A stretch of 30,292 nt of DNA from a virus, in IMG/VR virus record IMGVR_UViG_3300009104_000082, positions 1-30,292 of that record, one strand, 5' to 3'. Position 1 is the stretch's first letter. Each line of letters starts with the position of its first letter. Below the pieces are notes generated by a model. It ran no database searches and was not told where the DNA came from. It saw only the letters and a program-made list of their open reading frames with translations. Shown here piece after piece: positions 1 through 30,292 of the stretch. A program made the position numbers and the translations under genes.

Positions 1-2
1 CC

Positions 3-680
3 TTTGCTTCGAATTTGGCGACAGGCGATGTAATAGACTTTGTGATCTTGTTAGGTAATGTTTTGGACTTGGGAGTGCCAAGTGATGCAACTGTAACTGC
101 GGCTAAATTAAATAATGATCTTATTTCTGGAACAACTGCTTTGGCAAGTGAGCCAGCAGATACTGATGAGTTCTTGGTTTCAGATGCTGGTACATTGAAA
201 AGAATTGATTATAGTTTAATTAAAGGTGGTGGAAAAGTTGGACAAATTGTTTCTGCAATTAAAACAGATAGAGCAACTACAACATCCACAACAGCAACAG
301 CAAGTGGTTTATCAGTTGCTATAACTCCAACTGCAACAAGTTCAAAAGTTTTATTATTAGCTTGTATTGGTTCTGCTGGAAATAGTGGAGCAAATAACAG
401 AACTTTTTTTGCATTTAATGGTGGAAACACAGCTACATTTTTAGGGGATGCGGCAACAGGACATGAATGTGCTGCTGGATTTACAACACATAGAACAGAT
501 TATGGTCAATCATCTGCTAACATGATGTATCTTGATTCTCCATCAACAACTTCAGCAACTACATATTCAGTTTATTATTGGGGAGATACAGGAACAACTA
601 CTTTTAATGGAAGTCATACACAAAATGCCGAAAATGGAAATGCGGCATCATCAATAACAGCAATAGAGGTATTGGCATAA
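3..680 (+). CDS. Tail fibre-like structural protein, 5'-truncated by window edge
   Basis: The reading frame is open to the left edge, so the start lies outside the window; the TTG at 15 is only the first start-like codon. The visible part opens with DVIDFVILLGNVLDLG followed by an SDATVTAAKL stretch, a pattern I associate with the C-terminal half of tail-fibre proteins of marine phages. The rest is rich in Thr, Ser, Ala and Gly with alternating hydrophobics (TATSSKVLLLACIG), consistent with a beta-structured distal domain. It overlaps the next gene by one base (TAATG). It probably belongs to the virion adhesion apparatus. The family call rests on composition and the N-terminal motif; receptor and fold cannot be told. 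Confidence 0.6.
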   Translation, partial: FASNLATGDVIDFVILLGNVLDLGVPSDATVTAAKLNNDLISGTTALASEPADTDEFLVSDAGTLKRIDYSLIKGGGKVGQIVSAIKTDRATTTSTTATASGLSVAITPTATSSKVLLLACIGSAGNSGANNRTFFAFNGGNTATFLGDAATGHECAAGFTTHRTDYGQSSANMMYLDSPSTTSATTYSVYYWGDTGTTTFNGSHTQNAENGNAASSITAIEVLA

Positions 681-976
681 TGATAGATTTAGTAGAAGCA
701 ATCGTAGCAATAAAATCAGATGCAGTAGTAACTGTTCATGATAATGATATTACAAAAATAATATGGTTAGATGGTAATCCAACTAATATTACTAACGATG
801 AAATTTTAGCAAAACAAACAGAACTACAAACAGCTTATGATAATAAAGAATATCAAAGAAAAAGAGAGAAAGAATATCCATCTATTGTAGATCAATTAGA
901 TGATATTTACCATAATGGAATTGATGGTTGGAAAGCTACTATTAAAGTAACTAAAGACAAATATCCAAAGGAGTAA
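680..976 (+). CDS. Small tail-module protein, XkdW-like (98 aa)
   Basis: A 98-residue soluble protein that starts on the stop codon of the fibre gene (TAATG). The N-terminal half is a compact hydrophobic/acidic stretch with IIWLDG; the C-terminal half carries YQRKREKEYPSI followed by a Gln-Leu-Asp-Asp helix and GWKATI. The combination of a YPSI..QLD element and a downstream W recurs in small phage proteins encoded beside tail fibres (XkdW-like, often called tail-fibre assembly proteins). Its position directly after a fibre gene fits a chaperone or fibre-attachment role, but no catalytic motif is visible and the function is inferred from place and pattern only. Confidence 0.55.
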   Translation: MIDLVEAIVAIKSDAVVTVHDNDITKIIWLDGNPTNITNDEILAKQTELQTAYDNKEYQRKREKEYPSIVDQLDDIYHNGIDGWKATIKVTKDKYPKE

Positions 977-979
977 TCA

Positions 980-1597
980 ATGGCAATCAAAGTAGCCAAT
1001 AATCAATCCTTGACTGCGATTACAGCTTTACCATCAGGAGTTTCTGGTGGTACTATGACTTTATTAGAAACGCAGACTGCATCAAGTAGTTCTACAATTT
1101 CTTTTACAAGTGGAATTGATAGCACCTATGATGAGTATGTGTTTAAGTTTATTAATATTCATCCATCTGCTGAAAGTGTTTTTTCTTTTCAAGCTGATAC
1201 AGGCACAAATACAAGTTATAACCAAACTATTACATCAACTTCTTTTAGAGCTTATCATAGAGAAGATGCTGGAGAAAGTGGATTAGGTTATATATCTGCA
1301 GCAGATCAGGCACAAGGAACAGGGTTTCAACCTCTTATGGAATCTCCACAATTAGGCACAAATAATGATGAAAACTTAAATGGAACTTTACATATTTATA
1401 ATCCATCTAGTACAACATTTGTAAAACATTTTATAGCAAGAACTTTATCACAAAATGATGATAGTCAACCAGCTTATGTTTTAGATGGATATTTTGCTGG
1501 GTACTTTAACACAACCTCAGCATTAACAAGATTTCAATTTAAATTTGCATCAGGAAACATAGACTCAGGAACAATAAAATTATATGGCATTAGTTAA
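980..1597 (+). CDS. Tandem adhesin-like paralogue 1 (205 aa)
   Basis: First of three adjacent genes coding for paralogues of 203-206 residues. Shared landmarks are an N-terminal MALVK/MAIKV..NN segment, QTASSSSTISF at residues 32-42, a YNPSSTTFVKH block in the middle and GTIKLYGI at the C-terminus. The protein is rich in Ser, Thr, Asn and aromatic residues, has no signal peptide or membrane segment, and looks beta-structured. A well-placed AGGAG lies before the ATG (aaaggagtaatcaATG). Position between a tail fibre and tail chaperones suggests a virion surface or receptor-binding protein. Family name not recognised; the role is inferred from place, composition and paralogy. Confidence 0.65.
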   Translation: MAIKVANNQSLTAITALPSGVSGGTMTLLETQTASSSSTISFTSGIDSTYDEYVFKFINIHPSAESVFSFQADTGTNTSYNQTITSTSFRAYHREDAGESGLGYISAADQAQGTGFQPLMESPQLGTNNDENLNGTLHIYNPSSTTFVKHFIARTLSQNDDSQPAYVLDGYFAGYFNTTSALTRFQFKFASGNIDSGTIKLYGIS

Positions 1598-2204
1598 ATA
1601 CAACAACAATTCTATAAGTGCTATTACATCAACAGGATTAACTGCTGGTGCTATGACTTTAATTAAAGAACAAACAGCATCTTCAAGTTCTACTATTAGC
1701 TTTGTGGATGGAACATCAGATGTAGTCTTGGATAGCACATATCCTATTTATTTATTTAAAATTATAAATCTTCATCCATCTGGCGATGATATGAAAGTAG
1801 GATTTCAAGGAAATGCTGCTGGTGGAAGTGGCTACAACGAAACAATTACATCTACAGTTTTTTTAGCTTATCATGATGAAGGAGATTCTGGAACATCATT
1901 AACTTACAGTACAACAAGAGATGAAGCACAAAGCACAGATTTCCAAGATATTATAGATGATTTAGGAAATGATAATGATCAAAGTGCATCTGGCGAATTA
2001 TGGCTTTTCAACCCAAGTTCTACTACATATGTAAAACATTGGATGTCAACTATGCAAATTTATAATAGTGGTAATAATTCTGTAATTTTTAAAACTGCTG
2101 GATATTTCAATACAACTTCTGCTATTGACGAAATACAATTTAAACCAGCATCAGGAACTATAGACGCTGGCACAATCAAACTCTATGGAATTAAGGATTC
2201 ATAA
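1584..2204 (+). CDS. Tandem adhesin-like paralogue 2 (206 aa)
   Basis: Second of three paralogues, beginning inside the last codons of the first gene (14-base overlap) with no room for a separate leader, so translational coupling is likely. QTASSSSTISF (residues 30-40) is identical to copy 1, followed by a VDGTSDVVLD insert shared with copy 3 but absent from copy 1. The central block FNPSSTTYVKHW and the C-terminal GTIKLYGI are conserved, while the stretch between them varies. The pattern of conserved ends and a variable middle fits a virion-exposed protein family under diversification. No enzyme motif is visible. Confidence 0.65.
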   Translation: MALVKYNNNSISAITSTGLTAGAMTLIKEQTASSSSTISFVDGTSDVVLDSTYPIYLFKIINLHPSGDDMKVGFQGNAAGGSGYNETITSTVFLAYHDEGDSGTSLTYSTTRDEAQSTDFQDIIDDLGNDNDQSASGELWLFNPSSTTYVKHWMSTMQIYNSGNNSVIFKTAGYFNTTSAIDEIQFKPASGTIDAGTIKLYGIKDS

Positions 2205-2815
2205 TGGCTTTAGTTAAATTAAATAATAGAGGTGTAAGGTCAGCTACTGCGTTTGGAAGTATTACAGGATTAGGTAGTATGACATTTATTAAAAAACAAA
2301 CTGCTTCATCATCTGCAACTATATCTTTCGTTGATGGAACATCGGATGTTGTTCTGGATGATACTTACAAGGAATATTTATTTACTTTTAATAATATTCA
2401 TGCAGAATCAAACTCTGGTTTTAGTTTTAATTTTAGAGATGGGGGTACAGATTATGATGCTACAAAAACAACCACTCATTTTTATGGTTATCATAATGAA
2501 TCTGGTAGTTCTAGTGGATTACAATATACTACAAGTTATGATTTAGCACAATCGACAGATTTTCAACGAATTGGTGATAATTTAACTACAGATGCAGACC
2601 ACAATTTATGTGGATATTTACATTTATTTAACCCATCATCTACTACATTTGTAAAACATTTTATAGCAACACTTCAATTTAATTCAGGTACACAATCTAC
2701 ACAAAGTTTTTGTGCTGGTTATTGTAATGTAACTGCTGCAATTGATGGAGTACAATTTAAAATGAGTTCAGATGACATAGACGCTGGAGACATCTGCCTC
2801 TATGGTATAGCTTGA
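2204..2815 (+). CDS. Tandem adhesin-like paralogue 3 (203 aa)
   Basis: Third paralogue, starting on the stop codon of copy 2 (TAATGG). It keeps KQTASSSATISFVDGTSD near residue 31, FNPSSTTFVKHFIA in the middle and a modified C-terminus (DIDAGDICLYGIA in place of GTIKLYGI). It is closer to copy 2 than to copy 1 in the N-terminal third because both carry the VDGTSDVVLDD insert, whereas the FVKHFIA block is closer to copy 1, so the copies may have recombined. Likely exposed on the tail tip or fibre; function inferred only. Confidence 0.65.
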   Translation: MALVKLNNRGVRSATAFGSITGLGSMTFIKKQTASSSATISFVDGTSDVVLDDTYKEYLFTFNNIHAESNSGFSFNFRDGGTDYDATKTTTHFYGYHNESGSSSGLQYTTSYDLAQSTDFQRIGDNLTTDADHNLCGYLHLFNPSSTTFVKHFIATLQFNSGTQSTQSFCAGYCNVTAAIDGVQFKMSSDDIDAGDICLYGIA

Positions 2816-2845
2816 TAAACAATTAACAATGGAGTATAAATAATT

Positions 2846-3133
2846 ATGGCAAGACATCATTTAATAAATGGAAATATAGTTCCTTTTACTGCTGAAGAAG
2901 AAGCGGCAAGAGATAAGGAAGAAGCTGATCATGAAGCTGGTGCTTTCGATAGGTCTATTGCAAGATTAAGAGAAGATAGAAATAGAAAATTAGCTGAAAC
3001 TGATTTTTATGCTTTATCAGATGTAACTATGTCAGCAGAAATGACTACTTACAGACAGGAACTTCGTGATTTACCAAGTGGATTAACTACTGTTGAAGAA
3101 GTCAATAATGTTACATGGCCAACCAAACCATAA
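2846..3133 (+). CDS. Phage_tail_APC-like tail assembly chaperone (95 aa)
   Basis: A 95-residue charged, mostly helical protein. Residues about 38-95 carry the pattern R..RDRNRKLAETDFYAL...V.MSAEM..YRQELRDLP....WPTKP, which matches the small phage proteins grouped as Phage_tail_APC (tail assembly chaperone next to tail fibres): Arg-rich helix, TDFYAL, YRQ.LRD.P and terminal WP. It would help fold or attach the adhesion proteins encoded just upstream and would not be part of the virion. A 30-nt gap with GGAG precedes the start. Confidence is good for the family pattern, lower for the mechanism. Confidence 0.65.
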   Translation: MARHHLINGNIVPFTAEEEAARDKEEADHEAGAFDRSIARLREDRNRKLAETDFYALSDVTMSAEMTTYRQELRDLPSGLTTVEEVNNVTWPTKP

Positions 3134-3151
3134 GACTCATAGGAGTTTTTA

Positions 3152-3631
3152 ATGCAATTATCCAAACATTTTAAACTAGAAGAATTTGAAAAGTCCATGA
3201 CAGCAGTTCGTAAAGGAATTGAGAACAAAGCTGGAAGTGGAGAAATAAAAAACTTAACCGATTTATGCTATACAGTATTAGAGCCTGTAAGAGCAAAGTT
3301 TGACAAGCCAATTATTATTACATCAGGCTTTAGATCAGAAGAACTATGCGAAGCTATCGGTAGCAAAAAGACCTCACAACACGCAAAAGGACAAGCAGTT
3401 GATTTTGAAATAGCTGGAGTATCTAATTTACAAGTAGCAGTTTGGATTGAAGCTAACTGTGATTTTGACCAACTTATTTTAGAATATTGGACAGGAGAAG
3501 CTAATAGTGGTTGGATTCATTGTTCTTATGCAGAGGGTAGTAATAGAAAACAAGTTTTAAGATATGATGGAAAGACTTATGAAAATGGATTACCAGATAT
3601 GAAATGGTCTGGTGGTAAGGTTGTTAATTGA
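3152..3631 (+). CDS. Endolysin: M15-family zinc D-Ala-D-Ala-type peptidase
   Basis: A single-domain 159-residue peptidase expected to cut the peptide part of peptidoglycan at the end of infection. Family landmarks in order: HFKLEEFEKS at the N-terminus, IIITSGFRS at residues 54-62, SQHAKGQAVDF at 75-85 giving zinc ligands H77 and D84, and WIHCS at 121-125 giving the third ligand H123. No signal peptide or cell-wall-binding domain is present, so export needs a holin; a 3TM holin candidate lies 1.2 kb downstream. GGAG before the ATG supports the start. The length is normal for short M15_3-type phage enzymes. Confidence 0.88.
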   Translation: MQLSKHFKLEEFEKSMTAVRKGIENKAGSGEIKNLTDLCYTVLEPVRAKFDKPIIITSGFRSEELCEAIGSKKTSQHAKGQAVDFEIAGVSNLQVAVWIEANCDFDQLILEYWTGEANSGWIHCSYAEGSNRKQVLRYDGKTYENGLPDMKWSGGKVVN

Positions 3632-3690
3632 TGAATATGTTTTTTAGAGGACTTGAAGTTTTCTATCATTTATTTAAACAGGAGAAAAAA

Positions 3691-3786
3691 ATGCCAAAGA
3701 GCAAATACAAAAAACTTTCTAAAAAAAGTGGAAAGTCTGGAAAAGGCAAATCTTATACTTATAAGAAAACAAAATTTAAAAAATAG
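3691..3786 (+). CDS. Small lysine-rich basic protein (31 aa)
   Basis: A short gene just after the endolysin. The chosen ATG at 3691 has a strong ribosome-binding site (caggag, 6 nt upstream). The same frame is open back to an ATG at 3631 that overlaps the endolysin stop, giving a 51-residue alternative. The product is almost only Lys, Ser, Gly and Tyr (KKLSKKSGKSGKGKS), so it may bind nucleic acid or be disordered. Function unknown; the case for a real gene rests on the ribosome-binding site and on the similarly basic small proteins elsewhere in the window. Confidence 0.5.
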   Translation: MPKSKYKKLSKKSGKSGKGKSYTYKKTKFKK

Positions 3787-3828
3787 CACAACTATTGAAA
3801 TACTATCCATTTAGTTGTATGAATCAGT

Positions 3829-4527
3829 ATGTCTTATAAAAGAATACTTGTGATAAGTGATATGCACTTACCATACCAACACAAAGATTCAATCCGATTT
3901 TTAAAAGAAATAAAAAAAGAATTTAAACCTGACTTCGTTGTTAATATTGGCGACTTATTAGATTTTCATGCAATCAATATGCACACACACGACCCTGATT
4001 TATATTCTGCTGGACACGAATTAGATAAAGCTAAAGAATACATTAAGCAACTTGAAGATATATTTCCAAATGTTACAGAAGTAGATTCTAACCATAGTAG
4101 TCTAGTATATAGACGAGCATTAAAATATGGAATGTCAAAACAATTTTTAAAACCTTATGGAGAATTTTTAGGAACTAGAAAATGGAAATGGGTTGATGAT
4201 TTAACTTTAACAATGTCTAATAAACAAAGATGTTTTTTTACGCATGGAAGAAGTGCTGATGTTTTAAAAGTATCTCAAACAATGGGTATGTCAGCAGTAC
4301 AAGGACACTATCATACAAAGTTCTTAATAAGCTATTGGGCAAATCCTGATAATTTATTTTTTGCTATGAATGTAGGTTGTTTAATTAATCAAAAAAGTAT
4401 GGCTTTCAACTATGCCAAGAACTTTAAAACTAGATTTATTTTAGGTTGCGGAATAATTATAAATGGTGTACCAAGATTACTCCCTATGGTAATCAAAGAT
4501 GGAAATTGGATAAATCAAATAGTATGA
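3829..4527 (+). CDS. Calcineurin-like metallophosphoesterase
   Basis: A 232-residue member of the calcineurin-like phosphoesterase superfamily, which hydrolyses phosphoester bonds with two metal ions. Metal-ligand motifs appear in order: D11-x-H13 (ISDMH), G41-D42 (NIGDLLD), N88-H89, H139-G140 and G159-H160-x-H162. The third motif reads SNHS instead of the usual GNHE/D; the ligand Asn and the catalytic His are kept. The substrate is unknown; phage members have been proposed to act on DNA ends or nucleotides. No clear Shine-Dalgarno precedes the ATG. It overlaps the DUF3310 gene by ATGA, suggesting joint expression, and sits between endolysin and holin. Confidence 0.82.
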   Translation: MSYKRILVISDMHLPYQHKDSIRFLKEIKKEFKPDFVVNIGDLLDFHAINMHTHDPDLYSAGHELDKAKEYIKQLEDIFPNVTEVDSNHSSLVYRRALKYGMSKQFLKPYGEFLGTRKWKWVDDLTLTMSNKQRCFFTHGRSADVLKVSQTMGMSAVQGHYHTKFLISYWANPDNLFFAMNVGCLINQKSMAFNYAKNFKTRFILGCGIIINGVPRLLPMVIKDGNWINQIV

Positions 4528-4826
4528 GTTCTAAAACCACAATAAAGACTAATAAGCTAAAAAATGCCCTTTTAAAGAGCCATAGAGACACGCAGAGCAG
4601 TGATTCTGCCTTTTCTGAACAAGTGGGTGGGGATTGGTATAAGAAGCTAAAACTCCAACCTTTAGACTATTGTATGGATAATAATTTCAATGCTTGTCAA
4701 ACAAAAGTAATTAAATATATATCAAGATATAATTTAAAACATAAAACAACAAAAGATCAAGTTAAAGATTTAGAAAAAGCAAAGCATGTAATTGATATGC
4801 TTATAGAAAAAATTAAGGAGAAATAA
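4524..4826 (+). CDS. DUF3310 family small protein
   Basis: The start is taken at 4524, where ATGA overlaps the phosphoesterase stop, giving 100 residues; an upstream in-frame extension would run through the phosphoesterase gene. Residues about 45-98 match the DUF3310 pattern: LQPLDYCMDNNFNACQ, then KVIKYISRYNLK and DLEKAKHVIDMLIEK. DUF3310 is found in many phages and includes a segment of T7 gp1.7, a nucleotide kinase, so a nucleotide-related role is possible but not shown here. Pairing with a phosphoesterase is consistent with nucleotide handling. The N-terminal 40 residues are polar and look disordered. Confidence 0.75.
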   Translation: MSSKTTIKTNKLKNALLKSHRDTQSSDSAFSEQVGGDWYKKLKLQPLDYCMDNNFNACQTKVIKYISRYNLKHKTTKDQVKDLEKAKHVIDMLIEKIKEK

Positions 4827-4827
4827 G

Positions 4828-5217
4828 ATGTGGTTAAGTATTGCATCAAAATTAGTACCTGGAATTATTAAAACAGGAATGTCAATAGCCTCTAATAGAA
4901 GAAGAACTAAAGAATTAGAATCAGTAGCAGAAATGAAACACGCTGAAAGAATGGCAACAGGAGAAATAGAATATCAGAAAGCAGTTATACAAAATAATCA
5001 GCAAGGCTGGAAAGACGAGTTCGTTTTAATTTTGGTTTCTGCTCCTGTGATGATTTTAATTTGGTCTATATTTTCTGACGATCCAGCTATAATGGAAAAA
5101 GTAGATAAATTTTTTACTCAATTTAATAATATGCCTTTTTGGTATCAAGCATTATTTATAGGAGTCGTTAGTGCAATTTATGGTCTTAAAGGTGCTGACA
5201 TAATGAAAAAAAAATAG
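4828..5217 (+). CDS. Holin, GTA_holin_3TM-like
   Basis: A 129-residue membrane protein that probably lets the endolysin cross the inner membrane. An amphipathic N-terminal helix (residues 1-22) is followed by a charged helix with GEIEYQKAV, then W61-K62-D63-E64, a hydrophobic segment at about 65-82 (VLILVSAPVMILIW), the element MPFWYQALFIG, and a second hydrophobic segment at about 104-120, ending in a lysine-rich tail. The GEIE, WKDEF, SAPV and P.WYQ landmarks match the 3TM holins of gene-transfer agents and alphaproteobacterial phages. AAGGAG lies upstream of the start (aaggagaaataagATG). Confidence 0.75.
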   Translation: MWLSIASKLVPGIIKTGMSIASNRRRTKELESVAEMKHAERMATGEIEYQKAVIQNNQQGWKDEFVLILVSAPVMILIWSIFSDDPAIMEKVDKFFTQFNNMPFWYQALFIGVVSAIYGLKGADIMKKK

Positions 5218-5229
5218 TAATGTGTCTAA

Positions 5230-5466
5230 ATGGACATAGACGCAGTTATTACAAATTTAGAAATACAATTAGAATCAATGTATAATCCTTATGGGCATTA
5301 TATATGTTTAAGATTTATAGATACTAAACCTACATTTCCTAAAGTCACAAGAACATTAGAAGAATTAAAAAAATATGGAGATGTGTTAGTGGTTAATCAT
5401 AAATACACTTTTGAAGAAATAAATGAAAAGACAGATATGTCTCATTTAGAAATTACAAGGCATTAA
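5230..5466 (+). CDS. Hypothetical protein (78 aa)
   Basis: Last gene of the plus-strand lysis module, ending just before a hairpin shared with the convergent operon. It has no membrane segment or recognised motif; the middle (GHYICLRFIDTKPTF) looks like a small alpha/beta fold. No strong ribosome-binding site is present. Coding is supported by uninterrupted reading, tight packing behind the holin and a stop codon directly followed by the hairpin. Function unknown. Confidence 0.5.
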   Translation: MDIDAVITNLEIQLESMYNPYGHYICLRFIDTKPTFPKVTRTLEELKKYGDVLVVNHKYTFEEINEKTDMSHLEITRH

Positions 5467-5469
5467 ATA

Positions 5470-5487
5470 TGGGGGATTTCTCCCCCA
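5470..5487. terminator. Bidirectional hairpin terminator between convergent operons
   Basis: A perfect 7-bp stem TGGGGGA / TCCCCCA with a 4-nt TTTC loop lies exactly between the stop of the plus-strand gene (5466) and the stop of the minus-strand gene (5496). A G5-C5 stem is conspicuous in such AT-rich DNA. The U-tracts on either side are weak, so termination may be partial or the stem may protect both mRNA 3' ends. Confidence 0.7.
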
Positions 5488-5495
5488 CACTACTA

Positions 5496-5888
5496 TTAGT
5501 TTGGTTTCCAATTAGTCAGCTTATCTATGGCTAATTGATTAATAGATTTTTGTTTTAAGCTATCACAATAACTATGAGCATTTTTTGCTTCTATCTTCAT
5601 ATAAAGATGTAGCTTTTTCCTACGAGAAAGTTCTTTTTTAACTTCCTTGTATCTCTCATCATTAGTTGCTTTCACTTTAGCTTGTGCAACAGATATAGAT
5701 TCATTTATCTGCTTTTCACTTACAACAAAATCAAAGACTTCTTGGACTTGATCTTTAGCCTCGTCATATTCTATTTCTGCATCAATACTTCTTTTATCTA
5801 AAGTATCTATGTAGATAAGAATCTTATTAGGGTCAAATTCAGTTGGTCTTAACTTGATGTAATTGGGTAATGAATCTTTTTCTGCCAT
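5496..5888 (-). CDS. Hypothetical coiled-coil protein (130 aa), end of exonuclease operon
   Basis: Last gene of the minus-strand operon, overlapping the preceding gene by one base (TAATG). A short N-terminal globular part (YIKLRPTEFDPNKILIYIDTLDK) leads into a long charged helical region with repeated Lys/Glu (VKATNDERYKEVKKELSRRKK). Such helical proteins are common beside phage recombination nucleases, but I recognise no family. The distance from the exonuclease gene, two genes upstream, suggests a helper role in recombination or replication; this is inference from neighbourhood. Confidence 0.55.
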   Translation of the reverse strand: MAEKDSLPNYIKLRPTEFDPNKILIYIDTLDKRSIDAEIEYDEAKDQVQEVFDFVVSEKQINESISVAQAKVKATNDERYKEVKKELSRRKKLHLYMKIEAKNAHSYCDSLKQKSINQLAIDKLTNWKPN

Positions 5889-6256
5889 TACTTATAATCG
5901 TTCTGACTTAACTGTTGCTCGTATTCATCAGGATTGAAGTCCGACTTTCCCCATTCCTTTTCAGATTGAGGTAATTGGTCGTCCATATCATTTCCTTGTT
6001 GATACGATTGCTTTGGTTTATTAAAAGCTGGATTTGTTTTTGTCTTATCGTAATAAGGAAACAATTTCCAACCATTAACTCTATTATCCCAAAATCCTTT
6101 TAAAACTAGATTTTGGTTATTTAGATTAACTTCTAAAATACACCCACTTTTTTTTGTAGATGTTATTCTAGCAGTTCCTCCATTACTATCAGAGCCATTA
6201 TTATTATAACTTTTTTTCTGATAGTTGTTGTTGTACTGTGTCTTATATCCTGACAT
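5888..6256 (-). CDS. Asn/Tyr-rich protein downstream of exonuclease, possible ssDNA-binding accessory (122 aa)
   Basis: A 122-residue protein with three parts: an Asn/Tyr/Lys-rich low-complexity N-terminus (residues 1-28), a compact middle of about 45 residues (ARITSTKKSGCILEVNL ... GFWDNRVNGWKLFPYYD) resembling a small beta-domain, and an acidic, Gln-rich tail ending QLSQNDYK. A beta core with an acidic tail recalls single-strand binding proteins, but the length and residues do not identify the family. An AAGGAG ribosome-binding site precedes the ATG. Its place directly after the exonuclease gene is the main functional clue. Confidence 0.55.
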   Translation of the reverse strand: MSGYKTQYNNNYQKKSYNNNGSDSNGGTARITSTKKSGCILEVNLNNQNLVLKGFWDNRVNGWKLFPYYDKTKTNPAFNKPKQSYQQGNDMDDQLPQSEKEWGKSDFNPDEYEQQLSQNDYK

Positions 6257-6270
6257 CAGATTCTCCTTTG

Positions 6271-7014
6271 TTAATTATCCCAATAATTATTCATTGAAGT
6301 CATAATATATTTTGCTCCAATAAAAGCATTGAGAAGTTTTTTATTTAAAGGAATTTCCTGAACATCAATCTTTTTATCACTTTTTGGTAATCTAACCACA
6401 AGTGCTTTTGAGATTTTTTGTTTAGTTTCTTCCTCATACGCAAACCAATAAGCATTTAATTGTAAATAATAATCAAATGATATTTGGTTACTTGTTTTAA
6501 TATCAATCAAAACAAGATTTTCTTCCTTGTCTTTAACAACAAGGTCAAGAGTACCAGCATAATTATATTTTTTACAATATAATTTTTTTTCTATTTCAAT
6601 AGGCTCATACTCTTGATTTTCCCACCATTTCAAAAACAAGTTCCAACAATTTACAACTCGTTTATCATTTTGAGTAGGAATTTCTTTGCCTTTAAGATAA
6701 TCTTCCACCAAACCATGAACAACTGTTCCTATTCGTCCAGCTTCTTTCATTATCTTATCAGTAGCACCTTCTGCTTCAGCAAATATCTTTTCTAAAGATA
6801 ATCTATCTAATTGTATATTATCATTTAGCATTTGATTAATTTGTCTTTTTGCTTGACCTAAAGGAAATTGTACTTTCCAATTAGTTAAGCCATCTTTAAT
6901 CAAACCTCTAGATGTTATGCCTGTTACAGAGGGAACTTTTTTTCCACCAACTTTGTATGTATGCGTTGGTTCGTCATAGTATAAAACAATACCATTTTTT
7001 AGATTGTATTGCAT
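6271..7014 (-). CDS. PD-(D/E)XK exonuclease, RecB/Cas4-like
   Basis: A 247-residue nuclease of the PD-(D/E)XK superfamily, likely a phage recombination or DNA-processing exonuclease. Motifs in order: H18 in the N-terminal DEPTHTY element and SVTGITS nearby; R94-IGTVVH100 (the GT.VH helix); AGTLDLV with metal ligand D157; LIDIKTS with D171 and K173; and the motif-IV helix YLQLNAYW with Q185 and Y189. All key residues are present, so the enzyme should be active. GAAAGGG precedes the start. Two genes downstream in the operon may encode accessory proteins. An annealing partner is not recognised, though the upstream DUF932 protein occupies a plausible place. Confidence 0.85.
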   Translation of the reverse strand: MQYNLKNGIVLYYDEPTHTYKVGGKKVPSVTGITSRGLIKDGLTNWKVQFPLGQAKRQINQMLNDNIQLDRLSLEKIFAEAEGATDKIMKEAGRIGTVVHGLVEDYLKGKEIPTQNDKRVVNCWNLFLKWWENQEYEPIEIEKKLYCKKYNYAGTLDLVVKDKEENLVLIDIKTSNQISFDYYLQLNAYWFAYEEETKQKISKALVVRLPKSDKKIDVQEIPLNKKLLNAFIGAKYIMTSMNNYWDN

Positions 7015-7024
7015 TTTTCCCTTT

Positions 7025-7318
7025 CTAACTAAATCGTTGCCAAAAAAAGTTTATATCATAATTATAGTATTTTGATAATGCAAACATTTTAGCAACATCA
7101 GTTTTAATACCTTTTTCAAATTTATATAAATCATAAATTGAATGAAAGTATTTTTTGTTGTCTTGAACAACCGCTTCCGCAGTCATATTTTTATTAAGTC
7201 TAAGATTCTTAAACTTAATACCAACAATACGATTAAAAAGTCGTCCATCTTCTTTTTCTTTAAAAGAAGCCAACATACCTTTTAACATAAAATTGGATTT
7301 GGTCTCTTTATCCATCAT
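7025..7318 (-). CDS. Degenerate XRE-type helix-turn-helix protein (97 aa)
   Basis: Residues about 32-92 follow the spacing of the XRE/Cro fold: GIKFKNLRLNKNMTAEAVV, then a variable turn, SIYDLYKFEKGIKT and a final helix pair ending YNYDINFFW. YKFEKG aligns with the YEKG motif of the phage XRE regulator at 10291. The second helix is less regular than in typical XRE proteins, so DNA binding may be lost or changed. AGAAAGG before the ATG supports the start. It could feed back on the divergent control region; this is inference. Confidence 0.5.
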   Translation of the reverse strand: MMDKETKSNFMLKGMLASFKEKEDGRLFNRIVGIKFKNLRLNKNMTAEAVVQDNKKYFHSIYDLYKFEKGIKTDVAKMFALSKYYNYDINFFWQRFS

Positions 7319-7327
7319 ATATCCTTT

Positions 7328-7594
7328 CTAGTTTAGAACCGAGTGTCCACGATTAACTAAACATTTTCTATAAATGGATTCATGCTGAGTATCAGCAGTT
7401 GGACTTTCTATCCAAAAGATTATGCCACCCCAGAAAGTACTATTGTTATCTGCAACAGTTTTACAATGTTGCAAATCATTAGTTATTTCTCTAGCTCTAT
7501 CTTCAGTGAAAGTACCACTTTTTCCAGCAGTATCAACAACAGGCTTATACGCACAGCTTGTTGCGAATAACATTAAAAGTATCCACTTTTTCAT
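7328..7594 (-). CDS. Phage-encoded lipoprotein (88 aa)
   Basis: The N-terminus MKKWILLMLFATSC is a short type-II signal peptide with a lipobox ending at C14, so the mature protein should be lipid-anchored. The rest is a small secreted domain with two further Cys (CKTVAD, YRKCLVNRGH) that could form a disulphide. The YRKCLVNRGHSVLN ending resembles small bacterial envelope lipoproteins. A good ribosome-binding site (GAGGAAAGGACAAC before ATG) favours this start, and the gene overlaps the end of the preceding one by 50 nt. Possible role: altering the host envelope or blocking superinfection. It is not near the main lysis genes. Confidence 0.68.
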   Translation of the reverse strand: MKKWILLMLFATSCAYKPVVDTAGKSGTFTEDRAREITNDLQHCKTVADNNSTFWGGIIFWIESPTADTQHESIYRKCLVNRGHSVLN

Positions 7595-7751
7595 GTTGTC
7601 CTTTCCTCTCTAGTTTATATTCTGTTTTATTTTTACATTTAGATAAGCAAACAGAATCATACTCATCTAAATAGTCTAAAGTGCTACGACCTTTTCTTTC
7701 TATTATTCTATTCATAGCACTTATTCTTTTATCTTTCCAAGAATTTACCAT
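7545..7751 (-). CDS. Small charged hypothetical protein (68 aa)
   Basis: The start is chosen at 7751, where GGGGAG lies 7 nt upstream; a GTG at 7793 would add 14 residues. The product is strongly charged, with two Cys in CLSKCKNK, and has no signal peptide. Its 3' end overlaps the lipoprotein gene by 50 nt in another frame, and its 5' end overlaps the tiny membrane-protein gene at 7745-7855. Overlap on both sides fits a tightly coupled accessory cluster. Function unknown. Confidence 0.5.
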   Translation of the reverse strand: MVNSWKDKRISAMNRIIERKGRSTLDYLDEYDSVCLSKCKNKTEYKLERKGQHEKVDTFNVIRNKLCV

Positions 7752-7855
7752 AGCAAACTCCCCAAGATAAAACCTACTAAAAAGCATATCCACTCTCTAC
7801 GATAATAGAGTTCTAATGCTTTTAAATCATTTTTACTTTTTCCAAAAAATAACAT
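7745..7855 (-). CDS. Tiny single-pass membrane protein (36 aa)
   Basis: A 36-residue frame beginning MLFFGKSKNDLKALELYY, followed by RREW and a hydrophobic segment ICFLVGFILGSLLW that runs to the stop. A positively charged stretch before a C-terminal membrane helix predicts a cytoplasmic N-terminus. AGGGAG sits 5-6 nt before the ATG and the stop overlaps the start of the next gene, which supports real translation. Together with the lipoprotein downstream it gives the operon two envelope products. Function unknown; inhibitor or exclusion peptide is a guess. Confidence 0.55.
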   Translation of the reverse strand: MLFFGKSKNDLKALELYYRREWICFLVGFILGSLLW

Positions 7856-7881
7856 ATTCACTCCCTTGTTTAAATTGATAA

Positions 7882-7901
7882 GTGGGGATAAAAATCCCCA
7901 C
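7882..7901 (-). terminator. Intercistronic hairpin after the cysteine-cluster gene
   Basis: A perfect 8-bp stem GTGGGGAT / ATCCCCAC with an AAAA loop (UUUU on the minus-strand RNA), 4 nt after the stop of the gene ending at 7906 and before the ribosome-binding site of the gene starting at 7855. The following U-tract is weak, so partial termination or mRNA end protection is likely rather than a full stop of the operon. It lacks the conserved core seen at 8647-8710. Confidence 0.55.
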
Positions 7902-7905
7902 CTAT

Positions 7906-8358
7906 TTATAATTCGCCTCTTTTACAAAACTTTAATTCGTTTCCGAATCTAGCTTTATCAAAGACTGCTAAATCATTTTCATTTTCATTATACCTAATTA
8001 TATATTTCCATAAGCTACCATCATCATCAAAAAAATCATGTTCTTTCAGATGTTTATGAATATTATGGACTTTATGTGTTTCAGCATAAATTACAAAAAC
8101 TTTATCTCTTAATTGTTCTTTTTGTTCAAGAGTAATATAAAAACCCACTTTATTAGGTTTCCATTCTTCAGGAACAATACCTTTAAGCCAAGCACAAATG
8201 AAATCTTTGCAAGTTTTAGGTCTATCATTGTAGATTTTACAACCTACTCCGATTTCACAGTGCTTACACCAAGAATACATCTTGGTTTTAAAGTTTTTAG
8301 GTTTAAGTATATGAGGAATTTTGCAACATAAATTGCAATCTCCACATTTACGATTCAT
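7906..8358 (-). CDS. YkgJ-like cysteine-cluster (zinc/iron-chelating) protein
   Basis: Nine Cys fall in the first 55 of 150 residues: C5, C8, C11, C12, then C31, C34, C40, C50 and C55, in the arrangement CxxCxxCC ... CxxC ... C ... RPKTCKDFIC. This matches the YkgJ-type cysteine cluster thought to bind zinc or an iron-sulphur centre. The C-terminal two-thirds is helical and charged, with AETHKVHNIHKHL. Biochemical function of the family is poorly known; it is uncommon in phages. The gene overlaps the upstream coiled-coil gene by 11 nt and ends just before a hairpin. Confidence 0.72.
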   Translation of the reverse strand: MNRKCGDCNLCCKIPHILKPKNFKTKMYSWCKHCEIGVGCKIYNDRPKTCKDFICAWLKGIVPEEWKPNKVGFYITLEQKEQLRDKVFVIYAETHKVHNIHKHLKEHDFFDDDGSLWKYIIRYNENENDLAVFDKARFGNELKFCKRGEL

Positions 8359-8614
8359 TAGAGAATTTATCTACTTTTTTTAGTGGTTTTTCCAAACTAT
8401 TGTAACCAATAATTTTATCGTTTCTAGATTTTATACAATCTTTAACAACTTCTAAATCTTCAATAATTTCTGTTAATCTTTCTTGAAGATATTTAGCAGT
8501 ATAAATAAAATCATCTCTATCCGCATCATCTTTAGTAGGAACTAAATCTTTTAATCTTTTAATTTGATTAGTAAGACCTCTTTCTTCTACTATCATATTT
8601 GGTTGAATTGACAT
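8348..8614 (-). CDS. Hypothetical coiled-coil protein (88 aa)
   Basis: A charged, helical protein (LTNQIKRLKDLVPTK, then LQERLTEIIEDLEVV) without membrane segment or motif. It is the first gene after ribozyme candidate A and starts 65 nt downstream of the predicted cleavage site; its leader keeps the AACTAGAAAAGGAC segment seen before other genes of this operon. It overlaps the cysteine-cluster gene. Function unknown; the helical pattern suggests oligomerisation. Confidence 0.55.
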   Translation of the reverse strand: MSIQPNMIVEERGLTNQIKRLKDLVPTKDDADRDDFIYTAKYLQERLTEIIEDLEVVKDCIKSRNDKIIGYNSLEKPLKKVDKFSNES

Positions 8615-8646
8615 ATTTGTCCTTTTCTAGTTAATTTAATGTAGCT

Positions 8647-8710
8647 GACATCATCAGTACCTAGGAACAACCCTAGATAGACAAGGGGAATTAAATCCCC
8701 TTGTTTCGTC
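8647..8710 (-). ncRNA. Hammerhead ribozyme candidate A (type II permutation)
   Basis: Read on the minus strand from 8710: GAC (stem II, 3' strand), GAAA (8707-8704), stem III of 9 bp closed by a 6-nt loop (8704-8696 with 8689-8681), cleavage triplet GUC with C at 8680, stem I of 8 bp (8679-8672 with 8665-8658, one U.G pair, loop GUUGUU), CUGAUGA (8657-8651), one extra U (8650), then GUC (8649-8647) pairing with the first GAC. This is the hammerhead order with stem II open. Cleavage is predicted between 8680 and 8679. The final G of the upstream DUF932 stop codon (TAG, 8712-8710) is part of stem II. The extra U between CUGAUGA and stem II departs from the usual core. Confidence 0.75.
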
Positions 8711-9747
8711 TATATTCTTATTTGCATTGGGTTATGAGCAAAGATAATCAAACCACCAAGTTCTTGTAATTGTCTAGACCTTTGATCTGATTTTTCTTCA
8801 TCATTAGCAATATTAGTAATTGCATTAGCAAGTTCATATTTGCTAGTAGAAAAAGTATCTCCTACATAATGTTTTAACCTTTCAAAGATTTGTGCTCTTT
8901 CAGAATCAGAAACACCATGTCTTTTAGTAAGTTGAACAATTTCATGAGAAGTTACTTTCTTTTCAGTAGCATCTTTTAGTTTTTGCAAGTTTTCCTGAAA
9001 TAACTCTGGATTGCTTACAAGTTCTATTTGCTCTTGCATTTTCTTAATAATAGTAATCCATTGTTCATCTTTCTCTGGACTAATTATTACTTTACCAACA
9101 TGCTTTGCGTAGAAACGATTTAAGTATCTTGGTGCTACCATTCCATTAGTACAAACTAATCTGTAAATAAATGGTTGGATAATTAAACTACCACCACCAA
9201 CTTCTGAATTAGTAATAGTAATACCACCTTGAACTATATCGTCTTTTTCCACTTCTCCCTCAAGTTTTGGAAGAACTGCAGTAATATTTAAAGTATCTCT
9301 ATCATAATGAGAATATTTTAAATCTGCATTCATATCCATCAACTTGTTTAAAGAGTGATTAGCAACAACATCATTATCAATTCTTTTATACCGATTTGAC
9401 ATAATTGCTCTGCACTGTTTAGAATCATTTTCAAATGTTCTAATCATTAACTCTCTACTTTTAGTTTTATTAATCCAAAAGTTTAAGTTATGTGCAACAA
9501 GGTCTTGAGATACAGGTAAACATTTATTTATATAATGTGTACCAATCTCTAATCTTCCACAAAGTTGATTTAACGAATGATCTGTTAAATTATATTGTGT
9601 AGGACTATCCGTAACTTGAATGTTAGGGAACACCTTTTCGCTTTTGTTGATTTGTAGTGCGTTTAATGTAACAATATAATCTTTCTTATATTGAACATCA
9701 TTGTTAATTTTTTGCACTACTTCTTTTATATCATGACCTTTTTTCAT
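8710..9747 (-). CDS. DUF932 family protein
   Basis: A 345-residue soluble protein with DUF932 (phage/plasmid-like, YfjQ-related) landmarks: RELMIRTFE and RAIMSNRYKRIDND in the first half, GGITITNSEVGGGS in the middle, and PFIYRLVCTNGMVAPR after it. The biochemical role of DUF932 is not established; members occur in phages and plasmids and a recombination or DNA-protection role has been suspected. AGGAGG lies just before the ATG. It is the first full gene of the minus operon and is flanked by ribozyme candidates: one ends 29 nt upstream of the start codon, the other overlaps its stop codon. This predicts an mRNA with defined 5' and 3' ends. Confidence 0.85.
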   Translation of the reverse strand: MKKGHDIKEVVQKINNDVQYKKDYIVTLNALQINKSEKVFPNIQVTDSPTQYNLTDHSLNQLCGRLEIGTHYINKCLPVSQDLVAHNLNFWINKTKSRELMIRTFENDSKQCRAIMSNRYKRIDNDVVANHSLNKLMDMNADLKYSHYDRDTLNITAVLPKLEGEVEKDDIVQGGITITNSEVGGGSLIIQPFIYRLVCTNGMVAPRYLNRFYAKHVGKVIISPEKDEQWITIIKKMQEQIELVSNPELFQENLQKLKDATEKKVTSHEIVQLTKRHGVSDSERAQIFERLKHYVGDTFSTSKYELANAITNIANDEEKSDQRSRQLQELGGLIIFAHNPMQIRI

Positions 9748-9776
9748 GATTTCCTCCTAGTTATAATTAATGCGAC

Positions 9777-9833
9777 TGGCATCATCAGTAGCTATCCATC
9801 ACGATAACTAGACAAATTTTATTTGTTTCGCCA
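9777..9833 (-). ncRNA. Hammerhead ribozyme candidate B (type II permutation)
   Basis: Minus strand from 9833: UGGC (stem II, 3' strand), GAAA (9829-9826), stem III of 5-6 bp (9826-9821 with 9817-9812), GUC with C at 9811, stem I of 8 bp (9810-9803 with 9796-9789, one U.G pair, loop GUGAUG), CUGAUGA (9788-9782), an extra U (9781), then GCCA (9780-9777) pairing with UGGC. Relative to copy A, stem II changes from GAC/GUC to GGC/GCC, and stems I and III change sequence while staying paired. Cleavage is predicted between 9811 and 9810, leaving a 63-nt leader that starts with the stem I hairpin ahead of the DUF932 gene. Confidence 0.77.
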
Positions 9834-9839
9834 TTACTT

Positions 9840-9930
9840 GACTACATCGTAGGAATTACCCAGCACTCTGTGTGGACTTCCAAGACTTAAGAGACTATTG
9901 TAGTATTGCAAGGCATCAGCCGACTACAAT
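9840..9930 (-). other. Leader segment with mutually exclusive pairings
   Basis: ATTGTAGT (9897-9904) is perfectly complementary to ACTACAAT (9923-9930) and its TGTAGT part is also complementary to ACTACA at 9841-9846, so only one helix can form at a time. Inside the first helix is a small GGC-ATCA-GCC hairpin (9912-9921). A second extended hairpin occupies about 9852-9888 (GGAA / TTCC outside, CCA.CAC / GTGTGG inside). The pairings hold for either strand, but the position upstream of ribozyme B suggests the minus-strand transcript. No known riboswitch core was recognised. Confidence 0.4.
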
Positions 9931-10012
9931 TTCAAGGCAAAACTTAGAATTACCTATCTTGGCACTGAATTGGTTTTTATGAGTTTAGAGAAAAGTACCA
10001 ATTAAACATATT

Positions 10013-10041
10013 CTAGTATCTTTACTATGACTCATTTGCAA
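10013..10041 (-). promoter_or_regulatory. Weak minus-strand promoter candidate for the DUF932 operon
   Basis: Minus strand TTGCAA (10041-10036), a 17-nt spacer and TACTAG (10018-10013). The match to sigma-70 boxes is only partial, 4 of 6 and 3 of 6, but the place is right for a transcript running through the switch-like segment and ribozyme B. AT-rich DNA gives many chance matches. Confidence 0.25.
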
Positions 10042-10112
10042 AAATAAGAAACAAGTTTGTTTTCAGCAAAAAAGAGGCTTTTTGGCAGAATCATACTAAA
10101 TTGGCAAATTTT

Positions 10113-10141
10113 TTGACGATTTTTAATTCCCTTAATAGTAT
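10113..10141 (+). promoter_or_regulatory. Plus-strand promoter candidate for the XRE/replication operon
   Basis: TTGACG (10113-10118), a 17-nt spacer and TAGTAT (10136-10141) give a reasonable sigma-70 type promoter about 150 nt upstream of the XRE start codon. Two TTGGCA hexamers at 10082 and 10101 lie just upstream, where a regulator could bind. The transcript would carry a leader with the hairpin at 10239-10270. Confidence 0.45.
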
Positions 10142-10170
10142 ATATTGAACTTAATGATTAAATCGGCTAA

Positions 10171-10212
10171 TTATAAAAATGAGGTTTTAAAAAATATTCT
10201 TTTACGAATCAT
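10171..10212 (-). CDS. Possible 13-residue leader peptide
   Basis: A minus-strand ORF MIRKRIFFKTSFL with an excellent ribosome-binding site: AACTAGAAAGGGAGG ends 4 nt before the ATG. The same AACTAG-AAAGG segment precedes other genes of the minus operon. It may be a true leader peptide, or the remains of a gene whose start was kept while the body was lost. To be expressed it needs a promoter to its right, inside or beyond the XRE leader, which was not identified. Confidence 0.25.
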   Translation of the reverse strand: MIRKRIFFKTSFL

Positions 10213-10238
10213 AAAGCCTCCCTTTCTAGTTAAAAAAT

Positions 10239-10270
10239 GTGTGGGGAGTTTAACCGATTTCTCCCCATAC
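10239..10270 (+). promoter_or_regulatory. Leader hairpin upstream of the XRE gene
   Basis: GTGTGGGGAG pairs with CTCCCCATAC over 10 bp (one G.U) around a 12-nt loop. It ends 21 nt before the XRE start codon and 11 nt before its AGGAG, so it could influence ribosome access or mRNA stability, or act as a terminator for minus-strand transcription. The stem's G4/C4 run stands out against the local composition. Confidence 0.5.
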
Positions 10271-10290
10271 ACAATCCCACAGGAGAAACA

Positions 10291-10626
10291 ATGACACAAG
10301 AAGCTAACAGCTTCAATCAAGCTATTGGAAATAAAATAAAAGATGCAAGATTGAAAGCTAAATTAACACAAACTAAACTTGCTAAACATTGCGACATAAC
10401 TTTTCAGCAAGTTCAGAAATATGAAAAAGGTGTAAATGGTTGTAGTGCTTTTAGATTAGATCAAATATCTAAAAAACTAAAAGTACCAATAACTTATTTT
10501 TTTGTTGATAATTTTAATTCAAGAATAAGTCTTGAAATACAACAATTAGATAAAAATGGTAAATTAAAACCATTATTATTAACTGAAGAAATGGAAGTAA
10601 CAGATGATAAAAGTTCAAGTAGATAA
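10291..10626 (+). CDS. XRE-family transcriptional regulator
   Basis: The start is set at 10291 because AGGAG lies 6 nt upstream; an earlier in-frame ATG at 10237 would run through the leader hairpin. The 111-residue product carries a full XRE helix-turn-helix at about residues 12-70: IGNKIKDARLKAKLTQTKLA, CDITFQQVQKYEKGVNG and a closing helix to VPITYFF. The FQQVQKYEKG signature is typical of alphaproteobacterial and phage XRE regulators. It is the first gene of the plus-strand early operon and divergent from the DUF932 operon, so it probably controls one or both. No integrase was found here, so lysogeny is not implied. Confidence 0.85.
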   Translation: MTQEANSFNQAIGNKIKDARLKAKLTQTKLAKHCDITFQQVQKYEKGVNGCSAFRLDQISKKLKVPITYFFVDNFNSRISLEIQQLDKNGKLKPLLLTEEMEVTDDKSSSR

Positions 10627-10870
10627 AATATGGCTTGGTAAAGTAAGTGTAAGAGATTACATTTATAAAAAAGCATTAAGGAAAAAAGAATCGTTAGGCA
10701 TTGTTCATGGAAAAGAATATATGTTTATTCCTTATGGCGACTTAAAAAAAGCAAAACAATATACAGATGAAAGTTTTAAATCTAAATTTAATGATAAGAA
10801 ATATAGACTTGTTGATTTTGATTGGAAACCTTTTAAACCTGAAAATGTTAATCAAGGGAGATTGGTATGA
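10604..10870 (+). CDS. Hypothetical early protein (88 aa)
   Basis: Starts inside the last codons of the XRE gene (23-nt overlap) and ends overlapping the next gene by ATGA, so it is translationally coupled at both ends. The protein is basic and soluble, with VDKIWLGKVSVRDYI near the N-terminus and YRLVDFDWKPF towards the C-terminus. No family recognised. Its place behind a regulator in an early operon suggests host takeover or a replication-accessory role, without direct evidence. Confidence 0.55.
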   Translation: MIKVQVDKIWLGKVSVRDYIYKKALRKKESLGIVHGKEYMFIPYGDLKKAKQYTDESFKSKFNDKKYRLVDFDWKPFKPENVNQGRLV

Positions 10871-11088
10871 TACATATAGATAGTTATAAAATTTTTTCTT
10901 ATGGCAAAACTTGGAAAAAAGGAAAAGAAGCTAAAGAAGAAACAATACAAAAAATGCTAACATCAAAAGAATGTATTTCAGGAAAACAATTTTTACAATT
11001 ATTATCTGATCTTGATGACGCATGGCATCATCATGAGGGAAAAGATATAGAAATTGAAGTTACATTTAAAGGAGTTGCTAATGAGTGA
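10867..11088 (+). CDS. Hypothetical early protein (73 aa)
   Basis: A 73-residue protein coupled to its neighbours by short overlaps. It has a lysine-rich first half (KTWKKGKEAKEE) and a second half with LSDLDDAWHHHEGKDIEIEV, where three adjacent His and nearby acidic residues could bind metal. No family recognised and no membrane segment. Confidence 0.5.
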   Translation: MIHIDSYKIFSYGKTWKKGKEAKEETIQKMLTSKECISGKQFLQLLSDLDDAWHHHEGKDIEIEVTFKGVANE

Positions 11089-11368
11089 TGAAAAATTTTT
11101 AGATATTCCTAGTGATGATATAACTCAACAAGCTACACCTGAAGAACATTATTTTTCTAAATCAAAAAATCAATGGCTTATGGTTTCTGATATGTCAGAT
11201 ATGCATGTAAGGAGAGCATTCAAAAGATTACTGCGTATGATTAGATTAGAACAATTAGTAGAAGTTGATAATGTTACTAATCAAACAATTACAAAAGTTA
11301 AAATTTCTGAAGAATTAAACAGTATGAAAAAACATATTGCAAAGATTGAGGAACTTAACAATGAATAA
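11081..11368 (+). CDS. Hypothetical early protein (95 aa)
   Basis: The start is taken at 11081 (MSDEKFLDIPSDD), overlapping the previous stop with ribosome-binding AAAGGAG upstream; an in-frame ATG at 11054 lies inside the upstream gene. The protein has an acidic N-terminus, a central WLMVSDMSDMHVRRAFKRLL stretch and a helical C-terminus (MKKHIAKIEELNNE). No family recognised. It is coupled to the next gene by TAATG. Confidence 0.5.
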   Translation: MSDEKFLDIPSDDITQQATPEEHYFSKSKNQWLMVSDMSDMHVRRAFKRLLRMIRLEQLVEVDNVTNQTITKVKISEELNSMKKHIAKIEELNNE

Positions 11369-11526
11369 TGGATTATGAAAAACCAATTAGTTATCTTGAA
11401 TTTAAACTAAATAAGGAACTTGCTTATGAAAATACTTATGGCAAAGATGATAAGATAAGAAAAGAATACGAAGAATATCTAGAAAGGATAAAAAATGGAC
11501 AAAAAGGAATGGATAAAACATTGTAA
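11368..11526 (+). CDS. Small charged protein (52 aa)
   Basis: Starts on the last base of the preceding stop (TAATG). The product is helical and charged, with YLEFKLNKELAYENTYG and KIRKEYEEYLERIKNG. Coding is supported by the coupled start and by an uninterrupted frame with amphipathic periodicity; no family recognised. Its 3' end overlaps the start of the next small frame. Confidence 0.45.
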   Translation: MDYEKPISYLEFKLNKELAYENTYGKDDKIRKEYEEYLERIKNGQKGMDKTL

Positions 11527-11620
11527 ATGGTTAGATACTTTTAGAGGTAAAAATGTTGAAAAAGATATGGAGAAGTTTTCTAAAGAGAAACCGAAGAAAA
11601 AGAAAAAAAAGAATAGTTAG
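11495..11620 (+). CDS. Small protein with polylysine tail (41 aa)
   Basis: Begins MDKKEWIKHCKWLDTF within the previous gene, with AAAGGA upstream, and ends in KPKKKKKKNS. The lysine tail comes from an A-rich run which is also read in another frame by the candidate at 11553, so one of the two may be spurious. The tryptophan-rich N-terminus favours a real product. Function unknown. Confidence 0.38.
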   Translation: MDKKEWIKHCKWLDTFRGKNVEKDMEKFSKEKPKKKKKKNS

Positions 11621-11675
11621 TGGCTATTATTTTGATGGTAAAAAAATGACAATTTTATATGAAAAAAGAAGATAG
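11553..11675 (+). CDS. Small basic protein overlapping in another frame (40 aa)
   Basis: ATG at 11553 with AGAGG 5 nt upstream encodes a very basic helix (RNRRKRKKR) followed by IVSGYYFDGKKMTILYEKRR. The C-terminal part reads like a structured protein rather than chance translation. It overlaps the 41-residue frame by 68 nt and the following HNH gene by 17 nt. Either or both overlapping frames may be used; comparison with relatives would decide. Confidence 0.35.
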   Translation: MLKKIWRSFLKRNRRKRKKRIVSGYYFDGKKMTILYEKRR

Positions 11676-11958
11676 AAAAAGATTTGATAGATTAAAAGAA
11701 TTAGGTTGTGTTGCTTGTGGTTCAAACAATGTAGTAATACACCATATTAGAAAGCATACAGGATTATCTTTAAGACCAGACCATCAAGATACAATTCCTT
11801 TATGCCCTAAACATCACAATATGGGGAACGAATCAATACATCTTAACAAGAGGTTGTTTGAAGAAAAATTTGGTACTGAAAAACAACTATTAATAAAAAC
11901 CAATATAGAAATAAATCAATTAGAAAGGAGATATTTATTTTATGGAGGAGAAAACTAA
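11659..11958 (+). CDS. HNH/Ref-like nuclease domain protein (99 aa)
   Basis: A compact zinc-binding HNH protein: C17-x2-C20 (GCVACG), H28-H29 (IHHIRKHTG), TIPLC49 PKHH52-53 and SIH61, ending with an FEEKFGTEKQLLIK helix. The order CVAC, HHIR, TIPLC..HH..G..SIH matches the Ref/RecA-dependent nuclease (DUF968-like) group, in which the DNA-cutting activity of P1 Ref depends on RecA. The protein is at the short end for the group, lacking a long N-terminal extension. It overlaps the DUF1376 gene by 17 nt, placing it in the replication/recombination operon. Confidence 0.75.
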   Translation: MKKEDRKRFDRLKELGCVACGSNNVVIHHIRKHTGLSLRPDHQDTIPLCPKHHNMGNESIHLNKRLFEEKFGTEKQLLIKTNIEINQLERRYLFYGGEN

Positions 11959-12742
11959 TAAGTTTCACGCATTGCAATTATTTACAGATACATTTGCGGC
12001 AGAAACAGTACATTTAACTAACGAGCAAGTAGGAATTTATATAAGATTATTATGTTTTGCTTGGACTAAAAATGCTAAAATGTTCACTAATGATTCAGCT
12101 TATAGGATATGTCAATGTATTGATGATGAATGTAAAAGAAAAGTTGATGGAGTTTTAATAGAATTTTTCAAAAAAAATGGTATATCAGGAAATACAACTT
12201 ATTGGCTTCATAAAAGATTGACAGCAGAACATGAGTATTTAACAGCAAAATATAAGAAAAGGTCAGAAGCTGGTAAAAAGGGTATGGAAAGTCGTTACAA
12301 TGGTGTTACTAACAAAACCATAACTCCTATACCTATTCCTAGTCCTATACCTAATAAGAATATATACGACCAATCCTTTGAAGAACTTTGGAGTAGTTTA
12401 AATATAAAACGAGGTTCAAAATTTTCTGCAAACAAAATATTTCAAAAAATTTCAGAGGAAATACAGGATATTGATATTGCAGAAATATATAATAAACAAC
12501 AATCAGGAGTTGAAGCCAAATTTGTGCCACATTTTAGCACATGGCTTATGCAAAGAAGATGGGAAATACAAGAGCAAGACCAAAAACATCAAGAAAATCC
12601 AGCAGATTTGAGAACAAAGATGGAAAATTTAGGGTATAATTTTAGGCATAGTGAAGATAATTTTGACTACTTCAAAAAAGATGGAAAAGAGTATAAAATA
12701 GATAGGTATGACAAAGATCATATAATACACAATGTTGAATGA
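11942..12742 (+). CDS. DUF1376 replication protein, likely origin-binding or helicase-loading
   Basis: Residues about 6-85 match DUF1376: FHALQLFTDTFAAETVHLTNEQVGIYIRLLCFAW followed by a second helix bundle and YWLHKRL. A polar linker (KKRSEAGKKGM, proline/isoleucine repeat PIPIPSPIP) joins it to a C-terminal domain with FEELWSSLNIKRGSKFSA and PHFSTWLMQRRWE, the pattern of primosomal replication proteins. Such two-part proteins bind the origin or load the helicase in lambda-O-like phages. No polymerase or helicase gene is visible, so the phage probably uses the host replisome. ATGA coupling links it to the next gene. Confidence 0.78.
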   Translation: MEEKTNKFHALQLFTDTFAAETVHLTNEQVGIYIRLLCFAWTKNAKMFTNDSAYRICQCIDDECKRKVDGVLIEFFKKNGISGNTTYWLHKRLTAEHEYLTAKYKKRSEAGKKGMESRYNGVTNKTITPIPIPSPIPNKNIYDQSFEELWSSLNIKRGSKFSANKIFQKISEEIQDIDIAEIYNKQQSGVEAKFVPHFSTWLMQRRWEIQEQDQKHQENPADLRTKMENLGYNFRHSEDNFDYFKKDGKEYKIDRYDKDHIIHNVE

Positions 12743-12873
12743 AAGCACTTTTAAGAATTTTCAAATATGCTAGAAGAAGAATTATAGCTTTATCTTTGGA
12801 GAATCGTAGATTAAAAGCAAGAATATTAATATTACAATCGGCGATTGAGTCAGAGGTTGAAACAAAGCATTAA
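12739..12873 (+). CDS. Small arginine-rich helical protein (44 aa)
   Basis: ATG at 12739 overlaps the stop of the replication gene (ATGA), and its TAA overlaps the next ATG (TAATG), so both ends are coupled. The product is a single amphipathic helix pattern: KYARRRIIALSLENRRLKAR followed by an acidic end. It resembles a short coiled coil or leucine-rich oligomerisation helix. Function unknown. Confidence 0.5.
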   Translation: MKALLRIFKYARRRIIALSLENRRLKARILILQSAIESEVETKH

Positions 12874-13157
12874 TGGTTAAAAAGAAATCAAAATTTAGAC
12901 ATATTGCAATAGATAAAAAAAAATATTATTTTTATGAAATTAAATGGCTTGATATTTTAGGAGATTCAGGTCATGCCACATCTAAAGAATTTGATTTAAT
13001 GCAACCAGCATTAATGACGACAACAGGATATGTTTATTCTAAAGATAAAAAGAACTTAAAAACATTTTCAAGCTATGATGATAAAGAAGAATCATTTAGC
13101 GATAGAAATGTATTTCCTATTGGTGTAATAAAAGAAATGATTAAGATTAAAATATGA
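12873..13157 (+). CDS. Conserved-looking phage protein of unknown function (94 aa)
   Basis: A small soluble protein with KWLDILGDSGHATSKEFD, then TTTGYVYSKDKKNLKTFSSYD and SDRNVFPIGVI. The combination of a GDSGHAT segment, GYV..KD..., a SYD element and RNVFP recurs in uncharacterised phage proteins as I remember them. It shares an ATGA junction with the ParB-like gene. No enzyme motif stands out. Confidence 0.6.
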   Translation: MVKKKSKFRHIAIDKKKYYFYEIKWLDILGDSGHATSKEFDLMQPALMTTTGYVYSKDKKNLKTFSSYDDKEESFSDRNVFPIGVIKEMIKIKI

Positions 13158-13771
13158 AACTTGAAGAAGTTGATATAAATTCTATTAAGCCATACAAAAA
13201 TAATCCTCGAGAGATACCGATAGAAGCGGTAGATAAAGTTATGCAATCAATAAAACAATTTGGCAATAATCAACCTATTGTTGTTGATAAAGATAATGTT
13301 ATTGTTGTTGGACATACTCGTTGGAGAGCATTAAAAAATTTAGGCAAAAGTAAAGCATTTATTGTTAAAAAAGATTTTAACAAATCAGATGCTATTGCAT
13401 ATAGGATTATGGATAATAGGGCAGGAGAAAATTCTAAATGGGAAAAAACATTATTAAAATTAGAATTAGAAACATTAAAAGAACAAGATTTTAATTTAGA
13501 TTTTACAGGATTTAATTTTGATGAAATAAATAATCTTTTAGAAACCCAACCTATATTCAAAGCACCTAACGATATGATTGCTGATATAAATACCGAATCT
13601 ATCCAAGCACCAAGTTCAACAGTAAAGATGATGCAGTTATTTTTCACAACAGAAACAGAAAAAAAGTTTAGAGATATGATTAAAGAACTACAAGAAATTC
13701 ATGGAAAAACTAACATTACAGATACAGTTTATGCTATAATAGAAAAAGATTATGAAAATAATAAAAGTTAA
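13154..13771 (+). CDS. ParB/sulfiredoxin-fold protein
   Basis: Residues about 1-95 form a ParB N-terminal domain: INSIKPYKNNPREI, a VMQSIKQFGNNQPIVVD helix-strand and GHTRWRALKNLG, the box that carries the conserved GxxRWRA. The rest includes a central helical region (DFTGFNFDEINNLL) and a C-terminal helical domain (LFFTTETEKKFRDMIK ... NITDTVYAIIEKD). In phages this arrangement is often fused or next to DNA-modifying enzymes; no methylase is fused here. It overlaps the TET/JBP-like gene by 20 nt. CTP-dependent sliding and nuclease activity are both known in the superfamily and cannot be told apart here. Confidence 0.8.
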   Translation: MKLEEVDINSIKPYKNNPREIPIEAVDKVMQSIKQFGNNQPIVVDKDNVIVVGHTRWRALKNLGKSKAFIVKKDFNKSDAIAYRIMDNRAGENSKWEKTLLKLELETLKEQDFNLDFTGFNFDEINNLLETQPIFKAPNDMIADINTESIQAPSSTVKMMQLFFTTETEKKFRDMIKELQEIHGKTNITDTVYAIIEKDYENNKS

Positions 13772-14660
13772 TCCTGTATTAAGCGGCGATGAAGTAAAAA
13801 AATTAGAGGGCGAATTTTTAGAAGAAAGACATATCAAAACTTTACTAAAAGAAGATACAATAGTATATAATGAAAAAGATGAGCCACTATGTGTATTTAA
13901 AAAAAATTGCATTCCTAGTAATCATGCAGAAAAAGCATATCACTCATTAAAAAAAGCAATAGGAAAAACAAGTAATAGAGGAAAAGCTGGAGGAAATTTT
14001 AATTTTAAAGTTGGCGATTTAGTAGACGGCTCTATTGTTGGTAAAGTATTAAGCGGTAACAGATTTATACCTTTAAAAAAAGATGGTACATTGTCAAATT
14101 CGCCAAAGTCAAAAAATGTTAATTCAAGCATAATAGGATATGCTGATAGATACCCTAGAATACCATATTGTAGGCAAACAGCTTTTACAGAAAAACATTT
14201 TAATATTTACAAAGAATCATTACCATATATACAAAGTATATCTAAAGTTTTTGCTGAATCACTACCAGAAAGATTTGAAAATCAAAAAAAAATGTGGGAT
14301 AAAACAAGTGATGACTTTAAAATACAAGATACAGTATTTACAACAGTAACAGTAAATAAAAATTTTAGAACTGCTGGACATTATGATGCTGGAGATTTGA
14401 AAAACGGATTTGGAAATTTAGCAGTATTACATACAGGAGAATATACAGGAGCATATACTGTAATAGCTAAATATGGAGTAGCAGTAGATGTTAGGAATTG
14501 CGATTTAGCTTTATTTGATGTACACGAGTTACATGGAAATACTCCAGCAATATCAAAAACACCATATGAGAGAATATCTATAATTTGTTATTATAGAGAA
14601 AAAATGATTGATTGTGGTACATCAGAACAAGAGTTACAAAGGATAAAAAATGTTAGATAA
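13752..14660 (+). CDS. TET/JBP-like 2-oxoglutarate/Fe(II) dioxygenase
   Basis: A 302-residue protein whose C-terminal half carries the double-stranded beta-helix signature: FTTVTVNKNFRTAGHYDAGD with iron ligands H210 and D212, GNLAVLHTGEYTGAYTVI, DLALFDVHELHGN with the third ligand H261 (H258 is an alternative), and R274 (YERISIICY) to hold 2-oxoglutarate. The TVNKNF and lone HxD before an LHGN motif match the TET/JBP group that oxidises methyl groups of 5-methylcytosine or thymine in DNA. The N-terminal half (IGYADRYPRIPYCRQTAF) resembles other phage members. No cytosine-C5 methyltransferase is visible here. It overlaps the ParB-like and FkbM genes, suggesting one DNA-modification unit. Confidence 0.75.
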   Translation: MKIIKVNPVLSGDEVKKLEGEFLEERHIKTLLKEDTIVYNEKDEPLCVFKKNCIPSNHAEKAYHSLKKAIGKTSNRGKAGGNFNFKVGDLVDGSIVGKVLSGNRFIPLKKDGTLSNSPKSKNVNSSIIGYADRYPRIPYCRQTAFTEKHFNIYKESLPYIQSISKVFAESLPERFENQKKMWDKTSDDFKIQDTVFTTVTVNKNFRTAGHYDAGDLKNGFGNLAVLHTGEYTGAYTVIAKYGVAVDVRNCDLALFDVHELHGNTPAISKTPYERISIICYYREKMIDCGTSEQELQRIKNVR

Positions 14661-15348
14661 TTTTATATACAGAAAAAACACGACAGACGAGAATGTTATT
14701 AAAGAAATTTTGGTTAAAAAAGCATATGGCAAGAAAAAGATAGATTTTAAAATAGAAAATGACGATGTATGGCTAGACGGAGGCTCACATATTGGAGTTT
14801 TTGGATTATATGCGGCACAACACGGAGCAAAAAAAGTTTATTGTTATGAGCCAGAAACAGAAAATTACAAAATATTACAAGAAAATATTAGGCATATATC
14901 AGAAAAATACTCTACTACTTTAGAATCATTTCAATATGCAATTAATCAAACAGGAGGAACTCATAGTTTCACTATTGCACCTAATACTTGGCGACATTCT
15001 TTAGTAAGTCATTATAAGACTAAACACCCTACAATAGAAATAAATTGTATGGCATTTGATGAAATACTAAATAGGCACCAAGATATTAACTGTATAAAGT
15101 TAGATATTGAGGGTTCTGAATTAGAAATATTCAAATATGAACACGATTGGTCTAATGTTAATAAATTAGTTTTTGAGTATTCTTTTACAAAAAATAGGAA
15201 AATGAGTGATTTCTTTGAATGCACGGACAGATTATCAAAATATTTCTTTGTAGATATTCAAAAAAGCTATTATAATCAAAAACATCAAGGACAAGAGGGA
15301 TATTGGGGAGGATTTATTGACTCAATAATCTTTTGTAAAAAAAAGTAA
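14650..15348 (+). CDS. FkbM-family SAM-dependent methyltransferase
   Basis: A 232-residue class I methyltransferase: DGGSHIGVFGLYAA with the SAM-binding motif at D43-G49, KVYCYEPE for the acidic ribose-binding position, and IKLDIEGSELEIF, the hallmark of the FkbM group. FkbM enzymes typically methylate oxygen of hydroxyl groups on small molecules or sugars. The gene starts inside the last codons of the dioxygenase gene (11-nt overlap), so the two products probably act in sequence. A host-derived sugar or virion glycan is an alternative substrate. The gene ends just ahead of the terminase small subunit. Confidence 0.85.
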   Translation: MLDNFIYRKNTTDENVIKEILVKKAYGKKKIDFKIENDDVWLDGGSHIGVFGLYAAQHGAKKVYCYEPETENYKILQENIRHISEKYSTTLESFQYAINQTGGTHSFTIAPNTWRHSLVSHYKTKHPTIEINCMAFDEILNRHQDINCIKLDIEGSELEIFKYEHDWSNVNKLVFEYSFTKNRKMSDFFECTDRLSKYFFVDIQKSYYNQKHQGQEGYWGGFIDSIIFCKKK

Positions 15349-15358
15349 AAAAGACATA

Positions 15359-15721
15359 ATGGCTAGACCACTTAAAAAAGTTGACACACAAGCTATAACA
15401 AAATTAGCACAATTACATTGCACTTTTGACGAAATTGCAGAGTTCTGTGATGTATCAACAAAGACTTTACAAAGGAATTATGTCCACCTAATAAAAAAGG
15501 GTCGTGAGATGGGCAGAATAAGTTTAAGGAGAGCGCAATTTGAAAAGGCTTTAGGTGGTAATGTTGCTATGCAAATATGGTTAGGAAAACAACATTTAGA
15601 CCAGAGAGATAAAATAGAACAAACAAATTTCAATGAACCATTACCTTTAATTATTGAGGGAGAATCTACAACTCTTAATGGTAAGTCTAATGGCAAGGTA
15701 AATGGCAAAGAAAAAGGGTAA
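15359..15721 (+). CDS. terS: Terminase small subunit
   Basis: A 120-residue DNA-binding protein with a helix-turn-helix in residues about 12-45 (LAQLHCTFDEIAEFCDVSTKTLQRNY) and the characteristic block SLRRAQFEKALGGNVAMQIWLGKQHLDQRDK. This IWLGKQ..LDQ.D ending is a reliable sign of phage terminase small subunits that recognise the packaging site. The tail is Asn/Gly/Lys-rich and probably disordered. The large subunit is not adjacent but 2.7 kb downstream, which is unusual. Confidence 0.85.
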   Translation: MARPLKKVDTQAITKLAQLHCTFDEIAEFCDVSTKTLQRNYVHLIKKGREMGRISLRRAQFEKALGGNVAMQIWLGKQHLDQRDKIEQTNFNEPLPLIIEGESTTLNGKSNGKVNGKEKG

Positions 15722-15851
15722 TCTTTACGGAAAGGTTATTGAGTACACTCGTACTGAAAATGGTACAAGCATAGGACGCAGACCAAAACTATCATCAATG
15801 AATAAGCACAAGCGAAGATCATTTAAAAAATATAGAGGTCAAGGAAAATGA
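15702..15851 (+). CDS. Small basic protein (49 aa)
   Basis: An ATG at 15702 within the terminase small subunit's last codons begins MAKKKGNLYGKVIEYTRTEN and continues with GTSIGRRPKLSSMNKHKRR and KKYRGQGK. The structured basic C-terminus resembles small conserved phage proteins as I recall them. The stop overlaps the start of the next gene by ATGA. It may bind nucleic acid. Function unknown. Confidence 0.6.
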   Translation: MAKKKGNLYGKVIEYTRTENGTSIGRRPKLSSMNKHKRRSFKKYRGQGK

Positions 15852-16051
15852 AAAGACCTAACTTCTATCCTAATGGAGAGTTTATTCCTTATCAAATGCC
15901 AAAAGATTTTAGACAAGCATTAGGAAAAGAAGCCTGTGGTAATTGTGGTATGTATTCGTTGCCTAGAAATTTTTGTGGTGTATATAGAACAAAAGGAGTA
16001 AAGGATAATTTTGTTTGTAATAAGTGGAGAAAAAGACACTTTAAAAGATAA
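15848..16051 (+). CDS. Four-cysteine zinc-ribbon-like protein (67 aa)
   Basis: Cys at positions 30, 33, 43 and 57 (CGNCG, FCGVY, FVCNKW) make a likely zinc site in a 67-residue basic protein; GNCGMYS and CGVYRTKGVKDNFVCNKW look well constrained. It starts on an ATGA overlap and ends on a TAATG overlap. Small zinc-ribbon proteins in phages often bind DNA or host proteins, but no specific family is recognised. Confidence 0.6.
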   Translation: MKRPNFYPNGEFIPYQMPKDFRQALGKEACGNCGMYSLPRNFCGVYRTKGVKDNFVCNKWRKRHFKR

Positions 16052-16263
16052 TGGAATTAATAATACTAACAGATGGTGTATATCATCTAGTAGAGGTAAC
16101 CAAAGAAATGACGAAAGATATAGTTTTAGTAAATGATACAATTAAATGCTTTGACCTTTGTGATATTTTAAGAATTAAATTAAGCACATACGCAGATTAT
16201 CCTATTAACCAACATATGATGAATGATGGTAGTGGAGATTTTTATGGGTGTATATGCAAATAA
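16051..16263 (+). CDS. Hypothetical protein (70 aa)
   Basis: A small protein with beta-rich N-terminal half (LIILTDGVYHLVEVTK, DIVLVNDTIKCFDLCDIL) and a C-terminal segment containing NQHMMNDGSGDFYGCICK. Three cysteines are present without a clear metal motif. Coding is supported by coupling at both ends. No family recognised. Confidence 0.48.
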   Translation: MELIILTDGVYHLVEVTKEMTKDIVLVNDTIKCFDLCDILRIKLSTYADYPINQHMMNDGSGDFYGCICK

Positions 16264-16465
16264 AAGATTCAAAAGATTATTTAGTAGCAATAATATTATA
16301 GATGTATCAGTTGATTTAGGATTGATATTATTTGATGTTTTAAGTTCTCCTATTTTAATAGTAGTAAGATTATTAAGATATATCTTCAATAAATTCTTTA
16401 AGAAATTTCTAGTTAAGGGTATCAAAAAAATAATTGTTATGCTAAAAGGTAAAAATGCACGATAA
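16244..16465 (+). CDS. Small membrane-associated protein (73 aa)
   Basis: Start chosen at 16244, with GTGGAG 7 nt upstream; an ATG at 16223 is an alternative. The product has a basic N-terminus (YANKRFKRLF), a hydrophobic region (LGLILFDVLSSPILIVVRLL) and a strongly basic hydrophobic tail (FKKFLVKGIKK). It probably associates with the inner membrane. Function unknown. Confidence 0.5.
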   Translation: MGVYANKRFKRLFSSNNIIDVSVDLGLILFDVLSSPILIVVRLLRYIFNKFFKKFLVKGIKKIIVMLKGKNAR

Positions 16466-16670
16466 ATTAATTACAGGATTGTTGGCTATTCTTATTGCAC
16501 TTTCAGGTTGGTCTTTATCTACAACAGTAGGTTTAAAATCTGATGTAGCTGTATTGAAAGAAAAGGTATCTAAAATGGAGAAAGATATTGAGGAAATAGG
16601 TTGGAATACTTTTGATAAAGATAAGAAAAAAAAGAAGAAAAAGAAAAAGAAGAAATTAAATGTTCAATGA
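16455..16670 (+). CDS. Membrane-anchored coiled coil with polylysine tail (71 aa)
   Basis: The N-terminal membrane helix KLITGLLAILIALSGWSLST is followed by a coiled-coil segment (VAVLKEKVSKMEKDIEEI) and ends in eleven consecutive Lys. It is a paralogue of the gene at 17242, sharing IALSGWSLS/IALGGWSLS and the KVEKLE-type heptads. The A-rich run encoding the lysines is prone to slippage, so the C-terminus may vary in vivo. Likely periplasmic or cytoplasmic anchor protein near a spanin-like pair; function unproven. Confidence 0.58.
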   Translation: MHDKLITGLLAILIALSGWSLSTTVGLKSDVAVLKEKVSKMEKDIEEIGWNTFDKDKKKKKKKKKKKLNVQ

Positions 16671-16860
16671 TAGATGGTTTATAATATTATTATTTTTTAT
16701 ATTAATAGGCGCTGGATTATCAGGTTGTAGTAATCCTAGTATATGTCCTGATACAACAACATTAGAAATAGGAGAAACATCTAATGGAAAAGAAAAAAAC
16801 AGTAAATCCATTAAACAAAGTTTCAAATGGGGAAAGAAAAAGTGTAATGAAACCAATTAG
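16660..16860 (+). CDS. Small lipoprotein, possible o-spanin (66 aa)
   Basis: Signal peptide ILLFFILIGAGLSGC with lipobox Cys at residue 23, followed by a short polar, Ser/Lys-rich mature part with a second and third Cys. The gene overlaps the next one (membrane protein with periplasmic coiled coil) by 77 nt in another frame. A small outer-membrane lipoprotein overlapping a membrane-anchored coiled-coil gene is reminiscent of Rz/Rz1 spanins, though the order here is reversed. No proline-rich segment typical of many Rz1 proteins is seen. Confidence 0.6.
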   Translation: MFNDRWFIILLFFILIGAGLSGCSNPSICPDTTTLEIGETSNGKEKNSKSIKQSFKWGKKKCNETN

Positions 16861-17245
16861 TGAAAATACACATTTTAAAACTGATCTAAAAACTTTAGTA
16901 ATGATAATAGGTGCAATAGCAATAGCAGTATGGACTTATAGTGAAATCAATAACAGAATTATATCTTTAGAAACTTCAAAAGAATTAATGATAGCTGATT
17001 TAGAAAAGAATACAGAATTTAGAATCAAATGGCCTAGAGGAGAATTAGGTTCACTTCCAGCAGATAGCGAACAATTTATGTTAATAGAACACATGGCAGG
17101 TCAATTAGAAAAAGTAGAATTACAACTTGAATCAGGAATGCACAATAAAGTTAATATAGAATTTTTAAAACAACAGGTTGAGAAACTTCAGTCTGATGTT
17201 GAAAAGCTAAAAGATAAAGTCAGAAAGAATGGTAGCCACCAATGA
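16784..17245 (+). CDS. Inner-membrane protein with periplasmic coiled coil, possible i-spanin (153 aa)
   Basis: AGGAG lies 9 nt before the ATG at 16784; an internal ATG at 16847 also has a plausible site. After a basic N-terminus comes one membrane helix (TLVMIIGAIAIAVWTYSEI, about residues 38-56), a WPRGELGSLPADSEQFMLIE segment and a long C-terminal coiled coil (VNIEFLKQQVEKLQSDVEKL). Type II topology with a coiled coil outside fits an i-spanin. The WPRGELG element appears conserved in related small phage proteins as I remember. The lysis role is inferred from architecture and overlap with the lipoprotein. Confidence 0.6.
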   Translation: MEKKKTVNPLNKVSNGERKSVMKPISENTHFKTDLKTLVMIIGAIAIAVWTYSEINNRIISLETSKELMIADLEKNTEFRIKWPRGELGSLPADSEQFMLIEHMAGQLEKVELQLESGMHNKVNIEFLKQQVEKLQSDVEKLKDKVRKNGSHQ

Positions 17246-17493
17246 TGGAAAAAATATTAACATTATTAGTAGGACTTTTAATTGCTTTAGGTGGTTGGTC
17301 GTTGTCTAGGACTTTTGAACTATCTACTAGCCAAGCAATTCTTGAAACTAAAGTTGAGAAGTTAGAATTTGAAGTAAGAAATACAGAAGAAAAAATGTCT
17401 GAAATGTTTGATATGGACGAAGAAATTATGAAACAACACGAACAATTATTTAAAAAATTAGAAAACACTAATACAGGATATAATTATAATTAA
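17242..17493 (+). CDS. Membrane-anchored coiled-coil protein, paralogue of 16455 gene (83 aa)
   Basis: N-terminal membrane helix (ILTLLVGLLIALGGWSLSRTF) followed by a coiled coil (AILETKVEKLEFEVRNTEEKM) and an acidic helical tail. It resembles the product of 16455 in the GWSLS motif and in the length of the linker. It starts on an ATGA overlap with the spanin-like gene and ends on a TAATG overlap. Function unknown. Confidence 0.58.
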   Translation: MMEKILTLLVGLLIALGGWSLSRTFELSTSQAILETKVEKLEFEVRNTEEKMSEMFDMDEEIMKQHEQLFKKLENTNTGYNYN

Positions 17494-17579
17494 TGATATT
17501 AAGTATTTTATTTGTAGGATTAATTTATTTATCTATAATTTGGTTGCTTATAAAATGGAATAATGAGGAGGTAAGATGA
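17493..17579 (+). CDS. Tiny membrane protein (28 aa)
   Basis: A 28-residue frame coupled at both ends (TAATG at its start, ATGA at its stop). Nearly the whole sequence is one membrane helix (ILSILFVGLIYLSIIWLLI) with a short charged end KWNNEEVR. The GAGGAGG inside its end serves as the ribosome-binding site of the next gene, so it may exist partly for coupling. Confidence 0.45.
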   Translation: MILSILFVGLIYLSIIWLLIKWNNEEVR

Positions 17580-17791
17580 TAGAAACAGTTTTTGCACTTT
17601 TATTAATAATGGATCACGAGATTAAGGAACACAGAATTCAAGATAGTTTATCTAAATGTCTTAAAGCTAAAAGATATGCAATGAGAGATAAAAAAGCTGG
17701 AGATAGAGTTCAGTATAAATGTATTAAATCTAAAGCTAATATCGAAATATATATGGGGGAGAAGAAAATAACTTCTTTAATATTAGAATGA
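17576..17791 (+). CDS. Hypothetical protein with hydrophobic N-terminus (71 aa)
   Basis: Strong ribosome-binding site (GAGGAGG) and ATGA overlap. The N-terminus (MIETVFALLLIMDHEI) is weakly signal-like, followed by a basic helix (SLSKCLKAKRYAMRDKK) and a beta-like end (VQYKCIKSKANIEIYMGEKK). Two Cys are spaced to allow a disulphide if exported. No family recognised. Confidence 0.52.
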   Translation: MIETVFALLLIMDHEIKEHRIQDSLSKCLKAKRYAMRDKKAGDRVQYKCIKSKANIEIYMGEKKITSLILE

Positions 17792-18117
17792 TAGATGCTG
17801 AAGATAGAACTTACGAAAATGAGACAAGACAATTAAAAAATATAATTGACTCTAAAGAAGCTGAAATAACTACATATCAATCTAGCCAAACAGCTTTATA
17901 TGCAGAAGTTAAAAAATTAAAAAAAGAAAATGATGAATTAAGACTATTTAAGATTAAAGCAGTAGAAGAAGCTAAAAAGGAAGCTGATAGCTTGATGATT
18001 AATAAATGTTTAAAATATGAAGATGAAATTAAGGAAGTAAAAGAAGATAATAAGAAATTAGCAAAACAGATTGAAGATTTAAAAAAGGAAGCAAAGGATA
18101 TGTTATTATATCCATAA
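17788..18117 (+). CDS. Coiled-coil protein (109 aa)
   Basis: Almost entirely a charged coiled coil (YAEVKKLKKENDELRLF, KKLAKQIEDLKKEAKDM) without membrane segment. It is coupled to the previous gene by ATGA. It may be a scaffold, adaptor or oligomerisation partner within the terminase-interval cluster; nothing more specific can be said. Confidence 0.52.
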   Translation: MIDAEDRTYENETRQLKNIIDSKEAEITTYQSSQTALYAEVKKLKKENDELRLFKIKAVEEAKKEADSLMINKCLKYEDEIKEVKEDNKKLAKQIEDLKKEAKDMLLYP

Positions 18118-18121
18118 TTTT

Positions 18122-18253
18122 ATGACACAGAGTATTACTATGATTGATTGGTTTATTGATAAGATTGGTAGAATATCTAGAAGCATTTTTCATTGGACTT
18201 GGAGAGTTCAAACTCACAGAAAATACTATAAAAATAGAAACAAAGAACAATGA
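18122..18253 (+). CDS. Small basic aromatic protein (43 aa)
   Basis: ATG at 18122 opens a 43-residue frame with IDWFIDKIGRISRSIFHWTW followed by VQTHRKYYKNRNKEQ; its TGA overlaps the next ATG. The Trp/Ile amphipathic helix and basic tail suggest a membrane-surface peptide. Coding is supported by coupling, but no clear ribosome-binding site precedes it. Confidence 0.4.
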   Translation: MTQSITMIDWFIDKIGRISRSIFHWTWRVQTHRKYYKNRNKEQ

Positions 18254-18480
18254 ATTATTTATTAACGATGTTTATTTGTTCAGTAGGAGTACAAGGTACA
18301 ACTTGTTTGCCACCTATAACATTTGATATATTGTATAAAGATGGATATGACTGTATGGTAGATGGTTATACAAAATCACATGACAAAATTGTTGAAATTG
18401 GAAGAGAAGAAATTAACAAACATAAGATATTTGTAAAGTTTGGTTGCTATGAAGATCTCTCTAACAAACCCACAACATAA
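18250..18480 (+). CDS. Secreted or membrane-tethered small protein (76 aa)
   Basis: The N-terminus MNYLLTMFICSVGVQG is signal-like. Mature residues contain TTCLPPITFDILYKDGYDC and a C-terminal FVKFGC, so at least two or three cysteines could form disulphides in the periplasm. DGYTKSHDKIVEIGREEINK is a helical centre. It overlaps the terminase large-subunit gene by 32 nt. Function unknown; envelope action is likely. Confidence 0.52.
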   Translation: MNYLLTMFICSVGVQGTTCLPPITFDILYKDGYDCMVDGYTKSHDKIVEIGREEINKHKIFVKFGCYEDLSNKPTT

Positions 18481-19690
18481 GGTAAGTAAATCAAATAAAA
18501 GGTTTAGAGTTTTAGTATCAGGTAGGAGATTTGGTAAGACCTATCTTTGTATTACTGAAATGATGAAATATGCTACACAAGTTAATAAGACTATATGGTA
18601 TGTAGCACCAACATTTAAAATGGCTAGAGAAATAGTATGGTCTAAACTAAAACAAATGTTATCTGAATTTAATTGGATAGATAATATTAACGAATCAAAT
18701 TTACAAATAAGAGTTAAAAAAACAGGCAGTACAATATCATTAAAAGGTTGCGAGAACTATGACTATTTAAGAGGTGTTGGTATTGACTTTTTAATATTAG
18801 ATGAATTTGCTGACATTGATGAAAAGGCATGGACAGAAGTATTAAGAGCATCTATTGCTGATACCGAGGGCGATGTTTTAATGTGTGGTTCTCCTAAAGG
18901 ATATGGTAATTGGAGTTATCGTATGTATGAAAAAGGAAAGTTAGAACAAGAATGGGATAGTTTTCAATTCACTACTTTGCAAGGTGGTATAGTTTCAAAG
19001 GAAGAAATAGAACAAGCTAAACAAGATTTAGATTTAAGAACATTTAGACAAGAGTTTGAGGGTACATTTGAAAATTATGCTGGTGCTGTATATTATAACT
19101 TTCATGCTGTTGATAATGTTAAGCCAAAAGCAATAGATTGGAAAAAACCATTACACATAGGATTAGATTTCAATGTTGACCCAATGAGTGCCGCAGTAGC
19201 ACAAATAGATAAAGATAATATACATTTTGTTGATGAAATTATTATTTATTCAAGTAATACAGATGAAATGGTACAAGAAATAAGGGATAGATATGGAAGC
19301 AAACAAAGAATTTTTGTTTATCCTGACCCAGCTTGTAGGCAAAGAAAAACTTCTGCTGGTGGTAAAACTGATTTAACAATATTACAAAATGCTGGGTTTA
19401 ATGTTAAATGTAAAATACGACACAGTCCTATTAGAGATAGAGTCAATGCAGTTAATTCAAGATTGAAGTCTGCTGATGGAAAACGATATATTTTTGTATC
19501 GCAATCTTGCAAAACTATGATAAAAGGTTTACAAAGACAAATATACAAGGAAAACACAAATATTCCTGATAAGGAAGAAGGTTACGACCACATGAATGAC
19601 GCAATTGGATATTTAGTTGAAATAGTTAAACCACTAATAACAAATCCAACTTCATTTAAACCTCAAAGATGGAATATAAGACAAAGGTAA
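18449..19690 (+). CDS. terL: Terminase large subunit (ATPase/nuclease packaging motor)
   Basis: The ATG at 18449 gives 413 residues. ATPase motifs: Walker A GRRFGKT at 25-31, WYVAPTFKMARE as adenine/Q-like region, Walker B FLILDE at 114-119 and coupling motif CGSPKGYGN at 146-154. The RNase-H-like nuclease domain has GLDFNVDP with D240, YPDP downstream and DHMNDAIGYLV near the C-terminus, providing the acidic metal site. It cuts concatemers and pumps DNA into the procapsid through the portal encoded next. It is short but complete for the family. Confidence 0.95.
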   Translation: MKISLTNPQHKVSKSNKRFRVLVSGRRFGKTYLCITEMMKYATQVNKTIWYVAPTFKMAREIVWSKLKQMLSEFNWIDNINESNLQIRVKKTGSTISLKGCENYDYLRGVGIDFLILDEFADIDEKAWTEVLRASIADTEGDVLMCGSPKGYGNWSYRMYEKGKLEQEWDSFQFTTLQGGIVSKEEIEQAKQDLDLRTFRQEFEGTFENYAGAVYYNFHAVDNVKPKAIDWKKPLHIGLDFNVDPMSAAVAQIDKDNIHFVDEIIIYSSNTDEMVQEIRDRYGSKQRIFVYPDPACRQRKTSAGGKTDLTILQNAGFNVKCKIRHSPIRDRVNAVNSRLKSADGKRYIFVSQSCKTMIKGLQRQIYKENTNIPDKEEGYDHMNDAIGYLVEIVKPLITNPTSFKPQRWNIRQR

Positions 19691-19691
19691 T

Positions 19692-21107
19692 ATGGCATAC
19701 TCTAGGGAAGAAGCATTAACAACTCACAAAGACTTTCAGCAAAATATAAAAAATTGGGAGTATTATATTCGTTCCTATAATGGTGGCTATGATTATATGA
19801 TGGGACAATATTTAAATAGATATAATTTAGAATTAGACCAAGAGTTTAATCAAAGACTTGCCAATACACCTTGCGATAATCATTGTAAAAATATTATTCA
19901 AATTTATTCTTCATTTTTATTTAGAGTAAAAGCTAGTAGAGATTTTGGTGCTATGGCAGATGAAGCTAGTTTAGAAACATTCTTAAAAGATGCTGATTTA
20001 GATGGTAATAATTTTACAAGTGTTATTAAACAAGCACAAAATTATGCGTCTATTTATGGACATAGTTTTTTAATATTAGATAAACCAAAAATACAAACTG
20101 ATACAAAGGCAGAAGAACTTAATCAAGATATAAGACCTTACCTATCAATCGTTACTCCTGAAAATGTTTTTGATTGGAATTATAAAAGATTACCAAATGG
20201 AAAATATGTTTTAGATTATTTAAAGATTAGGGAAGAAGTTGATAAAGGTGGCGGAACTTATTTTAGATGTTGGCACGAAGATGTAGTTGATACTATTTAT
20301 GTTCCAGATGGTGGAGCTGAACCTGTTTTGATAGATACTGCCGATAATCAGATTGGCAAAATACCAGCAGTTATTTTATACAATGCAAAGTCACATAAAC
20401 GAGGCATTGGTCAATCTGACCTTACAGATATTGCTGATTTACAAAAATCTATCTATAATGAATTTAGTGAAATAGAACAATTAATAAGATTAACCAACCA
20501 CCCATCATTAGTTAAAACAAATGGAGTAAATGCTAGTGCTGGTGCTGGTGCTATTATAGAAATGCCTGAAGAAATGGAACCAAATTTAAAACCATATCTA
20601 TTACAACCATCAGGACAAAATTTAACTTCAATAATGGACTCAATAACTAAAAAAGTTGATTCAATTAATAGAATAGCACACACAGGAGCAGTAAGAACAA
20701 CTAAAACACAAGTATCAAGTGGAATAGCATTACAAACTGAATTTGAATTATTAAATGCAAGACTATCTGAAAAAGCTGACAACCTACAATTAGCTGAAGA
20801 ACAAATATTTAAGATATACGCAGAATATCAAAATGCAAACTTTGATGGAGAAATAAATTATCCTGATTCATTTAACATAAGAGATTATGCTAGTGATTTA
20901 GTATTTTATCAACAAGCTAAAGCTGTCAATGTACCATCTTCTACTTTGAATAAAGAAATAGACAAAGAAATAGCAAGAGCAGTAGTTGATGATGATGAAA
21001 AACTTGGAGAAATATTTGATGAAATAGATGCTAATAAAGAAGTTGGGCAATTTACCCAAGAAGAACCTCAACAAGAAGATCAAGAGGTAGAGGAAGAAGA
21101 AGTTTAA
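19692..21107 (+). CDS. Portal protein
   Basis: A 471-residue protein directly after the large terminase gene, the standard portal position. Typical features are an N-terminal helical region (NWEYYIRSYNGGYDYMMGQY), YASIYGHSFLILDKP, PYLSIVTPENVFDW, YNEFSEIEQLIRLTNHPSLV and a long helical stretch with SGIALQTEFELLNARLSEKA, then an acidic tail rich in Glu and Gln. These match the clip, wing and stem parts of portal proteins. The ring would form the DNA channel and connector at one capsid vertex. A DUF4055-like affiliation is possible. Confidence 0.88.
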   Translation: MAYSREEALTTHKDFQQNIKNWEYYIRSYNGGYDYMMGQYLNRYNLELDQEFNQRLANTPCDNHCKNIIQIYSSFLFRVKASRDFGAMADEASLETFLKDADLDGNNFTSVIKQAQNYASIYGHSFLILDKPKIQTDTKAEELNQDIRPYLSIVTPENVFDWNYKRLPNGKYVLDYLKIREEVDKGGGTYFRCWHEDVVDTIYVPDGGAEPVLIDTADNQIGKIPAVILYNAKSHKRGIGQSDLTDIADLQKSIYNEFSEIEQLIRLTNHPSLVKTNGVNASAGAGAIIEMPEEMEPNLKPYLLQPSGQNLTSIMDSITKKVDSINRIAHTGAVRTTKTQVSSGIALQTEFELLNARLSEKADNLQLAEEQIFKIYAEYQNANFDGEINYPDSFNIRDYASDLVFYQQAKAVNVPSSTLNKEIDKEIARAVVDDDEKLGEIFDEIDANKEVGQFTQEEPQQEDQEVEEEEV

Positions 21108-21110
21108 TGA

Positions 21111-22136
21111 ATGTCAGATATTATTCAAGATTTTGCAGATTACAGAATTAGGTCTATTGAATTAGCCGAAGCCAAATATTACGAATCCTTAATTAAAACT
21201 TTAGATAACATTGAAAGACAAATAACAAGTCTTGCTGGTAGAACATTACCCACAGATGATTTAGGTAGATTGTTTGATTTAAAAATAGCAGTATCAATGC
21301 AACCAAAGATTAGAACGATTCTAGAAAAGGAATATTTAGCTTGGAGTGATACAGTTGTAAGAGAGGGATTTAATAAACAAGCTAAAAGAATTGAAAAAGC
21401 ATTTAAAGGAATAAAGGTAGCAAAAGAATTTCAACAATTAACTAATGCTGATTTAACATTAATTACTAATTTAAAAAGACAAACATTTACTCAATTTAAA
21501 GATGTATCTAATACTATGACTAGAAGATTAACTGAAAAAATATATCAATCTACATTAACGAGTGTAGAATTTGTAGAATTAGAAAAGGATTTAAGACAAA
21601 CTATTAATGGTATTTATGCTAGAGCAGATGATAAGAAAGTTAATAAGCTAGTTAATAGTATTAAAAAAGATGAAGTTAAACTTAAAAAAATAAGAAGAAA
21701 CTCTATTGCTGGAAAGAAATTAAGGCAAAAATTAGACAACAATATTCAAGTATTACAATCTAAATTTGCTAGTGATCGTGCTGGGGAAAATATGAAACGA
21801 TATGCTGGGCAGATATTAAATGATTCATTAAGAGAATTTGACGCACAACTTAACCTTGCAAAGTCTAAAGATGCTGGATTAACATATTTGAAATACCAAG
21901 GTTCATTAATACCAACAAGTAGAGATTTTTGTAGGGTTGTAAGAAGTGGTGGTTATGATATACGAAAGAATGGACTATTCACAATTGATGAAGTCAAACG
22001 ACTATGGAGTAGTAGAGGTTGGAAAGGCAAGAAGTCTGGAAACCCTTTAATAGTTCGTGGTGGTTATAATTGTCGTCATCAATGGAGCTATGTCAATCCT
22101 GATTGGTATGACAGTAGCGGTAAACTTATAATGTAA
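21111..22136 (+). CDS. Minor head protein, MuF-like head morphogenesis
   Basis: A 341-residue protein between portal and scaffold genes. The N-terminal 250 residues are helical and charged; the C-terminal about 80 carry the MuF-like block: YLKYQGSLIPTSRDFC, a TIDEVKRLW helix, GNPLIVRGGYNCRHQWSYV. TSRDFC..., a glycine-rich turn and NCRHQW are typical of phage Mu gpF-like (SPP1 gp7-like) proteins ejected or bound inside the head. It probably binds the portal and helps procapsid assembly. Confidence 0.82.
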   Translation: MSDIIQDFADYRIRSIELAEAKYYESLIKTLDNIERQITSLAGRTLPTDDLGRLFDLKIAVSMQPKIRTILEKEYLAWSDTVVREGFNKQAKRIEKAFKGIKVAKEFQQLTNADLTLITNLKRQTFTQFKDVSNTMTRRLTEKIYQSTLTSVEFVELEKDLRQTINGIYARADDKKVNKLVNSIKKDEVKLKKIRRNSIAGKKLRQKLDNNIQVLQSKFASDRAGENMKRYAGQILNDSLREFDAQLNLAKSKDAGLTYLKYQGSLIPTSRDFCRVVRSGGYDIRKNGLFTIDEVKRLWSSRGWKGKKSGNPLIVRGGYNCRHQWSYVNPDWYDSSGKLIM

Positions 22137-22146
22137 AGGAGAAAAC

Positions 22147-22854
22147 ATGTCTGAAGAAAATAAAACTGTTGAACCAGCAGAACAAAATGTTCAAGCTACA
22201 ACAGAAGTTAAAGAGGAAGTAAAAGAACAACCAAAAATAAATTCTTTTACACAAGAACAGCTAGATAATATAATTAAACAAAGATTAGAAGCTGAAAAAA
22301 GAAAACACGATAAACAATTAGAAGAAATCAAGAAGCAAGACGAAGAAGCACTTAAAGAAAAAGAAATTAAGGAAGCTAAATCTAAAGCTGAACTTGAAAA
22401 GCTAATGCAAGAGAGAATAGCTGAAAAAAATACTGAAATTCTTAAATATAAAAACGAAATTAAGAAAGAAAGAATTGACAATTCAGTATTATCTGTTGCG
22501 TCTAAAATGAATGCTATTAACCCACAGCAAGTTGTTGATTTGTTAAAAAGGGATATAAAACTTAATGACGATAATCGTATAGAAATACTTGATAATAATT
22601 CAAATATTAGGTATAACGAAAAAGGAGAACTACTTACGATTGAACAAAGAGTCAAGGAGTTTTTAGATGCTAACCCACATTTCTCGCAAGGGTCTAAGTC
22701 TGGTACAGGGAGTCAGAGTAGCATTGAGGGGAAAACTGTAAAACCTTTTAATATTCAGGATTTAGATATGAGTAAGCCAGAAGACCGTGCTAAATATGCT
22801 GAGTATCGCAAACAACGAGATTCAAAACCTACTCAAATTAACTTAAACAAATAA
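22147..22854 (+). CDS. Capsid scaffolding protein (DUF4355-like)
   Basis: A 235-residue, very charged, helical protein: Glu/Lys-rich coiled coil in residues about 35-110 (FTQEQLDNIIKQRLEAEK, EEIKKQDEEALKEKE), a mixed middle (VLSVASKMNAINPQQVVDLL) and a polar C-terminus (SKPEDRAKYAEYRKQRDSK). Position immediately before the capsid gene and the QEQLD..I..RL pattern fit phage scaffolds grouped in DUF4355. It would direct capsid assembly and then leave. AAAGGAG precedes the ATG. Confidence 0.85.
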   Translation: MSEENKTVEPAEQNVQATTEVKEEVKEQPKINSFTQEQLDNIIKQRLEAEKRKHDKQLEEIKKQDEEALKEKEIKEAKSKAELEKLMQERIAEKNTEILKYKNEIKKERIDNSVLSVASKMNAINPQQVVDLLKRDIKLNDDNRIEILDNNSNIRYNEKGELLTIEQRVKEFLDANPHFSQGSKSGTGSQSSIEGKTVKPFNIQDLDMSKPEDRAKYAEYRKQRDSKPTQINLNK

Positions 22855-22872
22855 ATATAGAGGAAAATAACA

Positions 22873-23715
22873 ATGGCAAACGAAACAACATCGTCAACAC
22901 TCTCGGAACTATACACTGAGATTGTTGCAGAAGCATTATTCGTAGCAAGTGAAAGATCAGTAATGAGACCACTTGTAAAGAACTATGCTATAAGTGGTGG
23001 TGGAAAGTCAGTTGAAGTTCCGATCTACTCTGCAGTTTCTGCGGCGGCAGTATCAGAAGCTTCTGATTTATCTAACACAGCAATCAATCCAAGTTCAGTT
23101 ACAATAACTGCATCTGAAAATGGAATTATGACTACTCTAACAGATTTAGCAAGAAATGCGGCACCAAGAAATGTTGCGGCAGATATTGGTAAACTGTTTG
23201 GAGAAGCGATTGCAAAAAAAATAGACACAGACTTAACTGCATTATTTGATGGATTTTCAACATCTGTCGGTAGTGCTGGAGCAGAAGTAACTGTTGATAC
23301 ACTTTTTAAATCATCAGCAACTTTAAGACAAGCGGCAGTACCAGCAGGTTATTCTTGTGTTCTTAACCCAAAAGTAGCTTACAATGTTAAAAAAGCATTG
23401 ACTAATACTTTCGTAAATCCAAATCCTAATGACTTGACTAACGAAGCATTAAGAACAGGATATATCGGAAATATTGCTGGTGCAAGAATCTTTGAAACAT
23501 CAAATGTAGATGGAACTTCTGACACAGACAACTGTAAAGGTGGTATGTTCCATCAAGATGCTTTAGGTTTAGCAATGATGCAAGACTTGAAAATTGAAAC
23601 TCAAAGAGATGCATCTTTAAGAGCAGATGAAATCGTAGCAACTGCAGTTTACGGAGTTGGCGAATTACATGACTCTTATGGTGTAGAAATACTTGGAGAA
23701 TCAGTAATCAACTAA
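22873..23715 (+). CDS. Major capsid protein, HK97-fold
   Basis: A 280-residue protein after the scaffold gene. It is enriched in Ala, Ser and Thr, with ELYTEIVAEALFVASERSVM at the N-terminus, GGGKSVEVPIYSAVSAAAVSEASDL as E-loop-like region, TLTDLARNAAPRNVAADIG as the spine helix and LGLAMMQDLKIETQRDAS before a C-terminal AVYGVGELHDSYGVEIL. The order matches HK97-fold coats of siphoviruses. GC-richer alanine codons (gcg gca) stand out from neighbours, as in highly expressed genes. A strong hairpin follows the stop. Confidence 0.9.
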   Translation: MANETTSSTLSELYTEIVAEALFVASERSVMRPLVKNYAISGGGKSVEVPIYSAVSAAAVSEASDLSNTAINPSSVTITASENGIMTTLTDLARNAAPRNVAADIGKLFGEAIAKKIDTDLTALFDGFSTSVGSAGAEVTVDTLFKSSATLRQAAVPAGYSCVLNPKVAYNVKKALTNTFVNPNPNDLTNEALRTGYIGNIAGARIFETSNVDGTSDTDNCKGGMFHQDALGLAMMQDLKIETQRDASLRADEIVATAVYGVGELHDSYGVEILGESVIN

Positions 23716-23726
23716 TAACTACTTTT

Positions 23727-23750
23727 CTATGGCGAGGAAACTCGCCATAG
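23727..23750 (+). terminator. Ten-base-pair GAAA-tetraloop hairpin after the capsid gene
   Basis: CTATGGCGAG and CTCGCCATAG form a perfect 10-bp stem with a GAAA tetraloop, 11 nt after the capsid stop codon. No U-tract follows (gatataac), so it is more likely an RNA-protective or processing stem, or a weak attenuator, that sets high capsid and lower downstream expression. The stem is the most stable one noticed in the window. Confidence 0.75.
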
Positions 23751-23768
23751 GATATAACAGGAGATATT

Positions 23769-23951
23769 ATGGATATAAAATTAACAAATGGAAAAAAAAC
23801 CATTACTAGAACAAAAGAACAATACGAAGCTAATATAAATCATTTTACTAAAAGAGGTTTTAAACCTTTAACTGATAAACCAAAAAAAATAATAGAAAAA
23901 GATGAAAATATAGTTAAACTAAAACCTAAAAAGAAAAAAGGAAAGAAATGA
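23769..23951 (+). CDS. Small basic head-module protein (60 aa)
   Basis: CAGGAG precedes the ATG. The product starts MDIKLTNGKKTITRTKEQYE, has one amphipathic helix and ends in a lysine-rich tail (LKPKKKKGKK). Its N-terminal half resembles that of the small protein at 25631 (both I-K-L, short turn, then a polar helix and G-F/G-W). Such short genes after the capsid gene are common; the role is unknown. Confidence 0.5.
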   Translation: MDIKLTNGKKTITRTKEQYEANINHFTKRGFKPLTDKPKKIIEKDENIVKLKPKKKKGKK

Positions 23952-24049
23952 AACATTTAGAAAAGTATTGGAATATGGCAAAAGATAACCCTAAAGTAAC
24001 TGCTGGTGTTATTGTTGCTATTGTGGTTATTATAGCTTTGGTAGGTTAA
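23948..24049 (+). CDS. Tiny single-pass membrane protein (33 aa)
   Basis: Coupled to the previous stop by ATGA and ending 1 nt before the next gene. Residues 1-17 are charged (MKHLEKYWNMAKDNPKV); the rest is one membrane helix (AGVIVAIVVIIALVG). A membrane peptide inside the head module is odd; it may be related to the small YWN.AKDNPKVT..I membrane proteins of other phages as I remember them. Function unknown. Confidence 0.52.
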   Translation: MKHLEKYWNMAKDNPKVTAGVIVAIVVIIALVG

Positions 24050-24050
24050 T

Positions 24051-24536
24051 ATGGCAAATTACACAGGTGCTAATGTAATTAATGCTGGTGATGTATCTAA
24101 TTATCAAGCTGATATATATGAGTTTGGTTTTTCATCTACATCATCAGAAGTAACATTTTTTATTACACAAACAACTAATGATATTTTAAGAGAGTTGCGT
24201 ATTCGTTGGTGGCCTGTTTATAAAACAAATGTCTATACAGATATAACAGTTTTAAATACTGCTGAAATGGTAGATACAAAAGTTAATTTAGACCAATTTA
24301 AAAGAGCTGGTGCTTTTTTATTTTTATCTAAATTTTTTTTACCAACTATAACAAAGTTTAGACCTGAAGCTGATAAAGATAGATTTGAAAGAATGATTGA
24401 ATTTTATAGAAGTGAATACAACAAAGAATTTCAGTCTATATTAGAAGATGGTGTAGAATATGATAGCGATGCTGGTGGTACTATTTCTGTAAATGAAAAA
24501 GAACCTTTGCATGGTTCAAGAAGATTAACTAGATAA
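24051..24536 (+). CDS. Head-tail connector protein
   Basis: A 161-residue protein in the usual adaptor position, after the capsid gene. Key stretch: FITQTTNDILRELRIRWWPVY, then AEMVDTKVNLDQFKRAGAFLFLSKFFLPTITKF and MIEFYRSEYNKEFQSIL. The helical core with an ALxLxK-type segment and FYRxEYxxxF helix is typical of gp6/gp15-like head completion proteins that close the portal. Sequence similarity is weak, so position carries much of the call. Confidence 0.68.
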   Translation: MANYTGANVINAGDVSNYQADIYEFGFSSTSSEVTFFITQTTNDILRELRIRWWPVYKTNVYTDITVLNTAEMVDTKVNLDQFKRAGAFLFLSKFFLPTITKFRPEADKDRFERMIEFYRSEYNKEFQSILEDGVEYDSDAGGTISVNEKEPLHGSRRLTR

Positions 24537-24994
24537 TGTTAAATGCTAAAGTTACATCTAATCTACCTTTAGTTAGAAAAAGATTTAATAAATTTTTTAA
24601 AAGATTTCCACATATAATCACACAAGGTTTAGAACAAGCTGGTGTTCAATTAAAAACAATTATAGATACAAGAACTGATAAAGGTATAGATATAAACAAA
24701 AGAAAATTTACTGCATACAGTCCTAGTTATGCAGAAGAAAAAGGGAAATCAGTAGTAAATCTTCAAGATACTAATAGAATGTTACAATCTATTGATTCTA
24801 AAACAAGAAATAAAAATCAAGTACAAATATATTTTAGAAGTCAAGCACAAGCAAAAAAAGCATTATGGCATCAACAAGGTATGGGAAAATTACCAGAAAG
24901 AAAATTTTTTGGATACAATTTAGCCACAGAAAAGGTTATAAGAAGATCGTTTGAACAATTTATAAAAAAAGAAATTAAAAGATTAAAGATATGA
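24536..24994 (+). CDS. Tail completion / virion morphogenesis protein, gp10-like
   Basis: A 152-residue basic protein, coupled to the connector gene by TAATG. It contains FPHIITQGLEQAGVQLKTIIDTRTDKGID, a YSPSYAEEKGK block, QDTNRMLQSI and a C-terminal PERKFFGYNLATEKVIRRSF. The TDKGID..KR.F.AYSPSYA..KG and PER.FFG pattern matches phage virion morphogenesis (HK97 gp10 / Mu G-like) proteins that join head and tail. Confidence 0.72.
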   Translation: MLNAKVTSNLPLVRKRFNKFFKRFPHIITQGLEQAGVQLKTIIDTRTDKGIDINKRKFTAYSPSYAEEKGKSVVNLQDTNRMLQSIDSKTRNKNQVQIYFRSQAQAKKALWHQQGMGKLPERKFFGYNLATEKVIRRSFEQFIKKEIKRLKI

Positions 24995-25428
24995 GTAAAA
25001 GAGAAGATATTGCAAGTCATATAGTTTCCACAATTTCTGGAATATCAAGTCCATCAATTAAAAAGGTAACTAGACAACCTTTTAATTTAGAAGAATTATC
25101 ACAAGCACAATATCCAGCAGTATTAGTACAAACACAATCAGAAGAAAAAGAAGATCAAGAAATAGGAAGTGGTGCTAAATCAAGAATAGGTAATTTAGAA
25201 TTTTTAATAACAGGATATACAAAAGGAACTGAAGATAATATAGATACTGCTAGAAATAATTTGGCAAGTGCTATTGAAACAGAACTTGAATCTGATATAA
25301 CACGAAACAATAAAGCATTAGACACAGAAGTTATTTCATTGGAAACTGATGCTGGTACTCTATTTCCTTATGGTGCTATCAGTATGGTTGTTAGAGTAAT
25401 TTATGAACATGATAGTGCAACTCCATAG
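24991..25428 (+). CDS. Tail terminator-like protein
   Basis: A 145-residue protein after the completion protein, with an N-terminal helix (EDIASHIVSTISGI), a strand QYPAVLVQTQSEE, a central LEFLITGYTKGTEDNIDTARN block and a C-terminal FPYGAISMVVRVIYEH strand. The order and size fit lambda gpU-like tail terminators that stop tube growth and meet the head. Weak sequence signal; position in the operon supports it. Confidence 0.65.
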   Translation: MSKREDIASHIVSTISGISSPSIKKVTRQPFNLEELSQAQYPAVLVQTQSEEKEDQEIGSGAKSRIGNLEFLITGYTKGTEDNIDTARNNLASAIETELESDITRNNKALDTEVISLETDAGTLFPYGAISMVVRVIYEHDSATP

Positions 25429-25436
25429 GATAAAAT

Positions 25437-25619
25437 ATGAACGATAAAACATTAGACAAAGCAGAAAAAAAATTAGATAAAATTGAAGAATTAGTAGCAG
25501 ATATTAAAGAACTTATTGATACTCATAGAGAAATAGACGATGGTAATACAGTGGATATGGAAGATGAAGAAAATGAGTGGGAAGATGATGAAGAACTTGA
25601 CGAAGAAGAAGATAAATAG
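25437..25619 (+). CDS. Acidic small protein (60 aa)
   Basis: The product is extremely acidic: a coiled-coil-like start (LDKAEKKLDKIEELVADIK) and a tail of Glu and Asp (DEENEWEDDEELDEEEDK). No motif. It might act as a chaperone or DNA mimic, but acidic tails are also common in assembly helpers. Start chosen at the first ATG, with AGGA upstream. Confidence 0.48.
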   Translation: MNDKTLDKAEKKLDKIEELVADIKELIDTHREIDDGNTVDMEDEENEWEDDEELDEEEDK

Positions 25620-25630
25620 TAAAAGACATT

Positions 25631-25798
25631 ATGGCTAAAGACATTAAATTATATAAAGATGGGAATGAAGTTACAATTAATGAAACTCAACTTGAAAATT
25701 TTTTAGCTTTAGGCTGGAAACAAGAAAAACAAAACAAGCAAACAAGTAAAAAGGATACTAAAACATGGCAACACATCACGGAAAAGAAGGAGTCGTAA
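25631..25798 (+). CDS. Small head-tail module protein (55 aa)
   Basis: ATG at 25631 gives MAKDIKLYKDGNEVTINETQ, then LENFLALGWKQEKQNKQ and a polar tail; its end overlaps the tail tube gene by 34 nt. The N-terminal half parallels the small protein at 23769 (IKL, short hairpin, polar helix, G-W/G-F). No recognised family. The overlap frame with the tube gene might be accidental; the in-frame stretch before 25765 reads well. Confidence 0.5.
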   Translation: MAKDIKLYKDGNEVTINETQLENFLALGWKQEKQNKQTSKKDTKTWQHITEKKES

Positions 25799-26151
25799 CT
25801 GCTGGTGGATCTGGTGTTGGGGAATTAACAGGGTTCACTTTAGAAACTACTGCAGATGTTGTAGAAGATACAGCTTTAACAGATGCAACTAAATCATTTG
25901 TTGCTGGAAGAACATCATTTTCAGGAACTTTAGAAATGAATTATGATGAAACTGATTCTCCACAACAAACTTTAACAGTAGGAAGTTCTATATCTTTTGT
26001 TTTATTACCAGAGGGTAATTCTTCTGGAGATGAAAAATTTACAGGAACAGGTCTTATTACAGGAATGTCTGTTAGTAATGCGATGGATTCAATAATTACA
26101 AGATCAGTTACTTTTCAAGGCACAGGAGCATTGACAAGAGCAACTGTATAA
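25765..26151 (+). CDS. Major tail tube protein
   Basis: A 128-residue beta-rich protein: HHGKEGVVTAGGSGVGELTGF, then TTADVVEDTALTDATKSFV, FSGTLEMNYDET, QQTLTVGSSISFVLLPEG and FTGTGLITGMSVSNAMDSIIT. This alternation with GTLEM and TGTGLIT matches short siphovirus tail tube proteins. It would polymerise around the tape measure. It is followed by the frameshifted chaperone gene, the standard order. Confidence 0.85.
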   Translation: MATHHGKEGVVTAGGSGVGELTGFTLETTADVVEDTALTDATKSFVAGRTSFSGTLEMNYDETDSPQQTLTVGSSISFVLLPEGNSSGDEKFTGTGLITGMSVSNAMDSIITRSVTFQGTGALTRATV

Positions 26152-26160
26152 TAATATTGT

Positions 26161-26502
26161 ATGAAATTTATTGACAGAGCAAAATCTCATTTTGAGTCTC
26201 TTGGTGTTCAACATATAGAAGTTGAAGAATGGAAAGATGAAGCTGGTAATCCTAGTGTCATTTATTGGAATCCTATAACCTTATCTGAAAAAAATAAATT
26301 ATTTAAAAAGTCTGATAATCTTAATGATGTCAGTATTCTTGCTGATATTTTAGTTATGAAAGCAGTAGATAAAGATGGCAATAAACTATTTACATTAGAA
26401 GATAAAATAGGTTTAATGCACAAAGTAGATTCAGATGTCCTCTCACGCATAGCCACAGAAATGGTAAAAGCAATCAATCCTGAAGAAGTAAAAAAAAACT
26501 AA
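26161..26502 (+). CDS. Tail assembly chaperone, short (G-like) form
   Basis: A 113-residue soluble protein ending at TAA 26500-26502. It has FIDRAKSHFESLGVQHIEVEEW, NPITLSEKNKLF, LADILVMKAVDKDG and KIGLMHKVDSDVLSRIAT, resembling the tail assembly chaperones that keep the tape measure soluble. Its last codons GTA AAA AAA AAC TAA contain the slippery heptamer A AAA AAC, and the -1 frame beyond runs to the tape-measure gene. The short and long forms together correspond to lambda gpG and gpGT. Confidence 0.82.
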   Translation: MKFIDRAKSHFESLGVQHIEVEEWKDEAGNPSVIYWNPITLSEKNKLFKKSDNLNDVSILADILVMKAVDKDGNKLFTLEDKIGLMHKVDSDVLSRIATEMVKAINPEEVKKN

Positions 26503-26669
26503 AATCTGATCCTCAACTAAAGAATTGTTTTATTGTAGCAGATAGGTTAAAAATATCCTTAAAAGAAGTTTTACAAATGGAAGAATGGGAGTATAACCAT
26601 TGGTTAGGCTATCTTTTATTAGAAAATGAAGAACATACACACGAAATGAATAAGGCAAAACACAGATAA
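26499..26669 (+). CDS. Tail assembly chaperone -1 frameshift extension (GT-like form)
   Basis: After a -1 slip on A AAA AAC (26493-26499), reading continues CTA AAA TCT and codes 56 more residues to TAA 26667-26669, beginning LKSDPQLKNCFIVADRLKI and containing LKEVLQMEEWEYNHWLGYLL. The product would be about 169 residues. The extension has no start of its own, ends one base into the tape-measure start (TAATGG), and its helix pattern with EW..NHWLGY resembles T-domains of other phages. Low rate shifting is expected. Confidence 0.82.
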   Translation, partial: LKSDPQLKNCFIVADRLKISLKEVLQMEEWEYNHWLGYLLLENEEHTHEMNKAKHR

Positions 26670-28606
26670 TGGCACAGAATTTAGTTTTAAATATATTAGC
26701 AAAAGATAAAACACGAATGGCTTTTAATGGTATTCGTGCTGGTTTAACAAATTTAAGAAGTGCAGTATTTTCAGTTCAATCTGCTTTGGTAGGTATTGGT
26801 GGTGGTTTAGTTGTAAGATCATTATTAAAAACAGGAATGGAAGTAGAAAATTTAGCAGTAAGATTTAACTTCTTATTCGGTAATGTAGAACAAGGAAATA
26901 AAGCATTTCAAAACTTAACTAAATTTGCGGCAAGAGTACCTTTCTCTTTGGAAGAAATTTCACAAGCATCAGGAAACTTGGCAGTTGTAGCAAAAGATGC
27001 AGACGACTTAACAAGAATATTAAAAATTACAGGTAATGTTGCGGCAGTAACAGGATTAGATTTTGCTTTAACAGCAACTCAAATTCAAAGATCATTTTCA
27101 GGTGGTATTGCGGCGGCAGATATATTTAGAGAAAGAGGTGTAAGAGCTTTATTAGGATTTAAACAAGGAGCCACAGTATCAGTAGAAGAAACAATAGAAG
27201 CATTTGAAAAAACATTTGGTAAAGGTGGAAGATTTGAAAAAGCCACAGAAGTATTATCAACAACTTTAACAGGAACTATATCAATGTTAGGAGATAAACT
27301 TTTCAAATTTAAAACTGAAACTAATCAAGCTGGATTTTTTGATTTTGTAAAACAAGGTTTAGCAGACATTAATAATATTATGGAAGCAAATGAAAAGGTT
27401 TTAAATAATTTAGCAATACGAATATCTGAATTTATGGTTAATACAGTTAAAAATGTTTTAATAGGTGGAGCAGTTTTAATGGATACTTTAAAACCTGTAT
27501 TCAAGTTAATAGGTGTTGCTATGCAAGGAATTATACAATCAGTTAAAGCATTACCATCAGGAATTAGAGAACTTGGTATTGTAGGTTTTTTAATGTTAGG
27601 TGGTAAAGGTAAGTTGTTAGTTTTACTTATAATGTCAACAATAGATATTATTCGTTCAGCATTAGGTACTGTTTTAGAAACTTATGCAAACCTTATGGAT
27701 AAAGTTAATTCTGGAATGAGGAAACTAAAATTAATTAGTCAAGAAACTTTTGAGGCTAATTTATTAACATTTGACCAAATGTTTGCAACAGCACAAAAAC
27801 TTAAAACACCTTTAGAAGTTATTAATAAAACAGGAAAAGATTCAGCAGATAATTGGGGAGAAGCAGAAACAGCAATAAGAGAATTTTTAAAAAATTTAGA
27901 AATAAATGCCAAGATTTCAAAAGCACAATATAATGAAATGATGGCTTTACTTAAAACAAGTAAAGATGAAGCAGAAAAAATGGGTGTTAGCTTACAGAAA
28001 ATTAGAGATAATGTTTTAGAATCATTTAAAAAAGACTTTGAAAGTATTAATACTACACTTGCTAAAATGGCACAAAGTGGAATTAAAGCATTTTCAAGAG
28101 GATTAGCTGAAGCAGTTGTTATGGGTAAAGAATTAAATATGACAATGAAAGAAATAGCACAAAGAATATTAGTAGATATTTTAGCTTTTACAATACAAAT
28201 AGTTATTCAAGAAGTAATTAGAAATGCTCTTAAAAAAGAACAAGTAGTTTCTGAAGAAAAAATAACAAACGAATTAAGATCACAAACTACTGAAATGAAA
28301 AGACAAGCATTTTGGAGTATGTTTACAGGAGGGTCAGGTGGTGGTTTCTTTGCAAAAGGTGGAGCAGTATCAAAAGGAAAACCGATAGTAGTTGGTGAAA
28401 GAGGTCCAGAGTTATTCGTTCCAAACTCAACAGGACAAATTACTCAAAATGCTAGAGGAACAGGTGGCGGAGGTGTTGTTGTTAATTTTAATATAGAAGC
28501 AATAGACTCAAATAGTTTCAATGATGTATTAGTAGAAAATAGAGGTATCATTACTTCAATAATTAATAATGCTTTAAATGAAAAAGGTAGGAGAGAATTA
28601 GTATAA
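26669..28606 (+). CDS. Tail tape measure protein
   Basis: A 645-residue helical protein after the frameshifted chaperone. The N-terminus (AKDKTRMAFNGIRAGLTNLR) and GLDFALTATQIQRSFSGGIAAADIF region belong to the tape-measure N-domain (TP901 core-like, VPFSLEEISQASG). Hydrophobic stretches at about residues 250-335 may act as membrane-inserting segments during DNA entry. The C-terminus GGFFAKGGAVSKGKPIVVGERGPE is a familiar ending. At about 0.15 nm per residue the tail would be near 95 nm, within the siphovirus range. Confidence 0.92.
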   Translation: MAQNLVLNILAKDKTRMAFNGIRAGLTNLRSAVFSVQSALVGIGGGLVVRSLLKTGMEVENLAVRFNFLFGNVEQGNKAFQNLTKFAARVPFSLEEISQASGNLAVVAKDADDLTRILKITGNVAAVTGLDFALTATQIQRSFSGGIAAADIFRERGVRALLGFKQGATVSVEETIEAFEKTFGKGGRFEKATEVLSTTLTGTISMLGDKLFKFKTETNQAGFFDFVKQGLADINNIMEANEKVLNNLAIRISEFMVNTVKNVLIGGAVLMDTLKPVFKLIGVAMQGIIQSVKALPSGIRELGIVGFLMLGGKGKLLVLLIMSTIDIIRSALGTVLETYANLMDKVNSGMRKLKLISQETFEANLLTFDQMFATAQKLKTPLEVINKTGKDSADNWGEAETAIREFLKNLEINAKISKAQYNEMMALLKTSKDEAEKMGVSLQKIRDNVLESFKKDFESINTTLAKMAQSGIKAFSRGLAEAVVMGKELNMTMKEIAQRILVDILAFTIQIVIQEVIRNALKKEQVVSEEKITNELRSQTTEMKRQAFWSMFTGGSGGGFFAKGGAVSKGKPIVVGERGPELFVPNSTGQITQNARGTGGGGVVVNFNIEAIDSNSFNDVLVENRGIITSIINNALNEKGRRELV

Positions 28607-29226
28607 TGAGTGGTGCATTTCCTATATCAACATCTAAATTTGAAACATTAGGTATTCAATCAATTCAAAATACAATTATATCTAAATCAATTAGTGGAAA
28701 AAAATTATCAAGAACTATTGATTCTCAAAGATGGGCATTTACCATTTCTATTATTACATCAACTAGAGCAACTGCTTATGGAGAATTAATGGCTTTTATT
28801 GTTAAACAAAGAAGTGGAAAAGAAAATTTTACTATTATCCCACCAGAATTAGAAGATGCAAGAGGAAGTGAAACAGGAACAGTTTTAGTTAATGGTGCAC
28901 AATCTGCTGGAGATACAACAATAGCTATGGATGGATTCGCTGGCGATGGTGCAGGCAGATTTAAGATGGGAGACTTTATTAAGTTTGCCTCGCACGATAA
29001 AATTTATATGGTGGTTGCAGATGTTACTTCATCTAGTAATGCGGCAACAGTTACTATTGAGCCACCTTTAATTGCAGATATAGCAAATGATTCAACAGTT
29101 ACTTATGACAATGTCCCTTTTACAGTTCATTTAACAAACGATGTTCAGTCCTTTGGAGTAGTAGGAACTGATAAAGATGGAAATTTATTATACAAATATG
29201 AATTAGATGTTGAAGAAACTACTTAA
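28606..29226 (+). CDS. Distal tail / minor tail protein
   Basis: A 206-residue protein coupled to the tape-measure gene by TAATG. Beta-rich, with SRTIDSQRWAFTISIITSTRATAYGELMAFI, ENFTIIPPELEDARG, FKMGDFIKFASHDKIYMVV and a C-terminal YKYELDVEE. The RW.F.I and ..GD.IKF..H.K.Y.V patterns occur in minor tail or Dit-like proteins of siphoviruses from marine hosts as I remember. It would form the tip ring below the tape measure. Confidence 0.65.
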   Translation: MSGAFPISTSKFETLGIQSIQNTIISKSISGKKLSRTIDSQRWAFTISIITSTRATAYGELMAFIVKQRSGKENFTIIPPELEDARGSETGTVLVNGAQSAGDTTIAMDGFAGDGAGRFKMGDFIKFASHDKIYMVVADVTSSSNAATVTIEPPLIADIANDSTVTYDNVPFTVHLTNDVQSFGVVGTDKDGNLLYKYELDVEETT

Positions 29227-29456
29227 TGGTAAAATACCTCATTAAACATTGGGTCAATGTAGATGTTATTGCCGAAAAAGTAGTTGATGAGTCAGAAATA
29301 AATACAATTACAAACGATTTAAAAAAACATCAAATCCCTGATGGAACTTTTAGTTATGTTATGATAAAAAATAGTGAGAAAATAAATAGAACAACATACG
29401 AGATATATGACGAGAAGCTTAACGACAGCAGTAAAGAACCACCTAGCAACAAATGA
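29226..29456 (+). CDS. Hypothetical tail-module protein (76 aa)
   Basis: A small protein with VKYLIKHWVNVDVIAEKVV, a helical centre (INTITNDLKKHQIPDG) and a polar tail. It starts one base into the preceding stop and overlaps the next gene by 50 nt in another frame. No motif known. Possible chaperone or minor tip protein. Confidence 0.5.
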   Translation: MVKYLIKHWVNVDVIAEKVVDESEINTITNDLKKHQIPDGTFSYVMIKNSEKINRTTYEIYDEKLNDSSKEPPSNK

Positions 29457-29973
29457 AATTAAACCTGTTCATTTGATAACTATTGGATTTGGAACACCAC
29501 AAAATATTACAGATTGCGTACACGATTTAACTTCTTCAGTATCAGGTTCTAGTGTTACTTATTCATCAAGTAAATTTTTAGTTAGTTATCCTGAAGTATC
29601 AGAAGAAACAGATATAAGTAAATCAAGTATATCAATAACTTTATCAGGAGCAGATCAAACATATATATCATTAGCATTAGCAGAAAATATTGTTAATGAT
29701 GCAGTAACTATTTATAGAGCATTTTTAGATAATAATAATGCAATTATAGCTGACCCTTTTTTACTTTATAAAGGTTCAGTTGAAACTTATACAATTAATG
29801 AAACAGATAATTCTTCAGCTTTAACTTTAAATATAGTTTCTCATTGGGCAGATTTTGAAAAAAGATCAGGAAGAAAAACTAATAGCACATCACAACAAAG
29901 ATTCTTTAGTGGAGATTTGGGTATGGCTTTTTCAAGTGAAAATGTTTTAGATATTAAGTGGGGTAGAAAATAA
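29407..29973 (+). CDS. Tail tip/baseplate protein, DUF2163- or DUF1833-like
   Basis: A 188-residue protein with SLTTAVKNHLATNEIKPVHL, TYSSSKFLVSYPEVSEETD, ISLALAENIVNDAVTIYRAFLD, LLYKGSVETYTINET and the ending TNSTSQQRFFSGDLGMAFS ... DIKWGR. The pattern of a short N-terminal helix, repeated strands and FxxD.GM.F near the C-terminus is that of phage proteins near the tail hub (DUF2163/1833-like). The start at 29407 lies inside the previous gene. A gpL- or hub-like role is inferred. Confidence 0.62.
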   Translation: MTRSLTTAVKNHLATNEIKPVHLITIGFGTPQNITDCVHDLTSSVSGSSVTYSSSKFLVSYPEVSEETDISKSSISITLSGADQTYISLALAENIVNDAVTIYRAFLDNNNAIIADPFLLYKGSVETYTINETDNSSALTLNIVSHWADFEKRSGRKTNSTSQQRFFSGDLGMAFSSENVLDIKWGRK

Positions 29974-30292
29974 TGGGCTTCCCTAATCCTTTTAAAGTGG
30001 CAAAAAAAGCTGTTAAATCAGTTTCAAAAGCCTTTAAAGTAGTAAGAGTATTTAATTTTTTAAAAAACCTTAATCCTTGGGTTGCTTTAGGTGTATTTGC
30101 TATTGGTTGGTTATTCATGTCAAATAGACGACCTGATAGACCAGACTTCGGAGATAGTGATTTTAATAATTTCGAAAAAGGTATTTTATTAAATCATCAA
30201 TCAAACGATCAATCTATTCCTGTTGTTTATGGAGAAAGAAAAGTTGGTGGAACAAGATGTTTTATTGAGACTAGCGGAACTGATAATGAATT
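29973..30292 (+). CDS. Tail tip / host-specificity protein, N-terminal part, truncated by window edge
   Basis: Starts by TAATG coupling at 29973 and runs beyond the window. The visible 106 residues have a basic N-terminal helix (MGFPNPFKVAKKAVKSVSK), a membrane-like segment WVALGVFAIGWLF and a conserved element ILLNHQSNDQSIPVVYGERKVGG. The IPVVYGERKVGGTR phrase is typical of the N-terminus of central tail-tip (J-like) proteins. This fits the position after the hub protein; the rest would contain the receptor-contacting part. Confidence 0.7.
   Translation, partial: MGFPNPFKVAKKAVKSVSKAFKVVRVFNFLKNLNPWVALGVFAIGWLFMSNRRPDRPDFGDSDFNNFEKGILLNHQSNDQSIPVVYGERKVGGTRCFIETSGTDNE

Follow-up and report, generated by a model that had tools for sequence, protein, structure and literature searches.

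Results

A type II hammerhead ribozyme follows the DUF932 gene

Sequence comparison confirms that a real and complete type II hammerhead ribozyme (HHR), predicted to cut its own transcript, lies at positions 8710-8642 on the minus strand of the window, by which we mean the whole 30,292-nt stretch of IMG/VR virus record IMGVR_UViG_3300009104_000082 analyzed here. The first-pass annotation had placed a hammerhead-type RNA in the spacer after the DUF932 gene, and this held: the element (HHR-2) matched Rfam model RF02276 (Hammerhead_II) at 8711-8639 with 43.8 bits (cut-off 37, E = 5.5e-6), and carried the full core, which relatives also keep. A covariance model built from the relatives' copies and both window copies (model R1) scored HHR-2 at 91.2 bits, and when the window was shuffled 200 times with its dinucleotides preserved, no match equaled even the weaker window copy. 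A nucleotide search of phage records with the HHR-2 spacer gave no match.

Read on the minus strand, HHR-2 is GAC GAA ACAAGGGGAUUUAAUUCCCCUUGU C UAUCUAGGGUUGUUCCUAGGUA CUGAUGA U GUC AGCUA. The 3' strand of stem II (GAC, 8710-8708) leads into the GAA of the core (8707-8705) and the nine-pair stem III hairpin (8704-8681); predicted cleavage falls between C8680 (C17) and U8679, as judged from core position, and is followed by the stem I hairpin (8679-8658; eight to nine pairs, loop GUUGUU at 8671-8666), both hairpins having been placed by a core scan and folding. CUGAUGA (8657-8651), an extra unpaired U (U8650) and the 5' strand of stem II (GUC, 8649-8647) complete the ribozyme. Behind them, the AGCUA tail (8646-8642) is predicted from loop-tail covariation across phages to form a pseudoknot with loop I (8670-8666), in which four of the five positions pair, including one G-U, and one is a U-U mismatch. 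Helices I and III are closed by loops and helix II is open, an arrangement supported by covariation. CUGANGA, GAA, the A15.1-U16.1 pair and H at position 17 are present in both window copies. The sequence bore out the initially reported bases and coordinates, the 9-bp stem III and the difference between GAC/GUC and GGC/GCC in stem II of the two copies.

Stem II shares one base, G8710, with the DUF932 stop codon UAG (8712-8710). In standard type II hammerheads stem II directly follows CUGANGA, whereas in HHR-2 U8650 intervenes. A 76-nt stretch containing HHR-2 had a folding energy of -28.9 kcal/mol (z = -4.5); folded in isolation, its most stable predicted structure had a competing hairpin, CUGAU/GUCAG, in place of stem II. 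CUGANGA as a string occurs 22 times in the window against 11 expected, mostly as CUGAAGA and probably through codon use.

A second hammerhead precedes the DUF932 gene

HHR-1, also type II, was found at 9832-9773 on the minus strand by core scan, spacing and model R1 (65.4 bits). Its minus-strand sequence, GGC GAA ACAAAUAAAAUUUGU C UAGUUAUCGUGAUGGAUAGCUA CUGAUGA U GCC AGUCG, contains the full hammerhead core and a GGC/GCC stem II (9832-9778), and core position predicts cleavage between C9811 and U9810. HHR-1 was absent from the Rfam listing for the whole window even at E <= 10, a threshold at which HHR-2 was the only real hit; snoRNA, miRNA and other low-scoring Rfam hits were taken as chance.

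Between the two hammerheads stands the DUF932 gene alone (9747-8710, minus strand, 345 aa; PF06067, E = 8e-6; PHROG 1362, E = 5e-37), so that cleavage at both predicted sites, after C9811 and after C8680, would release 1,131 nt. Its AUG lies 24 nt beyond the modeled end of HHR-1, and the AUG of the next gene (8614-8348, minus strand, 88 aa, no family) lies 26 nt past the point where the model match of HHR-2 ends. The predicted DUF932 structure (pLDDT 82) had no PDB match below E = 0.1, and a listing of papers that name DUF932 gave no pointer to its function. Start codons are repeatedly preceded by AACUAGAAA(A)GG, whether or not a hammerhead is there (on the minus strand of the window at 8620-8636 and 10210-10225); this string is probably an extended context for ribosome binding. 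A strong hairpin without a hammerhead core, GUGGGGAU/AUCCCCAC, was also seen at 7882-7901, just past an ORF ending at 7906.

The hammerhead fold is conserved among relatives of a SAR11 phage

Pelagibacter (SAR11) is an abundant ocean bacterium, and the window is a relative of the SAR11 phage HTVC112P, as identities of 78% for the terminase and 66.5% for the DUF932 protein indicate. We collected 44 further DUF932 relatives from IMG/VR, choosing loci by protein similarity alone. Types II and III taken together, a hammerhead stood upstream of DUF932 on the coding strand in 43/46 loci, which are not independent cases because many of the contigs are near-duplicates; in the remaining three the sequence ahead of the gene is no longer than 235 nt, so that every locus with enough upstream sequence had one. 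Type II HHRs were found on the coding strand at most DUF932 loci with a model from 27 distinct copies. HTVC202P, HTVC026P and HTVC111P yielded no hammerhead when scanned for types II and III. The downstream HHR is confined to one clade of these phages and, on the DUF932 tree, fits a single origin; on the same tree, upstream type II copies must have been gained or lost several times.

Compensatory change between the two window copies had at first been offered as evidence for structure. That pairwise comparison is suggestive only, and the real evidence comes from comparison across phages. Examined for a missing core or broken stems, the relatives kept the core, with letters that were nearly invariant across related copies, and showed two-sided compensatory changes in 16/25 pairs among 27 distinct copies, both window copies included. 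Over stems I-III and the pseudoknot of these copies, 92.4% of cells were paired, compared with 76.9% after shuffling, and the covariation score was 0.449 (0.172 shuffled; slid registers at most 0.134), a value that is if anything too low, since MAFFT aligns stem III of the shortest copies wrongly. Pseudoknot cells were paired in 77% of cases in the DUF932 set.

The same pattern held in a set of 110 distinct HHRs drawn from a variety of phage contigs, in which stem II occurs as GCC/GGC, GTC/GAC, GAC/GTC, GGC/GCC, TCC/GGA, CCC/GGG and other variants. Full stem II pairing was found in 105/110, against a mean of 38 when partners were swapped. Loop I and the first seven tail bases formed at least four pairs in 94/110 (57 when swapped; 41/110 when a control stretch further downstream replaced the tail); such counts are inflated by related sequences, and a swap test on 70 clusters gave the same picture, 60 vs 34. 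Together, the near-invariant core and the many compensatory changes indicate selection on the fold. The extra U before stem II is optional even within one genome: in contig L172, four HHRs have it and nine do not.

Hammerheads sit between a stop codon and a ribosome-binding site

Between the end of the upstream type II copy and the DUF932 AUG there are 24-27 nt in 25/27 loci, and 34 and 41 nt in the other two. Every downstream copy among the DUF932 relatives sits at the end of the preceding ORF, which is DUF932 in the window and in L003, L004, L005, L018 and L045, and another short ORF in L002, L006, L007, L008, L042 and L043; overlap with the stop codon was seen in either case. The gene that follows the downstream HHR varies as well, its AUG standing a short way on with a ribosome-binding site between. 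Because the genes on either side vary while the HHR stays, the HHR belongs to the junction and not to one gene.

This placement extended to 118 distinct HHRs among the matches listed, a sample that leans to the extra-U form because it comes partly from a pattern search. An ORF stop fell -12 to +20 nt from stem II in 88/118 (9% at random), and in 60 of those 88 it fell within -1 to +2 nt. A ribosome site and start codon followed within 90 nt in 96/118, compared with 26% at random. In pattern-found loci with at least two HHRs, all HHRs were on the same strand among the matches listed.

The leader contains a type III hammerhead in most relatives, and a candidate structured RNA

A type III hammerhead was present in the leader of 31/46 DUF932 loci, HTVC112P included, just ahead of the ribosome-binding site. 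Its sequence is UAGUUU C UACAAC CUUUAGCAA GUUGUA CUGAUGA U GUU AGCUAAAUAAUAAAUAC GAA AAACUA. In HTVC112P (L046/L050, MN698246.1) a core scan placed it at 4003-3935 on the minus strand, with a predicted cut after C3996. The Rfam gathering search gave no match in L046, L011, L027, L025 or L010, although their type III core is plain, and none in HTVC202P, HTVC026P or HTVC111P. Loop I of the type III form, UUUAGC, pairs with GCUAAA, and the UUAAGC with GCUUAA of L030 and L039 is a compensated change. In these hammerheads, we also observed that the AACUAGAAA(A)GG string doubles as stem III. The leader HHR of the window, L003 and L018 is of type II, unlike the type III of most relatives.

Aligning the relatives and examining their covariation pointed to a conserved structured RNA of about 150-177 nt ahead of the leader hammerhead, at 10010-9834 on the minus strand of the window. 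It includes a long invariant stretch, AATTCTAAGTTT, and two-sided changes affect 10/24 predicted pairs in the A2 set. The window segment 9834-10010 had no Rfam match, and we regard the leader RNA as a candidate new structured RNA.

Long hammerhead arrays occur in other phages

Two contigs, L171 and L172, were reached by an IMG/VR pattern search for the HHR alone, among the matches listed. L171 carries 15 type II HHRs on one strand in about 10 kb, with 15 Rfam-model matches, and L172 carries 13 on one strand in about 9 kb. Most of them are placed after a stop codon and ahead of the following ribosome-binding site, and they are spaced at about 300-2700 bases. In the open-access literature, with most subscription papers outside the search, we found no report of type II arrays this long (13-15 copies).

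DUF932 (PF06067) recurs in unrelated contigs, at 6858-7898 (minus strand, E = 9e-34) in L171 and at 1228-2217 (minus strand, E = 6e-32) in L173, each time with a hammerhead 17-23 nt upstream. Having no background rate to be set against, this apparent link between DUF932 and hammerheads in unrelated phages is suggestive only. Both contigs also have a PHROG 421 (DUF2786/DUF7168) gene after a hammerhead.

Discussion

We consider it likely that HHR-2 is active, cuts the leftward early transcript after C8680 and, together with HHR-1, excises a monocistronic DUF932 message. HHR-2 would act co-transcriptionally, in the spacer that separates DUF932 from the gene after it; that such a cut would part the DUF932 message from the downstream genes, as the first-pass annotation proposed, follows from the position of C8680, and cutting in the cell is inferred. 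Since stems I and III of the type II form are both closed, a hairpin would be left on each new end: stem III, with a 2',3'-cyclic phosphate, at the 3' end of the upstream message, and stem I, with a 5'-OH, at the 5' end of the downstream one. The cut and the end groups are those expected from established hammerhead chemistry. Hairpin ends bearing a 5'-OH or 2',3'-cyclic phosphate are poor substrates for 3' exonucleases and 5'-monophosphate-dependent RNase E, which makes a separate message stability for each gene plausible. Because stem II overlaps the stop codon, cutting could also be coupled to translation, in that a ribosome on UAG would have to leave before the ribozyme folds. A cut in HHR-1 would release the leader RNA as the 5' product.

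Three features of HHR-2 count against this reading: the competing CUGAU/GUCAG hairpin could slow cutting, U8650 is extra, and the pseudoknot has only four of its five pairs. Where Perreault et al. 2011 (PMC3088659) discuss variation of the core, an extra U at this place is not among the variants. Moreover, the downstream HHR is present in one clade only, so an HHR is not strictly required at the junction behind DUF932. In favor of activity, arrays of three HHRs in the same study gave cleavage products in vitro, and one array did so in E. coli as well.

An alternative reading is that HHR-2 is a hammerhead by descent that has lost its activity or cuts very slowly, and that it persists as a spacer or as a recombination junction where exchangeable gene modules meet. 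The competing hairpin and extra U would fit, as would the persistence of the downstream HHR while its neighboring genes differ among relatives, and the variation of HHR number and type along the tree. Nevertheless, a near-invariant core with compensatory changes implies selection on the fold, and the extra U is tolerated as an option within a single genome (nine HHRs without it, four with it, in L172), which together make a relic unlikely. That HHR-2 is a mere hairpin terminator or processing hairpin with a coincidental hammerhead core is very improbable: stem III is indeed a strong GC hairpin adjoining the stop codon, and a weak terminator-like consensus match covers it, but the coding-strand tail after the hairpin, CUUGUCUAUC, is a weak U-run, and a terminator would leave the conserved, covarying core, stems I and II and the tail unexplained.

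Two further readings invoke circular RNA. Both cuts could yield a circular DUF932 mRNA through an RtcB-type ligase, as 5'-OH and 2',3'-cyclic phosphate are the ends that RtcB joins, and ligated or circular products were raised as a possibility, not detected, by Perreault et al. 2011 (PMC3088659). However, RtcB was absent from the window and 12 related or HHR-rich phage records (0/13), some of them fragmentary and with other ligases possible, and from 41/41 genomes of one Pelagibacter genus, compared with its presence in 9/14 control genomes. Circularization by RtcB is thus unlikely; on the absence of the gene from these phage records and genomes we rejected an RtcB-made circular mRNA, and we give the reading almost no weight. 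Just as hard to credit is the idea of a retrozyme-like mobile element, moving via circular RNA, of which the two HHRs would be the core or what remains. HHRs do flank a gene here, and small ORFs are inserted between successive HHRs in relatives, yet HHR-1 and HHR-2 differ in sequence and are not direct repeats, HHRs are separated by varying numbers of genes, and there is no reverse transcriptase among the annotated genes and tested proteins.

Excision of the DUF932 message by active hammerheads may be one case of a broader use. As a tentative proposal, which we hold with less than even confidence, hammerheads could serve as standard intergenic punctuation in some phages, standing at most early-operon junctions, giving gene-length messages with hairpin-protected ends and coupling cutting to translation termination, while in SAR11 phages the leader HHR (type II or III) would also free a leader RNA that has a function of its own. 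As the arrays of 13 and 15 copies suggest, self-cutting may set message boundaries in some phages, rather than RNases or promoters alone. The arrangement of HHR-2 and HHR-1 is unusually regular, and the most useful gain is a close counterpart in a cultured SAR11 phage: HTVC112P (host Pelagibacter HTCC7211) has its leader hammerhead at a known place, where in-cell cleavage and its effect on the message are testable.

Type II HHRs in phages are already known; they flank prophage genes, occur in clusters and have been tested in arrays of three, with their biological role left open (Perreault et al. 2011, PMC3088659). The window copies resemble those prophage HHRs (RF02276) in their core, closed stems I and III, short open stem II and loop I-tail pseudoknot, the last a feature of most type II members, and in flanking single genes in several copies on the coding strand. 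They differ in their SAR11 phage setting, the flanked DUF932 gene, the unpaired U and the stop codon within stem II; further differences are the mixture of types II and III at one leader and, in other phages, up to 15 copies per operon. Retrozymes and satellite or viroid hammerheads have the hammerhead chemistry and paired copies in common with the window pair, but they cut unit-length circular or multimeric RNAs, whereas the window HHRs separate unrelated protein-coding genes in a DNA phage, and the host genus tested is without RtcB. The HDV-like theta ribozymes of gut phages are likewise self-cleaving ribozymes in phage genomes, but they belong to another class and are reported to act in tRNA-based recoding (PMC10879173), with no placement between protein genes described. 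What is new here is the SAR11-phage setting, the type III HHR in the HTVC112P leader that Rfam missed, the covarying leader RNA and the near gene-by-gene arrays.
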